From Bacteroidota bacterium (lineage in GTDB: Bacteria > Bacteroidota > Ignavibacteria > OLB7), in the NCBI GenBank assembly GCA_018266795.1, contig JAFDZV010000019.1, forward strand, positions 152,901-216,900: a stretch of 64,000 nt of DNA. The letters run 5' to 3'. The position numbers were made by a program, and so were the translations under genes. Positions 1 through 64,000 of the stretch are shown in pieces; position 1 is the first letter of the stretch; the number at the start of each line of letters is the position of its first letter. The notes beneath the pieces are model-generated. The model worked only from the letters and a program-made list of their open reading frames with translations, was not told where the DNA came from and ran no database searches.

Positions 1-1511
1 TGGCAGCTCGCCGCACAGGTGTTGATCATTCCGGTGAGGCTGCTCGCCGCAAGCTCATGCGTGAGGTCGGGACGGATCACGCGGAAGGAGTGATCGCTGA
101 AGTCGTACAGCGGATGCTCCGGAAGCGAATCGAATCCGATCGTGATTGTCCGGGTGAAGTGACAGTTCACGCACTGGCTGATCGCCTGATCGTGCTGCGT
201 GTGCAGGTTTACTGTACGTCCGCGATCGGCCACGAAGCCGGTGTCGCCGAACGACTCGTGGCATGTCGAGTTCAGACAGCCTTCGCCTCGCTTCAGCGAG
301 TACCAGTTGCGATCGAGTTGGAACGGAAGGCCGTTGCTCCCAACCGTGTGCGTACGATGGCAACTCCAGCAGCCGTTCTTGAAGAGGTCGCTCCGGACAT
401 GCGCCGAGCGCGAGATGTCCTGTCCCTGCTGATGATGCGCCGATGATGTGATGCCGTCGCCCCAGAGACTCATGGCGGCGTAGGGATCGGCAATGTAGTC
501 GCTCAGATGCAGCCCCGGCTGGTACGGTGCTCCGCCCGCATCGTTGTACGGATAGGAGTGTGCCGAACGCGAGCTTCGGGTTCTGGTGTGGCACTGATTG
601 CACAGGTCGAACCGGAGGCTGGTGCCGGCCGGCGTATGCGGGAACAGACCGGGCGAGACGATGTTGTCCGCGCGCGGATTCGCCGCATGTTCCGATCCGG
701 GCCCGTGGCAGCTCTCGCAGCCGATGCGCATGTTGATATCGCTCAGCGCGGAATCACCGGCAGCGGTTCCCACCCACTCCGCCTTCCACGATGTGTCCCC
801 TCCGGAAGCCGAGCGCTTCACATCGAAGCCGTTCACATGGCACATTGCGCAGTTGTTGTCCCACGAAAGCGCCCTGAAGCCGTTCGAGTTCCAGCGCAGG
901 AACCGTCCCTCCGTCGTCACGGAGTCGATCGCATACCAGTTGGACATGTCGAGAAAGTGGAACACACCTCCCTCCGACGAGCGAAGCCCGTATCGCGGCA
1001 GGAGATATTGAACCGGCGGCACGTAGTAGCTGCCGTCGATTCGAACCAGATAGCGTTCTATCCATCCGTTGCCGCCGTAGGTGAAGGCTACCGGAAGCAC
1101 CGGGAGCGAATCACCGCCACCCGAGAAGCGCATCGCGATCAGGTACTGACCGTGATCGGCGCCTCTGCGCAGCTCGAGCATCAGTGTATCCCTGCCGCGG
1201 ATGCGAATCCGCGGATCATACATACGCAGTATGGTATCGTTGTCAAAGAACCGTGCAGTAACCAGCGTCGTCGGGCCGGGCCGGAAGTGAATGCGCTGAT
1301 GCATCGTTCGCGAAAACTCCGCGGCGCCCCGATAGGTACTGGAGTCCGAGTATGCATCGGCGTGGCAGCCGGCGGCCGTGCAGGTCTGCTGTCCGACATA
1401 CGTTCTCGGCGCCGGCTGGGTCTGCGAGCCAAGACGCACGGCAATCATGATGCCTGCAATCGCAACGGCGAGCATCGCGAGCACATAGCGGATCGGTGTC
1501 GCTTCGTTCAT
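1..1511 (-). CDS. Multihaem c-type cytochrome (C-terminus cut by window edge)
   Basis: From an ATG at 1511 the frame reads leftwards without a stop to the window edge (503 codons), so the C-terminus is missing. Residues 7-24 are one hydrophobic segment, an anchor or signal, putting the rest outside the inner membrane. Covalent haem motifs, in order: CTAAGCH (C44), CAMCH (C221), CESCH (C265), CNQCH (C304), CWSCH (C381), CLNSTCH (C412), CVNCH (C447) and CAASC at the last readable codons (C499). Five are the usual CX2CH; two have four residues between the cysteines and the last has three. Such proteins pass electrons across the periplasm or outer membrane in respiration; the partner cannot be named here. 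The middle (residues 50-215) has no haem and may be a separate fold. Haem attachment would need a cytochrome c maturation system not in this window. Confidence 0.85.
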   Translation of the reverse strand, partial: MNEATPIRYVLAMLAVAIAGIMIAVRLGSQTQPAPRTYVGQQTCTAAGCHADAYSDSSTYRGAAEFSRTMHQRIHFRPGPTTLVTARFFDNDTILRMYDPRIRIRGRDTLMLELRRGADHGQYLIAMRFSGGGDSLPVLPVAFTYGGNGWIERYLVRIDGSYYVPPVQYLLPRYGLRSSEGGVFHFLDMSNWYAIDSVTTEGRFLRWNSNGFRALSWDNNCAMCHVNGFDVKRSASGGDTSWKAEWVGTAAGDSALSDINMRIGCESCHGPGSEHAANPRADNIVSPGLFPHTPAGTSLRFDLCNQCHTRTRSSRSAHSYPYNDAGGAPYQPGLHLSDYIADPYAAMSLWGDGITSSAHHQQGQDISRSAHVRSDLFKNGCWSCHRTHTVGSNGLPFQLDRNWYSLKRGEGCLNSTCHESFGDTGFVADRGRTVNLHTQHDQAISQCVNCHFTRTITIGFDSLPEHPLYDFSDHSFRVIRPDLTHELAASSLTGMINTCAASC

Positions 1512-1811
1512 CTCGATCGATTGATTGCGATCCTCTCAATCTCACACGAGCCCAATCGCAGCAACCGTACCCTCGCCACATGTTGTCGAAGCAGTTCAAA
1601 CGCCTCGAGAGTGTATCTGGGTGATTTGCGATAAAAGACCCTGGAGTGTTGCGAATGTCGCAGCATGCGCAACAAAATCTCGCTTCGAACAAAATGCATG
1701 GCCATGCCGGTCGTATGGCTGCGGTGCATGCCGCACTGTGTGTCTGCGATCGCACTGGCGCAATCGTCCAACGTCACCAACAAACTGAACACATGAAATG
1801 CATTTTGGATG
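1512..1811. other. Intergenic stretch, no gene seen
   Basis: About 330 bases lie between two leftward genes (including the hairpin listed next). Several frames are open on both strands, but the translations are rich in Cys, His and Arg and look like no protein I know. I see no RNA gene. The promoter of the cytochrome gene should be here, but I cannot point to a convincing one. Confidence 0.4.
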
Positions 1812-1844
1812 CACCCGGCCGGCAGCGCCCAACGGTGCCGGGTG
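1812..1844 (-). terminator. GC-rich hairpin after the glycosyltransferase gene
   Basis: An 8-bp perfect inverted repeat (CACCCGGC / GCCGGGTG, 1812-1819 and 1837-1844) starts at the base after the stop codon of the leftward gene ending at 1845. There is no clear T tract, so termination is likely but not certain. Confidence 0.4.
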
Positions 1845-3005
1845 TCAACGGGGCGCACCATGTTCCTGCATCCGCATGATGAAGGTCCCCATCCCTTCCA
1901 CGAACGCATCCCATCCATACTTCACTCGCTCGATCTCGATGTTGGCGGCAAAGCGCTGAAGCGTATCGCCTTCGTAAAGCTTCTGCACCGCATCTGCAAT
2001 TGCTACCGGCGTGGCCTGCTTCAACACGAATCCGGTACGGCCATCGAGTATCACTTCTCCAAGACTTCCAACGTCGGTAACCACAACCGGCGTGGCGAAG
2101 TTGTAGGCGATCTGCGCGATGCCGCTGTTTGTGGCGGAGTGATATGGAAGCACCACGGCATCGGAAGCGGAGAACCAGTCGGCGACCTCGTCGTTGGCCA
2201 CATAACGATTCACCACCGTGACATGCGCCTCCACGCCGCCGCGCCGGATCTGCTCCATGTACGGGGCGGGATCATCGAAGAACTCCCCCACCACCAGCAG
2301 ATGCACGTCGGGCATGCGCCGCACGATCTCCGGCATCGCATCCAGCAGCCGGTCCAGCCCCTTGTATGCGCGCACGAAGCCGAAGAAGAGAAGAACCTTC
2401 GAGGCGGTAATGCCGAGGCGCGCGCGGGTCGCGGCCTGCGGGAGACGCGCGCCGAAGTTCTCGTACATCGGATGCGGGAGCATCACCGATGGTATTGCGG
2501 GGAATTGCGTGGTCAGTTGGTTCTGGACGGTTGTGGATTGGGCAATTGCGAAGTTGCAATAACGGAATAAGTAGTTCGTCAACAGAACGTTCGCCGGATT
2601 CGACTCGTGTGGTATGAAGTTGTCCAGCAGTATGGCAACGTCCTTCCTCCCCTTCCGATGCGCCAGCCGCGCTATCGTTCCGAAGGCAGGACCGAAGAAC
2701 GGGAGCCAGAAGCGGAACACGTGCACGTCGTATCCGCGGCGACGCAGCAGCCGGCCAACTCTGATCCAGTTGAATGGATTGATCGAATCGATCAGCCGCT
2801 CGGAGGTTACCGTCCCGGCAAAGCCTCCTCCGTCCCCCAGTTCATCCTGATGCCTGCCCGGATAGAGGAGCTTCGGGTACTGGCGTGCGAAGGAGATCAC
2901 GTCCACCGTATGCCCGTGACGGCGCAGGTACTGGCTGAGCATGTTCGTGTGGTGCGCAATCCCCCCTCGATAGGGAAAGGCGGGACCAATCAGGGCAATC
3001 TTCAT
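1845..3005 (-). CDS. Family-4 glycosyltransferase
   Basis: 386 residues, GT-B fold. The N-terminus (IALIGPAFPYRGGIAHHT) is the glycine-rich first strand and loop of GT4 enzymes. In the C-terminal half are FVRAYKGLDRLLDA, the usual opening of the donor-binding domain, and near residues 300-330 VLPYHSATNSGIAQIAYNF followed by a GSLGEVI motif, where an acidic residue normally holds the nucleotide sugar. The enzyme moves a sugar from a nucleotide donor to an acceptor, most likely in cell-surface glycan synthesis; donor and acceptor cannot be told. It is divergent from purF with 111 bases between the starts and stands alone. Length is normal for the family. Confidence 0.85.
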   Translation of the reverse strand: MKIALIGPAFPYRGGIAHHTNMLSQYLRRHGHTVDVISFARQYPKLLYPGRHQDELGDGGGFAGTVTSERLIDSINPFNWIRVGRLLRRRGYDVHVFRFWLPFFGPAFGTIARLAHRKGRKDVAILLDNFIPHESNPANVLLTNYLFRYCNFAIAQSTTVQNQLTTQFPAIPSVMLPHPMYENFGARLPQAATRARLGITASKVLLFFGFVRAYKGLDRLLDAMPEIVRRMPDVHLLVVGEFFDDPAPYMEQIRRGGVEAHVTVVNRYVANDEVADWFSASDAVVLPYHSATNSGIAQIAYNFATPVVVTDVGSLGEVILDGRTGFVLKQATPVAIADAVQKLYEGDTLQRFAANIEIERVKYGWDAFVEGMGTFIMRMQEHGAPR

Positions 3006-3101
3006 GAAGCTGTGCTATTGGATGTCGTGTCCGGAACGTTTCACGATGGAACGATCCGTGTCCATGAAACGAGCTGAGACGATTTCTTCGGGTCAAAACC
3101 G

Positions 3102-3109
3102 TAGATTTG
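3102..3109 (+). promoter_or_regulatory. Candidate -7 element of purF
   Basis: TAGATTTG fits the Bacteroidota -7 consensus TAnnTTTG exactly and ends 7 bases before the purF ATG. No good TTG lies 19-21 bases upstream (the nearest T-rich stretch, 3083-3087, is 15 away), so half of the promoter is missing. If it is real, transcription would begin at or very near the start codon. Confidence 0.4.
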
Positions 3110-3116
3110 TGAATCT

Positions 3117-4619
3117 ATGAACGCCAACCAGATCGATAAACCCCTCTGTAACTGCGGCGTGGTTGGGGTCTACAATCACCCGCAGGCCTCGTTGATGACC
3201 TACTATGCGCTGCACGCCCTGCAGCACCGCGGCCAGGAATCCGCGGGCATCGTGGCCTCCAGACCAAGCTCCACCCGCCCGGACAGGCGGAAGTTCTCCA
3301 TTCACAAGGCTCACGGCCTGGTTCTCGACATCTTCGCAAACGAGGAGCTGCTGCTGGATGAGCTTCGCGGCGATGCGGCCATCGGCCACAACCGGTATTC
3401 AACCACCGGTTCGAACATCAAACGCGCCAACATCCAGCCCTTCTACAGCTCCTACCATGCCGGCAACCTTGCGCTGGCGCACAACGGGAATCTTACCAAC
3501 ACGATCTCCATGCGCTCCAAGCTGAGCGACGAGGGCGTGCTGTTTCAGACCAGCACGGACTCCGAGATCATCCTCCACCTGATTGCGCGAAGCCGCGAAG
3601 TTACCACCATGGGGCGCATTCAGGATGCTCTCCGTCAGGTGCGCGGCGCATACTCGCTCACAATTCTGACGGATGAAGGCCTGATCGCGGCGCGCGACCC
3701 GCATGGTTTCCGTCCGCTCTGCATCGGCAAGCTGGGTGAGAGCTATGTTGTCGCATCGGAAACGTGCGCTTTGGATATCATCTCCGCGGAATATATTCGC
3801 GACGTTCAACCGAACGAGATTGTTCTGATCGACGAGCATACGTTGCGCACCGGCGAGATCCGATCGATGCAGATCGACGACGTCACGCCCCGGCCCGCGT
3901 ACTGCATCTTCGAGTACGTCTACTTCGCCCGTCCGGACAGCAGGATCTTCGGCGAACCGGTGGACAAGGTGCGCCGCCGGCTTGGCAAGCGCCTTGCAGA
4001 GGAGGCGGGCATGCTGCCTGCCACTCCGGACGGCAAGGTGGTTGTGATCAATGTTCCGGACTCCTCCAACACGGCAACACTTGGCTACGCCCGCGTGAAC
4101 GAGACATTGCACAATGCCGACACGCGGTACGAGATCGGCCTGATACGTAGCCACTACGTGGGCCGCACCTTCATCTCGCCCGGCCAGGCAAATCGCGAAT
4201 TCAAGGTGAAGACGAAGTTCAATACGGTTCGTGGAGTACTCGAGGGCCAGCAGGTGGTTGTCGTGGACGATTCCATTGTTCGCGGCACCACGTCGAAGGC
4301 GCTCGTCAGCCTGATCCGTGAAGCCCATCCCACCGAACTCCATATGCGCATTACGTCGCCGCCCATCACGCATCCATGCAGGTATGGCATGGACTTCCCC
4401 TCCAAGGAAGAGCTGATCGCCAACACGTACAATCTGGATATCGAGGCGATACGCGAGTCGCTCGGGGTGGACTCGCTTCACTACCTCTCGGTGGAGGGGT
4501 TGCTCGACGCCGTGCCGCACGATAACGGCGAGGGGTATTGCACGGCCTGCTTCACAGGCAACTATCCGGTTCCCATCGAGACCGCGGCCAACAAGATGGC
4601 CCTAGAGGAGTTGGGGTAG
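3117..4619 (+). CDS. purF: Amidophosphoribosyltransferase
   Basis: First step of purine synthesis: PRPP plus glutamine gives 5-phosphoribosylamine. 500 residues, normal length. The short N-terminal stretch before CGVVG suggests a propeptide removed to expose Cys13 as the N-terminal nucleophile. The glutaminase half has QHRGQESAGI and HNRYSTTGS. The PRPP loop VVVDDSIVRGTTS is at about residues 380-392. Cysteines in YCIFEYVYF, HPCRYGMD and GYCTACF match the four ligands of the iron-sulfur cluster of the Bacillus-type enzyme, so this is probably the oxygen-sensitive 4Fe-4S form. The gene is followed after 3 bases by the LysE-type exporter gene, so the two are likely co-transcribed. Purine end-product inhibition is expected for the family but not visible. 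Confidence 0.97.
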   Translation: MNANQIDKPLCNCGVVGVYNHPQASLMTYYALHALQHRGQESAGIVASRPSSTRPDRRKFSIHKAHGLVLDIFANEELLLDELRGDAAIGHNRYSTTGSNIKRANIQPFYSSYHAGNLALAHNGNLTNTISMRSKLSDEGVLFQTSTDSEIILHLIARSREVTTMGRIQDALRQVRGAYSLTILTDEGLIAARDPHGFRPLCIGKLGESYVVASETCALDIISAEYIRDVQPNEIVLIDEHTLRTGEIRSMQIDDVTPRPAYCIFEYVYFARPDSRIFGEPVDKVRRRLGKRLAEEAGMLPATPDGKVVVINVPDSSNTATLGYARVNETLHNADTRYEIGLIRSHYVGRTFISPGQANREFKVKTKFNTVRGVLEGQQVVVVDDSIVRGTTSKALVSLIREAHPTELHMRITSPPITHPCRYGMDFPSKEELIANTYNLDIEAIRESLGVDSLHYLSVEGLLDAVPHDNGEGYCTACFTGNYPVPIETAANKMALEELG

Positions 4620-4622
4620 CCG

Positions 4623-5321
4623 ATGATTGGAGCCCTCTTCGCCGGCCTGGTTGTGGGATTCTTCCTTTCCATCCCCCCGGGCCCGATCGCCGTTGCCGTC
4701 ATGCGCCAGGCGCTTGAAGGGAAATACCGCCCGGGCCTGGAGCTTGGCCTTGGCGCCGCAACGATGGATACGCTCTACTCCCTCTTCGCGATATTCGCAT
4801 CCTCCGCATTCGTTGAATCGCTGAAGGCAATGATCACCGGCAACGGCTGGATGCTTCTGGCATTCCAGGTTGTCTGCATCGCCACCCTGGTTGTGCTGGG
4901 GATGCGCTACTTCAAGGCCACCGCCGTGAAGGCAGCCAAGAGCGAGGAGAAGGAGTTGAAGCAGGAGGAGCGAGCGCGACGAATGGGCTACACGTCGCCG
5001 TACGTTGTCGGCATCATCATGTCCATCACCAATCTCGCCAGCCCCACATTCATTCCATCCATTCTTGCCGTCGCGGGCTTCATGCACGCGAACAACTTCG
5101 TGGATCAGAGCTTCGTTTCGTCGGCATTCTATGCGGTGGGATTCGGTACCGGAGCAGCATCGTGGTTCCTGGTTGTGCTCCGTTCCGTCTATCGCTTTCG
5201 CGACCGGCTCTCCACCGGATTCATCACGCGTCTGTACCAGTTTGCAGGCTGGTCGTTCATGCTCTTCGCCGTGATTCTCGCAATCAACATCGTGATCCAC
5301 ACCAAGTGGAGCGCGCTGTAG
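4623..5321 (+). CDS. LysE/RhtB-type amino-acid exporter
   Basis: 232 residues with about six hydrophobic segments. The N-terminus has GFFLSIPPGPIAVAVMRQAL; the PPGP(I/V) turn in helix 1 is the family signature. A charged cytoplasmic loop (KAAKSEEKELKQEERARR) splits the two halves, and SITNLASPTFI repeats the conserved turn in the second half. Members export amino acids or similar small molecules using the proton gradient; the substrate is unknown here. It starts 3 bases after purF and ends at a strong hairpin, so it is the last gene of a two-gene unit. Confidence 0.85.
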   Translation: MIGALFAGLVVGFFLSIPPGPIAVAVMRQALEGKYRPGLELGLGAATMDTLYSLFAIFASSAFVESLKAMITGNGWMLLAFQVVCIATLVVLGMRYFKATAVKAAKSEEKELKQEERARRMGYTSPYVVGIIMSITNLASPTFIPSILAVAGFMHANNFVDQSFVSSAFYAVGFGTGAASWFLVVLRSVYRFRDRLSTGFITRLYQFAGWSFMLFAVILAINIVIHTKWSAL

Positions 5322-5336
5322 AGGATAGGAGATAGG

Positions 5337-5371
5337 AACTATGAGATAGGACACACTCATATCTCATAGTT
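5337..5371. terminator. Bidirectional terminator hairpin between convergent genes
   Basis: A 12-bp perfect inverted repeat (AACTATGAGATA at 5337-5348, TATCTCATAGTT at 5360-5371) lies between the stop of the rightward exporter gene and the stop of leftward nadC. It is AT-rich, unlike most hairpins in the window, and its words recur in other spacers. Confidence 0.6.
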
Positions 5372-5382
5372 CATGTTCATGT

Positions 5383-6249
5383 TCATATCTCTCCGAAGTC
5401 CAGCGAGATATCCAGCGCCGGAGCCGAGTGCGTGAGCGCTCCGACGCTGATGAATTGCACACCGGTCTCGGCAATCGGCCGCACGGTCTCCAGGTTCACT
5501 CCTCCCGATGCCTCGGTCTCCAGCGCCCCGCCAACGATCGTCACCGCCTCCCGCATCATCTCCAGCGGGAAGTTGTCGAACATGATCCGCGTAATCCCCT
5601 CGCATGCAAGCGCCTCGCGTACCTCCTCCAGGTTCTTCGTCTCCACCTCGATCTTCAAATCGCTCCTTCCCCATTCCGCGAGATGACGCCGCACCTCGGC
5701 AACCGCACGTGTCAGCGAGCGATGCGCTGCGATGTGATTGTCCTTGATCATCACCATGTCGTACAAGCCCATCCGAAGGTTTACGCCACCGCCGGCCGTA
5801 ACGGAATACTTGTCCAGCAGGCGCCAGCCCGGGATAGTCTTACGCGTATCCAGTATCACCGCACCGGTTCCGGCAACCGCATCCACATAACGACGTGTAA
5901 GCGTTGCTACACCGGACATCCTCTGAAGGAAGTTGAGCGCAGTCCGCTCGGCGCTCAACAGACCACGCACGGGTCCCTGAAGATTCGCGATCACCTGGCG
6001 CACACCTACACGATCGCCATCGTTCACCAGCCACTCGCAGCTTATCGATCGATCCACCTGATGGAACACGAGCGTTGCGATGGCGGTGCCGGCAATGACG
6101 CCCTCTGCCTTGGCGAGAAAGATCCCGTGGGCCATTGTATCGGGATCGATAAGCGCCTCGGCGGATACATCGCCGCTTCCGATGTCCTCAGCCAGCGCTA
6201 TCTGTACGAGTCGAAGTGTGGAACTGTCGGCCAGTGCTCTGCGGTCCAT
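5383..6249 (-). CDS. nadC: Nicotinate-nucleotide pyrophosphorylase (quinolinate PRTase)
   Basis: Turns quinolinate plus PRPP into nicotinate mononucleotide, CO2 and pyrophosphate in NAD synthesis. I chose the ATG at 6249 (288 residues), which gives the family length and starts close to the conserved LVQIALAEDIGSGDVS; the frame is open further upstream but that part has no family character. Seen in order: FLQRMSGVAT, DTRKTIPGWRLLDKYSV (substrate loop), GGGVNLRMGLYDMVMIKDNH, EVETKNLEEV, IMFDNF, ASGGVNLETV and the C-terminal SVGALTHSAPALDISLDF. No other nad gene is in the window. Confidence 0.95.
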   Translation of the reverse strand: MDRRALADSSTLRLVQIALAEDIGSGDVSAEALIDPDTMAHGIFLAKAEGVIAGTAIATLVFHQVDRSISCEWLVNDGDRVGVRQVIANLQGPVRGLLSAERTALNFLQRMSGVATLTRRYVDAVAGTGAVILDTRKTIPGWRLLDKYSVTAGGGVNLRMGLYDMVMIKDNHIAAHRSLTRAVAEVRRHLAEWGRSDLKIEVETKNLEEVREALACEGITRIMFDNFPLEMMREAVTIVGGALETEASGGVNLETVRPIAETGVQFISVGALTHSAPALDISLDFGEI

Positions 6250-6464
6250 GTCGTGCTCTCTGTGGGTTCTGGAATGTAGAAGCCTCCAATCTACGAAGAA
6301 GCGAACCGCTGCCAATCGGCCCTTCGCCGGCCGATCGCGTGCTCCTCTCGATTCCCAACGGCTCCAACGTTGGTCAACGCTCCGATCATCCAATTGAATC
6401 GCCGTTCGTCAACACCAGCAGTATCGACGAACTCTTCATATCTTGGTTCCTGAACCCGCAAAGA

Positions 6465-8015
6465 ATGATGCCTACCTCTCGAACCGACATTCGCAAGCCG
6501 CTTCACCCCATTCGGGCCGCGGCCCTCCTGCTGCCAGTCCTGTTGTTGGCCTCCTCGTTGCTCGAGGCGCAGGCGCCGCACTACACCGCCATCTATTCCG
6601 CTCGAATTGTAGACGGCCAGTACAGTGGCGACTACGACATTTTCGGCGTGGGATTCTCGATGGAGGGAATCGGCGATCAACCTCCGGAACATCCACGGGT
6701 GCTGAGCTCGCTCAGCTATCGCGAGCGCTCGCCGGTTGCCATTGCCGACCACGAGGGCGGAATGTATCTGGCGTACGTGGTGGAGCATACGGACTCCGCC
6801 TATCTCGGCGATCGCGATATCGTAATGCGACATATCAACGCCACCGGCGCGGACCTGTGGGGCGACAGCACGAATCACGTTGTGCCGGTGGCGCAATCCA
6901 AGTTCGTGGAGGAGAATCCCCGGCTGTTGCTTCTTGGCGACGGCTCGCTGATCGTCTGCTACGAGATCCACTACCCGCCGGCCCAGGGGAACGACGTGGA
7001 TATAGCTGCCGTACGCATTTCCCGCGACGGCCGCATGCTGTGGGCCAAGGGAGGCTGGGTTGCCAACTCCTCGAAGCAGGAGCTATTGAGGGATGTGATC
7101 CCCGACGACAGCGGCGGCGCACTGGTGCTGTTGGAGGCGCGGACCTATCGTGACACATCGCTTCTGAACAGCGACGTGATGGCACAGCGCATCGATTCCA
7201 GCGGCGCAACCGGCTGGAAGGACTCCCGGGACCCCGTGCCCGTTGCCGCGAGCCCTTATCTGGAGATGAATCCGGTGATGGTATCCGACGGCAGCGGCGG
7301 GATGTACGTTGCGTATCAGCTTGAATACAACAAGGGACCACGCGCGGGCGACTTGGATATTCTGGCACAGCATCTCACGCGTTACGGATCGCGCGCCTGG
7401 GTTGATGAGAAGAACCCTCCCATCGTCAGCTCGAACGCCAAGGCACGTGAGCTGAACCCGGCCATCGCGCGCGACTCTACCGGCATCGTGATTGCGTTCG
7501 AGATGACCTTTACCCCGACGAAGAGCAAGGGGCTCGCTCACGTGATCGGCATGCAGCGCCTGGATTCCGCGGGGCATCCATCCTGGAACGACGGCAAACG
7601 TTCGAAGCTGATCAGCGTACCGCGCCAGATCGTGGAGGCGCCGAAACTCTATCCGGACGTCGCCGGCGGGGTCTACGTCCTGTTCGATGCGCTGGATACC
7701 GTGACACACAACCGGGACATCTACGCGCAGCGGATCGGCCCGGACGGTGAGCAGATCTGGGGAGATGGCGAACGGGCCATACCGATCTTCAACTCGCCGG
7801 ATATCGAGGCAAACGCAACGGCGGCACCGGACAATGTGGGAGGGTTGGTGATCGTGGCCACCAGGCATCCGGCCGAATCGGAGACGCCGGTGGCAATCAT
7901 CTCGCAGCGGATCAATGCAAACGGTGATATCGTCTGGACCGATCTTCAGCCGGCGCTGCCGCTTGCGATCAACGCTCCCGACTGCAGCCCGCCGGTGCTG
8001 GTGCGGCAGTGGTAG
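6465..8015 (+). CDS. Secreted repeat protein, probable beta-propeller
   Basis: Start taken at 6465 (two ATGs in a row, 6465 and 6468), just before a signal peptide: basic start, then a run of Leu/Ala/Val ending near EAQA at about residue 36. The mature part (about 480 residues) repeats a pattern of some 95 residues: a strand like D(I/V)xxQR(I/L)xxxG, then a W four residues on, a polar link with P(I/V)V, and a strand such as GGxYVxYxxE. This suggests blades of a propeller. There is no type IX sorting domain at the C-terminus (it ends PPVLVRQW), so export may stop in the periplasm. A TATCTTGG word at 6439-6446 could be its -7 element. I know no named family for it. Confidence 0.65.
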   Translation: MMPTSRTDIRKPLHPIRAAALLLPVLLLASSLLEAQAPHYTAIYSARIVDGQYSGDYDIFGVGFSMEGIGDQPPEHPRVLSSLSYRERSPVAIADHEGGMYLAYVVEHTDSAYLGDRDIVMRHINATGADLWGDSTNHVVPVAQSKFVEENPRLLLLGDGSLIVCYEIHYPPAQGNDVDIAAVRISRDGRMLWAKGGWVANSSKQELLRDVIPDDSGGALVLLEARTYRDTSLLNSDVMAQRIDSSGATGWKDSRDPVPVAASPYLEMNPVMVSDGSGGMYVAYQLEYNKGPRAGDLDILAQHLTRYGSRAWVDEKNPPIVSSNAKARELNPAIARDSTGIVIAFEMTFTPTKSKGLAHVIGMQRLDSAGHPSWNDGKRSKLISVPRQIVEAPKLYPDVAGGVYVLFDALDTVTHNRDIYAQRIGPDGEQIWGDGERAIPIFNSPDIEANATAAPDNVGGLVIVATRHPAESETPVAIISQRINANGDIVWTDLQPALPLAINAPDCSPPVLVRQW

Positions 8016-8153
8016 GGGGGTGAGGTTCGTTGGGCGCGATACGTGAGCTTCCAGCGCGTTCCGATTCCGGGGTCCTGCGCACGAGGTGCACGAAGCCTCC
8101 GCGAGACACAGCTCCAGAAGTGCGAACGCGTTCGACCGGCGCCAGGGCTGCGC

Positions 8154-9206
8154 CTACAGCAGGCGCCCCTGCAATCCTCCCTCTTCGCTTGCTCCACGTT
8201 TCAGGCCGAAGTGTCCGTATGCCTTCGGCGTGGCCTCGCGGCCGCGTGGAGTGCGCTGCAGAAAGCCCTCCTGGATCAGATAGGGTTCGTACACCTCCTC
8301 CACTGTGCCGGTGTCCTCACCAACGGCAACAGCGAGCGTGTTGACTCCCACCGGCCCTCCGTTGAACTTCTCGATGATGGCAAGCAGGATGCGTTTGTCC
8401 ATCTCATCCAATCCGTACTCGTCCACCTCCAATGCAGCCAGCGCAATCTTCGCAATCGCCACCGTGATCGTGCCGTCGCCCTTCACCTCCGCGAAGTCGC
8501 GGGTTCTGCGGAGCAATCTGTTCGCGATTCGCGGCGTGCCGCGCGAGCGACGTGCAATCTCCAATGCTCCCTCGTCATCGACCGGTATCGACAGGATATC
8601 GGCGGAACGCATCACCACGTGGAACAGCTCCTTCACCGAGTAGTAATCCAGGCGGTTGATGATGCCGAACCGGCTTCGCAGCGGCGCAGTGAGCAGGCCC
8701 TGACGCGTGGTTGCTCCGATCAATGTGAACTGTGGCAGCGTAAGCTGAACGGAACGCGCGGAGGGGCCGGAGTCGATCATGATATCGATCCGGAAATCCT
8801 CCATCGCCGAGTAGAGATACTCCTCCACCACGGGGCTCAGCCGATGGATCTCGTCGATGAAGAGAATGTCGCCGTGGTTGAGGTTGGTGAGGAGCCCGGC
8901 AAGATCCCCCGGCTTCTCCAGTACAGGCCCCGATGTGATCTTGATCGCAGCCTGCATCTCACTGGCGATGATATAGCTGAGCGTTGTCTTGCCGAGTCCC
9001 GGCGGACCGTTGAGCAGCACGTGATCCAGCGCTTCGCCCCGCTTCAGTGCGGCGGCGATGAAGATGCCGAGATTCTCCACAACCTTCGTCTGCCCAACGA
9101 ACTCCGCGAACGCCGCCGGACGAAGTACGGCCTCGGCATCACGCTCGCCTCCCCCTTCGGGATTCGGCGACGCCATCCCGCGGCGCCCGTGCTCCAGATC
9201 ACTCAT
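8154..9206 (-). CDS. ruvB: Holliday junction ATP-dependent helicase
   Basis: Hexameric AAA+ motor that, with RuvA, drives branch migration at Holliday junctions. 350 residues. Walker A GPPGLGKT at residues 67-74, Walker [11 protein letters not shown], sensor 1 [10 protein letters not shown], the RSRFG arginine finger, and the C-terminal winged helix ending in [17 protein letters not shown]. The ATG at 9206 has GGAG 8 bases upstream. RuvA and RuvC are not in the window. It lies 35 bases after the DUF2461 gene on the same strand and may be co-transcribed with it. Confidence 0.97.
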
Positions 9207-9241
9207 TCGTCATTCTCCGGTATCGATCGGTGAACGCCATC

Positions 9242-9973
9242 TCATCCACGAATCGCATCGTGGAGATAGATGTTGAACTCCAGCGACTTGCGCGACATCT
9301 CCACGATCCAGTCCACCAGTTCACGCGACATCGCAAGCTTGTCCGGAAACTGCTTCGATATCCACATCTGTGTATAGAGCAGAAGGTCCATCGCCGGATG
9401 ATCCTTTTCATAACCGGCAGGTCCCCGCTTCAGCTTCTCCCCCTGCAACGGGGAAAACTCCTTCTCCACCTTCGCAAGAATCTTCCGGAATGCGGCGGGA
9501 TCCGCCGCCAGCCGCTCGCGAAGCGAACGAAGTCCGGCGGGCTCCATGAAGTAGGCACCGCCGCCGTAGAAGCAGGAGCCGGGCTGAATATGCAGGTAGT
9601 TGCCAAGCCCCTCCTTCCCCTCACCCTTGAACGGTACAACCGCTCCGATGTTGGTCTTGAACGGGCGCTTGTCCTTGCTGAATCGTGTGTCGCGGTACAG
9701 ACGGAAGAGACTTGCCGCGGGATCGGGCGTATACGGAAGCCCTTCCTCGGCAAACCGCATGCGCAGTTCTCCCAGCAACTGCTTCATCGGCTCCACGAGG
9801 TGGTCCCGGTAAATGCTCTTGCGCTCATCGGTCAGCCACTCACGCACGTTGTTCTGTGCAATCTCCTTCAGGAATTGAAAGCCCTTCCTGTCGAAACCGG
9901 GAAACGGTGGAAGATCGAGAGTGACATCCTCCGCTGATGCGCGCGGGCGCTTGCTTGAAGTTGATCGAGCCAT
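9242..9973 (-). CDS. DUF2461 (TIGR02453-type) conserved protein
   Basis: The conserved core begins LPPFPGFDRKGFQFLKEIAQ and continues NNVREWLTDERKSIY, matching the family opening in which a Phe-rich strand is followed by N.WF..nR/k.y. Later parts (FRLYRDTRFSKDKRPFKTNIGAVVPF and GGGAYFMEPAGLRSLRERLA) also fit. Function is unknown; no catalytic residues have been assigned. I chose the ATG at 9973 (243 residues); an upstream ATG at 10006 would add 11 residues, and neither has a clear ribosome site. It sits between the flavin oxidoreductase and ruvB genes, all leftward. Confidence 0.85.
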   Translation of the reverse strand: MARSTSSKRPRASAEDVTLDLPPFPGFDRKGFQFLKEIAQNNVREWLTDERKSIYRDHLVEPMKQLLGELRMRFAEEGLPYTPDPAASLFRLYRDTRFSKDKRPFKTNIGAVVPFKGEGKEGLGNYLHIQPGSCFYGGGAYFMEPAGLRSLRERLAADPAAFRKILAKVEKEFSPLQGEKLKRGPAGYEKDHPAMDLLLYTQMWISKQFPDKLAMSRELVDWIVEMSRKSLEFNIYLHDAIRG

Positions 9974-10102
9974 GGCAGGATGAATTGAGGAAGAATTGGT
10001 TGTCATCCGTCGGTGACGCGCTCGGCGCGATGCCGCGGCATCGGCCTCGCTTTGGTCAGTCGTCGATGGCAACGCCGGCAACTGACCACGACCTACCGAC
10101 CA

Positions 10103-11578
10103 CTAAACGATATCGGTGGTGCCGAGCCCCTCCATCGGACGGCCACGATATCCGAAGATGCTGCGTACGGTGTCCACGATACGCGGCGATCCCTGGCGAA
10201 CATACCACTGATCGGAGACGCGACGAACACCGAGTGTGTAGGTTGGATATGCATGCACCGTACCGGATATCTCGCGGATCGAGAGGCCGCGGTGCATGGC
10301 GAGCGCAAACTCGTTGATCATCTCGCCGGCGCACTCCCCGGCAATGTGTGCGCCCAGGATCTTGCCGCTCACCGGCGAGATATGCACCATCACGACGCCG
10401 TCATCGGTCCGGTCGATCAGCGATCGATCGAGACGGGAATATGGAAATCGGATCGTCTCGTACCGAACGCCACTCTCCTCGAGCTGCACGGAGGTCTGGC
10501 CGAGATGCGCGAGCTCGGGATCGGTGAACGTGACCCAGGGAATGCTCCGGCGTTCGTATGCAGCCGGCACCTTCAGCAGCAGCCGCGTTGCAGCCGTGCG
10601 CGCCATGTCCTCCGCAACGTGCGTGAAGTGCGGACCGTCCGTAACGTCGCCGCATGCGTAGATATGCGAGGCCGAGGTCTGGCAGGAATGATTGATCGCG
10701 ATCCCGCGATCGTTGTACGCTACGCCGGCGGCCTCGAGCGCCAGACCGTGGACATTCGGCCGCCTGCCGGCTGCGGCCAGCACCACATCGAAGTTCACGG
10801 TCATCCATTGCTCGCCATGACTCACCAGAGCGGCATAGCCGTTTCCTGAAGCGGTCACGGATTCAACGTGGTTGCCCAGACGAAACGCTATCCCCTCCGC
10901 CTCCAGCCGGCGCTGAACAAGGGCCGCACACTCCGGTTCGTCGGCGCAGAGTATGTGGTCCTTCCGGTCCACAACGGCAACCGCGCTGCCGAACCTGCGG
11001 AATGCCTGCGCCATCTCCACTCCAACCGGACCGGCACCGATCACCAGCAGGCGACCGGGAAGCTCCGAGATCTCGAAGATGGAGTTGTTGGTGTGGAGGA
11101 GTTGAAGCGGCAGTCCCGGCACGTGCGGAACAACGGGTGAACTGCCGGTACAGATGATGAAATACCGTGCGGATATCGTGCGCGTCTCGTCCCCTTCGAT
11201 CAGCAGCGTATGCGGATCGACGAACGACGGGTTGGCCATGATCAGATCGATGTTGCGCGAAGCGATCCTCTCCGGAGCATCGGCATCCTCGTACACGCGC
11301 TGTCTGGTGCTTCGCACCGATTCCATCACGCGGGCGAAGTCGATTGCCGGCTCACACGCCCCGATGCCGAACATCTCCGCCGTGCGCATCGTATGCGCCA
11401 CACGCGCAGCCTTGATCAACGCCTTGGAGGGAATACAGCCGGTCCAGGTACATTCACCGCCGGTACGTGCATTCTCGATCAGCGCGGTCTTGGCTCCGAA
11501 TGCGGCTGCGAACCCGCTCGCCGTAAGGCCGGCGGCACCGGCGCCCAGCACCACAACATCGTAATCGTAGGAAGCCAT
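10103..11578 (-). CDS. FAD-dependent disulfide oxidoreductase (mercuric reductase / lipoamide dehydrogenase type)
   Basis: 491 residues. FAD-binding GAGAAG at residues 12-17; redox disulfide GGECTWTGCIPSKAL with C43 and C48; NAD(P) domain LLVIGAGPVGVEMAQAF; second FAD contact IYACGDVTDGP; and a C-terminal dimer domain with HAYPTY, where the His of lipoamide dehydrogenase assists the partner site. The mercury-specific C-terminal cysteine pair and the N-terminal MerA metal domain are absent. So it is a general two-electron disulfide reductase whose substrate I cannot name; annotation as mercuric reductase would be unsafe. It stands 286 bases downstream of the DUF151 gene. Confidence 0.88.
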   Translation of the reverse strand: MASYDYDVVVLGAGAAGLTASGFAAAFGAKTALIENARTGGECTWTGCIPSKALIKAARVAHTMRTAEMFGIGACEPAIDFARVMESVRSTRQRVYEDADAPERIASRNIDLIMANPSFVDPHTLLIEGDETRTISARYFIICTGSSPVVPHVPGLPLQLLHTNNSIFEISELPGRLLVIGAGPVGVEMAQAFRRFGSAVAVVDRKDHILCADEPECAALVQRRLEAEGIAFRLGNHVESVTASGNGYAALVSHGEQWMTVNFDVVLAAAGRRPNVHGLALEAAGVAYNDRGIAINHSCQTSASHIYACGDVTDGPHFTHVAEDMARTAATRLLLKVPAAYERRSIPWVTFTDPELAHLGQTSVQLEESGVRYETIRFPYSRLDRSLIDRTDDGVVMVHISPVSGKILGAHIAGECAGEMINEFALAMHRGLSIREISGTVHAYPTYTLGVRRVSDQWYVRQGSPRIVDTVRSIFGYRGRPMEGLGTTDIV

Positions 11579-11864
11579 AAACAGTCGGTGTTAGAAATCC
11601 GGCGGTCGGGAATACAGTGGTCGGTTGGAAGTATCAGCGAAGGCCCGTTGCCCGGTGTTGCCGGAGCGCCTGTCTGCGAAGGCGACCGCTGCCAAGACGC
11701 CGGGCATCTGCGCACCCGGAGGGGACCAGGCATTCGCGATCGATACCAGAGACGCTGAACCAGACAGGCCCGGCGTCCGTGCATTGCTGGCGCCGGGATA
11801 CGTCCGGCTGATTGGTAGGTAGCCCTCCGGGCAGAGAGCACTGCGCCATCGTCTCGGCGTGCGG

Positions 11865-12467
11865 TCAGTCGTTCGAGAGACGCTCGATCTCGTCACGGAT
11901 CTGCGCGGCACGCTCGTAGTCCTCGTTGCGCACGGCCTCGTCCAGCTTCTCCTGCAGCGTCTCGCGAACAGTCTTCGGCCGTGGTGGCTGGTCCTCCTGA
12001 GCGGCCGCCTCCTCATCCGCCTGCTCCATCTCCTCTTCCTCCTCCTCTTCGTTCTCCTCGTCCTCCTGCACCATGATACCGGCCTCGCGCATCACGGCCT
12101 CCGCCACATAGATCGGTGCGCCGAATCTGATGGCGAGCGCAATGGCGTCCGACGGGCGCGCATCCACCTCCGCCGGCGTTGCATCGAGCGTCAGCGTTGC
12201 ATAGAACGTGGCATCGCGCAGTTCGCTGATCGTCACCTCCACGAGCGTGGCTCCGAGCGCCTCGATCACCATCTTGAGCAGATCGTGCGTCACCGGCCGC
12301 GGAGGCTTGATCTGCTCCATCTCCAGAGCAATGGACTGCGCCATCTCGGCGCCGATGAGGATCGAAAGCCGCCGCGACCCTCCAGATTCCTGAAGGATCA
12401 ATGCGTAGGCTCCGCTCGATTGCGGACTCGCCGTGAGCCCGATTATCTCCATCTGGACTTTATCCAC
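11865..12467 (-). CDS. DUF151 bifunctional-nuclease-type protein with UVR motif
   Basis: The frame opens with GTG at 12530, but I prefer the GTG at 12467, which has GGAG 5 bases upstream and gives 200 residues. Residues 1-130 are the DUF151 domain (MEIIGLT, SGAYALILQE, ARPSDAIALAIRFGAPIYV). This is followed by a run with about 13 consecutive Asp/Glu-rich residues and then a UvrB/UvrC-type motif (LQEKLDEAVRNEDYERAAQIRDEI). DUF151 proteins have been called bifunctional nucleases, while their bacterial role is not settled. It follows etfA by 128 bases. Confidence 0.88.
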   Translation of the reverse strand: MDKVQMEIIGLTASPQSSGAYALILQESGGSRRLSILIGAEMAQSIALEMEQIKPPRPVTHDLLKMVIEALGATLVEVTISELRDATFYATLTLDATPAEVDARPSDAIALAIRFGAPIYVAEAVMREAGIMVQEDEENEEEEEEEMEQADEEAAAQEDQPPRPKTVRETLQEKLDEAVRNEDYERAAQIRDEIERLSND

Positions 12468-12595
12468 CTGAGCTCCGTAACTGACTTCCGAAAGATGTCC
12501 TTCACTTCCGTTACGCTGCGTACCATCCACCAGACTTCATGACGAAATATCGCGCCCGAAATGATGCCGCGCAACGCTTCGCGGCTCCAGGACCG

Positions 12596-13567
12596 CTACC
12601 TGCCGTGAAGCGCGTTCACTTCCTGCGTCATCAACGGCACCACATCGAACACATCGCCGATGATGCCGTAATCCGCCACGGAGAAGATCGGAGCATCCTT
12701 GTCCTTGTTGATCGCCACGATGAACTTGGAGCTGGACATGCCGGCCAGATGCTGCACGGCACCGGAGATCGCGCATGCCACATAGAGCGACGGCGACACG
12801 GTCTTGCCGGTCTGTCCCACCTGCTCCGAGTGCGGACGCCAGCCGGCATCCACAACGGCACGCGACGCTCCAACGGCGCCGCCGAGCGCTTCGGCAAGGT
12901 TCTCCACGAGATAGAAATTCTCCGGCCCCTTGAACCCCCGGCCGCCGGAGACGATGACATCAGCCTCCGCCACATCACGCTTGCCGGTATTGACCATCGT
13001 CTCCACAACCTTGGCGTCGAAGTCCTTCGGTCCGAACCCGACCGTCGCCGTACGCACGGAGGCCGCGGCCTCGGCTGCACTCGCCGTGAAGACATTCGGA
13101 CGAAGCGAGTACACCTGCACGGGAGTGGCAACGGCCACATCCACACGCGCCTTGCCTGCGTAGACCGGACGCGTAGCTACGATGCGCCCGTCCTGAACGG
13201 CAAGGGCAACGGTATCGGGCGCAAGCCCCGCCTCCAGCTTGATCGCAACGCGCGGAGCAAGGTCCTTGCCATGCGAGGTGTTGCTGATGAGGACAACGGA
13301 TGAGCCCTCCGCCGCGGCCACGGCCGCGATTGCGGTTGCAACGGCTCTGCTGGCATACTGCTCCAGCCGGGCATCGTCCACCACGATCACATCCGCTGCA
13401 CCGTACTGCGCAAGCCTCTCGGCAAGCCCGGCAACGTCGTGCCCAACCAGCAGGGCACTGAAGCTGCTGCCGGTCTGCGCCGCAAGCGTGCGTGCGGCCG
13501 TCACGGTCTCGAACGCGTTCTTCTTCAGTTCGCCGCCGCGCTGTTCGATATATGCGAGAATCTTCAT
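12596..13567 (-). CDS. etfA: Electron transfer flavoprotein, alpha subunit
   Basis: 323 residues. The C-terminal FAD domain is clear: [43 protein letters not shown] (split in text here into two pieces), [11 protein letters not shown] and [20 protein letters not shown]. With the beta subunit it takes electrons from acyl-CoA and other dehydrogenases and passes them to a membrane ETF-quinone oxidoreductase (not in the window). It starts 82 bases after etfB, same strand, so the two form one transcript. Confidence 0.96.
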
Positions 13568-13649
13568 GTATTCTGTTCCTGAATGGCCCGGGGCCTTGGT
13601 TCCTGGGGCGCCGGCTGCGCCCGGCTGTAGTTCTTGGTTGGTCTCGTGC

Positions 13650-14396
13650 TCAGATTACCTTTGCCTCCTCGTGAAGCAGACGCACCAGCTCCTTTACGTT
13701 CTCGGGCGAGAACTCGAAGATCTTGCCGCCGGTCTTGTCAGCCGGCTTCCGCATGGCCAGCGTCTCCACGCGCGCCGCAACGGAGGGCGCAGCCACCTCG
13801 GCAATCGGCTTCGCCTTGGCCTTCATGATATCCGGCAGCTTTGGATACCGGGGCTCGTTCAATCCCTTCTGCGCCGTGACAACGCATGGAAGCGACGTCT
13901 CCACAACCTCCTTTCCTCCTTCGATGTCGCGCTCGGCACGAACGGCGTTGCCGCTGATCTCCAGCTTGGTAACGAAGGAGACGCACGGCATGTCCAGCAT
14001 CTCGGCAAGCATCGGCCCCACCTGTGCTGAGTCGTAGTCGATGGACTGGCGTCCGAGGAGAATGATATCGGGATTGGCCGCGCGAACTACATCGGCGATT
14101 CCGGAGACGACGCGGAAGGAATCGGCACGCTCCTCATCCTTTACGAGAACGGCCTTGTCCGCCCCCATCGCGATGCCGAGACGGATCGCCTCCTTGGCGC
14201 CATCGCCGCCAACGCAGACAAGCGTTACCTCACCACCATTCGCCGCGCGCAGCTGCAGCCCCTCCTCGACGGCGAACTCGTCGTACGGGTTCAGGACGAA
14301 CTTCACTCCCTTGGCATCGATGTTCTTACCATCAGCCCCAACGGCCACCTTCGTTGCGGTGTCCGGTGTCTGGCTGATACAGACGACAATGTTCAT
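13650..14396 (-). CDS. etfB: Electron transfer flavoprotein, beta subunit
   Basis: 248 residues. N-terminus IVVCISQTPDTATKV and FVLNPYDEFAVEEGLQLR are typical; the nucleotide region VCVGGDGAKEAIRLGIAMGAD and the family signature near VTKLEISGNAVRAERDIEGG follow. Beta subunits bind AMP and hold the flavin of the alpha subunit in place. First gene of the etfB-etfA unit; a perfect -7 word lies about 45 bases upstream. Confidence 0.96.
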   Translation of the reverse strand: MNIVVCISQTPDTATKVAVGADGKNIDAKGVKFVLNPYDEFAVEEGLQLRAANGGEVTLVCVGGDGAKEAIRLGIAMGADKAVLVKDEERADSFRVVSGIADVVRAANPDIILLGRQSIDYDSAQVGPMLAEMLDMPCVSFVTKLEISGNAVRAERDIEGGKEVVETSLPCVVTAQKGLNEPRYPKLPDIMKAKAKPIAEVAAPSVAARVETLAMRKPADKTGGKIFEFSPENVKELVRLLHEEAKVI

Positions 14397-14440
14397 GCGT
14401 GACTATGAGTTAAGGATACTACGGTTACTGGAAAGGCGGG

Positions 14441-14448
14441 CAAATATA
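14441..14448 (-). promoter_or_regulatory. Candidate -7 element of the etfBA unit
   Basis: Read leftwards, TATATTTG matches TAnnTTTG exactly and lies 45 bases ahead of the etfB start. The -33 half is less clear: a TTTG sits only about 12 bases further upstream. Confidence 0.45.
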
Positions 14449-14484
14449 CGCCGCACGGGCCAAAGTTACCGGCGAACGCAAACG

Positions 14485-14511
14485 CCGAGGGCCCCGAATC
14501 AGGGCCCTCGG
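14485..14511 (-). terminator. Strong GC hairpin after the T9SS gene
   Basis: Ten-base perfect inverted repeat (CCGAGGGCCC, 14485-14494, with GGGCCCTCGG, 14502-14511) around a 7-base loop, 85 bases past the stop of the leftward gene at 14596 and upstream of etfB. Confidence 0.6.
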
Positions 14512-14595
14512 CTGTAACAGTGCGTTGCGCTGTCTGTGAAGGTGGCCGTGCGCGGCACCGGCAGGAACCAGCCGTTTACATCGCGACAACGGCTC

Positions 14596-17463
14596 CTACT
14601 TCATGCGAACCACCACCACTCTTCCGCGCGCGGAGACTGTTCCGGCCTGGATGCGGTAGAAATACGTTCCTTCAGGAAGATCGCCGGCGTCGAGCGTTGC
14701 CGCATGCGTTCCGGCCTCCTGTGGGCCGTCGACAAGAGTGGCCACGGGACGGCCAACCAGATCGTACACCCGCAGTTGAACGCTGGAGGCGCCCGCAAGC
14801 CGGTACTCGATAACGGCCGCACTGGAAGCAGGGTTCGGGAAGACTCGATCGGCGAGGCCCGCGGCATCGCCGCCTGCAGCCGCCTCAACGCCGGCCTTGC
14901 CGCCGAACTCGATGTTGTCCAGGTACCAGCCATCGGCCTGCGTGATTGCACCGCTCGCCATGCGGAAGCGGACGATGCCGATAGCATCCGGCCCCGGCGC
15001 CGGATGGTTCAGCGTCAACATCTCCTGACGCCAGTCGCCCGCATTGGCCTGCTTGTCCGCCCACGACGGATCGGACTGGAAGCTGTAGCGTGCCAGGACG
15101 TTCCAGGTGGAGCCGCGATCATAGCTGGCTTCGACGGTTGCACTGTCGCCCGGATCCACGATCGCGATGTGCGCGAACTTCAGCATGACAGGCCCCGGCA
15201 TCGCCACGGGGAATATCTGCGTACTCGATGCACGCCTCGGCAGATAGTCTCCGACCGGGGAATCGGTGAGCGAGTTCGGTGCGCTCAGCGCAATCGTATC
15301 GGTCAACCCCCATGTGCCGCCGTACAGAAAGCGCGGCCGCGTGCCGTCGAAGGTTTCCGTGTACTGGCTCAGATCGCCGGCATAGAGCGTTACGGTGTCG
15401 GAGGAAGTGCTTTCCTTCGCCGGTGTGGATCCGTCGATGACCGTAAGCGCATAGCGATAGTAGCCCCGTTCTGACGGCGTGTCGTTGATCGGAATCGTCT
15501 TGCCGGTATCTCCCGGAGCCAGGCTCCCCTCGCGGAGCAGCACACCATCGCGATAGATGCGATAGCCCTTCAGATTCCCGAGGGGCGTGGAGGAGTCCGC
15601 GCGGGTGGCCGGAAGGTGCGTGAGCAACTGGATCTGCGGGGCATACCCGTTTGCCTGTACGATCACCGGACGCGCGGGAAGCGCCGCATCGGATGGACGA
15701 TAGGACACCATGCGATCGGCGCTCGTGTCCCCACCGGCCACAACCCGTACCGTGTAGAGATAGGTGCTGTCCACGGTGAGACCACTCTCGGTGTAGCTGA
15801 GCGTTGCCGGAGGAAGCGTGGCCAAGACCGTCTGGCCGCGCCGCACCTCGAAGACATAGCTCGTGATCGGATAGCCGAACACCGATTCGGACGTGTGCGG
15901 ATAGGTCCAGCTGATGGTGGCCTCCTGCAGATTGTCCGCGCGGCCGCGTGCCACCAGGTTTTCAACGGGGTACGGCGCGCGTACGTTCACAATCGCGGTG
16001 AAAACATCGTTGTCCTCGCGCGTGTCCAGATGGCTTGGATACACCATCCCCCCTCTGAACGCATTGCCGCTGTAGTCGCCAGCGAAGATGCCGCCGAACG
16101 GATTCTTCCGGAAGTCGCTCATGTAATCCGTGGCGCGGCGGTCCACCCACGTGTCGCCGCCATCGCGACTGTAGCTGATGTACGTGTCCACCAGGATGTT
16201 CTCGGGATCGTTGCGGCTGTCCGAATACATCACCGCGATGTCGCCGTTTGTCTGGTCCACACTCAGCCACGGCCACCACTGGTCTCCGGTGGTATCGGAG
16301 TGAATCACCGTCGGCGAGGACCACGTGCTCCCGCCATTGGTGGAGCGAATGAAGTAGACGTCAGGCCGCGTTCCGGCCGCCCAGGCCAGATAGAGCCATC
16401 CCCGGCGGGAAGAGTTCGAGTTATCGGCCATCATCGTGGGATAGGTCTCGGCGCGGAACGTCCCCTTCAGCACGTGGTACACGCTCCCTCCGGACTTCTT
16501 CGCCGTCCCCTGCGTGGCATATCCCTGCACGGCGAACGTCGGCGCGGAAAAGGTGAGCCCACCGTCGGTGGATTTCGCGAACCCGATGGAGCGCGCCGGG
16601 CCATCGTTCCAGACGACATAGAGATCGCCGTTGGGCCCGCAGGCGGTCAGAGGGAAGCTCTGCCCGAACGTGGTATCCAGGCTGCTGCCGTGCTTGCGCG
16701 GGCTCACCGCAACCGGCGGAGCCCACGTAACTCCGCGATCGGTGGAGCGCGCCACCATGATCTGCGTGGAGCTGTCGCGATCGATCACGCGCTTCCATGG
16801 CGTGTACATCGTTCCGCGTCTGGGCGAGGATGCGGAGTTGTCGATCTCCACATAATACTTGTCCTCGAAGGAGGAGTCCGGCGTTCCCTTTGCCGTGTGG
16901 TCCAGCACGGCGTAGTCCTTCCAGGTGAGCCCGTCGTCCGTTGTCTTCGAGATGTAGACGCCGTTCGGTGAACCGGAGGTGGTGCCGCTGAACCCGCCGT
17001 ACATCACATAGCCGTTCCCCTCGTAGTCGAAGCCGCAGGATGGATCGTTGCCGATCGTCCAATCCGGATGCAGCGTAACGAACGCCGTATCGCGCCAGGT
17101 ACGCCCGCCGTCGGTGGAGATGTAGACCCAGGCGCCACGGGAGTCGACCGCGGAGGCGATCAACACATTCGGACGAACGGGGTTGATCGCGATGGACGAT
17201 TCATTCTGCGCCGCCTGCTTCGCCTCAACAACCATGTTCCGGTTGTTGAACAGACCGAACTGCGTGCTGATGGTGGGGCTGCTCTGGATGTAGGGAAACA
17301 TCTCCCACTCGGACAGTCCCTCGGGATACTCCTCCTGCAGATCGGGATCCAGCCACGGGCGGGCACGCTCTGCGTTGCTTGGCGTGCGCTCCCCCTTCCC
17401 CTGCGCGCAGAGCGTGGCCGTGGAAAGGAGAATGATGGCGATACGTAGCAGCGTTCGATTCAT
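14596..17463 (-). CDS. T9SS-secreted BNR-repeat (sialidase-like propeller) protein with FnIII domain
   Basis: 955 residues from the ATG at 17463, chosen because a signal peptide (LLRIAIILLSTATLCAQ) follows at once. Residues about 80-490 hold several BNR/Asp-box words: STDGGRTW, TTDDGLTWK, STDRGVTW, STDGGLTF, STNGGSTW, SRDGGDTW. A fibronectin type III segment follows (PVENLVARGRADNLQEATIS to about residue 590), then a beta-rich region, and last the type IX sorting domain (RVFPNPASSAAVIEYRL, LRVYDLVGRPVATLV, LPEGTYFYRIQAG, ending VVVVRMK). The Asp-boxes alone do not make it a sialidase; the catalytic arginine triad is not evident. Expected location: cell surface or medium. Confidence 0.9.
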   Translation of the reverse strand: MNRTLLRIAIILLSTATLCAQGKGERTPSNAERARPWLDPDLQEEYPEGLSEWEMFPYIQSSPTISTQFGLFNNRNMVVEAKQAAQNESSIAINPVRPNVLIASAVDSRGAWVYISTDGGRTWRDTAFVTLHPDWTIGNDPSCGFDYEGNGYVMYGGFSGTTSGSPNGVYISKTTDDGLTWKDYAVLDHTAKGTPDSSFEDKYYVEIDNSASSPRRGTMYTPWKRVIDRDSSTQIMVARSTDRGVTWAPPVAVSPRKHGSSLDTTFGQSFPLTACGPNGDLYVVWNDGPARSIGFAKSTDGGLTFSAPTFAVQGYATQGTAKKSGGSVYHVLKGTFRAETYPTMMADNSNSSRRGWLYLAWAAGTRPDVYFIRSTNGGSTWSSPTVIHSDTTGDQWWPWLSVDQTNGDIAVMYSDSRNDPENILVDTYISYSRDGGDTWVDRRATDYMSDFRKNPFGGIFAGDYSGNAFRGGMVYPSHLDTREDNDVFTAIVNVRAPYPVENLVARGRADNLQEATISWTYPHTSESVFGYPITSYVFEVRRGQTVLATLPPATLSYTESGLTVDSTYLYTVRVVAGGDTSADRMVSYRPSDAALPARPVIVQANGYAPQIQLLTHLPATRADSSTPLGNLKGYRIYRDGVLLREGSLAPGDTGKTIPINDTPSERGYYRYALTVIDGSTPAKESTSSDTVTLYAGDLSQYTETFDGTRPRFLYGGTWGLTDTIALSAPNSLTDSPVGDYLPRRASSTQIFPVAMPGPVMLKFAHIAIVDPGDSATVEASYDRGSTWNVLARYSFQSDPSWADKQANAGDWRQEMLTLNHPAPGPDAIGIVRFRMASGAITQADGWYLDNIEFGGKAGVEAAAGGDAAGLADRVFPNPASSAAVIEYRLAGASSVQLRVYDLVGRPVATLVDGPQEAGTHAATLDAGDLPEGTYFYRIQAGTVSARGRVVVVRMK

Positions 17464-17782
17464 GCTCTGGAGGAAATAGCCCCGTACATGGCGCCGCGGA
17501 GTTGGATGGCGCCGGCGCATGCACAGAGGTTTGCGAAGTTCATCAGGCGAAACTATCACGAACAGGGCGTGGATACAATGAAAAGCACCACATGCCCCCT
17601 CTGCAACGTTGCATATCGTGCACAGAGTTCATTACTTGGCACCGTGTATTCCGTGCACTCCGCTCCCCGTGCGGATATCGGTTCACCGCTCCCTGCTGCA
17701 ACGAAGGAAGTTTCAGTCAGGAGTTCCGGACTCAACCCATGCGAACATATCCGGCGTGCAGCGATGCGCGCTTTCAATCGGC
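17464..17782. other. Divergent spacer, no gene seen
   Basis: 319 bases separate the leftward T9SS gene and the rightward flavin reductase. The latter's frame is open back to 17609, but the upstream part reads like random sequence (many His, Cys, Pro). I found no convincing promoter pair for either gene. Confidence 0.4.
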
Positions 17783-18310
17783 ATGCACCGAATAGATTTC
17801 AAGAAGCACAGCAGGTTGATCTCGGCGTCGCCGGAGTCCCTGCGCGATGCCATGCGCCAGTTTGCTTCCGGCGTCACCATCGTCACCGCCGAACACGAGG
17901 GCGAGCGTTACGGCATCACGGTCTCCGCCTTCACCGCCGTCTCGCTGGAGCCGCCGGTGATCATGGTCGCCATCAACACGGCGAGTGCCCTTGCGAACCT
18001 CATTCTCAAGGCAGAACACTTCGCCGTGCATATCCTCTCGGCGGATCAGCTGGAACTCTCCACGCGATTCGCCGACACCATCAGCGGCCCGGAGAAGTAT
18101 GCGGGGCTCGCGGTGAAGGTGGGCGAATCCGGCGCCCCGGTTGTTCCGGGCTCGCTCGCCATTCTGGATTGCGTGCTGGACCAGACTCTGCTGGTTGGCA
18201 CCCACATGCTGATGTTCGGCCGCGTGGTGCTTGTCGATGCGGTAGAGGAACAGGGCAACCCGCTCATCTACTATCATCGCCACTATCGCGGGCTGGCCGA
18301 GGATTGGTAG
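17783..18310 (+). CDS. Flavin reductase-like FMN-binding protein
   Basis: 175 residues from the ATG at 17783. ESLRDAMRQFASGVTIVTAE, GITVSAFTAVSLEPPVIMVA and FAVHILSADQLELSTRFA are the conserved pieces of the flavin reductase-like split barrel, in that order. Such proteins reduce or carry FMN with NAD(P)H, often as the small component of two-component monooxygenases. No oxygenase gene is next to it, so the partner is unknown. The exact start is uncertain, because the frame is open upstream and no ribosome site stands out. Confidence 0.88.
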   Translation: MHRIDFKKHSRLISASPESLRDAMRQFASGVTIVTAEHEGERYGITVSAFTAVSLEPPVIMVAINTASALANLILKAEHFAVHILSADQLELSTRFADTISGPEKYAGLAVKVGESGAPVVPGSLAILDCVLDQTLLVGTHMLMFGRVVLVDAVEEQGNPLIYYHRHYRGLAEDW

Positions 18311-18598
18311 CCGGGCGGGAGGAGCGATGAAAGATGAGATATGAATCGAGAGGCGACTCGATACCTGAAGGGCCCGGTCTGTCTGCGATCGTCCGGCCTG
18401 AGGATCGTGACGGCCGCGCAGTTGAGGCCGGACACTGTTGCACTGCTGGTGTGCGCTCCTCCTCGTGACAGGAGGAACTCAGGGCAGGTAGGGGAGGAAG
18501 AAGAACCTTGCGGGCACTTGGGGCCATCACCTATACCGTTGCCATATGAGAATGACGATCATTCATCGTTCATATCTCATATCTCGTATTCCCTTTCC
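18311..18598. other. Spacer with separated inverted repeat
   Basis: No gene. A word AGATGAGATATGAAT (18332-18346) recurs inverted at about 18561-18585 (TTCATATCTCAT...), roughly 215 bases apart, and resembles the hairpin at 5337-5371. The inner part holds a small palindrome GAATGACGATCATTC (18549-18563). It may be an intergenic repeat family of this genome. Confidence 0.35.
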
Positions 18599-18630
18599 TT
18601 GGTACATTTCCGCGCGTTGTGCTACTTTCG
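18599..18630 (+). promoter_or_regulatory. Promoter of the Liv transporter operon
   Basis: TTG (18599-18601), 21 bases, then TACTTTCG (18623-18630): one mismatch to the Bacteroidota -7 consensus TAnnTTTG. It gives a leader of about 110 bases before the ATG at 18750. Confidence 0.55.
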
Positions 18631-18749
18631 CCCCGATTTGCCGGGCACCAGCTCAATCGGTTGTATGTTCCATCGAATCGATCGGTGGGGTCTTTCTGCT
18701 CCGATACCACGGGCCTGCCCATCCCTACACCAAATTATTCTTCCAGCGT

Positions 18750-19925
18750 ATGCGATATCGATTACTCGTGCTGACAGCGGCGGTTGCCTGCGTGGCTCTG
18801 GGCGGCTGCACGGGCAAGAACGACAAGCCCGGAACCGCGGCCGAGGGCAACACCATCAAGATAGGCCACTACGCTTCGCTCTCCGGCAAGGAAGCCACCT
18901 TCGGACAGCAGGTGGACAATGGCGTGAAGCTTGCAGTGGATGAGATCAACAATGGCGGCGGCATCGGCGGCAAGAAGATCGAGTTGATCACCGAGGATAC
19001 ACAGTCACAGACGCAGGGCGCGCAGAATGCCGTGGAGAAGCTGATCGGCAAGGATGAAGTCTCCGCTCTGATCGGTGAGGTTGCCTCCGGCCGCACCATG
19101 GCCGCCGCGCCGATCGCCATGCGCGAGAAGACTCCGATGCTCACGCCCGCCTCCACACGCGAGGACGTAACGAAGGACGAGAACGGCAACGTTGCCGCCT
19201 ACATCTTCCGCATCTGCTTCATCGATCCGTTCCAGGGAACGGTGATGGCGAAGTTTGCATTCGAGAGCCTGAATGCGAAGAGCGTCGCGGTGTTGAAGGA
19301 TAACGCCAACCCCTACTCCGTAGGACTTGCCAAGGCCTTCGTGGAGAAGTTCAAGGCACTGGGAGGCACCATCGTGGAGGAGCAGGCCTACGAGGGAGGC
19401 CAGAACGACTTCAAGGCGCAGCTCACCGCGATCAAGGGAAAGAATCCGCAGGCGATCTTCGTGCCGGGGTACTACACGGAGGTAAGCCTTATCGCCACGC
19501 AGGCGCGCCAACTCGGGATCACGGTTCCCCTGCTGGGAGGCGACGGATGGGACAGTCCCACGCTGACGCAGGGCGAGGCGAAGACGGCGCTGGAGGGATG
19601 CTACTTCAGCAACCACTACTCGGAACAGGATACCTCGGCCGCCGTTCAGGATTTCATCAAGCGGTACAAGGCCAAGTTCAACGGCGAGGCGCCGGGCGCG
19701 ATGTCCGCACTCGGATACGATGCAATGATGATCATCGCGAAGATCATCAAGGACTCCGGCAAGAGCGATCGCGAGACGATCCGCGCCGGCCTTGCAGCGC
19801 TCAAGAACTACAAGGGCGTTACCGGTAACATCACGATCGACGAGCACCACAATGCGACCAAGCCGGCTGTGGTGCTCCAGATCAAGGATGGCAAATTCGC
19901 ATACCACTCCACGGTCAACCCCTGA
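18750..19925 (+). CDS. Branched-chain amino-acid ABC transporter, substrate-binding lipoprotein
   Basis: 391 residues from the ATG at 18750. Signal peptide with lipobox LGGC (lipidated Cys20). The periplasmic-binding-protein fold of the LivJ/LivK family is clear: IKIGHYASLSGKEATFGQQV, GVKLAVDEINNGGGIGGKKI, DTQSQTQGAQNAVEKLI. It captures the ligand and delivers it to the permease pair encoded next. Branched-chain amino acids are the usual ligand, but members also bind other amino acids, urea or short amides, so the ligand is open. First gene of the Liv operon; a strong palindrome separates it from the permease gene. Confidence 0.93.
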   Translation: MRYRLLVLTAAVACVALGGCTGKNDKPGTAAEGNTIKIGHYASLSGKEATFGQQVDNGVKLAVDEINNGGGIGGKKIELITEDTQSQTQGAQNAVEKLIGKDEVSALIGEVASGRTMAAAPIAMREKTPMLTPASTREDVTKDENGNVAAYIFRICFIDPFQGTVMAKFAFESLNAKSVAVLKDNANPYSVGLAKAFVEKFKALGGTIVEEQAYEGGQNDFKAQLTAIKGKNPQAIFVPGYYTEVSLIATQARQLGITVPLLGGDGWDSPTLTQGEAKTALEGCYFSNHYSEQDTSAAVQDFIKRYKAKFNGEAPGAMSALGYDAMMIIAKIIKDSGKSDRETIRAGLAALKNYKGVTGNITIDEHHNATKPAVVLQIKDGKFAYHSTVNP

Positions 19926-19957
19926 GACCGCCTGTTCCTTTCGATGCCGCATTGCGT

Positions 19958-19985
19958 TGTCCCGGGAGGCATGCCTCCCGGGACA
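19958..19985 (+). terminator. Perfect 28-base palindrome between binding-protein and permease genes
   Basis: TGTCCCGGGAGGCA followed directly by its reverse complement (19958-19985), in the 91-base gap between the lipoprotein stop and the permease start. In ABC operons such hairpins often stop part of transcription or protect the upstream mRNA, so that more binding protein than permease is made. That role is inferred from position. Confidence 0.6.
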
Positions 19986-20016
19986 TCACCTTCCAGGTCT
20001 CGCGTAATCCGACACC

Positions 20017-20925
20017 ATGAGTGAATTTCTTCAACAGGTTATCAACGGTCTTTCGCTCGGCGCCATCTACGCGTTGATCGCGCTCGGCTACACGATGATC
20101 TACGGCGTCCTTCGATTCATCAACTTCGCCCACGGCGATGTGTTCATGGTCGGGGCGTACATCGGCTTCTATGCCTTCCCGAAACTGCAACCGCTCCTGG
20201 GCGACGGCTACGGCACAGCCGTGGCGGTGCTTCTGGCGGCAATGATCGGCTGCGGCCTGCTGGGCGTGACGATCGAACGCCTTGCCTATCGCCCTCTCCG
20301 AAGCCGCCCGAAGCTCACCGTACTGATCACCGCCATCGGCATCTCGCTCTTCCTGGAATACACCGGCCAGCTCCCGGTCGTGTTCGGAGCGGACTACAAG
20401 ACATTCCCCACACTGATCCCGGAGACAACCTATACACTCTTCGGTGGCGTGAGTATCGGCAGCACGCAGATTCTGGTGTTCGTTGTTGCGCTGGCGTTGA
20501 TGGCGGCGCTGCGGGTGGTGGTGCTGCGAACCAAGATAGGCACGGCAATGCGCGCGGTCTCCATGAACATGAACGCCGCATCGCTGATGGGAATCAACAT
20601 CAACAGGGTCATCTCCTTCACATTCTTCCTGGGCTCCTCGCTCGCCGGCGCAGGCGCCGTGCTGTATGCCATCAGCTATCCGAAAATCAATCCGCTGATG
20701 GGAATCCTTCCCGGCCTGAAGGCCTTCGTGGCGGCCGTGCTGGGGGGCATCGGCAACATCGCCGGCGCCACGCTCGGAGGCTTTCTGATCGGCACGGCCG
20801 AGACGATGACTGCGGGATATATCTCCCCCTCCTATCGTGATGCGATCGTGTTCGGCATCCTGATCCTTATCCTGATTCTGAAGCCGAGCGGCCTGCTTGG
20901 TAAGGGAGGCGCTGAGAAGGTATGA
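20017..20925 (+). CDS. livH: Branched-chain amino-acid ABC transporter permease (LivH type)
   Basis: 302 residues, about eight membrane helices. GLSLGAIYALIALGYTMIYGVLRFINFAHGDVFMVGAY (shown in full length only by position, residues 10-47) is the family hallmark; in the second half, SLAGAGAVLYAI and GLKAFVAAVLGGIGNIAGA form the conserved loop contacting the ATPases. It makes one half of the membrane channel. Its TGA overlaps the ATG of the next gene (ATGA, 20922-20925), so translation of the two permeases is coupled. Confidence 0.95.
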   Translation: MSEFLQQVINGLSLGAIYALIALGYTMIYGVLRFINFAHGDVFMVGAYIGFYAFPKLQPLLGDGYGTAVAVLLAAMIGCGLLGVTIERLAYRPLRSRPKLTVLITAIGISLFLEYTGQLPVVFGADYKTFPTLIPETTYTLFGGVSIGSTQILVFVVALALMAALRVVVLRTKIGTAMRAVSMNMNAASLMGININRVISFTFFLGSSLAGAGAVLYAISYPKINPLMGILPGLKAFVAAVLGGIGNIAGATLGGFLIGTAETMTAGYISPSYRDAIVFGILILILILKPSGLLGKGGAEKV

Positions 20926-21905
20926 GCACTATTCTTCGTCCCTACCTCTACCTGGCCGGCGGCATCGCACTGGTGCTCGTTCTCAACCTGCTGGTTGGCG
21001 GCATCGGTTCCTACGATCAACGCATCGTAGTGAACATCGGGATCAACATGATCCTTGCCGTCTCGCTCAATCTGGTGAACGGTTTCACCGGCCAGTTCTC
21101 GCTCGGGCACGCAGGCTTCATGTCCGTTGGCGCCTATGCCTCCGCCGCGTTCACAACGATGGTGCTCCCGGCCGCATCGGACCCCATGAGCCAGGGGCTG
21201 TACCTGATCGTGGCATTGCTCGTGGGAGGGCTGGCAGCCGCCGTGGCGGGCCTGCTCGTGGGCGTCCCCTCGCTCAGGCTCAAGGGTGATTACCTCGCCA
21301 TCGTGACGCTCGGCTTCGGGGAGATCATCCGCGTGATTCTTCAGAACGTTTCGTCGCTCGGCGGCGCGCTGGGCCTCGCAAATATTCCGCGCCACACCAC
21401 CTTCCTCTGGGTCTTCATCATCCTCGTATTCGTAGTGTTCGTGATCGAACGCGTGATCAGAACAACGTACGGCAAGGGCTTCCTGGCGGTGCGGGATGAT
21501 GAGATCGCCGCCGAGGCGATGGGCGTGAACACGACGCGCTACAAGGTGGTGGCGTTCGTGGTGGGCGCATTCTTCGCCGGCATCGCCGGCGGACTGTATG
21601 CGCACTACAACAGCCTGATCAAGCCGGATGACTTCGGCTTCCTGAAGTCCGTGGAGATCGTGGTAATGGTGATCCTGGGCGGCATGGGCTCCACATACGG
21701 AGTGATATTCGCAGCGGCCGCGCTCACCTATCTGCCGGAATGGCTCCGCTCCTTCACGATGTTCGGCATCAAGTTTTCCGACTTCCGGATGTCGATCTAC
21801 TCGCTGGTGCTGATCGTGCTGATGCTTGTCCGGCCGCAGGGTCTCTTCGGCGGCTTCAGCTTCAAGGGGCGCCGGGCGGCCGCGAAAAAGGCTCCGATCG
21901 GGTAG
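20922..21905 (+). CDS. livM: Branched-chain amino-acid ABC transporter permease (LivM type)
   Basis: 327 residues, about nine membrane helices. ILAVSLNLVNGFTGQFSLGH near residue 45 and LRLKGDYLAIVTLGFGEI near 115 are typical of LivM. The EAA-like loop is AVRDDEIAAEAMGVNTTRYK, and GGMGSTYGVIFAAA precedes the last helices. Partner of the LivH-type permease with which it overlaps by 4 bases. Confidence 0.95.
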   Translation: MSTILRPYLYLAGGIALVLVLNLLVGGIGSYDQRIVVNIGINMILAVSLNLVNGFTGQFSLGHAGFMSVGAYASAAFTTMVLPAASDPMSQGLYLIVALLVGGLAAAVAGLLVGVPSLRLKGDYLAIVTLGFGEIIRVILQNVSSLGGALGLANIPRHTTFLWVFIILVFVVFVIERVIRTTYGKGFLAVRDDEIAAEAMGVNTTRYKVVAFVVGAFFAGIAGGLYAHYNSLIKPDDFGFLKSVEIVVMVILGGMGSTYGVIFAAAALTYLPEWLRSFTMFGIKFSDFRMSIYSLVLIVLMLVRPQGLFGGFSFKGRRAAAKKAPIG

Positions 21906-21987
21906 CATGCCGGGCGCACCAGTGTGCTCCCCGGCGGCTCATGACTACTTCCGCCGATTCGGAGTGGAAGCCTGCCGGTGAGGGCAT

Positions 21988-22473
21988 ATGCCGAGCACTG
22001 CGGAGAGCATCCATATCGACGCACCGTGCGAGCAGGTGTTCGACCTGCTTCACGATTATTCGCGCCGCCTTGCGTGGGATCCGTTTCTGCGCCGCGCCGA
22101 TGTGCTTGGGCATGCGGCCGGCCGCGCCGATCATCGCGTCGACGTAGGAACCCGAACGTGGTGCGCCGCACGCCGGCGCAACGGCGGCCTGGGAATGGAG
22201 ACGGTATACGTCACGTTTCAGCGCCCGAGGGTGGCAGCGGTGCGCATGACGCGCGGCCCCTGGTTCATCAGGCTGTTCGGTGCTTCGATCCGTCACGTGC
22301 CGGAAGGGAGCGGCTGCCGGGTTACCTACCGCTTCATGTTCGAGACCGGGCCGCGGTGGCTGGCTCCGTTGATGAAGCCGATCTTCCACCGTTTTTTCGA
22401 ACGTGAGACCCGGGCGCGCCTTGAAGCGCTGAAGAAGTACATGGAATCGGCGAACGAGCCTGTGGGCGTGTGA
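21988..22473 (+). CDS. SRPBCC-fold (polyketide cyclase/dehydrase-like) protein
   Basis: 161 residues. The opening SIHIDAPCEQVFDLLHDYSRRLAWDPFL is the usual first strand and helix pair of START/SRPBCC proteins, and the C-terminal FFERETRARLEALKKYME is the long closing helix that lines the cavity. These bind hydrophobic ligands; function varies widely and cannot be stated. The gene is set between the permease and ATPase genes of the Liv operon, same strand, with gaps of 82 and 54 bases. The sequence is richer in Arg and His than its neighbours. GAGGG precedes the ATG. Confidence 0.8.
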   Translation: MPSTAESIHIDAPCEQVFDLLHDYSRRLAWDPFLRRADVLGHAAGRADHRVDVGTRTWCAARRRNGGLGMETVYVTFQRPRVAAVRMTRGPWFIRLFGASIRHVPEGSGCRVTYRFMFETGPRWLAPLMKPIFHRFFERETRARLEALKKYMESANEPVGV

Positions 22474-22527
22474 TGCCCGGCAAGCAGGATATGATACTCC
22501 CCCTCCTTCGACAACGAGGGAGAGACG

Positions 22528-23328
22528 ATGAACAACGGTTTCAAGGAGAGCGCTCCGACAATGACACTGCTGGATATCGGCAACGTAACCATGCGCTTCG
22601 GCGGACTCACCGCCGTGAGCGAGTTCAGCGATACGATCGCTGAGAATGCTCTGGTTGGATTGATCGGCCCGAACGGAGCCGGCAAGACAACGGTGTTCAA
22701 CATGATCACCGGAGTCTATACGCCGACCGTTGGTACGATCACATTCGAATCGCGTTCGATTGCCGGCCGCAAGCCGTTTCAGATTGCGCACGCCGGCATC
22801 GCGAGAACGTTCCAGAACATCCGCCTCTTCCCTTCGCTCAGCGTCTCGGACAACGTACGCATCGGGTTCAACAGGCTTGCGCGGAACCGCTTCGCGGGCT
22901 CGATCTTTCAGCTTGGAGGATATCAACGCGAGGAGGAGAACTTCACGCGTGAGACAGATCAGCTTCTGGAGAAGTTCGGCCTGCTGGACAAGCGCGACGA
23001 GCTTGCACGCAACCTGAGTTACGGCGACCAGCGGCGCGTTGAGATCGTGCGCGCAATGGCGACCAGGCCGCGGCTCCTTCTGCTCGACGAGCCGGCCGCC
23101 GGAATGAACCCCACGGAGAAATCGGAGCTGATGGCGTTGATCCGGTATCTGCGCGACGCGTTCGGCATCGCGATCATGCTGATCGAACACGACATGAAGG
23201 TGGTGATGGGGATCTGCGAACGCGTTACCGTTCTGGACTACGGCGTAAAGATCGCAAGCGGCACGCCGGAGGAAGTGAAGAACGATCCGCGCGTGGTGGA
23301 GGCCTATCTGGGCGAGAGTGCTCATTGA
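22528..23328 (+). CDS. livG: Branched-chain amino-acid ABC transporter ATPase (LivG type)
   Basis: 266 residues. Walker A GPNGAGKTTVFNMITG, the Q-loop region GIARTFQNIRLFPSLS, signature LSYGDQRRVEIVRAMA, Walker B LLLLDEPAAGMNP and switch IEHDMKVVM. The AARTFQN word and the C-terminal ERVTVLDYGVKIASGTPEEV are typical of LivG. Two starts are possible: ATG 22528 with GAGGGAGAG close upstream (chosen), and ATG 22561 with AAGGAG 13 bases upstream, which begins nearer the domain. It drives transport together with the LivF-type ATPase. Confidence 0.95.
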   Translation: MNNGFKESAPTMTLLDIGNVTMRFGGLTAVSEFSDTIAENALVGLIGPNGAGKTTVFNMITGVYTPTVGTITFESRSIAGRKPFQIAHAGIARTFQNIRLFPSLSVSDNVRIGFNRLARNRFAGSIFQLGGYQREEENFTRETDQLLEKFGLLDKRDELARNLSYGDQRRVEIVRAMATRPRLLLLDEPAAGMNPTEKSELMALIRYLRDAFGIAIMLIEHDMKVVMGICERVTVLDYGVKIASGTPEEVKNDPRVVEAYLGESAH

Positions 23329-23335
23329 GGAGACG

Positions 23336-23403
23336 CTGGTAGCCAGTCGTCAGTTGTTAGTTGTCAGTAGTGAAGCCCAACGCCACTGACCACTGACTAC
23401 CAG
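23336..23403. repeat. Imperfect inverted repeat between the two ATPase genes
   Basis: A 21-base arm (23336-23356) pairs with 23383-23403 with 3 mismatches around a 26-base loop. The arms are built of GTCAGT / ACTGAC words, and similar words occur at 10044-10106. It may be a copy of a genome-wide spacer repeat, or a partial terminator inside the operon. Confidence 0.5.
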
Positions 23404-23445
23404 CCAACAACGACCAACCTACTGTACTTCAGGAATAACCGGCCA

Positions 23446-24153
23446 ATGCTCAGCGTTCAGAACCTTCACGTCTCCTACGGTGCCATCGCCGCGCTCAAGG
23501 GGATCAGCTTCAATGTCCCGGCCGGCACGGTGGTGACGCTGATCGGCGCCAATGGAGCCGGCAAAACCACCACGCTCAGAACGATCTCCGGTCTGGTGAA
23601 GGCTTCCTCGGGGAACGTGATGTTCCAGGATACCGATATCACCAACCGCCCCTCGCACGAGATCGTGAAGCGTGGGCTGTGCCAGTCGCCGGAGGGCCGC
23701 ATGATCTTCCCCGGCCTTACCGTGCGCGAGAACCTGATGATGGGCGCATATCTGCGGAACGACCGGAAGGGAATCGAGCAGGACATGGAGTATGGGTTCT
23801 CGATCTTCCCGCGGCTGAAGGAACGAATGAAGCAGGCCGGCGGAACGCTCTCCGGCGGCGAACAGCAGATGCTGGCAATCGCACGGGCCCTGATGTCCAA
23901 GCCGAAACTGCTGCTGCTGGATGAGCCGTCACTCGGCATCGCTCCGCTCCTGGTGAAGCTGATCTTCGAGAAGATCACGGAGATCAATCGCGATCTGGGC
24001 ATGACGATTCTGCTCGTGGAACAGAACGCCCACATGGCGCTGAACGTCGCCTCCTACGCATATGTGCTCGAGACCGGAGAGATCACGCTCGAAGGCCCCG
24101 CGAAGGATCTGGCCAGCAATGAGGAAGTGCAGAAGGCCTACCTGGGAATGTAG
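23446..24153 (+). CDS. livF: Branched-chain amino-acid ABC transporter ATPase (LivF type)
   Basis: 235 residues, normal length. Starts LSVQNLHVSYGAIAALKGIS; Walker A GANGAGKTTTLRTISG; SPEGRMIFPGLTVRENLMMG, the LivF form of the Q-loop; signature LSGGEQQMLAIARALM; Walker B LLLLDEPSLGIAP; switch LVEQNAHMAL. It forms the ATPase pair with the LivG-type protein. Last recognisable transporter gene of the operon; the next gene starts 82 bases on in the same direction. Confidence 0.95.
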   Translation: MLSVQNLHVSYGAIAALKGISFNVPAGTVVTLIGANGAGKTTTLRTISGLVKASSGNVMFQDTDITNRPSHEIVKRGLCQSPEGRMIFPGLTVRENLMMGAYLRNDRKGIEQDMEYGFSIFPRLKERMKQAGGTLSGGEQQMLAIARALMSKPKLLLLDEPSLGIAPLLVKLIFEKITEINRDLGMTILLVEQNAHMALNVASYAYVLETGEITLEGPAKDLASNEEVQKAYLGM

Positions 24154-24235
24154 CAGGCGTTGGCCCCCCTGCCGGCCGTGGTTATCCCCCGTATCAATAC
24201 ACCGATCACCATGAGCAAACGGATATGGAGGAACC

Positions 24236-24607
24236 ATGCCCGAGAGCGTGAACACGCAGGCATTCTTCGAGGTGACGTGCAGTGCAGACGACTCGACCTT
24301 CGTGATCGAACTGAACGCCACTGAGACGATCGCATGTGCACGGAGGATTGTCGGCGGCCAGGAAACAGAACGCACGTCGGTTATGGGCACGGTCATCAAG
24401 CAGCCGCCGTGGTACAATCCGCAATGGTCATACCATCTCGATCCGCCAACGATAGACTTCTTCGCCATGGCAACCGAGGTCTGCGATGCCACGCCGGCCT
24501 GCGTGGAGGAACATCTGGACGAAGTGGGAGGCGCCTTCCTCCCCGACTCCGTCTGGTGTCCCTGGTGTTCCAGGGTTGTACGCGAAATACATCGCGGCGG
24601 CTCGTAA
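24236..24607 (+). CDS. BP74 N-terminal-domain-like protein
   Basis: 123 residues with a strong ribosome site (GGAGGAACC before the ATG). No signal peptide. The pattern FVIELNATETIACARRIVGG, then VMGTVIKQPPWYNPQWSYHL and IDFFAMATEVCDA, then EEHLDEVGGAFLP fits the domain named after Dictyostelium BP74, also found as single-domain bacterial proteins. I recall this family from memory, and its biochemical role in bacteria is unknown to me. Six cysteines include a CPWC pair near the C-terminus (VWCPWCSRVV), a spacing that can bind metal or form a redox disulfide. It lies 82 bases after livF and 31 bases before a T9SS gene. Confidence 0.65.
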   Translation: MPESVNTQAFFEVTCSADDSTFVIELNATETIACARRIVGGQETERTSVMGTVIKQPPWYNPQWSYHLDPPTIDFFAMATEVCDATPACVEEHLDEVGGAFLPDSVWCPWCSRVVREIHRGGS

Positions 24608-24638
24608 AGATTCATTCATCATCAATCACCGTACTGCA

Positions 24639-25862
24639 ATGATGCCAACGTTTCGTGTGGCCGGGATATTCCTGTGGTTGTTCCTGGCAGTGACGTGCAC
24701 GCATGCCCAGAAAGCAAACTGGCAGCGCGATTCCGGATTTCCGTCCGGGGACGCCGTCACCGGACTGATCGCGCTGGATGACGGCACGTTGATTGCCGGT
24801 ACAGCCTCCAACGGGATCTATATGGCGCCGGCGTTTGGTGCTCCATGGGAAGCGAAGTCCAACGGACTCGCTTCGAAGAAGGTGCGGTCGCTCATCATCA
24901 CCGGCCCCGGTGCGCTGGTGGTCGGGACGCAGGACATGGGGATATTCCGATCGGACGATGGAGGTGACAGCTGGCAGCCATCGAACTCGGGAATGACAGG
25001 AACGGAGATCGACAATCTCGTTGCCGGCAGGGATGGTACGCTGTACGCGGCATCCACTCGTGGCGTCCATATCTCCACCAACGACGGGCATACCTGGACC
25101 CCGATCGGTCCCCAAGGCAGGCAGATCTGGACGCTCGCCGTTGGGGCGAACGCCGCGATCTATGCGGCCGAGCCGACAGTGGGCGCCTACCGCTCCACCG
25201 ACCGCGGCACGAACTGGACAACGATGCAGCTGAACGCGAGCGGGATCATCGTGATGAAGGTATCACCGGGCGGCGCGATTTTCGCCGGCGCATCGAGCAT
25301 CTATCGCTCCACCGACGGCGGCGGCACCTGGACAACCATACCGGTGAACACGGATCTCATCAGTGCCATTGAATGGAACGGCGTGGGCCATATGTTCATC
25401 GGAGCAATCGACGGCGTGTACCGCTCCGTGGATAACGGTACCACCTGGGTACCGTTCACAGACGGCATGGACCGCGGCGCAGTCTCGGCCCTGGCAGCCA
25501 CGAGCGATGGCGTGGTATTCGCCGGCACGTTCAACGGCAGACTCTATCGCACGGGCAGCTCCACGAGCAGCGTAGCATATTCAACGACGAATGTGAATAT
25601 GGGAGCAACGGCCTGCAGCATCGCACCGAATCCGATGCACGCGCTCGGCACCCTCAGCTTCACATCTGCGGCCGGATGCCGCGTGGAGATCTCGCTGCAC
25701 AATGCACTGGGCCAGCGGCTGCAGGTATTGCGCAGCGAGGAAATGGAGGCGGGCATTCATCGCATCCCATTCGACGTGTCGCGAATTCCCGCAGGAGTTC
25801 TCTTCTGCCGCATCGACTGCGGCGGAGCCGTCACAAGCCTTCCGATCGTCGTTTCTCATTGA
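24639..25862 (+). CDS. T9SS-secreted propeller protein (sortilin/BNR-like)
   Basis: 407 residues from the ATG at 24639 (a second ATG follows at once). Signal peptide FLWLFLAVTCTHAQ. The body is about seven repeats of some 45 residues, each with a Gx(L/V)(Y/F)AG strand and an Asp-box such as SDDGGDSW, STNDGHTW, STDRGTNW, STDGGGTW, SVDNGTTW, as in two-component-regulator or sortilin-like propellers. The C-terminal type IX sorting domain is clear (CSIAPNPMHALGTLSF, LHNALGQRLQVL, IPAGVLFCRIDC, ending LPIVVSH). Probably a surface or released protein; ligand unknown. Confidence 0.88.
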   Translation: MMPTFRVAGIFLWLFLAVTCTHAQKANWQRDSGFPSGDAVTGLIALDDGTLIAGTASNGIYMAPAFGAPWEAKSNGLASKKVRSLIITGPGALVVGTQDMGIFRSDDGGDSWQPSNSGMTGTEIDNLVAGRDGTLYAASTRGVHISTNDGHTWTPIGPQGRQIWTLAVGANAAIYAAEPTVGAYRSTDRGTNWTTMQLNASGIIVMKVSPGGAIFAGASSIYRSTDGGGTWTTIPVNTDLISAIEWNGVGHMFIGAIDGVYRSVDNGTTWVPFTDGMDRGAVSALAATSDGVVFAGTFNGRLYRTGSSTSSVAYSTTNVNMGATACSIAPNPMHALGTLSFTSAAGCRVEISLHNALGQRLQVLRSEEMEAGIHRIPFDVSRIPAGVLFCRIDCGGAVTSLPIVVSH

Positions 25863-25911
25863 GCGGCACATTGTGAGGAGCGATTGCATGCGGCAGATCC
25901 CCGCACATGCA

Positions 25912-25946
25912 GCGACGGCCCCGGCATAACATGCCGGGGCCGTCGC
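25912..25946. terminator. Bidirectional terminator, 16-bp stem
   Basis: GCGACGGCCCCGGCAT (25912-25927) pairs perfectly with 25931-25946 around a 3-base loop (AAC), between two convergent T9SS genes. Confidence 0.75.
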
Positions 25947-26030
25947 ATAACGAGCATGCCGTTTGTTCATGGAGTATCGAATGCACCAGGGCATTGTTCT
26001 CCTCCACTACGCAACCGGGTATCGGGACTG

Positions 26031-28661
26031 TTATCGCACCACCACCAGCCTGCGCGAATCCAGCTCCCCTCCCGCTTCCAGCGTCACATAGTATGTGCCG
26101 GACGAGATATGCTCCAGCGGGATTGCAGTGTGATGCTCCCCGGACTCCTGATGTCCCAGCGGGATGCGCATCAGTTCGCGGCCGGCCATGTCGCGCAGCA
26201 CCACCGTTGCATCCACCGGGCGATGCAGATTGTACCCAACGCTTACCGATGTGGCCGCAGGGTTCGGTTGCGGCTCGAAGAGTGTGAATCCACGTGGCAT
26301 GGCTGGAGCATCCACCGAGAGGCCACCACATGTGAAATCGTTCTCTGCAATGCAGAGAACGTTGTCTCCCTCGAGCGTGGTAATCCGCAGCCCAACCCCC
26401 TCCTCGCCCGGCCCAAAGAGCGCAACGATGAAGCTGCCAAGGGAATCTCCCGGCTGAATCGCCGGCCCGCGAAGCGTTACAACGGTGTCCGTCTGCTCCG
26501 TGGCGCTCCATGCGGAAGCAGCCCCGGCAGTAGTAACGGTTTCGCGATACGGGTGCAGATGCTGAAGAACCTGGAAACGGATTCCGTCGATCGGGCCGGC
26601 GGGGCCGATATGCCGGTTGAACACATGAACAAGCTGATAGCAGGTAGCGCCCGCAGCCAGGCTGTCGCGCTGCACTATGGTATCACAGAGCGCCCGGACG
26701 CCCGGCACCACAAGCACGAGCGTATCGGCGCAGATCTGCGAGCCGTTGCCGATCGTACGCCACAGCAGCTTGATGGAGTAGGGATAGGTATGCACCAGCT
26801 CCATGTCGAAGCAGAGATCGATCCCCGCCAACATGCCGCCCGCCGTAACGGACGATCCGCTGATATCCACGTCGAAGCTCGGGAAGCTCTGCGTGGTAAC
26901 CTGCCACGGCGCAGCCACACTGGCCGAGGTCATGATCACGTTCGCCGTTGGCGGCAGCTCGAAGCGGATGCGATCGATCGTCTTGTGCACGGAGTTGTTG
27001 TTCCCGACTGTCACGTGGAAACAGGCGGTGGAATCGTTTGGAGTCTCACCCACCTGAGCGAAGACCGTATCGCACGTGCCGGCAACGATCGAGCCGAGCC
27101 GTATGGTATCACCGCAGGCACCTCCGGGGTTGTGATCGGTGGCCCAGGCCAGAACCAGCGGGTCGCGCGTGGTAGCATCCCCTTCCGACACACAGAAGGT
27201 GAACGGCCCGGCCTGTCCGCCGGCAATGATGCTGCCGCCGGTGAAGACTGCGGAGTCGCCCGCGGCTGATACGATCCGCCATGGCGACGGAGCAACGGCG
27301 CTGAGCACGGTCCGCGGCGTGCCGGCGTTGGAGATCTTTACCGCAACCCGCGTGATCGGATCGCGCCGGTTGTTGCGGTTACGCACCGTCACCTTCACGC
27401 AGCGTGAGGACGGAGCTCCGGAGGAATCCGCAACCGCCGAGACCGAATCGCACGCCGTGAGGAGGCGGAAGCAGCGGAACGAGGTGGTGCTGCTGGTCAC
27501 CACGAGCCCGCGCGAGAACGTGTACCAGTGCAGGCGCACCGAATCGCTGGCACCGCGGGAGTTGTCCACGCAGAGCCGGCTCAGGAGCGCCGTGTCGCCG
27601 ATCTGTATCCCCCCTGTCCGCACGATGACAATGGAGTCCGTGCCGATGCCGCGCACCGTCCACGGCGCCGTTGCAAGCGGAAGCGAGTCGATCGTAGCGC
27701 CGGGCGAAGCCAGCTTGATTGTCAGCGAGTCGATCACCGACGCCGGGATGTGCGAGTTCTGGAACGCGAGGTCGATGCAGCAGTCGCTGCCGCCCGCACG
27801 GACGTCGCCGGCGCGGTTGAGGCTGTCCCGGCGGCTGAGGCCGAATTTGAGACGAGCCGTATCCAGGCAGATCACATCGCCGAAGTTCGTGGTCCACCAC
27901 TCCAGTTCGACCGTGGAGTCCGTGTTCACGCTGTCGAGTTCGATTCTGATCCCCTCGACGAACTGATCGAAGTCCAGCGCGTTGGTGGCAGTGAAGAATC
28001 CGAGCGTGTCCGGCTTTATGCGATTGCGAATCCAGCCCGTTGGAAGGGGAGTGGCGGCGGTGTTGAGAAGAACGCCGGGCGTCACCGGATGCACGTGAAA
28101 GTCGTTGATCAGCCGCCCGGTGCCGTTGCCGGCAACAACATCCACATCGATCACGCTGCGGAAGGCGCTCGGGACGATCCGGAAGAACGCCTCGTCGCAT
28201 CCCTGGCGCTTGCATGCGAAGGTGATGGTGTCCCGGGTGATCGCCGAATCGAGATTGCGCGTCTCCCAGACCATGCGGCAGATGCCGGTATCGGCCACGC
28301 AGACCTGGAATCCGGAGAGCGATGCCCCATGAACGATGTCCGCAGCAGCGGCGTTGCTGGTCCATTGCACGGAGGTCGTGGTCTGCGAGGCAACGGACCA
28401 ACGTCCGGGCGGATTGGTAAGCCCCTGCTGCAAGGTTGCATGGCCGGAAATGATCCGCATGCGGAAGTCGGAGATCGTGAGGTTGGTGTCAACCTGCCGG
28501 TTGTAGACGCGGATGTTGAGGCAGCAGGCGTAGTCACCGTTCGGCGTCTTGATCACGAGCAGGCTGTCGCGATGAACCTGCGCATGAGCGCGAAGGGAAC
28601 AGCCGGCCATCAAAGTCAGCAGCAAGCAGGCAATGGCTGCACATCGTACAGATCGATTCAT
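26031..28661 (-). CDS. T9SS-secreted protein with six cysteine-containing beta modules
   Basis: 876 residues. Signal peptide MNRSVRCAAIACLLLTLMAG; the Cys that follows could also be lipidated. Between about residues 27 and 770 lie six modules of about 120 residues. Each begins with a Cys or Cys pair followed by a strand ending VxNR or similar (CCLNIRVYNR, CCIDLAFQN, CVKVTVRNRN, CFHVTVGNNN, CYQLVHVFNR). Next come an I..fR(I/V) strand, a conserved PW or W, a strand of the form xxGxxxxxG, an F.(V/L)C strand, and a closing WxT...C.DT.  The layout suggests Ig-like domains each with an internal disulfide. The C-terminus is a type IX sorting domain (LFEPQPNPAATSVSVGYNL, ISSGTYYVTLEAG, RRLVVVR). I know no named family for the module. 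Confidence 0.8.
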   Translation of the reverse strand: MNRSVRCAAIACLLLTLMAGCSLRAHAQVHRDSLLVIKTPNGDYACCLNIRVYNRQVDTNLTISDFRMRIISGHATLQQGLTNPPGRWSVASQTTTSVQWTSNAAAADIVHGASLSGFQVCVADTGICRMVWETRNLDSAITRDTITFACKRQGCDEAFFRIVPSAFRSVIDVDVVAGNGTGRLINDFHVHPVTPGVLLNTAATPLPTGWIRNRIKPDTLGFFTATNALDFDQFVEGIRIELDSVNTDSTVELEWWTTNFGDVICLDTARLKFGLSRRDSLNRAGDVRAGGSDCCIDLAFQNSHIPASVIDSLTIKLASPGATIDSLPLATAPWTVRGIGTDSIVIVRTGGIQIGDTALLSRLCVDNSRGASDSVRLHWYTFSRGLVVTSSTTSFRCFRLLTACDSVSAVADSSGAPSSRCVKVTVRNRNNRRDPITRVAVKISNAGTPRTVLSAVAPSPWRIVSAAGDSAVFTGGSIIAGGQAGPFTFCVSEGDATTRDPLVLAWATDHNPGGACGDTIRLGSIVAGTCDTVFAQVGETPNDSTACFHVTVGNNNSVHKTIDRIRFELPPTANVIMTSASVAAPWQVTTQSFPSFDVDISGSSVTAGGMLAGIDLCFDMELVHTYPYSIKLLWRTIGNGSQICADTLVLVVPGVRALCDTIVQRDSLAAGATCYQLVHVFNRHIGPAGPIDGIRFQVLQHLHPYRETVTTAGAASAWSATEQTDTVVTLRGPAIQPGDSLGSFIVALFGPGEEGVGLRITTLEGDNVLCIAENDFTCGGLSVDAPAMPRGFTLFEPQPNPAATSVSVGYNLHRPVDATVVLRDMAGRELMRIPLGHQESGEHHTAIPLEHISSGTYYVTLEAGGELDSRRLVVVR

Positions 28662-28706
28662 CCGATACCTCTTCTAGTGATCGTGCAAACGTTGAAACAC
28701 ACCCCG

Positions 28707-28736
28707 CGAAGATAGGTTTCCACAGGTCTGCAGCAA
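28707..28736 (-). promoter_or_regulatory. Promoter of the six-module T9SS gene
   Basis: Read leftwards: TTG (28736-28734), 19 bases, TATCTTCG (28714-28707), then about 45 bases to the ATG at 28661. One mismatch to TAnnTTTG. Confidence 0.55.
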
Positions 28737-29077
28737 TGCAATTACCGGGAGCGGCATGCGGTACCGTCACGCACATGAAGAACATGCTGCGTTGTGCAAC
28801 AGCGTTCGGCATTTCCTCCGAATCCCATAGCTTCGCCGCGAACCATGCCGCGCGGCAGACATCGAGCGCTTCGCGACATCGAAGAGTTCCTATCGCCACA
28901 GGGCGCGCTCTCCGCTTCCGCTCTGCTATTTCCTGCATCTGGCCAAGAACTGCAGCAAGCCGCAGGCGAGCGTACATAGAACCAGACCACCGGGTGTGAG
29001 GTTCCGCCGAAAGCGAGATCGGCCGTGTGGTAGGAACCCTGGGTTCGGTATCAGGCACATCTCAATCAACGTACACG
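28737..29077. other. Divergent spacer, no gene seen
   Basis: 341 bases between the promoter above and the SDR start. Small frames on both strands have no family character. I found no RNA structure or second promoter that I would defend. Confidence 0.35.
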
Positions 29078-29842
29078 ATGCAGCAACTCCACGATATCAC
29101 CGTTCTCGTCACCGGGGCAACATCCGGCATCGGAGCATCCTGCGCACATGCGTTTGCGCGCGCAGGCGCGAGACTGCTGCTGTGCGGCAGACGTACCGAA
29201 CGCCTGGAGGCGCTCGCGGAGGAACTGGGCTCCGCAGGCGTTCATCACTTCACCTTGGACGTACGCCATCAGGCGGCGGTGCAGAATGCAATCGACTCGC
29301 TCCCGCCAGAGTGGAAGGCGATCGATATCCTGGTCAACAACGCCGGCCTGAGCCGCGGCCTGGACCCGATTCAATCTGGGAACCTGGAGGACTGGGAGGA
29401 GATGATCGATACGAACGTGAAGGGATTGCTGTATGTGTCGCGAGCGGTGCTGCCGGGCATGGTGAAGCGCGGACGCGGGCATGTGATCAACATCGGCTCG
29501 ATCGCCGGGCACGAGGTCTATCCGAACGGCAACGTCTATTGCGCCACGAAGTTCGCTGTGGCCGCACTCTCCAAGGGAATGCAGCTGGACCTGGTGGGCA
29601 CGGGAGTTCGCATCACAACGATCGATCCCGGAATGGTGGAGACGGAGTTCTCACTGGTTCGCTTCCACGGCAACACGGAGCGCGCGGAGGCAGTCTATCA
29701 CGGCATCACGCCCCTCACACCGGATGACGTGGCCGATGCCGCGCTCTACTGCGCCACACGCCCGCCGCACGTGAGCGTCCATGAGATGATACTGATGCCG
29801 AGCGCACAGGCCTCCCCCACGGTCGTGAAGCGAAACGCCTGA
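29078..29842 (+). CDS. Short-chain dehydrogenase/reductase (YdfG-like)
   Basis: 254 residues from the ATG at 29078. Rossmann motif TGATSGIGASCAHAFA; LLLCGRRTERL, where the two Arg after the second strand favour NADP(H); LVNNAGLSRG; active site GSIAGHEVYPNGNVYCATKFAV, giving the catalytic Ser, Tyr and Lys (S..Y..xK). The sequence IDPGMVETEFSLVRFHG is typical of the YdfG group, which reduces 3-hydroxy acids such as L-allo-threonine and serine derivatives. Substrate is inferred only from that likeness. It stands alone, convergent with uvrC. Confidence 0.9.
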   Translation: MQQLHDITVLVTGATSGIGASCAHAFARAGARLLLCGRRTERLEALAEELGSAGVHHFTLDVRHQAAVQNAIDSLPPEWKAIDILVNNAGLSRGLDPIQSGNLEDWEEMIDTNVKGLLYVSRAVLPGMVKRGRGHVINIGSIAGHEVYPNGNVYCATKFAVAALSKGMQLDLVGTGVRITTIDPGMVETEFSLVRFHGNTERAEAVYHGITPLTPDDVADAALYCATRPPHVSVHEMILMPSAQASPTVVKRNA

Positions 29843-29854
29843 TCGGAGAGCAAC

Positions 29855-29899
29855 GGAGGCCGGTTCCTCCGAGCGGAGATCGCGGAGTAACCTCCGCGA
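29855..29899. terminator. Two short hairpins between convergent genes
   Basis: GGAGG...CCTCC (29855-29870) and TCGCGGAG-TAAC-CTCCGCGA (29880-29899) lie in the 99-base gap between the stops of the SDR and uvrC genes. Confidence 0.5.
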
Positions 29900-29941
29900 C
29901 AACACGGCAGGAAGTATCAGGAAGCAATCCCCCTCCCTACT

Positions 29942-32068
29942 TCAGAACTCGCTCACGTCCGCGGATTCGTCATCTCCATCCCCGGCCAGGAGATCGTCAT
30001 CGGCCGCCTGTTCATCCAATGCCTGATCATCCGCAGGATCATCGTCATCCAGGAGTTGCACGTCATCCAGATCGTCCGCCGGCTGCCCGGCCGCATCGAT
30101 GCTCTCCGGCATGGCAGCCTCCTCCTCGGCGACCGGCTTCGCCTTGAAGTACTCGTACACGTTCAGGCCGGTCTTCGGGCCAAGCTGCTCCTGCAACTGC
30201 TCCAGCGTTGCTCCCTGCACGCCGCGCACGGAGCCGAAGGTTTCGAATATCTTCGCCACCGTCTTCGGTCCGATGCCTGCGATGTTGGTCAACTCCGATT
30301 GAAGCAGCCGCCGGCTGCGGAGCGAGCGATGGAATGTGATCGCGAAGCGGTGGGCTTCATCGCGAATGTATTGAAGCAGACGAAGGCTGCTGGATGATTT
30401 CGGGAGAAGCACGGTGTCACGCTGATCGGGGATCACGATCTCCTCCAGACGCTTCGCAAGCCCGATCAGCGGAATATGCTCCAGGCCGAGCTCGCGGATC
30501 ACCTCCATCGCGGCCGCCACCTGCCCCTTTCCGCCGTCGATCACGATCAGATCCGGCAGCGCCGTCCCCTCCTTCATCACGCGCGAATAGCGCCGGCCCA
30601 CAACCTCCTTCATCGTCGCGAAGTCGTTCGCTCCAACAACGGTCCGTACTCTGTACTTCCGATACTCGCTTCGGCGCGGGCGCCCATCCACGAAGCAGAC
30701 CATGGAGGAGACCGGATCGGTTCCGTGAATGTTGGAGTTGTCGAAGCACTCGATTCTCCGCGGCGGGTTCTTCAGCCGCAGGTCCCGCTGCAGGCTCTGC
30801 ACCGGCCTCGGCACCATATCGGAACGCTTCATGCGCTGCAGCTTCAGCTCGTCCAGCAGGAACTTGGCATTCGTCTGCGTCATCGTTACCAGCTTCTGCT
30901 TGTCGCCGATCTTCGGCACCACCACCTGCACACGTCCTTCTCCACGCTTGTCGGTAAGGAAGCGCTCGATGATCTCCTGATCGTCATCCAGATCGAACGG
31001 CAGGAAGATCTCCTCCGGAATGGAATCCGTGGCGGTATAGTGGCGTTCGATGATGTTGCGAAGGATCTCTTCGCGCGGCATCTCCAGAACGCCGCTCAGA
31101 TAGTGATGCTGCTTCCCGGTAAGCTTGCCGTCGCGTATACGGAAGATCACGGCACAGGCGTCGTCATCCTCGGCCGCGTAGGCGATGACATCTCGATCGA
31201 CAAGGTCGTCGGTCACGATCTTCTGCTTGCCGCTGTACTCGCGAAGCTTCTGCAGCCGGTTTCGCATCACCGCCGCCTCCTCGAAGCGCATCGCCTCGGC
31301 GAGGAATCCCATCTCCTGCTCCAGCGTCCGCTCCAGCCCGCGCGTCTTTCCATTGAGCACCTGCATCACCTGCCGGATCATCTCCTCGTAGTGAGCGCGC
31401 CCCACATACCCTTCGCACGGCCCTTCGCACTTGCCGATATGGTAGTCCAGGCAGACCTTGAACCTGCCCGCCGCAATCGTCTCCTCGGTCAGATTCAGAT
31501 CGCACGAACGGATCGGAAAGATCGAGCGGAGCGTCTTGAGCATGTAGCGCACGAACTTGACGTCCGTGTACGGACCGAAGTACCGGCTGCCGTCGCGGAT
31601 GATCTTGCGCGTTGCGAAGACGCGAGGAAACGGCTCGTTGGTAACACGGATGTAGGGATAGGTCTTGTCGTCGCGCAGCATCACGTTGTAGCGCGGACGC
31701 AGTTTCTTGATCAGCGTGTCCTCGAGAATCAGCGCCTCCACGGCGGAGTCCGTCACGATCACTTCCAGATCCGCGATCTTCCGGATCAGCGCCGTGGTCT
31801 TCGCATCGCGGAGTCTGCCGTTCTGAAAGTAGCTGCGCACGCGATTGCGAAGGTTCTTCGCCTTCCCAACGTAGATCACCTTTCCATCGCGATCGCGATA
31901 CTGATACACGCCGGGATCGGTGGGGAGATTGTCCAGCTTCTCCTGGAGGGTCAACGGAATCGAGAGCTCCTCCGGCTCGATGGCGGGATCGACGGGAGGC
32001 CGGGCGGGTTCCTCTGCGCCGTGTGCAGTCTGTTCTTCCGGGTTGGACATGATTCGTCGTGAGGCCAT
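29942..32068 (-). CDS. uvrC: Excinuclease ABC subunit C
   Basis: Makes both cuts beside DNA damage after loading by UvrA/UvrB. 708 residues, roughly 90 more than usual. GIY-YIG nuclease: LPTDPGVYQYRDRDGKVIYVGKAKNLR (positions ~49-75). UVR motif around EAMRFEEAAVMRNRLQKL. The C-terminal RNase H-like nuclease contains RIECFDNSNIHGTDPVSSMVCFVDG (positions ~445-470). The helix-hairpin-helix pair is LTNIAGIGPKTVAKIFETFG. The extra length is an N-terminal extension of about 40 residues and a C-terminal tail of about 55 residues made mostly of Asp, Glu and Ala. The start could also be the ATG at 32050; neither has a ribosome site. Confidence 0.96.
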   Translation of the reverse strand: MASRRIMSNPEEQTAHGAEEPARPPVDPAIEPEELSIPLTLQEKLDNLPTDPGVYQYRDRDGKVIYVGKAKNLRNRVRSYFQNGRLRDAKTTALIRKIADLEVIVTDSAVEALILEDTLIKKLRPRYNVMLRDDKTYPYIRVTNEPFPRVFATRKIIRDGSRYFGPYTDVKFVRYMLKTLRSIFPIRSCDLNLTEETIAAGRFKVCLDYHIGKCEGPCEGYVGRAHYEEMIRQVMQVLNGKTRGLERTLEQEMGFLAEAMRFEEAAVMRNRLQKLREYSGKQKIVTDDLVDRDVIAYAAEDDDACAVIFRIRDGKLTGKQHHYLSGVLEMPREEILRNIIERHYTATDSIPEEIFLPFDLDDDQEIIERFLTDKRGEGRVQVVVPKIGDKQKLVTMTQTNAKFLLDELKLQRMKRSDMVPRPVQSLQRDLRLKNPPRRIECFDNSNIHGTDPVSSMVCFVDGRPRRSEYRKYRVRTVVGANDFATMKEVVGRRYSRVMKEGTALPDLIVIDGGKGQVAAAMEVIRELGLEHIPLIGLAKRLEEIVIPDQRDTVLLPKSSSSLRLLQYIRDEAHRFAITFHRSLRSRRLLQSELTNIAGIGPKTVAKIFETFGSVRGVQGATLEQLQEQLGPKTGLNVYEYFKAKPVAEEEAAMPESIDAAGQPADDLDDVQLLDDDDPADDQALDEQAADDDLLAGDGDDESADVSEF

Positions 32069-32245
32069 TGGGGCGTGAATCTCGACACTCCGCGCGGCGC
32101 CGGCCCCTGTGCGTTGCGCAACGCCGAAGGCCGGGACATCCGTTCATTCACGAGGCGGACAATGTCGGGAAATCCTACATAACGACGAAGCCGGTGCGCA
32201 CTGCGTGCAATCACAGGGCATTTGTCGGAACGGCGGGAAAGCAGA

Positions 32246-32278
32246 GCGGCTCCGAAGGTCGTGGTCCTCCGGAGCCGC
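32246..32278 (-). terminator. Terminator hairpin after fumC
   Basis: Nine-base perfect stem GCGGCTCCG (32246-32254) with CGGAGCCGC (32270-32278), 24 bases past the stop of leftward fumC. Confidence 0.6.
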
Positions 32279-32302
32279 ACGATGCACTGCATCCGGCCGG
32301 CG

Positions 32303-33700
<1,398 letters not shown>

Positions 33701-33941
33701 GGATATTGGCACTTGTGAATACTGAATTGCGCAAGGATCGAGCGGCCCAATATCGCGAATCGGCTGAATATCGCCTGTAACGATAGGAACGCACCGCCGT
33801 GATGAAACAAACGGAGTGGTGCTTCGCATACCGCACATCATTCTGAATGAACGTGCGAATGATTGGAAGTCCGGGCGCCCCGGCCGGCGGCGGCGCGGCC
33901 CCGCGTTCGTATCTTGCGGCGCATCAGAGCAAGTGGAAACT

Positions 33942-34712
33942 ATGGAACACGATCGCGACAGGCCCCTCGATTCGAGCTCGCACTCCGGTGGCAATGCCCT
34001 GCTGGGGCGCGTGGTGTCGCGCGTCTTCGACTTCGTTGCCGGATTCGTGCGCACGGGAACCGACGGCTTCAGCGACCGCATCATCATCGGCGGCGAGACT
34101 CACCGCCAGGTCCGTTCCAGGAACGGCGCATGGGCACCGCTCATGCACCATGTCAACAACGGACTCTACAAGATCGATCAGGCACGGCGCGTAGCCGCAT
34201 CGCGCAAGAAGTATCACGGAGCGGTCAGCACCATCCGCCTTACACTCCGGGCCATACGCCGCTCTCCGCGGCACAGCAGAAAACTGTTCCAGGGATACGG
34301 CGGCGTGCTTCGTGATGCCCGCCGGCGCCTCCATTCACTGCATTCCGAAATAGCGCAGACCGAACGCCATCTGCGCAACTACAATCCCAACGCTCTGCGC
34401 GAGGAACTGGCCGCCTACGAGTCCCGTCTCGCAGCGGCCCCATCGGCATCGACACGCGCGGAGCTGGAGATCATCGTCGAGGCGCGTCGCGACCTTCTCG
34501 ACTCCGTGCTCTCGCTGCAGGGAAAGCTTCACGAACTCGGGCATCAACTGGACATTATCGCGAACGCAATCGAAGTGAACCACATTCGCGTGGTTTCGAT
34601 CTCGAGCCGCTCCGGTTCTCAGCTGGACAACGATCGGTTCGCCGCCCGCATTCACGAGGCAGGCGATCAACTGGCCTTTCTCGAGCAAAGCCTGCGCGAA
34701 CTTCAAGGCTGA
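33942..34712 (+). CDS. Hypothetical coiled-coil protein
   Basis: 256 residues from the ATG at 33942. A TATCTTGC word (33910-33917) about 25 bases upstream could be its -7 element. No signal peptide or membrane segment. The N-terminal 100 residues include an amphipathic stretch ([18 protein letters not shown]); residues ~130-256 are highly helical, with heptad-like Leu/Ala spacing ([57 protein letters not shown]). I do not recognise the family; a structural or scaffold role would be a guess. Neighbours give no clue. Confidence 0.65.
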
Positions 34713-34759
34713 GCCGGCTCCCCGGACACGATGCCATCGGGTAATCCAAGCGGGAGTAG

Positions 34760-34790
34760 TTGTTTGGTTTGTTCAATGCGCATATCTTTG
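34760..34790 (+). promoter_or_regulatory. Near-consensus orphan promoter
   Basis: TTG (34760-34762), 20 bases, TATCTTTG (34783-34790): a full match to the Bacteroidota pattern TTG-N19/21-TAnnTTTG. The next rightward gene starts more than 500 bases on. Confidence 0.6.
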
Positions 34791-35308
34791 CCCCGTTGTT
34801 GCGAGGTCCAAAACGCCGCAACCACTGATTCCGATTCTGCCTACATCAGTTCATGAGTCGCTGAGCACGCTTCCGGGCATTCATCGTCCGTTCGAGTGCC
34901 GCGCATGGTATGGCGCCATGACACTGCACGTCCGGTGCAATCGTGCATTCGACACCGATGAATTCCATGCAGCGACTCGCCATGCCGGATCCCCGCTCAC
35001 ATAGGGATCATGTACCGCACCCACGTTGCCATCGCGAGCAACCGTCCATCGCGGCAGGTGCGGCCGTGTGATGAATTTTATCGGAGTACGATATGTGTCG
35101 CAGGGCACGCTCCAGTTTTCATCATACGCAGAGACAATACCGAACGGAACCGATTGCAATTCCCACGGAGACAGTATCAGTGCTCTACCCGGGAAATGAT
35201 CGAGGCGTTGTCCGGTAGCGTATTGTGCGAGGACCGGCTTTGCAACAAACGCTCAACTTCATGTCTCCGATGCAACCAATTCGGAGCTCATTCGTGGAGG
35301 TCCCTCCT
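34791..35308 (+). other. Long untranslated stretch behind the orphan promoter
   Basis: 518 bases without a credible gene. Just after the promoter is a hairpin GTTGCG (34797-34802) / CGCAAC. A leftward frame (34881-35159, 92 codons) and a rightward one (35010-35312) exist but show no known motif, start signal or signal peptide. The stretch does not contain the conserved words of tmRNA, RNase P RNA or SRP RNA. It is either a long leader of the barrel gene at 35309 or an unassigned RNA. Confidence 0.35.
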
Positions 35309-35965
35309 ATGAAACATGCAGCGTCACTTCTTGCAATGGTGGCCGTCGTTCTGCTGGCCGGAATGCCACGTCTGAATGCACAGCCAATCGAAATCGGTAT
35401 CAATGCAGGCCTCAGTGTTCCAGGCGCCGTGTCGGTAACAAACACCACGGAGGCGGCAAGAAACGATCTGATCGTTGGAGCATCGCTCGCGTATCCGATC
35501 TCGTCCATCTTTCGTATCCAGGCCGGCGTGCAGTATGTGCGCAGGGGATTGCGCACCGGGTTCGCGATCGCAGGCGGCCCCACGATTCCATCCAACTCCA
35601 CACTCGTCAACATGAACTACCTGGAACTGCCGATCGACTTCAAGCTCGCTGTGGGCTCCAGATTTCAAGTGTATGCAGTTGCCGGAACCAACATCGGTAC
35701 ACTGTTGAAGGCGGCAGATGAGTATCAGGCGAACGACGGCCACAGCACGGCGATTCAGACAGCGGATGTATCACCGGTCAACATCTCCCTTCTGGCCGGC
35801 GGCGGATGTTCCTATCAGGTCGCCCCGCATGTCGCAATCGCGATCGATGCACGCTATTCCTACGGACTGCTCACGCAGTCCAATCATGCACAGGAGTTTA
35901 CCAGCCCGTCATCATGGAAGGCACGCGATCTCGAGATCACCAGCGGCCTGATATTCTCGCTGTGA
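35309..35965 (+). CDS. Outer-membrane beta-barrel protein
   Basis: 218 residues from the ATG at 35309, with GGAGG 8 bases upstream. Signal peptide ends near RLNAQ. The mature part alternates strands and turns as in the Bacteroidota porin-family eight-strand barrel: IEIGINAGLSVPG, LIVGASLAYPISSIFRIQAG, QYVRRGLRT, YLELPIDFKLAVGSRFQVYA, NISLLAGGGCSYQVAPHVAIAIDARYSYGL (the last listed by its two strands) and a final strand ending SGLIFSL with terminal hydrophobic residue, as in barrel insertion signals. Function unknown. Confidence 0.82.
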   Translation: MKHAASLLAMVAVVLLAGMPRLNAQPIEIGINAGLSVPGAVSVTNTTEAARNDLIVGASLAYPISSIFRIQAGVQYVRRGLRTGFAIAGGPTIPSNSTLVNMNYLELPIDFKLAVGSRFQVYAVAGTNIGTLLKAADEYQANDGHSTAIQTADVSPVNISLLAGGGCSYQVAPHVAIAIDARYSYGLLTQSNHAQEFTSPSSWKARDLEITSGLIFSL

Positions 35966-35991
35966 TGCCGCCTCCCCCACTTCATCAACGC

Positions 35992-36025
35992 CATGAGCCG
36001 GTCCAGTGCAGTGGACCGGCTCATG
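35992..36025. terminator. Terminator, 14-bp perfect stem
   Basis: CATGAGCCGGTCCA (35992-36005) pairs with TGGACCGGCTCATG (36012-36025), loop GTGCAG, 27 bases after the barrel gene stop. Confidence 0.7.
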
Positions 36026-36134
36026 CATTGACTGCACGGCTCCGTTGAATCGCTCACTGTACAGAACAGCACACGCCACATTCACCGCACACCTCATTCG
36101 CCGTACACCTCCGGCTTCGTTCAGCCCCGTACAG

Positions 36135-36785
36135 TCATCCTCAGGACCCTATCGTTTCGTGTCGGAGGATGGCGGCGGCCGGGTACGCGTCTACTGGGCA
36201 TCGCATGCAAGCGATGGTGCAGGCATGAACGACCGCATCATCTCCTACAGCATCCTCGTGGAGGATCAGGCCGTCGGAGTCGAGATGCCGGGCGTGCAGG
36301 GACGCTGGACCATTGCGGATACAGTCGCTGCCGACGGAAGCGGCCTTTACCCGCACGTGGTTCCAACACCTGCAACCGGCTCGGCGGCCGCCTGCGCGGA
36401 CTTCGAAGGCGCCCCCTTCGCATTCTATCGCATCGTGGCAATCGATTCACTCGGGAACAACGGCCCGGGGTCGGCACCGTCGGGGGCGGTTGCATCGGCC
36501 GCCACGCCGGATGTGCCGTTGGAGTTTCTGATCGCGGGAGCAAATTATCCGCAGCCATGCTCGGTCTCTACAACCATCCCGCTCACCCTTGGCCGCGATG
36601 CAATGGTGTCGGTTGCGGTACGCGACCAGCTTGGAACGATAGCCGCATCGCTGGATGAGCAGTGGATGCCGGCAGGGGAGAATCGCATTCAACTGTCGAC
36701 AACCGGATTACCCAGCGGGACAGATCATTGTGTCGTTCGCGCAGGGGAGACCGGTCGCAGCATCATGCTGCGGGTGGTGCGATAG
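36135..36785 (+). pseudogene. Remnant of a T9SS protein: FnIII piece plus sorting domain
   Basis: The frame is open from 36006, but its first ATG lies inside the terminator hairpin and no signal peptide exists. From about 36135 the translation reads like the end of a fibronectin type III domain (GGRVRVYWASHAS, IISYSILVEDQ, AFYRIVAIDSLGNNGPGS) and then a type IX sorting domain (GANYPQPCSVSTTIPLTL, VRDQLGTIAAS, MPAGENRIQL, ending IMLRVVR). A cargo protein without a signal peptide could not reach the secretion system, so this looks like the 3' end of a gene whose front was lost, now directly behind another gene's terminator. A start upstream by frameshift cannot be excluded. Confidence 0.65.
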
Positions 36786-36868
36786 CCAATCGCCGATCCC
36801 ACGGCCGGCGTCGTGTAGTACTGCAGACCGCATCGGTACTGCGGAACGTCGAGAGGGATGAAATGCGT

Positions 36869-36895
36869 GTGGCTCCGATCGTTGATCGGAGCCAC
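36869..36895. terminator. Bidirectional terminator, 12-bp stem
   Basis: GTGGCTCCGATC (36869-36880), loop GTT, GATCGGAGCCAC (36884-36895). It separates the rightward T9SS remnant from the leftward amine oxidase gene. Confidence 0.7.
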
Positions 36896-36928
36896 TACTG
36901 ATTGTACCCGGGAAAGGAATCACTGCAC

Positions 36929-38302
36929 TTACAGCAGCCTGCCCGCAGCCTCCTCGCCGGTTACCACCGCCCCCTCCATGAAGCCCTGCCAGTCAGCGAG
37001 ATGCTCGCCGGCGAACAACACCTTCCCATGTGGCTTTGCAAGTATCGGACGAATGCCGAACCACTGTCCCGGACGATAGACCGCGTAGGCTCCTTCGGTC
37101 CATCGGTCGCGCTGCCATGCGTATGCCGCCACGCCGCGGGCAAGCGTCGACGCATGTTCATTGAGCGCCACCAGGCCGTTGGAGACGATATCCATCTTCT
37201 TCTTGTCGGACTGTGCCGCCAGCACATCGGCCTTTTCGCCGATCGCATAACTGGTGATTATTCCCTGCTGCGGCGCACCTTTTGCAGCACCGGCATCACG
37301 TTGGTTCTGAGTTGCGTGGAAATAGTAATGCGCAGTTCGATCGCTGACCATGGAGAAGTTCTCATCGCCCCAGAAACGCTCGCCGTAGAGAACGGAGGTT
37401 TTGATGATCCTGGCATACTGCAACTGCTGCGCCGCGGCCGACTGGGCCGAGGGGAGGGGCGGATCGAAGCGGATGGCATCCAGCATGCGCGATGGAACCG
37501 TGCAGATACAGGCGTCGGCCGTGAACGCCTCCCCTTTCGCCGTGACGGTCACGCGACCGGCCCGCTGCCTGATCTCGTCAACAGGCATCCCCGTCCGTAT
37601 CGCGGAGCGGCCTATGCGTGCAACCAATTCCTCCACCAGCCTGCTGTTCCCCCCCTCCATCTTGAAATCCATCTCGTTCTCCGGGCTGGATTCGAAGTAC
37701 TCCGATGCGGCGGCATAGGCTGAGACGCCGCGGATCGACTCGCCGAAGTCGGTGCTGTCGAACAGGTCACGGAGCCTCAGATCGTCCTGCGAAAAACCGA
37801 TCTTCTCCAACACGGTCCACCAGTCGTAGCGATCAAGCTGTTCCTTCTCCTTCTGCCCGTACTTCTCGAATTCGTGCCTGAGTTTCTCGAACGCAGCCTC
37901 CGAGGCCGGGGTGTAGTGCCAGGTTCCGGGACGTTTGATCGCGCCATCGCTCAGCAGAGTGGTCTTGAACCGGTGGTCCTGAAGTCCGATGCCGAACTGC
38001 CGGCACAGCCCCTGCATCCGCTCGTGGCTGGCGCCGACCCATTCGGCCCCGAGCTCGCAAACCAGAGATTGATTCTCCGGCAACCTGTAGCTGAACACCC
38101 GTCCGCCGATGCGATCACGTGCCTCGACGATTGTCACATTCCATCCTGCAGCGCCAAGCCTGTGCGCGGCAGCCAGCCCCGAAAGGCCGGCGCCGATGAT
38201 GACGCAGGAGGGCTTGAACAACCTCGCACCGCGCCCAACCAGAAAGGGCGCACCGAGCGCGAACGCACCCGCCTGCTTAAGAAACTCGCGGCGTGATTGC
38301 AT
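36929..38302 (-). CDS. Tat-exported flavin monoamine oxidase
   Basis: 457 residues from the ATG at 38302. Starts with a twin-arginine signal (SRREFLKQAGAFALG), so it is folded with FAD and exported. FAD-binding PSCVIIGAGLSGLAAAHRL, VEARDRIGGRV, LGAEWVG; C-terminal GKVLFAGEHLADWQGFMEGA, the second FAD contact of amine oxidases. It would oxidise an amine to an imine with release of H2O2; substrate unknown. The flavin is non-covalent as far as can be seen. The gene is 388 bases downstream of apbE on the same strand. Confidence 0.9.
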   Translation of the reverse strand: MQSRREFLKQAGAFALGAPFLVGRGARLFKPSCVIIGAGLSGLAAAHRLGAAGWNVTIVEARDRIGGRVFSYRLPENQSLVCELGAEWVGASHERMQGLCRQFGIGLQDHRFKTTLLSDGAIKRPGTWHYTPASEAAFEKLRHEFEKYGQKEKEQLDRYDWWTVLEKIGFSQDDLRLRDLFDSTDFGESIRGVSAYAAASEYFESSPENEMDFKMEGGNSRLVEELVARIGRSAIRTGMPVDEIRQRAGRVTVTAKGEAFTADACICTVPSRMLDAIRFDPPLPSAQSAAAQQLQYARIIKTSVLYGERFWGDENFSMVSDRTAHYYFHATQNQRDAGAAKGAPQQGIITSYAIGEKADVLAAQSDKKKMDIVSNGLVALNEHASTLARGVAAYAWQRDRWTEGAYAVYRPGQWFGIRPILAKPHGKVLFAGEHLADWQGFMEGAVVTGEEAAGRLL

Positions 38303-38690
38303 GAAATGGAACTGCTGAATGCTGTTGATCCTGCGCACTGGGGTGCCGGCCGTCACGAAAATATGTGTTGACGCGACATGAGCCCGGCCCCATGTCACAT
38401 CCTCCGCGCTCGAGGGCGAACGGAACTTCGTCGCCCTGCCGCGGCGCACGATTTCACTGGGGGGGGCTGCTGCTGCTGCAGGTAGTGCACAACGTCCTCA
38501 CGCACGGCACCGGGTTACGCGGCCGCGTGCGTGCGGACGAAACTATGAAACGGGACGGAATGTTGGTGATGATAACGGCAACACCATGTCAATTAGTCCG
38601 ATGGTGTCCGTGACCTCGGGAAACCGGGTTCCCCGGAGAAGGGCATGGCCGCACAGGCTGGGTTGCAGCCATGCCGAGCGACAGGTGCGC
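38303..38690. other. Spacer between apbE and the amine oxidase, with hairpin
   Basis: No gene seen in 388 bases. Right after the apbE stop lies a hairpin GGCATGGC (38642-38649) / GCCATGCC (38668-38675), a possible terminator. A TATTTTCG word (leftward, about 38355-38362) could be the -7 element of the amine oxidase, but no TTG sits at the right distance. Confidence 0.4.
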
Positions 38691-39689
38691 CTACATGCGA
38701 AGCAATGTGGCGGTTGCACCGGCGGGCAGGATCGCGCGGTCGCCGCAGACGAACATCGCCGTTGAGTACGCATCGGCCACGAACGCAGTATCTGCAACAA
38801 CCGTCGCACTCAGAAGGCGATCGGCAGGAAGGCCGCGCGAAGGATCGAAGATATGCCCGTAGCGATGTGCGTTGTAGACAACCGTGGACTCGTAGTTGCC
38901 GCTGGTGGAAAGTCCCTGATCGCGGATCCGGAGCGATCGGAATATGCGTCCTTCATGCCTCGGATCAACGATGCCGATCTCCCAGCCATGCTTCGCATCC
39001 GGCGGTGCACCAATGGCATAGAAGTCACCGCTCAGTTCTATCAACGCAGAGTCGATACCGGCCCTGCGTGCGATCGCCGCAGTACGGTCCAGCGCGTAAC
39101 CAACGGCAACGCCGCCGAGATCGACGGCCGCTCCCTCGCGCGTGAGCCCGGCATCGGCACCCTCAACTACCAGCCGCTCCATCCCAACGGACTCCAGAGC
39201 CGAACGCACATCGCTTTCGGTTGGCCGCGTGGTACGCACGCCGCCGCGAAAGCCCCACAGACGCATCAGCGGCTCCACCGTGATATCGAGCGCACCATGC
39301 GTTGCCGCCGATACCTGCGCGCAGCGCTGCAGCAGATCGCGCAAGTCATCCTCCACCGGCACAGCCTCTCTCCCGGCACTTCTGTTGACGGCGCTCACAC
39401 CGCTCCCGGCATCGTATACGCTCATCAAGGAATCCAGACGGCGCAGCTCGGCGAAGATGTCGGTAATCACGCGCCGGGCGTACGCCTGGTCCGCATGAAC
39501 GATGCTCACGTTCGCCACCTGCCCCATCACGAATGTGGAGTGCTTCACCAGCTGGACACGATGGTCGCCGAGGATCTGCCCCCAGGAGCGCAACGGCGCT
39601 GCGCCTGCGCCGAGCGCCGCAAGCCCGAGTGCCTTGGCGAACGTACGCCGTGATTGCGAATACCGATGCGTTGACTGTCTGCGTCTCAT
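38691..39689 (-). CDS. apbE: FAD:protein FMN transferase
   Basis: 332 residues. Attaches FMN from FAD through a phosphoester bond to a Thr or Ser of a target protein. Twin-arginine signal (SRRTFAKALGLAALGAG), so it acts outside the inner membrane. Conserved parts: FVMGQVANVSI, LDSLMSVYDAGSGVSAVN, GALDITVEPLMRLWGF, VDLGGVAVGYALD, ALIELSGDFYAIG, GLSTSGNYES, YGHIFDPSRGLPADRLLSATVVA and FVADAYSTAMFV. The Asp/Thr-rich Mg-binding end is present. It is the third gene of an operon whose first gene encodes a likely substrate, an FMN-binding-domain protein. 39 bases separate it from the membrane gene upstream. Confidence 0.95.
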   Translation of the reverse strand: MRRRQSTHRYSQSRRTFAKALGLAALGAGAAPLRSWGQILGDHRVQLVKHSTFVMGQVANVSIVHADQAYARRVITDIFAELRRLDSLMSVYDAGSGVSAVNRSAGREAVPVEDDLRDLLQRCAQVSAATHGALDITVEPLMRLWGFRGGVRTTRPTESDVRSALESVGMERLVVEGADAGLTREGAAVDLGGVAVGYALDRTAAIARRAGIDSALIELSGDFYAIGAPPDAKHGWEIGIVDPRHEGRIFRSLRIRDQGLSTSGNYESTVVYNAHRYGHIFDPSRGLPADRLLSATVVADTAFVADAYSTAMFVCGDRAILPAGATATLLRM

Positions 39690-39728
39690 GAGCGTTTCAG
39701 GCTATGTCGATGATCGTAGGATGTCGAA

Positions 39729-40334
39729 TCAGGCTTCGTTGCTCGAACCACGTACCGGGCGAACGATTTCGATGAATGACAGGAGCAGCATCGCATACAG
39801 GCAGAGCGCAAACGAAGCCGAACTGGCCATGAGGAGATAGCTGAACCCCGGATGAACGTAACGCATCAGCCACATGGATGCGAACGACACCAGAAGCGCT
39901 ATGAACGGCTCCACGATGAGGATGGACTTCACTCTTCTCGACGGCCGCGTTGAAAGAGCGAAGATGCAGGCTACCGGCACCAGAAAGGCAGCCATCGCGA
40001 GCATATGCGTATGCGTGATGTTGAGCATCTCCGGCAGCGACTTCTCGAACTTCATCTCCTCCTCCTGCGCCGGAACCGACTGTGTTGACTGGGCACTGTC
40101 CTGCATCGGACCGGACGTGCCCGCGGATACGGGAGCGGCCGAGCTCGAGGAACTGTCGCCCTCATGCTGATTGCCGCGATATCTCTCCTGCACACCCCGG
40201 GGGGTCAACGAAGTTGTGTGCGCAACGAAGACAAGTCCGGTTGTATATCCGCAGCCAAGCACTACAATGAACCAGAGTGCGATCTGCCGGAAATGATATG
40301 GAAGGGTGGAAAGCGTCAATGATCCCATACTCAT
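39729..40334 (-). CDS. Four-helix membrane protein of the flavinylation operon
   Basis: 201 residues. One helix at about 16-37, then a polar loop rich in Ser, Gly and Glu (residues 45-100), then three helices at about 111-130, 136-157 and 164-188. Histidines sit near membrane ends (YHFRQ, NITHTHMLAMA, RYVHPGF), where b-type haem ligands are often found, though no family motif proves this. It starts on the last bases of the FMN-binding gene (4-base ATGA overlap, 40331-40334) and precedes apbE, so all three are made together. A likely job is to pass electrons from the quinone pool to the periplasmic flavin; that is inference from context. I do not recognise the family. Confidence 0.7.
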   Translation of the reverse strand: MSMGSLTLSTLPYHFRQIALWFIVVLGCGYTTGLVFVAHTTSLTPRGVQERYRGNQHEGDSSSSSAAPVSAGTSGPMQDSAQSTQSVPAQEEEMKFEKSLPEMLNITHTHMLAMAAFLVPVACIFALSTRPSRRVKSILIVEPFIALLVSFASMWLMRYVHPGFSYLLMASSASFALCLYAMLLLSFIEIVRPVRGSSNEA

Positions 40335-40885
40335 CGTAAGGCCCCCGCGCTCTTCAACGCATTGAATACCGCCATGAGCTTCCGTGTGCCGCCTGCGACG
40401 GCATTGGAACTGATGGTGGCTCCGGACACGTTCCGAATGTCGGTGCCTATACGGTATGCATCGCGAGTTCCCTTGCCGCGGAACTGCTTTCGGAATGCAT
40501 CGTACTGAACTTCGCCGCCGTAGGTCTCACGGTACACCAGAACCTCCAGATCCTTGATCGCGATGTTGTTGTCCACAATCACCGCGTATGTGATCGGCTT
40601 CACCTTCCCCTTCACATCATCCACGATTCCATACCCAACCCGCTTCCCCCCAACGGAAACGGCGTAGTAACTGACATTCTTCGTGTAGCCGGCTCCGGAC
40701 GTGGTCCGGATGGCGGCCAATTGCTGATCGCTCAGCGTGGCAGTCTGTACCACGGCCTGCGCCGATTCGCCGAAGACACGTTTGAGTGCCGCCATCATCT
40801 TCTCACCCACATTCTGCGCGGACGAGGACGTGCTCCAAAGCAGGAGCAATGCAATCGCGAGGGCCAGGCTGCGTAGTGAGCTCAT
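40331..40885 (-). CDS. Periplasmic FMN-binding-domain protein (ApbE target)
   Basis: 184 residues from the ATG at 40885, chosen because a signal peptide (LALAIALLLLWSTSSSAQ) follows. The FMN-binding domain runs from about residue 80: YYAVSVGGKRVGYGIVDDV, PITYAVIVDNNIAIKDLEVL, then the attachment site VSGATISSNAV. The Thr of SGAT is the residue to which ApbE links FMN in RnfG, NqrC and related proteins. The upstream part (res 25-75) has the helix and AAIRTTSGAGY region seen in free-standing members. No Rnf or Nqr genes are nearby, so this is a separate extracytosolic flavin carrier. First gene of the operon, with a near-perfect promoter. Confidence 0.88.
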   Translation of the reverse strand: MSSLRSLALAIALLLLWSTSSSAQNVGEKMMAALKRVFGESAQAVVQTATLSDQQLAAIRTTSGAGYTKNVSYYAVSVGGKRVGYGIVDDVKGKVKPITYAVIVDNNIAIKDLEVLVYRETYGGEVQYDAFRKQFRGKGTRDAYRIGTDIRNVSGATISSNAVAGGTRKLMAVFNALKSAGALR

Positions 40886-40952
40886 GGTTTTCGGTCTGAC
40901 TGAACGATCGGCTTCTGAAGTCTTCATCGGAGGAGTTCGAATGCAACGGGCG

Positions 40953-40983
40953 CAAAGCTAGCGTCGCGACAAGTGACCTCAAA
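40953..40983 (-). promoter_or_regulatory. Promoter of the FMN-binding / membrane / apbE operon
   Basis: Read leftwards: TTTG (40983-40980), exactly 19 bases, TAGCTTTG (40960-40953). Both halves match the Bacteroidota consensus in full. Leader length to the ATG at 40885 is about 60 bases. Confidence 0.75.
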
Positions 40984-41001
40984 CAGGTTTACAACTAAAA
41001 A

Positions 41002-41026
41002 CTTATTTGGACAAAGTTCAAATAAG
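41002..41026. promoter_or_regulatory. Operator-like inverted repeat between divergent genes
   Basis: CTTATTTG (41002-41009), 9 bases, CAAATAAG (41019-41026): perfect 8-base arms in an AT-rich island. It lies 19 bases upstream of the -33 box of the flavin operon and 80 bases before the porin start, a position from which one regulator could act on both. The arms do not match the usual Fur, FNR/CRP or PerR boxes closely, so the regulator is unknown. A hairpin role is less likely because it precedes the transcribed part of the operon. Confidence 0.5.
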
Positions 41027-41105
41027 GATTAAGTTCGCACCTGCATTTTTCAAACGCGGGCAATGTGATCGTGCGATCATTCGAGCCCCCCTACCGTACC
41101 CAGAC

Positions 41106-42350
41106 ATGATCAACAACTTCAAGCGACTCTCGCATCCCCGGCACCGTACGACACAGCTTTTCCTTTTCGGCTTCATGCTCATTGCGCTCTCTGCAGGCAA
41201 ACTGATTGCCCAACCGGGCGAAGGCAAGCCCGGAACTCCTGAAACGAAGGCCGCTGAGCCGGCGGAGCAATCCACGTCGATCGGCGGATACGGCGAAGCG
41301 GTGTACGTGGAGCCTGAGGGCCCGGCAAAGGGCTCGATAGACATCCCCCGCTTCGTTCTCTTCCTCGAGCATACGTTCTCCGACGACATCACATTCTTTT
41401 CCGAGGTGGAGGTAGAACATGTGCGCGTTGAGGGCGCTCTGGAAGGGGGCGAGCTGGAGATCGAGCAGGCCTACCTTCAGTACCATCTCTCCGATCGCCT
41501 GAACATTCGCGCGGGATTGCTCGTGCTTCCGATCGGCATCATCAACGAATACCATGAACCGCCAACCTTCAATGGAACGCGCCGTCCGATGGTGGATCAG
41601 GTGGTGATCCCAACCACGTGGCGAGAACTTGGTGTGGGGGTCGCCGGACGCATCCCCGAGGTGGAAGGGCTGCAATATCGCCTTTGCCTTACCAGCGGAC
41701 TGAACGCCGCGGAGTTCAACGGCACGATCGGCATCAGTGAAGGGCGGCTGGAAGGCGCCAACCCGGCGATGCAGAGTCTGGCGCTCTCCGGTCGGCTCGA
41801 GTATGTTACCGGCGGCCTGCGAGCAGGCGGATGGCTGTACTACGGAGGCAGCTCCTATGGCGACGAACGGATCGCCGATGGACTGTTCGGCGCGCCGGTA
41901 ACGATGTACGGTCTCGACGCTCAGTATTCCATCGGAGATCTCAACCTGCGCGGCATCATCGTTGGAACCACGATCGGAGAGGCAGGCAGGATCGACGATA
42001 CATATCGCAGTACGATGGATTCAACCGGCAATCGCACCTACAACGATCCCATCGGCTCTGCAGTAGGCGGCGGTTACATCGAAGCATCGTACAACATTGC
42101 GCAGCTTCTGAGCCACGGAACAACGCAGCAGCTTCTCCCCTTCGTCCGCTACGAACGCCTCAATACCAACGAGTCGATGCCGGACGGCATCCAGGCGGAC
42201 AAGGCGAACGACCGCACCTATGTGGTTGCCGGCCTGACGTACAAGCCCACGTACAACACGGTTGTGAAGCTCGACTGGACGATGATGCACAATGCCACGG
42301 ACGCAAAGCTTCCCGGGGAGTTCGCCGTAGGCGTCGGCTACAACTTCTGA
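41106..42350 (+). CDS. Outer-membrane porin (phosphate-selective porin-like)
   Basis: 414 residues from the ATG at 41106, followed by a rather long signal peptide (basic part of 16 residues, then LFLFGFMLIALSAGKLIAQ). The mature protein is built of amphipathic strands joined by polar turns: GGYGEAVYVEPEG, DITFFSEVEVEHVRVEG, GELEIEQAYLQYHLSDRLNI, RAGLLVLPIGIINEYHEPPTFNG, and a last strand GEFAVGVGYNF ending in Phe as outer-membrane barrels do. The word FNGTRRPMV after the fifth strand is typical of a Bacteroidota porin group. It is transcribed away from the flavin operon across a shared spacer with an operator-like dyad, so it may admit the substrate or acceptor of that system (inference). Confidence 0.82.
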   Translation: MINNFKRLSHPRHRTTQLFLFGFMLIALSAGKLIAQPGEGKPGTPETKAAEPAEQSTSIGGYGEAVYVEPEGPAKGSIDIPRFVLFLEHTFSDDITFFSEVEVEHVRVEGALEGGELEIEQAYLQYHLSDRLNIRAGLLVLPIGIINEYHEPPTFNGTRRPMVDQVVIPTTWRELGVGVAGRIPEVEGLQYRLCLTSGLNAAEFNGTIGISEGRLEGANPAMQSLALSGRLEYVTGGLRAGGWLYYGGSSYGDERIADGLFGAPVTMYGLDAQYSIGDLNLRGIIVGTTIGEAGRIDDTYRSTMDSTGNRTYNDPIGSAVGGGYIEASYNIAQLLSHGTTQQLLPFVRYERLNTNESMPDGIQADKANDRTYVVAGLTYKPTYNTVVKLDWTMMHNATDAKLPGEFAVGVGYNF

Positions 42351-42397
42351 TCCGGATTAGGCCTGTTCTGCAGATCCGATCGTACTCCGGCCGATCG

Positions 42398-42438
42398 ACG
42401 AGCGGGAGCGGCTCCCACCGGGAGTAGCTCCCGTTCGT
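42398..42438 (+). terminator. Terminator hairpin after the porin gene
   Basis: ACGAGCGGGAGC (42398-42409) pairs with GCTCCCGTTCGT (42427-42438) with one G-T pair; the inner GGAG/CTCC words allow alternative pairing. 48 bases past the porin stop. Confidence 0.6.
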
Positions 42439-42798
42439 GCGTTCGAAGGAGACGGCGGTTCCGGCAGCCGCCGGAACCATCCCGGCGGTGCTCCCCACTT
42501 CCCATCACGCACAACAGGCCGTGGTCCGACGCGCCGCGTGTCCCCCCAAAAAAACGCACCACCCTCAACAATTACGCCGTTACCTTTTTCGCATCCCCTG
42601 GATCATTGTTCTTGACGGTCCAACAGGAGATGAGAAGGCTCGTCGGAGACTGGCCCAACCGATTGACGAAAGCGTACCCCTTCTCTTCTCTCCGGACTGC
42701 CGTCGGGTGGCTTGCGAGACGAACGCCGACTGACTCGCAACGACACGCAAACTAGCCTGCAATCAGGTCGGCTTCATTATCCGATGAGGATATCAGTC
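42439..42798 (+). other. Spacer before the His-rich lipoprotein gene
   Basis: No gene seen in 360 bases. An A-rich run (42546-42554) and a TACCTTTT word (42585-42592, two bases off TAnnTTTG) may belong to the promoter of the next gene, but no clean -33 box is present. Confidence 0.35.
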
Positions 42799-43674
42799 AT
42801 GTTGAAACGAATGATCCCCCTGGTCGGCGCGCTTGTGCTGACAGTAGCCTTGGTGACAGGCTGCCAGGATTCATTGACGAACACGCCGTCGTCCAGCTCG
42901 ATCACGTCGGGCTCGAGCGACAAGTATTCAATCTACCCGATCAGTTCAACGCCGAGCGCACTCGAATCCATCGACGCGATTGCGAACGACCCTTCGATCA
43001 TGCCGCCGGCACCGACGGGACCTGGCGACGATGGTCGCGGCGGCGGCCGTGACACCACGCATCGTGGCGGCGGCGACACGCTGCATCACGGTGGCGACAC
43101 AGCCAACCACGGCGGCGGCGACACGCTCCGCCACGGCGGCGAGGGTGGAGACTCCCTGCATCAGGGTGGACGTGGTCGCGGCCCGGGTGGTCCTGGTGGC
43201 CCCGGCGGTCGCGGTGGTGACGATTCCACGCATCACGGTGACACGACGCATCCGAACGGCGACACCAACCGCCCCCATCCGCCGGTCGATGACCTCGGCA
43301 GAGCTCTTCAGGCACTGCATCTCACGCCGGCTCAGGATTCGGCGGTGCGTGGTTGCCTCCACGATCTGAACGACTGCATTCATGCCGACGAGCTGCGTCA
43401 TCGTGCAGCGCTCCAGGGTCTGCGCGACTCGCTTCAGGCCGACCTGCGCGCCATCCGTGACGCGGTGCAGAGTGGCCGCATCACTCGCGACCAGGGCAAG
43501 CGCCTTGCCGACAGCACCGTGGATTCGTATCGAACCCGTGCTCAGGCAATCGACGCCGCATTCAAGCGTGCCTATGATGAATGCTGGCATCAGTTCGATC
43601 TCTGCGTGCGTGGCAATCTGACGCCGGATCAGATCGTGATATGGGACCGCGTGTTCCATGCACCGCACCGGTAG
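42799..43674 (+). CDS. Lipoprotein with Gly/His/Asp-rich repeats and a Spy/CpxP-like helical end
   Basis: 291 residues from the ATG at 42799, which has GAGG about 10 bases upstream (an earlier ATG at 42784 is possible). Lipobox LVTGC, lipidated Cys22. Residues ~75-165 are low complexity: words such as HGGDT, GGGDT, THHGD and RGPGGPGG repeat about a dozen times, offering many His and Asp side chains that could bind metal. The C-terminal 115 residues are helical with an LTPAQDSAVRGCLHDL start and a later LTPDQIVIWDRVF, two copies of the LTxxQ word of Spy/CpxP periplasmic chaperones; this likeness is weak. Three or four Cys are in the helical part. A strong terminator follows. Confidence 0.7.
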   Translation: MLKRMIPLVGALVLTVALVTGCQDSLTNTPSSSSITSGSSDKYSIYPISSTPSALESIDAIANDPSIMPPAPTGPGDDGRGGGRDTTHRGGGDTLHHGGDTANHGGGDTLRHGGEGGDSLHQGGRGRGPGGPGGPGGRGGDDSTHHGDTTHPNGDTNRPHPPVDDLGRALQALHLTPAQDSAVRGCLHDLNDCIHADELRHRAALQGLRDSLQADLRAIRDAVQSGRITRDQGKRLADSTVDSYRTRAQAIDAAFKRAYDECWHQFDLCVRGNLTPDQIVIWDRVFHAPHR

Positions 43675-43714
43675 GACGTTGTAGAAGCGTCTGACGTTCG
43701 GATTGAACGCATGG

Positions 43715-43743
43715 AAGGGGCCGCTTACGGGAAGCGGCCCCTT
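43715..43743 (+). terminator. Intrinsic terminator with 12-bp stem and T-rich tail
   Basis: AAGGGGCCGCTT (43715-43726), loop ACGGG, AAGCGGCCCCTT (43732-43743), followed by CTTCTATTCTT. 40 bases after the lipoprotein stop. Confidence 0.85.
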
Positions 43744-43752
43744 CTTCTATTC

Positions 43753-43783
43753 TTGCGCAACCATCCTTCCGCTGATAGATTGC
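43753..43783 (+). promoter_or_regulatory. Candidate promoter of the double-OmpA gene
   Basis: TTG (43753-43755), 20 bases, TAGATTGC (43776-43783), two mismatches to TAnnTTTG. It begins 10 bases after the preceding terminator and ends 8 bases before the ATG at 43792, which would make the mRNA leaderless. Confidence 0.45.
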
Positions 43784-43791
43784 GTCTACTT

Positions 43792-45936
43792 ATGGACGAC
43801 GGTCGTCTCCCGCCTCTGTCTCATCGAACTGGAACCCAACCTCCTGCCCGGCCTGGCTGGGAAATCGAAGGGTGGGTTCGTCTGTTTGCATCCGGCATTC
43901 TGCTTCTCGCGATTGGAATCATCACCCCGCTCCGGCAACTCGATGCGCAGAATATTCCCGAAGCACCGGTGCGCGTCGGCGCGATCGGCAATTTCGGCAT
44001 CGGTACGCAATCCGCACAGATTCCCGTGTACGAGGGATCACCGGACTGCGGGATATTCACCAACGGAGTCACGACCACAATCCGCGGCGGGCTGGAGGCG
44101 GTAATGCCCCGCGCATTCGGGGAACGTCTGGGGTTCGGTGTCCGGCTCGGATTTGCCTCCGCAGCAACGAAGCTCACCGAGAAGCCGCGCGCCTTTCAGC
44201 GGTTGCTCGATCCCACCAGCGGCCATGTGCTGGTCGATATCGATCGCGAATTCCGTTTGGACACGAAGATCAATACCGTAGAGCTCGATCTGCTGGGTCA
44301 GTACACACTCGCTCCGGCGATCAGCCTGTCGGCCGGCGGATGTGTTGGATACCGGACGGGTGGAACCTTCACGGCAACCGACGTCATTCTTACCCCGGAC
44401 CGCAGCTTCGCCGATGGTGAACAATCACACCCGATTCCAAACACAACACCCCTCAGCATACGTCGCCTCGCAGTCAGCGGCCTTGCATCACTCTCCTTTC
44501 CGTTCCGCATACCGGGCAACATGTGGCTTGTGCCCTCGGTTTCAGCACGATACGATCTTCTGCGTTCGCTGACCGAAGTCGCATGGCGGGATGCCTCGGT
44601 GAATCTCGGCCTTGGAGTCCAGTTCGAGACGACATACCGAATGCCACCCCAACCGCCGGATACTCCGGCAATCCGGCAGACGCCCGCACGCGACACGACG
44701 CACCATGTTCCGGCGCTCACTGCGGCGATTACGATGGAGGGATCCGATTCGAACGGACACGCCACTGCACAGGCCGTTATCCGTGTCAACGAGATCGTAT
44801 TCCGCGACCATCTTCCGTTGCTGCCGGTTATCTACTTCGAGCCTGGCTCCGATACCGTAGCGACCCGCTACGAGACGCTCTCGCCCGACGCAACACATGA
44901 TTTTTCCTACGCAACCGTTGCCGAACTCCGGCCGGTGGCGATGTCGCACCAGGTGTTGAACCTTGTGGGGATGCGGCTGCGGGAGGATCGCGCTGCAAGA
45001 ATCACCCTGTACGGAACAACCGCCAGCGACGAACCCGATTCGCTAGGCGTTGAGCGCGCAGCGCGCATTCGCAGTTACCTGAACACCGTATGGGGCATCG
45101 CGAAAAACCGAATCGACGTGCGTACCGGCAGCGGTCCGCTCCCGCGCTCGGACGATGCAACGTCCGACGGCCGCGGTGAGAACCGGCGGGTGGTTGTCGC
45201 CTCCGCATCTGCCGGGATGCTGGCTCCCGTGGCAACAGAGCGCGTAGTGCGGGAGTTCAATCCGCCGCTGGTGAAACTCACCCCGATCATGAACGCCGAG
45301 GCAGGGATACGGGACTGGCAGATCACGATACGCCAGCGCGAGAAGCCGCTGGCGCTCTTTACAATGGCGGACACACGGGCCGGCCACAACGAAATCTCCT
45401 GGCTGCTCGATGACAACAGCATCGACAGCTCGCTCAAGGAGCTCGTTGCCGAACTTCGCGTTGAGGACTCCACCGGCCAGGTGCGGCTCGCATACGACAC
45501 GATCTCGCTCGCACTCGAGCGCAACAGCAGGGTTGTGCACGGCTCGCATGAAGGCAGTCCATCGCTCGAGCGGCTGAACTACGCACTGGTTGGCTTCGGC
45601 TTTCGCTCCGCTGCCGGCGACAAGGGGCACGATCTGTGGCTGCGCGAGCTGGCGGGCCAGATGCATGACCGCGCCAAGGTTCGTGTTGTTGGATATACCG
45701 ATCGCATTGGAGATGATTCGTACAACATGGAGCTCTCCCGCGGACGCGCCCAGTACGTCGCCGATCGTCTGAAGACATTCATGAGCCAGCGCGGTATTGA
45801 ACCGGGAGATATCGAGGTCGTCGGGGCGGGTGTTGATACGAGTCGCTTTCCGAACGATCTTCCGGAGGGACGCGTCCTCTCGCGCGGAGCGACAGTGACG
45901 GTAGATCAGCAGCCGCACGATGACCGGCATCAATAG
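43792..45936 (+). CDS. Envelope protein: N-terminal barrel plus two OmpA-like domains
   Basis: 714 residues from the ATG at 43792. Hydrophobic signal segment at about residues 30-48 (LFASGILLLAIGIITPLRQL). Residues ~55-300 read as strands of an outer-membrane barrel (RVGAIGNFGIGTQ, RLGFGVRLGFASAATKL, FRIPGNMWLVPSVSARYDLL). The first OmpA-like domain (~360-490) has VIYFEPGSDTV, VERAARIRSYLNTVWGI and GRGENRRVVV with the peptidoglycan-binding Arg. After a linker of about 100 residues, the second (~610-714) has RVVGYTDRIGDDSYNMELS, GRAQYVADRL and VGAGVD, but its end (EGRVLSRGATVTV) lacks the NRRV word. OmpA domains bind peptidoglycan; two in tandem are unusual. It probably ties the outer membrane to the wall. 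Confidence 0.82.
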   Translation: MDDGRLPPLSHRTGTQPPARPGWEIEGWVRLFASGILLLAIGIITPLRQLDAQNIPEAPVRVGAIGNFGIGTQSAQIPVYEGSPDCGIFTNGVTTTIRGGLEAVMPRAFGERLGFGVRLGFASAATKLTEKPRAFQRLLDPTSGHVLVDIDREFRLDTKINTVELDLLGQYTLAPAISLSAGGCVGYRTGGTFTATDVILTPDRSFADGEQSHPIPNTTPLSIRRLAVSGLASLSFPFRIPGNMWLVPSVSARYDLLRSLTEVAWRDASVNLGLGVQFETTYRMPPQPPDTPAIRQTPARDTTHHVPALTAAITMEGSDSNGHATAQAVIRVNEIVFRDHLPLLPVIYFEPGSDTVATRYETLSPDATHDFSYATVAELRPVAMSHQVLNLVGMRLREDRAARITLYGTTASDEPDSLGVERAARIRSYLNTVWGIAKNRIDVRTGSGPLPRSDDATSDGRGENRRVVVASASAGMLAPVATERVVREFNPPLVKLTPIMNAEAGIRDWQITIRQREKPLALFTMADTRAGHNEISWLLDDNSIDSSLKELVAELRVEDSTGQVRLAYDTISLALERNSRVVHGSHEGSPSLERLNYALVGFGFRSAAGDKGHDLWLRELAGQMHDRAKVRVVGYTDRIGDDSYNMELSRGRAQYVADRLKTFMSQRGIEPGDIEVVGAGVDTSRFPNDLPEGRVLSRGATVTVDQQPHDDRHQ

Positions 45937-46119
45937 GGGGGCTTCGCGGATTACGCGCTGCAGGCAGACGCATCCTCCCGCCCATTCCGCGAATGTGGGA
46001 TTGAGGCGGTCCTCCAGCGCGAGGCATTCAACCTCGATACGCATGATGTGTCGGATGCGAATCCGAATACCTCGACACGAGGATTCACAATGTCCGTTTC
46101 ATGTTCAGGAATCGATTAC

Positions 46120-46950
46120 ATGATGCGCTACCGATTCATTCCCTACATCGCAATGCTTGTGGCGATGCCAGCCGCAGCATATGCGCAACAGGCATCCAAC
46201 AGTGTGCTGGCGTGCAATGGCACCACGGACTACGTGGTCGCCTCGTCGGCATTGGACGTAACGAACACCTTCACCATCGAGCTCTGGGTCAATCCCACAA
46301 CCACACATCAGATTGATCAGGAGGTTGCCACGGGATATCAGAGCGGAGTCAAGGGAGAGCACTACGCCGTCTATCCGCTGCATGGCACGGCAATCTGGGG
46401 GGCTGGACATGCGGGCGTTGGGATCTCTGTCGGGACGAACGGCATCAGTGTCTACGAACATGCCGCCGATCACATGCCGGCAGTACTCGTATACGAGGCA
46501 CCGATCCACGGATGGACGCACATTGCAGTGGTCTATCAGGATCGCCGCCCAACGCTCTATGTCAATGGGGTGCTGGCACGTACAGGCCTTGCCAGCACGA
46601 TGAAGTACGTGCATCCGTCGGCCGGCCTGGTTTCGGGACGATATGTCTATGGTGGTATCGGCGGCGGCCCGTTCGGTTACTTTGCCGGGATGATCGATGA
46701 CTTCCGTGTCTGGAGCCACGCCCGATCCGCGGCCGAAATCAATCAGACGATGAGAAGCCCGGTTCCAGCCGGCACACCCGGGCTTGCCGTGGTCTACGAC
46801 ATGAACAGAAATGGCGCAGGTTCCGGTCTTATGGTTCGCAACGGCTCCGCGCCGACGAACAACGCCGTGACGGTAGGCACGCAGTCGACTCCGGTATTCG
46901 TTACGGCCAGCGTGACCGGCGACGCAGATCTGCAGCCAGCATTGAAGTAG
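46120..46950 (+). CDS. Secreted LamG/concanavalin A-like domain protein
   Basis: 276 residues; start at the ATG pair 46120/46123, followed by a signal peptide (FIPYIAMLVAMPAAAYAQ). One LamG-type jelly-roll fills most of the rest: SNSVLACNGTTDYVVASSAL, FTIELWVNPTT, WTHIAVVYQDRRPTLYVNGVL, FAGMIDDFRVWSHARSAAEI, the last being the family's closing strand with (D/E)(E/D)xRVW. Such domains bind sugars or proteins. No sorting domain follows; the end (DADLQPALK) is short. Location and partner are unknown. Confidence 0.82.
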   Translation: MMRYRFIPYIAMLVAMPAAAYAQQASNSVLACNGTTDYVVASSALDVTNTFTIELWVNPTTTHQIDQEVATGYQSGVKGEHYAVYPLHGTAIWGAGHAGVGISVGTNGISVYEHAADHMPAVLVYEAPIHGWTHIAVVYQDRRPTLYVNGVLARTGLASTMKYVHPSAGLVSGRYVYGGIGGGPFGYFAGMIDDFRVWSHARSAAEINQTMRSPVPAGTPGLAVVYDMNRNGAGSGLMVRNGSAPTNNAVTVGTQSTPVFVTASVTGDADLQPALK

Positions 46951-47008
46951 AAAATTCCGCGCGGCCGCAGCAATGAAAAACGTGCGCGCGCCGCGGAGGA
47001 TAACGTAA

Positions 47009-47038
47009 CGGCCGTGCAGTTGCGAAACTGCACGGCCG
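47009..47038 (+). terminator. Terminator after the LamG gene, 13-bp stem
   Basis: CGGCCGTGCAGTT (47009-47021), loop GCGA, AACTGCACGGCCG (47026-47038), 58 bases past the stop. Confidence 0.7.
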
Positions 47039-47663
47039 CACTATGTCCGGCATACGGTGAGATCTCTGATCCCGCCACACGCATGGAGCCGCGCCGGCAG
47101 ATCAGTATCCCTGATGGCATGAGGTCCGCCCGCACCGTTCGCGGCTGGAGGAAGCGGCAATAATCACCAGCGCAGTTGCACACACAATGCATCTCCGCTA
47201 TCAGCGTGCCATGCGCTGCGCGAAGGGAACGACAATGGTTGCGACGTCAACGCGGTGGACAGTGGTGCAGTGCACAACCCGGAACAGCAACTGCGAGACT
47301 GTCTTCATGCCACTCATCACAGGCGCAGAGCGTAGCAGGCAATACCCGCCGCTACTATCCCGCAGCAGACACAATGGTTCCGCATGCATGGATGCGACCT
47401 TTCAAGCACACAGATACGATCGACTATCGGATTATGACTATCGGATTAGCGATGCCCGGGAACGTGGGCGGATCAAACGAAGGGTTCGCGCATATGCAAC
47501 CGACGGTCGAGATTATATCACAAGTAACGACCAGGGGCGCAGGTCGCCGCGGGGTTGGTGGTATCAAAAAAAAGGAGACTCGCGCTCACTATCGGAAAAG
47601 AACATGACCGGGGATAGACACTATCCGCGTTCCCCCGGAAGGGATTGCGAAAGGAGAAGACTG
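47039..47663. other. Long spacer, no credible gene
   Basis: Most of a 1-kb gap between the LamG gene and the kinase gene. A rightward frame (47187-47813) spans it, but its first part is low in hydrophobic residues and high in Arg, Ser and Thr, without motif. An A8 run followed by GGAG (47567-47578) looks like a ribosome site without a start codon at the right place. Composition becomes more AT-rich from about 47560. Confidence 0.35.
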
Positions 47664-47813
47664 ATGGCCTTTTCTGCCATAAGGTCATCCGAACTTCATT
47701 CCGAGAAGGACCTCTCGTGTACCATCACCCTCAAACTTCTGGACCTCGATGAAGAAGCAGTTTCCAGCGATATGCACATGAACCTACTTCCGATCACCTT
47801 CCTATTCCTTTGA
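47664..47813 (+). CDS. Possible small ORF with ribosome site
   Basis: 49 codons. The ATG at 47664 has AAAGGAGAAG ending 4 bases upstream, one of the best ribosome sites in the window. The product is acidic in the middle (LKLLDLDEEAVSSD) and ends in a hydrophobic run (MNLLPITFLFL). An in-frame ATG at 47604 would add 20 residues. No family is recognised; the site could be chance in an AT-richer spacer. Confidence 0.25.
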   Translation: MAFSAIRSSELHSEKDLSCTITLKLLDLDEEAVSSDMHMNLLPITFLFL

Positions 47814-47854
47814 GCGCGAGTCTGGTTCTCAAAGAACACCCATAAGCCAAAAGA

Positions 47855-47873
47855 ACGAGTCCAATATACTCGT
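47855..47873 (-). terminator. Intrinsic terminator of the kinase operon
   Basis: Read leftwards: ACGAGT, 7-base loop, ACTCGT (47873-47855), then TCTTTTGG. It lies about 100 bases past the stop of the last kinase gene at 47975. Confidence 0.5.
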
Positions 47874-47974
47874 GCAATATGAGGAGAAGATGAGATCTGA
47901 TACAGTTCATCACTCCTTGATCCGTGGCCGCATGCGGGTTTCCGCATCCCGCGCATCGCTCCGCTCTACCGACA

Positions 47975-49492
47975 CTACGACGGCAGGGCAATCGATACCC
48001 GGGTACCAACCGGATCCAATGGTTCAATGATCACCTCGCCGCCGTGCGCGTCTGCCACGGACTTGACGATGGAGAGCCCCAGCCCGCTTCCGATAGTGCT
48101 TCGCGCCCCATCGCCGCGATAGAAGCGCTCGAACAGCTGCTCCACCGGATCGGCTCCGATACCGCTCCCGGCATCCTCGACAATGATACAGGCGCGCCTG
48201 TCCTTCACCATCACGCGAACGGTTATCGCCCCACCAACAGGCGAATACTTGACGGCGTTGTCCAGCACATTGGCGATCGCCCGCTGTACCATGTTGGGCG
48301 CGCTCAGAACTTCCGGCGTCTCGCTGAACTGAACGTTCCACATGAGCCCTTTCTCATTCGCAAGCTCGTTTGAATCGGCAAGGCAGTTCAGTACAAGCTC
48401 ATCGAGGCGCGTCGGTCGGAAGTCTACCTGCGGATCCAGGCTGTCGAGCGTCGCCAACAGCAGCAGATCCTTGGTGAGATGATCCAGGCGCCGTGACTCC
48501 ATGTCGATCCGATTCAAAGCCTCGCGGGTTTCATCGTCGTGCACGGTGCTCTGCTTGAGAAGTTCCAGCTCCGCGCGAACCACGGTAAGCGGAGTAAGCA
48601 GATCGTGCGAGGCGTGTGCCACAAAACGAACTTGTGATCGGCGGGTGCGTTCGGCCATGGCGCTCACTTCTGCCGATCGTTCATCCATCCGCCGGATCAA
48701 CACATCGTGCTCATTGCGAAGCGCCTCCTCCAGCTGCTTACGCTGGGTAATGTCCGTACAGACGCCGTCGGCATGCAGAACTCCATCGCGCTGGTATGTC
48801 ATGATTGCGCGACTATGCACCCAGACATAGCTTCCGGCGCTGTTGCGAATGCGGAACTCGACGTTGTACGCCTGATTGTGTTCGAACAGACGGTGGTGTG
48901 CCTCCATGAACTCCGCCACATGGTCCGGATGGATCAATTGGCGGCAGATATCGGCGCCAAGCGCGTAGATGTTGTCGGGTGTATAGCCCAGAACCTCCTC
49001 GATGCGCGAGCTGATGAACGCCATGCTCCCATCGGCGCGGATGGTCCACGTAATGTCCGGTATATGCTCAATGAGGCTGCGGAATGCCCCTTCATTGCCA
49101 AACGTCCCCGCGGAGCCGACAGCAGCGGAATAGGTACCTCCCTGCATCGCCGGCATCATATGTGCTCCGGGTTTCCTGAGCAGCCACCAGCATTCGTCGA
49201 CATCGAGATCGAACGGCAATGCCGTCGAGATAACCACTCGTTCGGCCAGGCCGTTGATGGTGGACTGCATGGAGAGTTCGATCTGAGCAGGCTCCGCCAC
49301 GAGGCCGTTGGCGATCGCCGCGAACTGTTCACGCGAGTCCGCTTCGATGAACGACGAAAGTGAAACACCTACGAACGACTCACCGACATAGCGGCGCGCA
49401 GCTGCGTTTGCATTGCGTATGATGCCGCTTCGATCGGTACTGATGATCGCATCTGATAAAGAATCCATCAGATGCTTCAGCGTTGCTGCCAT
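47975..49492 (-). CDS. PAS-domain sensor histidine kinase
   Basis: 505 residues from the ATG at 49492, which has GGGGAGAGA about 6 bases upstream. No membrane segment or signal, so a soluble sensor. First PAS region at about residues 1-100 (SDAIISTDRSGIIRNANAAA), a second at about 130-260 (FRSLIEHIPDITWTI, YVWVHSRAIM, GVCTDITQRKQLEEAL). A helical linker leads to the HisKA box VRFVAHASHDLLTPLTVVRA with the phospho-His. ATPase: N box QRAIANVLDNAVKYS, G1 VEDAGSGIG, G2 GSGLGLSIVKSV. Third gene after the response regulator and the larger kinase; gap to the latter is 353 bases. Confidence 0.92.
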   Translation of the reverse strand: MAATLKHLMDSLSDAIISTDRSGIIRNANAAARRYVGESFVGVSLSSFIEADSREQFAAIANGLVAEPAQIELSMQSTINGLAERVVISTALPFDLDVDECWWLLRKPGAHMMPAMQGGTYSAAVGSAGTFGNEGAFRSLIEHIPDITWTIRADGSMAFISSRIEEVLGYTPDNIYALGADICRQLIHPDHVAEFMEAHHRLFEHNQAYNVEFRIRNSAGSYVWVHSRAIMTYQRDGVLHADGVCTDITQRKQLEEALRNEHDVLIRRMDERSAEVSAMAERTRRSQVRFVAHASHDLLTPLTVVRAELELLKQSTVHDDETREALNRIDMESRRLDHLTKDLLLLATLDSLDPQVDFRPTRLDELVLNCLADSNELANEKGLMWNVQFSETPEVLSAPNMVQRAIANVLDNAVKYSPVGGAITVRVMVKDRRACIIVEDAGSGIGADPVEQLFERFYRGDGARSTIGSGLGLSIVKSVADAHGGEVIIEPLDPVGTRVSIALPS

Positions 49493-49845
49493 GAATCTCT
49501 CTCCCCACGGCAAACCGCATGACTCGGAAGTGGATTCAAAGCACTACCAGTCACGGCCACAGCGGTCCGTGGTCAATTATTGAAGCTCGATTGTACGCCT
49601 ATCAGCCTTGGTGGCGGTTTCCGCTTGAACGACGACTGAATGCACTAACTCCCTCACATCTTCGCGCCCCCCGAATGCGAATGCCATGTTCGCAGGCACG
49701 AAATACAGTGACATGAAAGATTGGCCGCTGCCGTCGACGTTGTTACCACCGGTTGGCAAGCTACAATCCGTAAATGAGAAGAAGATGAGATGTCTCGTGG
49801 TGTGATATCGCAGTGCCCCCCGCCATCTCTCCGGCGCAGACGCGC
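49493..49845. other. Spacer between the two kinase genes
   Basis: 353 bases, no gene. A word ATGAGAAGAAGATGAGAT (49775-49792) recurs with one change at 47879-47896; both lie 50-80 bases past a kinase stop codon. The kinase gene at 49492 may have its own promoter here, but I cannot pick one. Confidence 0.35.
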
Positions 49846-52800
49846 TCACTCTACTGAAACCGGAGCCGGCGCGGCCAGGGATGCCATGGGAATCTCCATC
49901 GATATCGTGGTTCCCTTGCCGGACTCGGATTCGATTCCGATCGCTCCGCCATGCCCGTCGATCACCGCCTTCACGATCGAGAGCCCGAGGCCGGAGCCGG
50001 TTGTCTGGCGCGAAAGATCGCCCCGATAAAAACGATCGAACACATGCGGAAGGTCGCTCTGCGATATGCCGACGCCGTTGTCCGATACCTCCACGGTTGC
50101 CGTGCAGTCCTGATATGTCAGACGTACTTCCACGATACTCGAACGCCCCGAATACTTGATTGCATTCTCCAGAACATTCGTCACCGCGCGGTGCAGCATC
50201 ATCCCGTTGCACCGAACTGAAACCGGCTCCTGCACGTCGATGTTCCATGAAATGCCCTTGTCCGCCGCAAGCGTCTGCAATTGGGCAACACAGTCGAACA
50301 AGAGATCGTCCAATTGGATCAGCTCCGTAGCGGTGAGCGTCCGCTGGGAATCGATTGTTGCCAGAAGAAGGAGATCGCTCGCCATGTTCTCGAGACGCCT
50401 GGATTCATTTGCAATGCGGAGCAGCGACTGGCGGGTTGAAAGATCGTGTACCTCACGCTGCAACAGGAGATCCAGTTCGGCACGCACAACCGTAAGCGGA
50501 GTACGGAGATCGTGCGAGGCATCGGCCACGAATCGCTGCTGGATCTGATGCGCCTGCTCGAGCCTCGCCATCATATCCACGATCTCGGCTGTGCGTTCGG
50601 CGACACGCACTTCCAACCGGTCGTTGATCTCCTGCAGTGCTCGCTCGGCTTCCTTGCGATCGGTGATATCGGACACCATTGCAAGTGTGCCCCCCGGTGA
50701 ACCGTCGCGCTCAACGAGCGGATTGGCGGAGATTACTGCCCACATCACGGTGCCGTCCGTACGAATCAGCTTCATGTCATGGCGCTGCGGAAGCCCTGCT
50801 GCGTGACCGCGAAGAATCTCCATCGGCAATCCATGCCCCGATTCGGCAAACACCGTGAAGTGGCGGTTGCGCATCTCCTCCAACGAATATCCGAGCATCT
50901 CTGACATTCGGGCGTTTGCAAACCTGATGCGCCCCTCCCCATCGATCATGATGATTCCCTCCTGCGCCGTCTCCACGATTCGCCGATAGCGCTCCTCGCT
51001 CTCGCGCAGCGCATCCTCCACCTTCTTCCGCTCGGTCAGGTCCGTCATCGCTCCGATCATATGCACCGGCTTACCGGAGACATCGCGCATCAGATACGCG
51101 CTGTCGCGAACAAATGCGTAGGAGCCGTCGCTGCATTGGAACCGATATTCGGCTGTCCAGAACTGAACGTTGTTCTCCACGGCAGCGCGAAGGCTCTGCG
51201 TCACGCCATCATGGTCATCGGGATGCAGGCGCTCCTTCCACCAGTCCATCGTGACCGTAACGAGCTCGGGATCGTACTTGAAGAGATGGTGCACGTTCGC
51301 GTGCCACGAGAGCGTATTGCTGGCGATGTCCCAATCCCAGATTGCATCGTTGGTTGCGCGCGCAGCGAGTTGAAAGCGCTCTTCGCTCCGCCGCAGCGAC
51401 AGCTCCGCCTGCACGCGTTCGGTAATCTCGATGGACTGGCCTCCGATCAGAACCTGGCCCGATACGTCGGGCACGGTAAACTTCGTGGTGAGGAAGTGAC
51501 GATCGCCGCTGACCTTGTCCACACGTGTAATCGTTCCAGAACTCGTCATCACCATCCGGTCAGCTTCTTCCCACAGATCCGCAAGCGGCTCGGGAAACAG
51601 ATCGCGGTCACGCAACCCGATGATCTCGGATGCAGGACGCCCGACGAGTTCGGTGAACATCTTGTTCACGAAGACATAGCGAAGATTGCGATCCTTGATG
51701 AAGGTCACCGAGGAACTGAGATCCATGAACGTCTGGAAGAGATGCTGGCTGTAACGCAGCGCATCCTCCACCTCCTTACGCTCGGTGATGTCGATCCCGG
51801 CCGCCACGATGTAGGCAACGCTGCCGGACGCATCGTATATCGCGCTGTTCGCCCACGAGATGTACCTCCGTTCGCCCGAACGTGTAATCCAGTGATTCTC
51901 CCGCACGTTCGGGAATGGGCCCTCACGTCGCAGCACAAACTGTGCCTTCACCTCCTCCACCTCCTCTGGTGGCACGACGAAGTCCCAGTAATGCCTCCCC
52001 TGAACCTCCTGCACGCGATACCGGGTCAGCTTCTCGCACGCCCTGTTGAAGCGAACGAAGCGGCCCTCGCGATCGACAACAACGGCGAGACTGCTCATCG
52101 TATCGAGAATCGCCGTGATGAAATCGCGCTCCGCCTGCAGCTCGCGTTTGTTGGCACGCAGGTCCCGTTCGAACCGGGCCCGCCGCGTGATGTCCGTTGC
52201 CACCCCGGTTGCACCGGTAATCCGGCCGGCGGCATCGCGCGTCGGCGAAACATGAGTCTGTAGAACAACGCCGTTCAGTTCCACCGTGCGGGTAACGGCA
52301 CGGCCGCTCAGGGCGCGGCGCGTCTCGGCTTCCATCTCCGGATAGATCTCGAAGGCGGAACGGCCGATCAGATCCTCCGTTCGAATGCGAAGCACGCGCA
52401 ATGCACTCCCCTCTGCAAACGTGACGATGCCATCACGATCCAGTTCGAACAGGAGCACCGGCGCGGCGTTGAGCACGCGCCGGGCACGTTCCTCGCTGCT
52501 TCGGAGCGCGGCATGAATGCGGTTCCGCTCGATACCATACCGGATGGACCGCTCCAGCAACCGGGCATTGAGTTGCCCCTTGGCAATGCAGTCCGATGCG
52601 CCCAGGCTCATCGCCTGCAGATCCAGTTCCTCGTCCGCCGTCTCGGAGAGTATGATGATCGGAGCTGCGAAGCCGATCGTATCGGCATATGTCAGGAGTT
52701 CGAACCCGATATGATCGGATGTGCTTGTGGAGGTATCGCCAACCAGGCAGACATCGTGGTTCGATTCGCCGAGCGCCACACGGCCTGCAGCGGAGGGAAC

Positions 52801-52914
52801 GGCACGGACTTCAAACGTCTTCGACGAGTGATGCAACATGTGGCTGATGAGGACAAACATCCCCTCATCATCGTCCACCAGCAATACCCGTATCGGCGGG
52901 TCTTTCGTTTCCAT
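49846..52914 (-). CDS. Receiver-PAS(x5)-histidine kinase
   Basis: 1022 residues, soluble. Residues ~7-130 form a receiver domain (RVLLVDDDEG acidic pocket; conserved Lys in DCIAKG), but the usual acceptor position after DVCLV is Gly59, with Asp60 next and a Ser/Thr-rich loop after it. Then five PAS domains at about 145-255, 275-395, 405-520, 530-650 and 655-780; several end in the DITxRK(E) word that begins the next helix. HisKA box QRFVADASHDLRTPLTVVRA near 825, N box HRAVTNVLENAIKYS, G1 VSDNGVGIS, G2 GSGLGLSIVKAV. The kinase core is close to that of the neighbouring kinase, so one may be a copy of the other. It follows the OmpR-type regulator by 92 bases and is its likely partner. Confidence 0.92.
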   Translation of the reverse strand: METKDPPIRVLLVDDDEGMFVLISHMLHHSSKTFEVRAVPSAAGRVALGESNHDVCLVGDTSTSTSDHIGFELLTYADTIGFAAPIIILSETADEELDLQAMSLGASDCIAKGQLNARLLERSIRYGIERNRIHAALRSSEERARRVLNAAPVLLFELDRDGIVTFAEGSALRVLRIRTEDLIGRSAFEIYPEMEAETRRALSGRAVTRTVELNGVVLQTHVSPTRDAAGRITGATGVATDITRRARFERDLRANKRELQAERDFITAILDTMSSLAVVVDREGRFVRFNRACEKLTRYRVQEVQGRHYWDFVVPPEEVEEVKAQFVLRREGPFPNVRENHWITRSGERRYISWANSAIYDASGSVAYIVAAGIDITERKEVEDALRYSQHLFQTFMDLSSSVTFIKDRNLRYVFVNKMFTELVGRPASEIIGLRDRDLFPEPLADLWEEADRMVMTSSGTITRVDKVSGDRHFLTTKFTVPDVSGQVLIGGQSIEITERVQAELSLRRSEERFQLAARATNDAIWDWDIASNTLSWHANVHHLFKYDPELVTVTMDWWKERLHPDDHDGVTQSLRAAVENNVQFWTAEYRFQCSDGSYAFVRDSAYLMRDVSGKPVHMIGAMTDLTERKKVEDALRESEERYRRIVETAQEGIIMIDGEGRIRFANARMSEMLGYSLEEMRNRHFTVFAESGHGLPMEILRGHAAGLPQRHDMKLIRTDGTVMWAVISANPLVERDGSPGGTLAMVSDITDRKEAERALQEINDRLEVRVAERTAEIVDMMARLEQAHQIQQRFVADASHDLRTPLTVVRAELDLLLQREVHDLSTRQSLLRIANESRRLENMASDLLLLATIDSQRTLTATELIQLDDLLFDCVAQLQTLAADKGISWNIDVQEPVSVRCNGMMLHRAVTNVLENAIKYSGRSSIVEVRLTYQDCTATVEVSDNGVGISQSDLPHVFDRFYRGDLSRQTTGSGLGLSIVKAVIDGHGGAIGIESESGKGTTISMEIPMASLAAPAPVSVE

Positions 52915-53006
52915 GCCGCGGTTCAGGACGTGTGTAAGCCCGGGCGGGTGTGTCGCCGTTCGTAGCCGGGCCAGGGGTAGACAACATCGCAGCTCAGGGA
53001 ACGGAC

Positions 53007-53687
53007 TCAGTTCGCCAGCTGATCATCGAATCGATATCCCATTCCACGTACCGTATGGATCAGCGGCCTGCCATATCCCTTGTCAATCTTGTGCCGAAGA
53101 CAATGCATCAACGACTCGATCACGTTCGAACGGGGATCGAAGTTGATGTCCCATACATGTTCGCCGATTGCCTCGCGCGTAAGCACCTTTCCCTTGTTGA
53201 GAACAAAGTACTCCAACAGCGCAAACTCCTTTGCGGTAAGCATCACCGGACTGCCGCTCCGAACAACCGAACGGCGCGCGGTGTCGATTACGAGATCGCC
53301 CACCTGAATTTCAGATGTGCGGTGATCCGATGTGCGCCTGGTCAGCGACCTGATACGTGCCAGCAGCACGCCGAAGTCGAACGGCTTGGTGAGATAATCA
53401 TCCGCTCCCTGATCGAGGCCGTGAATCACATCGCCTGCCGATCCCAGCGCTGTCAGCATCAAAATCGGTGTGGTATTACCTTCAGAGCGTAACGCGCGGC
53501 TTACAGCCGTTCCTTCCATTTTCGGAAGCATCACGTCGAGCAAAATGAGGTCATAATCGTTCGTGGCAGCAAGCTCATATCCGGCAGCGCCATCATGCGC
53601 AACATCGACGCTGTAGTGCTGAGCCACGAGACCGCGCCTGACAACGTCCGCGATGTTGATATCGTCCTCGACAACAAGGATTCTCAT
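53007..53687 (-). CDS. OmpR-family response regulator
   Basis: 226 residues from the ATG at 53687; the open frame extends upstream but the domain starts here (RILVVEDDINIADVVRRGL). Receiver: acidic pocket EDD, phospho-Asp in LILLDVMLPKMEG (about residue 51), Thr in LMLTALGSAGD, Lys in YLTKPFDF. Winged-helix DNA-binding end: LTAKEFALLEYFVLNKGKVL and the C-terminal hairpin LIHTVRGMGYRFD. It should bind direct repeats when phosphorylated; targets unknown. First gene of the kinase operon. Confidence 0.95.
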   Translation of the reverse strand: MRILVVEDDINIADVVRRGLVAQHYSVDVAHDGAAGYELAATNDYDLILLDVMLPKMEGTAVSRALRSEGNTTPILMLTALGSAGDVIHGLDQGADDYLTKPFDFGVLLARIRSLTRRTSDHRTSEIQVGDLVIDTARRSVVRSGSPVMLTAKEFALLEYFVLNKGKVLTREAIGEHVWDINFDPRSNVIESLMHCLRHKIDKGYGRPLIHTVRGMGYRFDDQLAN

Positions 53688-53750
53688 GAGAATGAAGCAG
53701 TGTGCGAGGGAAGGACCGCGTTCGCCGCGGCTTTGTGCGCGGCAAACACC

Positions 53751-53781
53751 CAATAATAGGTTCTTGCCACGTCTCACGCAA
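53751..53781 (-). promoter_or_regulatory. Promoter of the response regulator / kinase operon
   Basis: Read leftwards: TTG (53781-53779), 20 bases, TATTATTG (53758-53751), one mismatch to TAnnTTTG, about 65 bases ahead of the ATG at 53687. Confidence 0.5.
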
Positions 53782-53869
53782 TAAGGGGCTCGCGAGAATT
53801 TTTTCCGGACATCGATAACGAACGCTCAGTGCGATACTGAATTTGTCGGCGTGGCGTGCAAGGCGGGTG

Positions 53870-53962
53870 CAAATAAAAGAACCGTACAGTTCACCCCTGA
53901 CTGTACGGTTCCGAAATGAAGGCCGAGAGTTGGTGTCCCGGCGTCTTCACAGGGGAATACTC
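53870..53962 (+). ncRNA. Structured element, copy A
   Basis: First of two copies of an element I cannot match to a known RNA family. Order: CAAATAAAA (53870-53878); helix 1, perfect 12 bp (53879-53890 with 53900-53911), loop TCACCCCTG; 10-base link; helix 2 (GCCGAGA 53922-53928 with TCCCGGC 53936-53942, one mismatch), loop GTTGGTG; then CAGGGGAATACTC (53950-53962). The helix-1 loop CCCCTG (53894-53899) is complementary over 6 bases to CAGGGG (53950-53955), so a pseudoknot is possible. No start codon follows at the place where copy B has one. Strand is not settled: read leftwards, helix 1 is followed by TTTTATTTG and would be an intrinsic terminator. Likeness to copy B continues to about 54012. 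Confidence 0.5.
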
Positions 53963-54212
53963 ACCTCGGGCCAACATTGTTCCCATTGTGTACGAAAAAA
54001 TATTTCCCCCTTCGGAGAAGCCGCCAGGACATATCGCAATCCGATCCATTGCCTCCGAACGCAGCTACCGATCTGCAGTTACAGTCGCCAGACGACGCCG
54101 TACGACTTCCATCCCCCAACAGCACTACGTACGACATGGATACCTGCACAGGAGAAACTGCAACCAGTTAGAGCTCTTCAACTCAAGTAGAGGTTTACAA
54201 TTTCCGGGACGA

Positions 54213-54304
54213 CAAATAAAAAGCCCATGCAGTTCACCCCTGACTGCATGAGCTCAATTGAACGCCGAGGGTTGGTGCCTCGGTCATTTCAGAAGGGAAT
54301 ACTC
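54213..54304 (+). ncRNA. Structured element, copy B, in front of the glycosyltransferase gene
   Basis: Second copy, 343 bases after the first. CAAATAAAA (54213-54221); helix 1 (54222-54233 with 54243-54254, one mismatch) with the same loop TCACCCCTG; 9-base link; helix 2 (GCCGAGG 54264-54270 with CCTCGGT 54278-54284) with the same loop GTTGGTG; then AGAAGGGAATACTC (54291-54304). Five base pairs of helix 1 differ from copy A on both sides and stay paired. AAGGG lies 8 bases before the ATG at 54306 and can serve as ribosome site; CCCT of the helix-1 loop can pair with its AGGG, so the fold could hide the start. Read leftwards the helix runs into TTTTTATTTG. Confidence 0.5.
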
Positions 54305-54305
54305 G

Positions 54306-55469
54306 ATGAGCGAACAGATTGTTCCCGATGCGATGAAAATCTTTGCCGGCACTCCGATCGCCGATCACGCTCATTGTTCCAATAGCCGCAGCGATTCGCC
54401 GGTAGCGCCGTGGGCGGAGCGCAAACGCACTATTCGATTCCGGTGGTTATCTTCGGCGATGCTCAAACCGCGACGCAATGCGAATGAGGCCATCCCGCCT
54501 CTCGAAACGACCGCTCCAGCTACCATCGCGCTGTTCCAGCCGGGCCGTCTCGGCGACATGATCCTGACCACTCCCCTGTTTCACGCACTGAAGGCGCAAT
54601 TCCCGGCAACGCACCTGACAGTGATCGCATCGGAGGCATCGGCGTCCATTCCATCCTCCCAGAACGTCGTGGACAGAGTCATCCCGGTTCCCGGGGGGCT
54701 GCTGCGCCAGATACCGTTCCTTGCCTCCACACTGCGGGCCACGACGTTCGACATCTATATCGATATCAAGGACCATCGCTCCACGACATCCCGTCTCGTC
54801 GCGGAAATCATTCACGCCCGGAGGCTGATCGGTCACAGAACCGCCATCGGATCGCACCCGGGAGGCGCGGAGTTGCCGGCGCCCGCTCCCCCCGGCCACT
54901 ACGTGGACAGCGCGCTTGCCCCCATGCAACTGCTTGCCCCGGGTTCCCGGTTCAACCGGCGCCCCATGCTCGATATTCCAACGGCAGCGTACCGTGCCGT
55001 CGATGAGCAGCTCGATCCAGGTGAACATGGCATGGCGGCAATCAACATCTCTGCGGGTGATCCCTCCCGCTACTGGAAGCCCGAAAAGTGGCGTGCTCTG
55101 ATACGGGAGCTAAGCCGCCAATTCAACGTTGTGGTGCTGGCTGCACCGAACGACAGAGGATTGGCCGATGAGATCTGCTCAACGCGGCGCACGGCGCGCA
55201 CGGTAAGAACGGACAGCATACTCGAGGCTGCAGCCGTTGTGGACCGGGCACGCGTGGTGATCAGTCCGGACACTTCGATCGTGCACATCGCGTCGGCGCG
55301 CAATCGCCCCTGTGTGGGACTCTATCCACCCGGCAACGAAAACGCCGCGAGATTCGCCCCGCTGTCCGATCGGCATCGCGTGCTGATGCCTGCACAGGAA
55401 GAGACTCTCGCGGCGATTCCCATGGAAGCCGTGTACGAAGCGGCGCTCGCGTTGACCGGCACCGCATGA
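54306..55469 (+). CDS. Family-9 glycosyltransferase (heptosyltransferase-like)
   Basis: 387 residues from the ATG at 54306 (AAGGG 8 bases upstream). The GT9 domain starts only near residue 70: IALFQPGRLGDMILTTPLFHAL, IDIKDHRSTTSRLVAEI, INISAGDPSRYWKPEKWRAL, and the donor region VVISPDTSIVHIASA with GLYPPGNEN. Such enzymes add heptose or similar sugars to lipid A-core or other surface glycans. The first 50-70 residues have no family likeness and are partly encoded by sequence related to copy A of the upstream element; an ATG at 54459 would remove 51 residues. So either the N-terminus is an added piece or translation begins later. Convergent with the DUF1573 gene, 9 bases apart. Confidence 0.85.
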   Translation: MSEQIVPDAMKIFAGTPIADHAHCSNSRSDSPVAPWAERKRTIRFRWLSSAMLKPRRNANEAIPPLETTAPATIALFQPGRLGDMILTTPLFHALKAQFPATHLTVIASEASASIPSSQNVVDRVIPVPGGLLRQIPFLASTLRATTFDIYIDIKDHRSTTSRLVAEIIHARRLIGHRTAIGSHPGGAELPAPAPPGHYVDSALAPMQLLAPGSRFNRRPMLDIPTAAYRAVDEQLDPGEHGMAAINISAGDPSRYWKPEKWRALIRELSRQFNVVVLAAPNDRGLADEICSTRRTARTVRTDSILEAAAVVDRARVVISPDTSIVHIASARNRPCVGLYPPGNENAARFAPLSDRHRVLMPAQEETLAAIPMEAVYEAALALTGTA

Positions 55470-55478
55470 TGCATTGGC

Positions 55479-56246
55479 CTACCGTTGCTCCCGCACGGTG
55501 CACGTGATCATGGCTTTCAATATCGGAGAGTTCTTGCTGTCGGTGTTGAAGATCACTTCGGCGGATGTGGTACCGGCCTTTATCGGCTTCACATGGGCCG
55601 TCACCTTCATGCTGTCGCCCGGGGCGAGTTCCTTCGGCGCCGTCTGGTCGAACCAGACCACCATCTCGGGCGCATTCTGCATGAACGGCGCATCAACCTT
55701 CACCGGCTTGTCGCCGATGTTGCGCACGGTAATCGTGGTTGCACGTTCAACACCCGGCTTGGCACTGTCTACCACGGGAAAGAAGTCCGGATAGAGTTCC
55801 ATCTCACGCACCACGAAGGCCGTAAGCGGAACGTCGATACGAGGCCGGGCGGAGTCGTTGGTAGTGATGGAAATGGACTTGTGCAGATCACCCTTGCGGT
55901 TCAATGCATCCAGCGAAATCTTGACAACGCCGGTATCGCCGGGGCCAAGGTTCTTCTTGTCCAGAGGGGCGGTTGTACAACCGCAACTTGGGTGAACGTC
56001 GGCAATGCGAAGCGTGTCGCCGCCAACGTTTACAATCTTCAGCTCGCGCTGCAGGGTCCCCGGCGAAACGCGCCCCCAACTGACGCTGTCGCCACCAACA
56101 ATCATGATCTTCGGCTTTCCAGATGCTCCGGCCGTCGACGGAGACTTCATGCCATTGCAGCCGGCCGCCGCCAACGACACCACGAGAAGACCGTGAAGCG
56201 CCACGGAGCGCACGATTGGAGCGGAGAGCGTTTGCCAGATGTTCAT
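55479..56246 (-). CDS. DUF1573 lipoprotein
   Basis: 255 residues from the ATG at 56246. Signal peptide with lipobox AAAGC, Cys30. The DUF1573 domain follows (SWGRVSPGTLQRELKIVNVG, then HPSCGCTTAPLDKKNLGPGD): the SCGCT word is its hallmark. A second Ig-like repeat (ATTITVRNIGDKPVKV) fills the C-terminal half. DUF1573 proteins are Bacteroidota periplasmic or surface proteins of unknown role. It lies 99 bases downstream of the PorE-like gene on the same strand. Confidence 0.88.
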   Translation of the reverse strand: MNIWQTLSAPIVRSVALHGLLVVSLAAAGCNGMKSPSTAGASGKPKIMIVGGDSVSWGRVSPGTLQRELKIVNVGGDTLRIADVHPSCGCTTAPLDKKNLGPGDTGVVKISLDALNRKGDLHKSISITTNDSARPRIDVPLTAFVVREMELYPDFFPVVDSAKPGVERATTITVRNIGDKPVKVDAPFMQNAPEMVVWFDQTAPKELAPGDSMKVTAHVKPIKAGTTSAEVIFNTDSKNSPILKAMITCTVREQR

Positions 56247-56345
56247 GTCGTGTGCAGTACGTAATGAGGATAAGGACACATCGCATCTCGACTGCTCGAC
56301 GATGTGATTGTGCCCGGGATGAGAATAGTAATCGTGTGCTCCCGA

Positions 56346-57896
56346 TTAACGGGCTACGAACGTGATCACAACCCGCCGATTCCTTCGGCGCCCGGCTTCG
56401 GTGGCATTGCTTTCGATCGGCTGCGATTCACCGTAGCCGCGGGTTGAAATCTGATCGGTGGGAACACCCAGCTTCCTGAGATATGCGGCAACAGCCTCGG
56501 CCCTCCGTTCGGACAGAGCCTGATTGGCAGTCTCATCCCCGACGTCGTCGGTATGCCCGGCAACCTCCGCCTGCACGGAGCCATCGGCCTTCAACTTCGA
56601 GGCGACTCGTTCCAGCACCCTGCTGGCCGTGCCGCTCACCTGTATGCTTCCGGTAACGAACTCGATGGGACCGATCGGCTCGTCGGCAACAGGCTCGGCC
56701 GGCTTGGGGCCGGGCTTGAGATAGAAGTCGTGCGTTGTTTCCTGGTAGGTCGTAGTCTTCGACAGATCAACAGATGTATGATCGGGCTTGTATCCGTCCG
56801 ATGTGGCTGCGAAGGAATATTTCGCTCCTGCAGGAAGCGTGACTCGATATGCACCGGTTGCCGGATCGGTTCGCGCAGTACCGCCGCGGCCACCGGGGCC
56901 GCTTCCTTCGTAGGTGATCGATGCATCCAGCGGTTTCTTGGTTGCGGCATCGTAGACGTGCCCGGAGAGAAGCACCACCGGATGCGGACGCATCCGCTCC
57001 GGAAGCAGCACGCGGAAGATATCAGCCTCACCGAACGAATTCTTCGCCGAAACCAGATAGGCATAGTCACCGGAAGCCGGGATCGTGAAGAATCCGTCCC
57101 ACGCCTCGCTGTTGATCGGCGGCCCGAGATTCTCCGGCGCAGACCAGTGCTGCCATGTGGAATCGAGCCGGCGCGTCACGAAGATGTCGCTGCTGCCGTA
57201 ACCGCCGCGGCCATCGGAGGCGAAGTAGAGTGTTACGCCGTCGGCGGCGAGGAACGGCGTGCGATCGGCGCCACGGGTGTTCACGTCGGGTCCCAGATTC
57301 AACGGTTCACTCCACTCACCGTTGGATCGGAGAAAACTTACGTACAGGTCCAGATCGCCATGCGTATCGTTCCGGTCCACTGCCATCAGCAGAGTCTTGC
57401 CGTCGTTGCCGAGATAGTAGTTCGCCGAGAGGGCGCGGCTGTAGTAGTTCCGGATGTTGAGCTTCTGCGGCTTCCCCCAGCCGTCGCGGGTACGATGAAC
57501 GATCGATACCCCCGGCCCCATGGTTCCATCGGGATTGTAGACATTGCCGAGAAGCAACGTGTTTCCGTCCGGCGTGACGGTGCTGACGAAGTTGTGGTCG
57601 AAGTTGTTCAGCGGCGTTCCGATATTCTTCGCGGGCGACCATGTGCCGTCGTTCTGCAGCGTCGAGTACCAGATGTCGTCGTTGCCGATGTTGTCGGGAT
57701 GATCGGTTCGATCGAAGTAGAGCGTCTTGCCGTCCGGCGATATCACCGGGCCGACGTCGTTGTACGCCGAGTTGATATTACGTCCCAGATTCTCGAGAAG
57801 CATGCTGTCTGCAGGCTGGGCCATGCCGTGAGAGGGCAGCAGTAGCAGCAATGCAAACGCCGATGCAAGGATGCGAGGGAGCGAGATGAACTTCAT
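56346..57896 (-). CDS. PorE-like outer-membrane protein: PD40 propeller, Ig-like domain, OmpA domain
   Basis: 516 residues. Signal peptide ends at PSHGMAQ. Residues ~40-300: PD40 repeats (VGPVISPDGKTLYFDRTDH, TVTPDGNTLLLGN, LAADGVTLYFASDGRGGYGS). Residues ~310-390: carboxypeptidase-regulatory-like domain (LSGHVYDAATKKPLDASITY). Residues ~400-516: OmpA domain with EVAGHTDDVGDETANQALS, ERRAEAVAAYLRKLGV and GRRRNRRVVITF, carrying the Asp and Arg that hold peptidoglycan. PorE of the type IX secretion system has this order with an N-terminal TPR region; here the TPR part is missing, so it is related to PorE rather than surely its equivalent. Confidence 0.88.
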   Translation of the reverse strand: MKFISLPRILASAFALLLLLPSHGMAQPADSMLLENLGRNINSAYNDVGPVISPDGKTLYFDRTDHPDNIGNDDIWYSTLQNDGTWSPAKNIGTPLNNFDHNFVSTVTPDGNTLLLGNVYNPDGTMGPGVSIVHRTRDGWGKPQKLNIRNYYSRALSANYYLGNDGKTLLMAVDRNDTHGDLDLYVSFLRSNGEWSEPLNLGPDVNTRGADRTPFLAADGVTLYFASDGRGGYGSSDIFVTRRLDSTWQHWSAPENLGPPINSEAWDGFFTIPASGDYAYLVSAKNSFGEADIFRVLLPERMRPHPVVLLSGHVYDAATKKPLDASITYEGSGPGGRGGTARTDPATGAYRVTLPAGAKYSFAATSDGYKPDHTSVDLSKTTTYQETTHDFYLKPGPKPAEPVADEPIGPIEFVTGSIQVSGTASRVLERVASKLKADGSVQAEVAGHTDDVGDETANQALSERRAEAVAAYLRKLGVPTDQISTRGYGESQPIESNATEAGRRRNRRVVITFVAR

Positions 57897-58008
57897 GATA
57901 TCAGATTGGATCCGGTTCGGCTGACTGTTCGGACGCCCTGCTCGGTTCGTCCGATGCCGGCCGGCATGTTATAGACGTACCGATCGACGATGGGACACCG
58001 CCGATTTA

Positions 58009-58040
58009 TCAAAATACGTGTGCGCAGGGCGGTTTTCAAA
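58009..58040 (-). promoter_or_regulatory. Promoter of the PorE-like gene
   Basis: Read leftwards: TTTG (58040-58037), 20 bases, TATTTTGA (58016-58009), about 110 bases ahead of the ATG at 57896. Confidence 0.45.
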
Positions 58041-58159
58041 GGGTGCAGCACGTCCCCCCATAGCGGCACGCGCGCGATGAACTCTTCACTACCACGACGG
58101 ACGCTTCCGCGAACACGCCGGCGCAGGTGCTCCGGGGGCCATGGGCCTGAACCTGCCGG

Positions 58160-61006
58160 CTATCGCAGAATCGTCATGCTCCGTGTAAGCGAACGCCCCC
58201 CCGCCTCGAGACGGCAGTAATAGGTTCCGGCCGGCAACATTGCATATCGGTAATCTGCAAGATCGAAGAATGCACTGTGTGCCCCGGCCGGCATCGCCTC
58301 ATCAACCAGTTCCCCAACAGCATGCCCGGCCAGATCGAAGAGTACCAGCCGGACCTGCTGCAACGCGGCCCCCGGCATCGGTGCCAGGGTGAAATCGATG
58401 CGGGCAGCCGTCGATACAGGATTGGGAACCGGCGCCATGAGCGTGAGCCCGTTCCGGCTGGATGCTGGCCCATCTACGGCAAGCGGGGCAATTGTTGTCG
58501 TGAACATCCCGCTTCCGTGGGTTGCAACCGCAACAAACCCATCGCTCTGCCGGGCATCGATCATATCCACAACCGTGTTTCCGATCGTCTCCGCTCCCTC
58601 GAGCGACCAGACCGTGGAGGTGCCGTTCAAGACCGTGGTTGAATAGAGTCCCGTGCTGGTTCCAACAAGGTAGACCGTTCCCCCGACGCGATGAAGGAAC
58701 GTGAACCAACGGCACGACGGGCCGGGGCCGGTGCCGGAAGCGTTCGCCTCCAGGTTGCCGCCGATTGCGTTCCAGCTGCCCCCGCCATCGGTTGTGAGAA
58801 AGAGACTCTGCACGAGATAGTTCGAGAAGACCACGACCGCTCGGTTTCCATCCATCGGATCCACTGCGATGCAGTTCACATAGGCAGGCCCCTTTGGAAA
58901 TCCGGCCGCCGTGATGTTGACAGGAAGCGGATCACCCGTGTCGGCGCCGTCGATGCGGTAAACGCGCCCGCTGTCGGTACCGAAGTACAGTCTGTGCGAC
59001 GGTAACGATTGCGACGCACCAACGGCGGTAATGTGCCCGGTCGGCGAAATCGCCGTCTGTGTATAGGCGAACCAGTTCGTGGTTGCCCGATCGGTCGACA
59101 GAAGCGGGATCTGCGTGAGATCGCTGTTCCGGAACAACTGGTTGCCAGCCGGGAAGTACATGATGCGATTGTCCGACGGATCCAGCACGAACGGGTTGAC
59201 GAAGAGGTTGTTGGATTCGCCCGCAGGGTCCACACGCGTATAGGTGCTGAGCGTACCGTCTCCATTGACGAGCACCCGATAGACCTTCCCTTCCTGCTTC
59301 GAGACATAGTAGGAGGTGCCACTGTCCGCAATTGCGCAGATCGATCCGTCCCCACTCCCGAGCCAGTTCCAGGGTGTCGTTGCTGAGACGCTCTTCGTCC
59401 CCCATGTCCCATTGTCCTGAAGCCCACCAACCAGCGATTGATCGCCCTGAGTTGCGTGGTCGATCGCCACCGAGTAGAACTGCGTGGTCAGATAGCCATT
59501 GTTGAGCGATGTCCATGCAACATCCCCGGCAAGAATGTTGCCGGTGCGATGCACGCCGCCATCGCTCGCCGTGTATGCCACGTTGGGGTTGGTCCTGGAG
59601 AAGAGAAGCCAGTGCTGATCCGGATGATGATTGGGATATTCAAGCTGGAGACGAACCGTACTATCGATGGGAACATCCCGGTATCCGCCGATCCACGCGG
59701 TGCTCGTACTGCTCGCGAAACCGTCGGTTGAGCGGTAGAGATTGGTTCCGCCAACGAAGACGCTGTTCTCGTCGGCAGGGTATACCACACAGTGCAGATC
59801 GTAGGAACTTTGCGGATTGAAATCACCGAACGATCCACCGAACGATGGAAGGTTGGCGGATCGATCCTCCCACGTCCCCCCGGTCCCGGTTCCATTGCCG
59901 CTCACGAAGGTATACTTCCACAGTGATGTATAGTTGGCCGTTCCCTTGAAGTCGTGCCCGAGATGCCCCGTTCCAGGCGTCTCGCCGAGGAAGTAGGCAA
60001 CGTTGGGGTTGGACTGCGACACGCCGATCACGATGCGGTTGTACTTCGCCGGAAATGCCGCCGGTGTGATGCTGACCCAGGTCTCGCCATAATCCCCGGT
60101 GCGCCAGATCCCTCGTTTCTGTCCGTCGCTGCTCATGGTGGCGTATGCAACACCGCTGCCGGCAACGGCAATATCCGTGTAGACGGAGTTGGCGGTACTC
60201 CCCACAAGCTTGTTGCGCCAGGTGGTGCCGCCGTCGGTGGAGATCGTGATGGCACCGTAGGTTGCCATGTAGACGCGGTCGTGCGCGGAATCGGATGGAT
60301 CGGTTGCGATACGCCAGACGTAGTCGTTGTAGGAGTCGAACGTCTGCGGCGTATGGCTGGCAAGCAACGACTTCCATGTAAGGCCACCGTCGGTGGACTT
60401 GAAGATGCCATCGCCGCTGAAGTAGGCTCCGCCGGCCGAAGCACTTCCTCCCACGATTTCACCGGTCCCGTAATACCAGACATTCCCCTTTCCCGGGCGT
60501 ACATCCTGAGCGATACAGGTAACGCTGGAGATCGCGGCGTGCGGCGTTACGCGCGTCCATGATGCGCCTGCGTTGGTGGAGCGCCACATGCCGCCGGACG
60601 CACCGCCGGCGAACATCGTATCCTCACCCCGAACATCGAGCGCAAGCGCTCGCGTGCGCCCGCCAACATTGAACGGGCCACGCAACGTCCAGCCGTAGTC
60701 CAGTACACCGGCTCCCTTTCCGAAGAACGACTCATGATCCGGCAGCGACCCGGCATAGGCAAGCTCGGCGGCACGAATGCCGCGTGGAACAAGCCCTGTG
60801 GCCGGATCGCACATACGTGCACGCTCCCACTCTCCGCGTGCCGCGGGATCGTCATCATCCCCGCCGACATCGTCAAGTGGAACATCCCGGACTTCGTTGT
60901 GAACGTCACGCGGAGCTACGGTGTGCACGTTCGCGGGTGCAAGCAATCCAAACATTGCTATCGCGGCAATGCACGGCACGGTAAGGAGAAGAAGTCTGCG
61001 ACTCAT
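58160..61006 (-). CDS. T9SS-secreted sortilin/BNR-type propeller protein
   Basis: 948 residues from the ATG at 61006. Signal segment LLLLTVPCIAAIAMFGLLAPA. An acidic stretch (VPLDDVGGDDDDPAA) follows, then WTLRGPFNVGGRTRALALD, the usual opening of Bacteroidota VPS10-like double propellers. Asp-boxes: STNAGASWT, STDGGLTWK, STDGGTTWR, TGDYGETW, TTDGGGSW. The C-terminal type IX sorting domain is clear (LMAPVPNPVSTAARIDF, LVLFDLAGHAVGELV, LPAGTYYCRLEAGG, ending SMTILR). Enzyme relatives include xyloglucanases, but no catalytic Asp pair can be assigned. Surface or released protein, ligand unknown. Confidence 0.9.
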   Translation of the reverse strand: MSRRLLLLTVPCIAAIAMFGLLAPANVHTVAPRDVHNEVRDVPLDDVGGDDDDPAARGEWERARMCDPATGLVPRGIRAAELAYAGSLPDHESFFGKGAGVLDYGWTLRGPFNVGGRTRALALDVRGEDTMFAGGASGGMWRSTNAGASWTRVTPHAAISSVTCIAQDVRPGKGNVWYYGTGEIVGGSASAGGAYFSGDGIFKSTDGGLTWKSLLASHTPQTFDSYNDYVWRIATDPSDSAHDRVYMATYGAITISTDGGTTWRNKLVGSTANSVYTDIAVAGSGVAYATMSSDGQKRGIWRTGDYGETWVSITPAAFPAKYNRIVIGVSQSNPNVAYFLGETPGTGHLGHDFKGTANYTSLWKYTFVSGNGTGTGGTWEDRSANLPSFGGSFGDFNPQSSYDLHCVVYPADENSVFVGGTNLYRSTDGFASSTSTAWIGGYRDVPIDSTVRLQLEYPNHHPDQHWLLFSRTNPNVAYTASDGGVHRTGNILAGDVAWTSLNNGYLTTQFYSVAIDHATQGDQSLVGGLQDNGTWGTKSVSATTPWNWLGSGDGSICAIADSGTSYYVSKQEGKVYRVLVNGDGTLSTYTRVDPAGESNNLFVNPFVLDPSDNRIMYFPAGNQLFRNSDLTQIPLLSTDRATTNWFAYTQTAISPTGHITAVGASQSLPSHRLYFGTDSGRVYRIDGADTGDPLPVNITAAGFPKGPAYVNCIAVDPMDGNRAVVVFSNYLVQSLFLTTDGGGSWNAIGGNLEANASGTGPGPSCRWFTFLHRVGGTVYLVGTSTGLYSTTVLNGTSTVWSLEGAETIGNTVVDMIDARQSDGFVAVATHGSGMFTTTIAPLAVDGPASSRNGLTLMAPVPNPVSTAARIDFTLAPMPGAALQQVRLVLFDLAGHAVGELVDEAMPAGAHSAFFDLADYRYAMLPAGTYYCRLEAGGRSLTRSMTILR

Positions 61007-61380
61007 GGGCAATGCAGGCCTGTTGTCGGTACGTGAGACGTCTCGGCACGGCATCGTTCACCGTGACCACGAAGATACACAACGCTACGGACGCGAACGG
61101 CATGGCGACCGGCACTCGTGCATCCCGGCTGCAGCGGCCGGATGGAAGTATCAGTGGCGAACATCCCGGTGTTGAGCATCCCGGCACAACAGAGGCCCGG
61201 GACTATGCTGGGTGCGTGCGGACGCGGCACGACAATCGGAGCTCGATGCCATTCGTCACACGAAAGCGATTTCCGCGGTTCAGGGCAACGGCTCTATCTT
61301 GTATTCCGTGCGAGACATGCGGATCCGCCTGCCGAGCCTCCGCGGGCAGACCATTCATCTTCAGACAACAAACCGCAATC
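61007..61380. other. Divergent spacer with leftward -7 element
   Basis: 374 bases, no gene. A leftward TATCTTCG (61077-61070) about 65 bases before the T9SS start is the same word as in the promoter at 28707-28714. A rightward TATCTTGT (61291-61298) could serve the gene at 61381. Neither has a clean TTG at 19-21 bases. Confidence 0.4.
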
Positions 61381-61893
61381 ATGTCGCTTACTACATTCGA
61401 GGAACTCCCCGATGACGCGCGTCTCTGGTTGTTCCATGCCGAGCGCCCGCTGAACGATTCCGAAGCCGCCGTGCTGCGCAGCGCGCTGGAGCATTTCCTG
61501 GAGGGTTGGGCTGCACACCGGCAGGATCTGACCGCCGCGTACGATCTGCGGTACAACCAGTTCATTCTGCTCGGCATCGACGAGTCCAAGCTTCCCCCCT
61601 CCGGCTGTTCAATCGACAGCATGATGCATACGCTCGAGCAGATCGGCGACACACTTGCCGTGGATCTGGTGGATGCACCGGACGTTCCATACCGCGACGG
61701 CGAGGCAGTTGTCTGCGTCTCGCGCGATGCATTCGCGAAGCTCGCCGCATCGGGAACGGTGAATGCCGCCACCATTGTCTTCGATCGTATGGTAACCCGG
61801 GTTCGCGATGTGCGATCGGGGCGCTGGGAGACCCCGGCTCGCAGTTCGTGGCATGCGCGGGCATTCGATCTCGGCGAATCGGTAAGCGCGTAG
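61381..61893 (+). CDS. Conserved Bacteroidota protein (often mislabelled ABC transporter ATPase)
   Basis: 170 residues from the ATG at 61381. TTFEELPDDARLWLFHAERP, LEGWAAHRQDLTAAYDLRYN, QFILLGIDES and SGCSIDSMMHTLEQIG match a small protein widespread in Bacteroidota. Databases sometimes call it an ABC transporter ATPase, yet no Walker motif is present. No signal peptide; cytoplasmic; function unknown. It is followed after 35 bases by another small gene in the same direction. Confidence 0.75.
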   Translation: MSLTTFEELPDDARLWLFHAERPLNDSEAAVLRSALEHFLEGWAAHRQDLTAAYDLRYNQFILLGIDESKLPPSGCSIDSMMHTLEQIGDTLAVDLVDAPDVPYRDGEAVVCVSRDAFAKLAASGTVNAATIVFDRMVTRVRDVRSGRWETPARSSWHARAFDLGESVSA

Positions 61894-61928
61894 CAACTCA
61901 TCATCTCAACAGCAGACAGCTCAGGCAG

Positions 61929-62366
61929 ATGGCAGAGATCACCCGGCTTCCCTTCCTCCCCGGAACATATCGAGGCACCGGAATCTGGCACGATCGCACC
62001 AAGGCAACCGGCAGCTTCCGCGTAGAACATCGCTACGAAATACTTCCGGAAGGAGCGGTACTTCAGACTACGCACCGGACGTTCCTCCACGATGATGGAA
62101 GTATTCAGTACGAAGAGCATTCCACCATCCTATTCTCACCGGAAGAGTATCCGTTCCTTCATGCCACCGTGAAAAGCGGCGGCGCAGCGATCGGAGGACC
62201 GGGTTATTGCTACGGCAACCTTGTTCACTACGGATTGATCATCAGCGATACCAATTCGCTGGAGAACACCTACCTGGTGGATGCAGACACGATCCGTCTG
62301 GACGGATCGGCCACGAACAACGGCAAGCCGACCGTCTGGGAGGAACGTTCACAGAGCAACGTCTGA
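61929..62366 (+). CDS. Small lipocalin-like beta-barrel protein, hypothetical
   Basis: 145 residues from the ATG at 61929; the frame is open further upstream, but that part overlaps the previous gene in another frame. LPFLPGTYRGTGIWHDRTKA resembles the first strand and turn of lipocalin or nitrobindin-like barrels, and the rest reads as eight to ten short strands (FRVEHRYEILPEGAVLQTTH, IQYEEHSTILFSP, IIRLDGS-type turns). No haem-binding His motif can be assigned. Likely co-transcribed with the gene before it. Confidence 0.6.
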   Translation: MAEITRLPFLPGTYRGTGIWHDRTKATGSFRVEHRYEILPEGAVLQTTHRTFLHDDGSIQYEEHSTILFSPEEYPFLHATVKSGGAAIGGPGYCYGNLVHYGLIISDTNSLENTYLVDADTIRLDGSATNNGKPTVWEERSQSNV

Positions 62367-62477
62367 TCGGGCTCACGCGCCGTGGTCTTCGCGCGTACAG
62401 CATGCCCGGACGTCGTATCGGAACCACGGCGCAGGACGGCGGAACGCAGACACCATCCCGAGGTTGGCACCGAATGA

Positions 62478-63044
62478 CTACGACGCACGCGTGTATGCAA
62501 TCTCCAGCATCTTCTGCTCCGATGGCCCGGCGGCCGATCCAAGGTTGGACACGATCGCAAATGTGAAATGATCCGGGTCGATCATCGTATAGATGAATTG
62601 GAACTGAACCTTCTGTCCCTCCTCCTCATTATTACCCCGCAGTGTAAGCTTCTTCGAAGCCGCGTCGTAGGCCCCTTCAGCGAAGACGGAGTACGTTCCC
62701 ATTTCATCGACTTCCCACATGAAGTACTTTCCGTTGCGATTGTCGAACCCCATCATGGAGAACGTGTTCGCACTCATCCCCATCATCGTGCCAAAGGTTT
62801 CCACCTTCAGGAAGCGGCCGCCAAGTATCATTGCACTGGATGCCGTCCCGTTGGAAGTCTGCGGCGCCCCGCTCATGTAGTCCGTCAGCTTGTAGTTCCA
62901 ATTGCCGGCCATTCCCTTCAGAAGCTCATGCTGCGGACCCGGCTGGGCCTTCTTCATCATCTCCTCCATCGGCGACTGCGCGCGCGCCGCGGTAACGACT
63001 CCCATGGTGACGAGAGCAATGAGCATATAGCGGATGGTATGCAT
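62478..63044 (-). CDS. DUF1579 secreted protein
   Basis: 188 residues from the ATG at 63044, followed by a signal peptide (YMLIALVTMGVVTAARAQ). The DUF1579 pattern is clear: PGPQHELLKGMAGNWNYKL, ASSAMILGGRFLKVETFGTM, MGFDNRNGKYFMWEVDEMG, LTLRGN. Related to lipocalin-type barrels; function unknown. Divergent from the lipoprotein gene at 63189; a TATATTTC word about 85 bases upstream (leftward, near 63142) may be its -7 element. Confidence 0.82.
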   Translation of the reverse strand: MHTIRYMLIALVTMGVVTAARAQSPMEEMMKKAQPGPQHELLKGMAGNWNYKLTDYMSGAPQTSNGTASSAMILGGRFLKVETFGTMMGMSANTFSMMGFDNRNGKYFMWEVDEMGTYSVFAEGAYDAASKKLTLRGNNEEEGQKVQFQFIYTMIDPDHFTFAIVSNLGSAAGPSEQKMLEIAYTRAS

Positions 63045-63188
63045 GGCAATATCGATTTGAGTGGATGGAATCACGAACTGCGTACACGCAGTCGTACGAT
63101 ATCGGGGAGGCATTGGACGGGGGGACGAAATATACAATGCTTCGGGCATACCAAGGGATTGGCCGATCACATTCATCAGGCATCAACA

Positions 63189-63926
63189 ATGCGTACGTAC
63201 ACGATCGTTTCTCTGCTCGCCGCAACGCTAACTCTTGCCGCGTGCGGCGGGAAGTCGGAGCCGGGCAGCGCACCAAAGTCCGGCACGGCAGCACGCGATA
63301 CGGCTGGAACGCGAAGCCACGACGATGCTCCGCACCCGGTGCCGCACGTTGTGGTGCATGACTTCGACATACGCAAGATCCCTGCTGCCTGCAGGTACTC
63401 GGGGGAGGTGTTGGGAGGCGCCCGCTGGGACGATGCCAACGGCGACAATGTGTTGATCGTGACCCATACGATGAAGGTGCCGCCGGGCGCCGAGACCGAT
63501 GAATCGAATGCGAGGGCGGAACAGATCATCGGAATCCTGTATGCCACGAGCGGCGGCGGCACGAAGCAGCTCTGGAAGATTCAGGATGCGGCGAACAACG
63601 TATGCGATCTGGGGCACGGTCTGCTCTCCAAGATCGTCGTGGCAGATCTCGACAGCGACGGCGTTGCCGAGAATGCATTCGTCTACAACATCGAGGGCTC
63701 CTGCGACGTATCGCCGATCACCGTAAAGCTCATCATGCACAGCGGGACAACGAAGCTGGCAATCAGAGGAACCACGCGAGCGCAGGTGTCGGAGAACAGC
63801 ATTGTTGGCGGTGAGAAGACGTTCGACCCGGCCTTCAACGGCCTGCCCGAATCCTACAGGGAGTTTGCATCGCAACTCTGGGAGAAGTCCGTTCGGCCGA
63901 TCGACATCCTCATGCCGAAACAGTAG
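63189..63926 (+). CDS. Hypothetical lipoprotein with an EF-hand-like Asp loop
   Basis: 245 residues from the ATG at 63189. Lipobox LAAC, lipidated Cys19. After a linker rich in Ser, Thr and His comes a domain with ARWDDANGDNVLIVTHT and later VVADLDSDGVAENAFVYN; both contain DxDxDG-like or DANGDN loops that could bind calcium. The second word resembles Bacteroidota proteins with a D-D-D-G-x-E-x-x-F-x-Y pattern, sometimes annotated as M949_RS01915 family; that link is from memory and weak. Function unknown. Confidence 0.65.
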   Translation: MRTYTIVSLLAATLTLAACGGKSEPGSAPKSGTAARDTAGTRSHDDAPHPVPHVVVHDFDIRKIPAACRYSGEVLGGARWDDANGDNVLIVTHTMKVPPGAETDESNARAEQIIGILYATSGGGTKQLWKIQDAANNVCDLGHGLLSKIVVADLDSDGVAENAFVYNIEGSCDVSPITVKLIMHSGTTKLAIRGTTRAQVSENSIVGGEKTFDPAFNGLPESYREFASQLWEKSVRPIDILMPKQ

Positions 63927-63956
63927 CAATGCAGGCAACGATGGAACCCGAATCGG

Positions 63957-64000
63957 CTACGATCGCGACGTGACCTCTGCGAGCCTGCGCGCCAGGTACT
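63957..64000 (-). CDS. Possible C-terminal end of a leftward gene
   Basis: A leftward frame enters at the window edge and reads YLARRLAEVTSRS before a TAG at 63959-63957. The composition suits a helical C-terminus, and it would be convergent with the lipoprotein gene. Only 13 codons are visible, so it could be chance. Confidence 0.25.
   Translation of the reverse strand, partial: YLARRLAEVTSRS

Follow-up and report, generated by a model that had tools for sequence, protein, structure and literature searches.

The csRNAs of Streptococcus are CiaR-dependent sibling small RNAs (sRNAs), encoded by two to six homologous genes per genome that lie both in tandem and dispersed (PMC4211561). Four homologous sRNAs, CcsR1-4, stand in a row under the control of stress sigma factors in Rhodobacter sphaeroides (PMC8307010). 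MicA and RybB are sRNAs that depend on sigma-E (PMC8103513), and FoxI and FoxJ of Fusobacterium act without Hfq or ProQ (PMC11005410).

Here we compare with these systems a locus in a 64,000-nucleotide stretch of DNA from a Bacteroidota bacterium, the whole of which we call the window. The locus very probably carries two tandem sRNA genes, independently transcribed from the minus strand, which belong to a sibling sRNA family so far seen in one bacterial order, a small group of Chlorobiota-like organisms. As in the case of the csRNAs, there are several homologous sRNA genes, in tandem and dispersed, with what appears to be one dedicated regulator; however, the regulator of the csRNAs is a response regulator whereas the promoter here looks ECF-like, and no sequence relation between the csRNAs and the present family was found through Rfam. 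The resemblance to MicA/RybB and FoxI/FoxJ lies in a short sRNA with an ECF-type promoter and its own terminator, but those RNAs come from single genes whose targets are known, and here we find several near-identical copies of a different sequence. CcsR1-4 likewise are homologous sRNAs lying side by side. They are, however, processed from one precursor together with ccaF1 and bind Hfq, whereas in the present family each copy has a putative promoter and a terminator of its own, and no Hfq was detected. The Csr/Rsm sponge RNAs share with the family repeated hairpins, invariant G-rich loops and a multi-copy dosage. CsrA sites carry a GGA motif, which the loop here lacks, and the two systems differ also in that CsrA was not found in the order. 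Both Hfq (PF17209) and CsrA (PF02599) were absent from all five genomes of the order and were detected in control genomes, making an Hfq-assisted or Csr-type mode of action unlikely.

Predicted RNA genes on the minus strand

The preliminary description of this locus had reported two copies of a structured element, 343 bases apart and sharing TTCACCCCTGACTG, GTTGGTG, CAAATAAAA and GGGAATACTC, with five base pairs of the first helix differing on both sides. All of these are present as described, and the two copies (A and B) also share ATTGTTCCC further on as well as GTTCCC, 16 bases past GGGAATACTC. The plus-strand reading given to them did not hold. Among the paired cells of the family alignment, reading on the minus strand gives 44 G.U against a single A.C, and a plus-strand reading turns those 44 into mismatches; the one C.A mismatch that helix 1 of copy B has on the plus strand becomes a G.U pair in the minus-strand reading. 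The T-run lies 3' of the terminator hairpin when the minus strand is read. This asymmetry, together with the side of the T-run and the promoter described below, settles the minus strand. A compensatory change spotted by eye can get the structure right and the strand wrong.

On the minus strand, CAAATAAAA is the U-tract of a terminator formed by helix 1, and helix 2 is the hairpin at the 5' end. Read on that strand, GGGAATACTC gives a −10-like box, GAGTATTC, and the GTTCCC that lies 16 bases beyond it gives a −35-like box, GGGAAC. The elements of the two genes are listed below; for the boxes, invariance refers to the 12 copies found in the source genome (G000) and in another genome of the same genus (G001).

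54321..54326, minus strand: −35-like box GGGAAC of sRNA B, invariant in 12 of 12 copies
54297..54304, minus strand: −10-like box GAGTATTC of sRNA B, separated by 16 bp from the −35 box; all 12 copies keep AGTATTC, with a spacer constant in length and variable in sequence
54259..54291, minus strand: 5' hairpin of sRNA B, loop CACCAAC at 54271-54277; covariation and an invariant loop
54221..54255, minus strand: terminator hairpin of sRNA B, loop GGGGTGA at 54234-54240; covariation and an invariant loop
54214..54222, minus strand: T-tract TTTTTATTT of sRNA B, overlapping the foot of the stem, read from sequence
53979..53984, minus strand: −35-like box GGGAAC of sRNA A, a conserved promoter-like box
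53955..53962, minus strand: −10-like box GAGTATTC of sRNA A, a conserved promoter-like box
about 53950, minus strand: predicted RNA start of sRNA A, placed by its distance to the −10 box
53916..53950, minus strand: 5' hairpin of sRNA A, loop CACCAAC at 53929-53935; covariation and an invariant loop
53878..53912, minus strand: terminator hairpin of sRNA A, loop GGGGTGA at 53891-53897; folding and covariation
53870..53878, minus strand: T-rich tract TTTTATTT of sRNA A, following the stem of the terminator, read from sequence

The same order recurs on the minus strand in the G000 and G001 genes, namely GGGAAC, 16 variable bases, (G/A)AGTATTC, about 4-10 bases, the hairpin with the CACCAA loop, a linker and the long hairpin with the GGGGUGA loop, and a T-rich run closes the gene in nearly all of them. 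The predicted transcript, ~80 nt long, would thus open with a hairpin bearing the loop CACCAA(C); a short linker would join it to an intrinsic terminator hairpin, whose loop is (CA)GGGGUGA and which is followed by a U-tract. For A and B the predicted RNAs would run from near 53950 to near 53870 and from near 54292 to near 54214. This anatomy is directly testable through the predicted ends, the promoter boxes and the two invariant loops.

The next minus-strand gene beyond the pair codes for a response regulator (53007-53693). On the plus strand, if the glycosyltransferase gene starts at the ATG at 54306, its first codons (within 54306-54459) overlap the promoter of sRNA B; the match to family-9 glycosyltransferases lies well inside the protein, and the true start may therefore be further downstream.

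Structure of the family and its promoters

Covariance models found covarying homologues, bringing the family to 14 copies: five in G000, seven in G001 and one each in G003 and G004, two genomes of the same family as the source. Four of the five genomes of the order in our collection thus carry the RNA, G002 being the only one that does not. The five G000 copies are the pair in the window and a triple array on a second contig (C9:145886-146291), whose members are ~145 bp apart and were located by a genome search with the loop and its flanks; the tandem arrangement noticed earlier is in this way borne out. Run against the 6-Mb genome, a model built from the five copies recovered exactly these at E of about 1e-30 and had no other match with E<=1, so that their similarity greatly exceeds chance. 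Copy A had been taken for a possibly decayed duplicate, but with the model it scores 94 bits against 87 for B and is no less intact. The triple array is flanked by msrP and gatC, both on the minus strand, and its position 5' of gatC and kdsB is common to the G003 and G004 copies; the single G001 copy on contig 2 sits 5' of kdsB. The G003 and G004 RNAs each have two successive GGGGUGAG hairpins. At L040:1507-1630 (G004) and at L041 (G003), the loop is doubled within one RNA, as two GGGGTGAG hairpins.

Neither the window nor any of four homologous regions matched an Rfam 15 family at curated (gathering) thresholds, in agreement with the earlier failure to match the element to a known riboswitch, and a relaxed search added only two chance miRNA matches, nothing credible. 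Judged by these scans the RNA family is uncatalogued, belonging to no described Rfam family. A little-studied group, in which neither Hfq nor CsrA was detected, thereby gains an RNA family that Rfam does not contain.

When the 14 copies are aligned by structure, 96.6% of the cells hold standard pairs, a figure that comes from an alignment fitted to the covariance model; in a MAFFT alignment, made independently of structure, 93.0% are paired and the same number of pairs, 14, have changed on both sides. Both-side changes affect 14 of the 23 pairs (40 such cells), a level reached by none of 500 shuffles, and with the partners displaced by a single column only about 50% of the cells, instead of 96.6%, still pair. 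In the terminator helix 10 of 13 pairs have changed on both sides, and both loops are invariant across the 14 copies while the stems vary. Folding of single RNAs gives z-scores of −2.4 to −5.2. The linker and the first hairpin vary slightly in length among copies, which excludes a conserved reading frame. From this pattern of substitution we conclude that the RNA structure is under selection, as had been proposed from the two copies in the window.

Conservation reaches 2.0 and 1.95 bits per column in the two boxes upstream of the hairpins, and the spacer between them, constant in length, averages 0.66 bits. Conserved boxes separated by an unconserved spacer of constant length are the signature of a promoter. 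The 16-bp spacing is found in 12 of the 14 copies, and the GGAAC-type −35 box and the −10 box are common to all 12 G000/G001 copies. In G000 the exact motif occurs only at the five sRNA copies; allowing one mismatch adds two places, and a looser pattern gives extra matches at about chance expectation. A motif almost exclusive to these RNA genes could lead to their sigma factor and its regulon. Boxes of the GGAAC type at −35 are typical of ECF sigma factors, with GGAACTT in E. coli (PMC8103513), and an ECF promoter of the form GGAAC-N16-CGTT has been described (PMC7083833). It is on account of the GGAAC-type −35 box that we infer control by an ECF-type sigma factor; the −10 box AGTATTC differs from the standard described ECF −10 boxes. 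The G003 and G004 copies lack the GGGAAC promoter and have instead a sigma-70-like TTGCTT-N17-TTATAT or GTATAT, so that ECF control would not be a trait of the whole family.

In both G003 and G004, the sRNA lies directly after an ECF sigma gene and another gene (L117:5080-7253 and L118:3112-5288); this intervening gene may code for the cognate anti-sigma factor. Close homologues of the sigma factor (52-56% identity) are present in G000 and G001 and absent in G002, which lacks the RNA. These neighbourhoods and this distribution are no more than suggestive of a link between the sigma factor and the sRNA family. We found no sigma gene under the same promoter, and the upstream regions of the adjacent sigma genes are free of the motif. 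A literature search on Chlorobi sRNAs and ECF sigma factors returned no paper.

Mode of action and alternative readings

With five and seven copies per genome in G000 and G001, each with promoter-like boxes and a terminator hairpin as read from the DNA, the copies have the character of sibling sRNA genes. We suggest that an ECF-type sigma factor would switch these genes on, that several near-identical copies would raise the RNA dose and that the sRNAs would act in trans. The predicted transcription start is at most a few bases from the first hairpin, which would leave the invariant loops CACCAA and GGGGUGA as the main conserved parts exposed. These loops are therefore the likely contact sites, and action in trans is probably exerted through them. 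Antisense pairing of a loop with target mRNAs would be the default guess and, as Hfq was not found, such pairing would be Hfq-independent. A seed search with GGTTGGTG-N0-20-ATG returned 111 and 55 matches, too many to interpret. A kissing contact between the loops, CACC with GGUG, could form in every copy; we do not claim it, both sides being invariant and 11% of shuffled loops pairing equally well.

Four other readings need to be weighed against sibling sRNA genes acting in trans. In the reading proposed from the window pair, the element is a riboswitch-like cis-regulator on the plus strand, in which pairing of the loop with a G-rich block masks the glycosyltransferase start. Copy B does lie just 5' of the ATG at 54306, where GGGAAT could serve as a ribosome site, and the selection on structure would suit such an element. 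The strand asymmetry nevertheless favours the minus strand, as do the promoter boxes at constant spacing and the polarity of the terminator, and on the minus strand the G-rich block lies at the predicted promoter and transcription start. Nor does the pairing persist: the block is GGGGAA and AGGGAA in A and B but GTGAA or ATGAA in the other three copies of the genome. The triple array has no plus-strand gene start downstream, which was the first sign against cis-regulation, and we consider this reading hardly tenable. Tandem premature terminators on the minus strand, acting as attenuators or leaders of the response regulator gene in the window or of gatC-kdsB elsewhere, are improbable. In their favour, a minus-strand gene follows both arrays and the gatC-kdsB position is common to G000, G001, G003 and G004. 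However, every G000/G001 copy has its own predicted promoter, the downstream genes differ from site to site, and the C9 and G001 copies recur as complete promoter-terminator units; the terminator stem, moreover, pairs almost perfectly, and we saw no conserved anti-terminator that could form in its place.

The occurrence of copies both in tandem and dispersed within genomes would also fit a mobile hairpin repeat of the REP or MITE kind, devoid of regulatory function. Against this stand the low number of copies (just 5-7), the polarity given by promoter and terminator, a location 5' of gatC-kdsB common to several genera and stems with compensatory changes around invariant loops, and we saw no insertion hallmarks; such a repeat is very improbable. 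Decoys or sponges, in which the repeated GGGGUGA loops would bind an RNA-binding protein or the ribosomal anti-SD tail and not particular mRNAs, are unlikely. The loop is invariant within a terminator of variable stem, it is present twice per RNA in G003 and G004, and there are many copies per genome. Against a general anti-SD sequence, GGGGUGA pairs at −10.7 kcal/mol, but 3.7% of shuffled loops do as well and the match is thus only modestly above chance; the lack of CsrA in the order and of GGA in the loop also speaks against a decoy. A fuller version, in which a lineage-specific, dosage-amplified decoy family free of Hfq and CsrA would be transcribed under stress from dedicated ECF-type promoters and would alter translation as the GGGGUGA of its terminator, present twice per RNA in a sister genus, binds a protein or the anti-SD, seems to us unlikely.

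Searches beyond the order

A second model, restricted to the transcribed part, gave no further credible members in samples from the class (391 genomes) and the phylum (395 genomes), both searched under strict filters. Inspected singly, weak matches within the class (G103, G350, G301, G228 and further ones) turned out to be ordinary terminators, a terminator beside a tRNA or a hairpin repeat of another kind, and were set aside. A strict pattern of loop, loop and T-run occurred at 59 places in 84,980 genomes, about the number estimated for chance, and among these only the places in Chlorobiota MAG RYN_334 (G001) have the sRNA architecture. A scan of viral contigs gave eight places, one of which (L204) is similar to the family at 24.8 bits. 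This element (L204:20-116, IMG/VR contig 3300044800_000230) has two hairpins, a CACCAA loop and a terminator hairpin with loop GGGGTGA, followed by a T-run, and adjoins an integrase-like gene. We do not claim it as a family member, as it was picked out of a very large scan and may be there by chance. The genome G301, of the same class, carries a different long hairpin repeat (GAGAAACCCCCTAACCCCC...GGGGGTTAGGGGGTTTCTC) at several places (L128, L136, L142 and L145).
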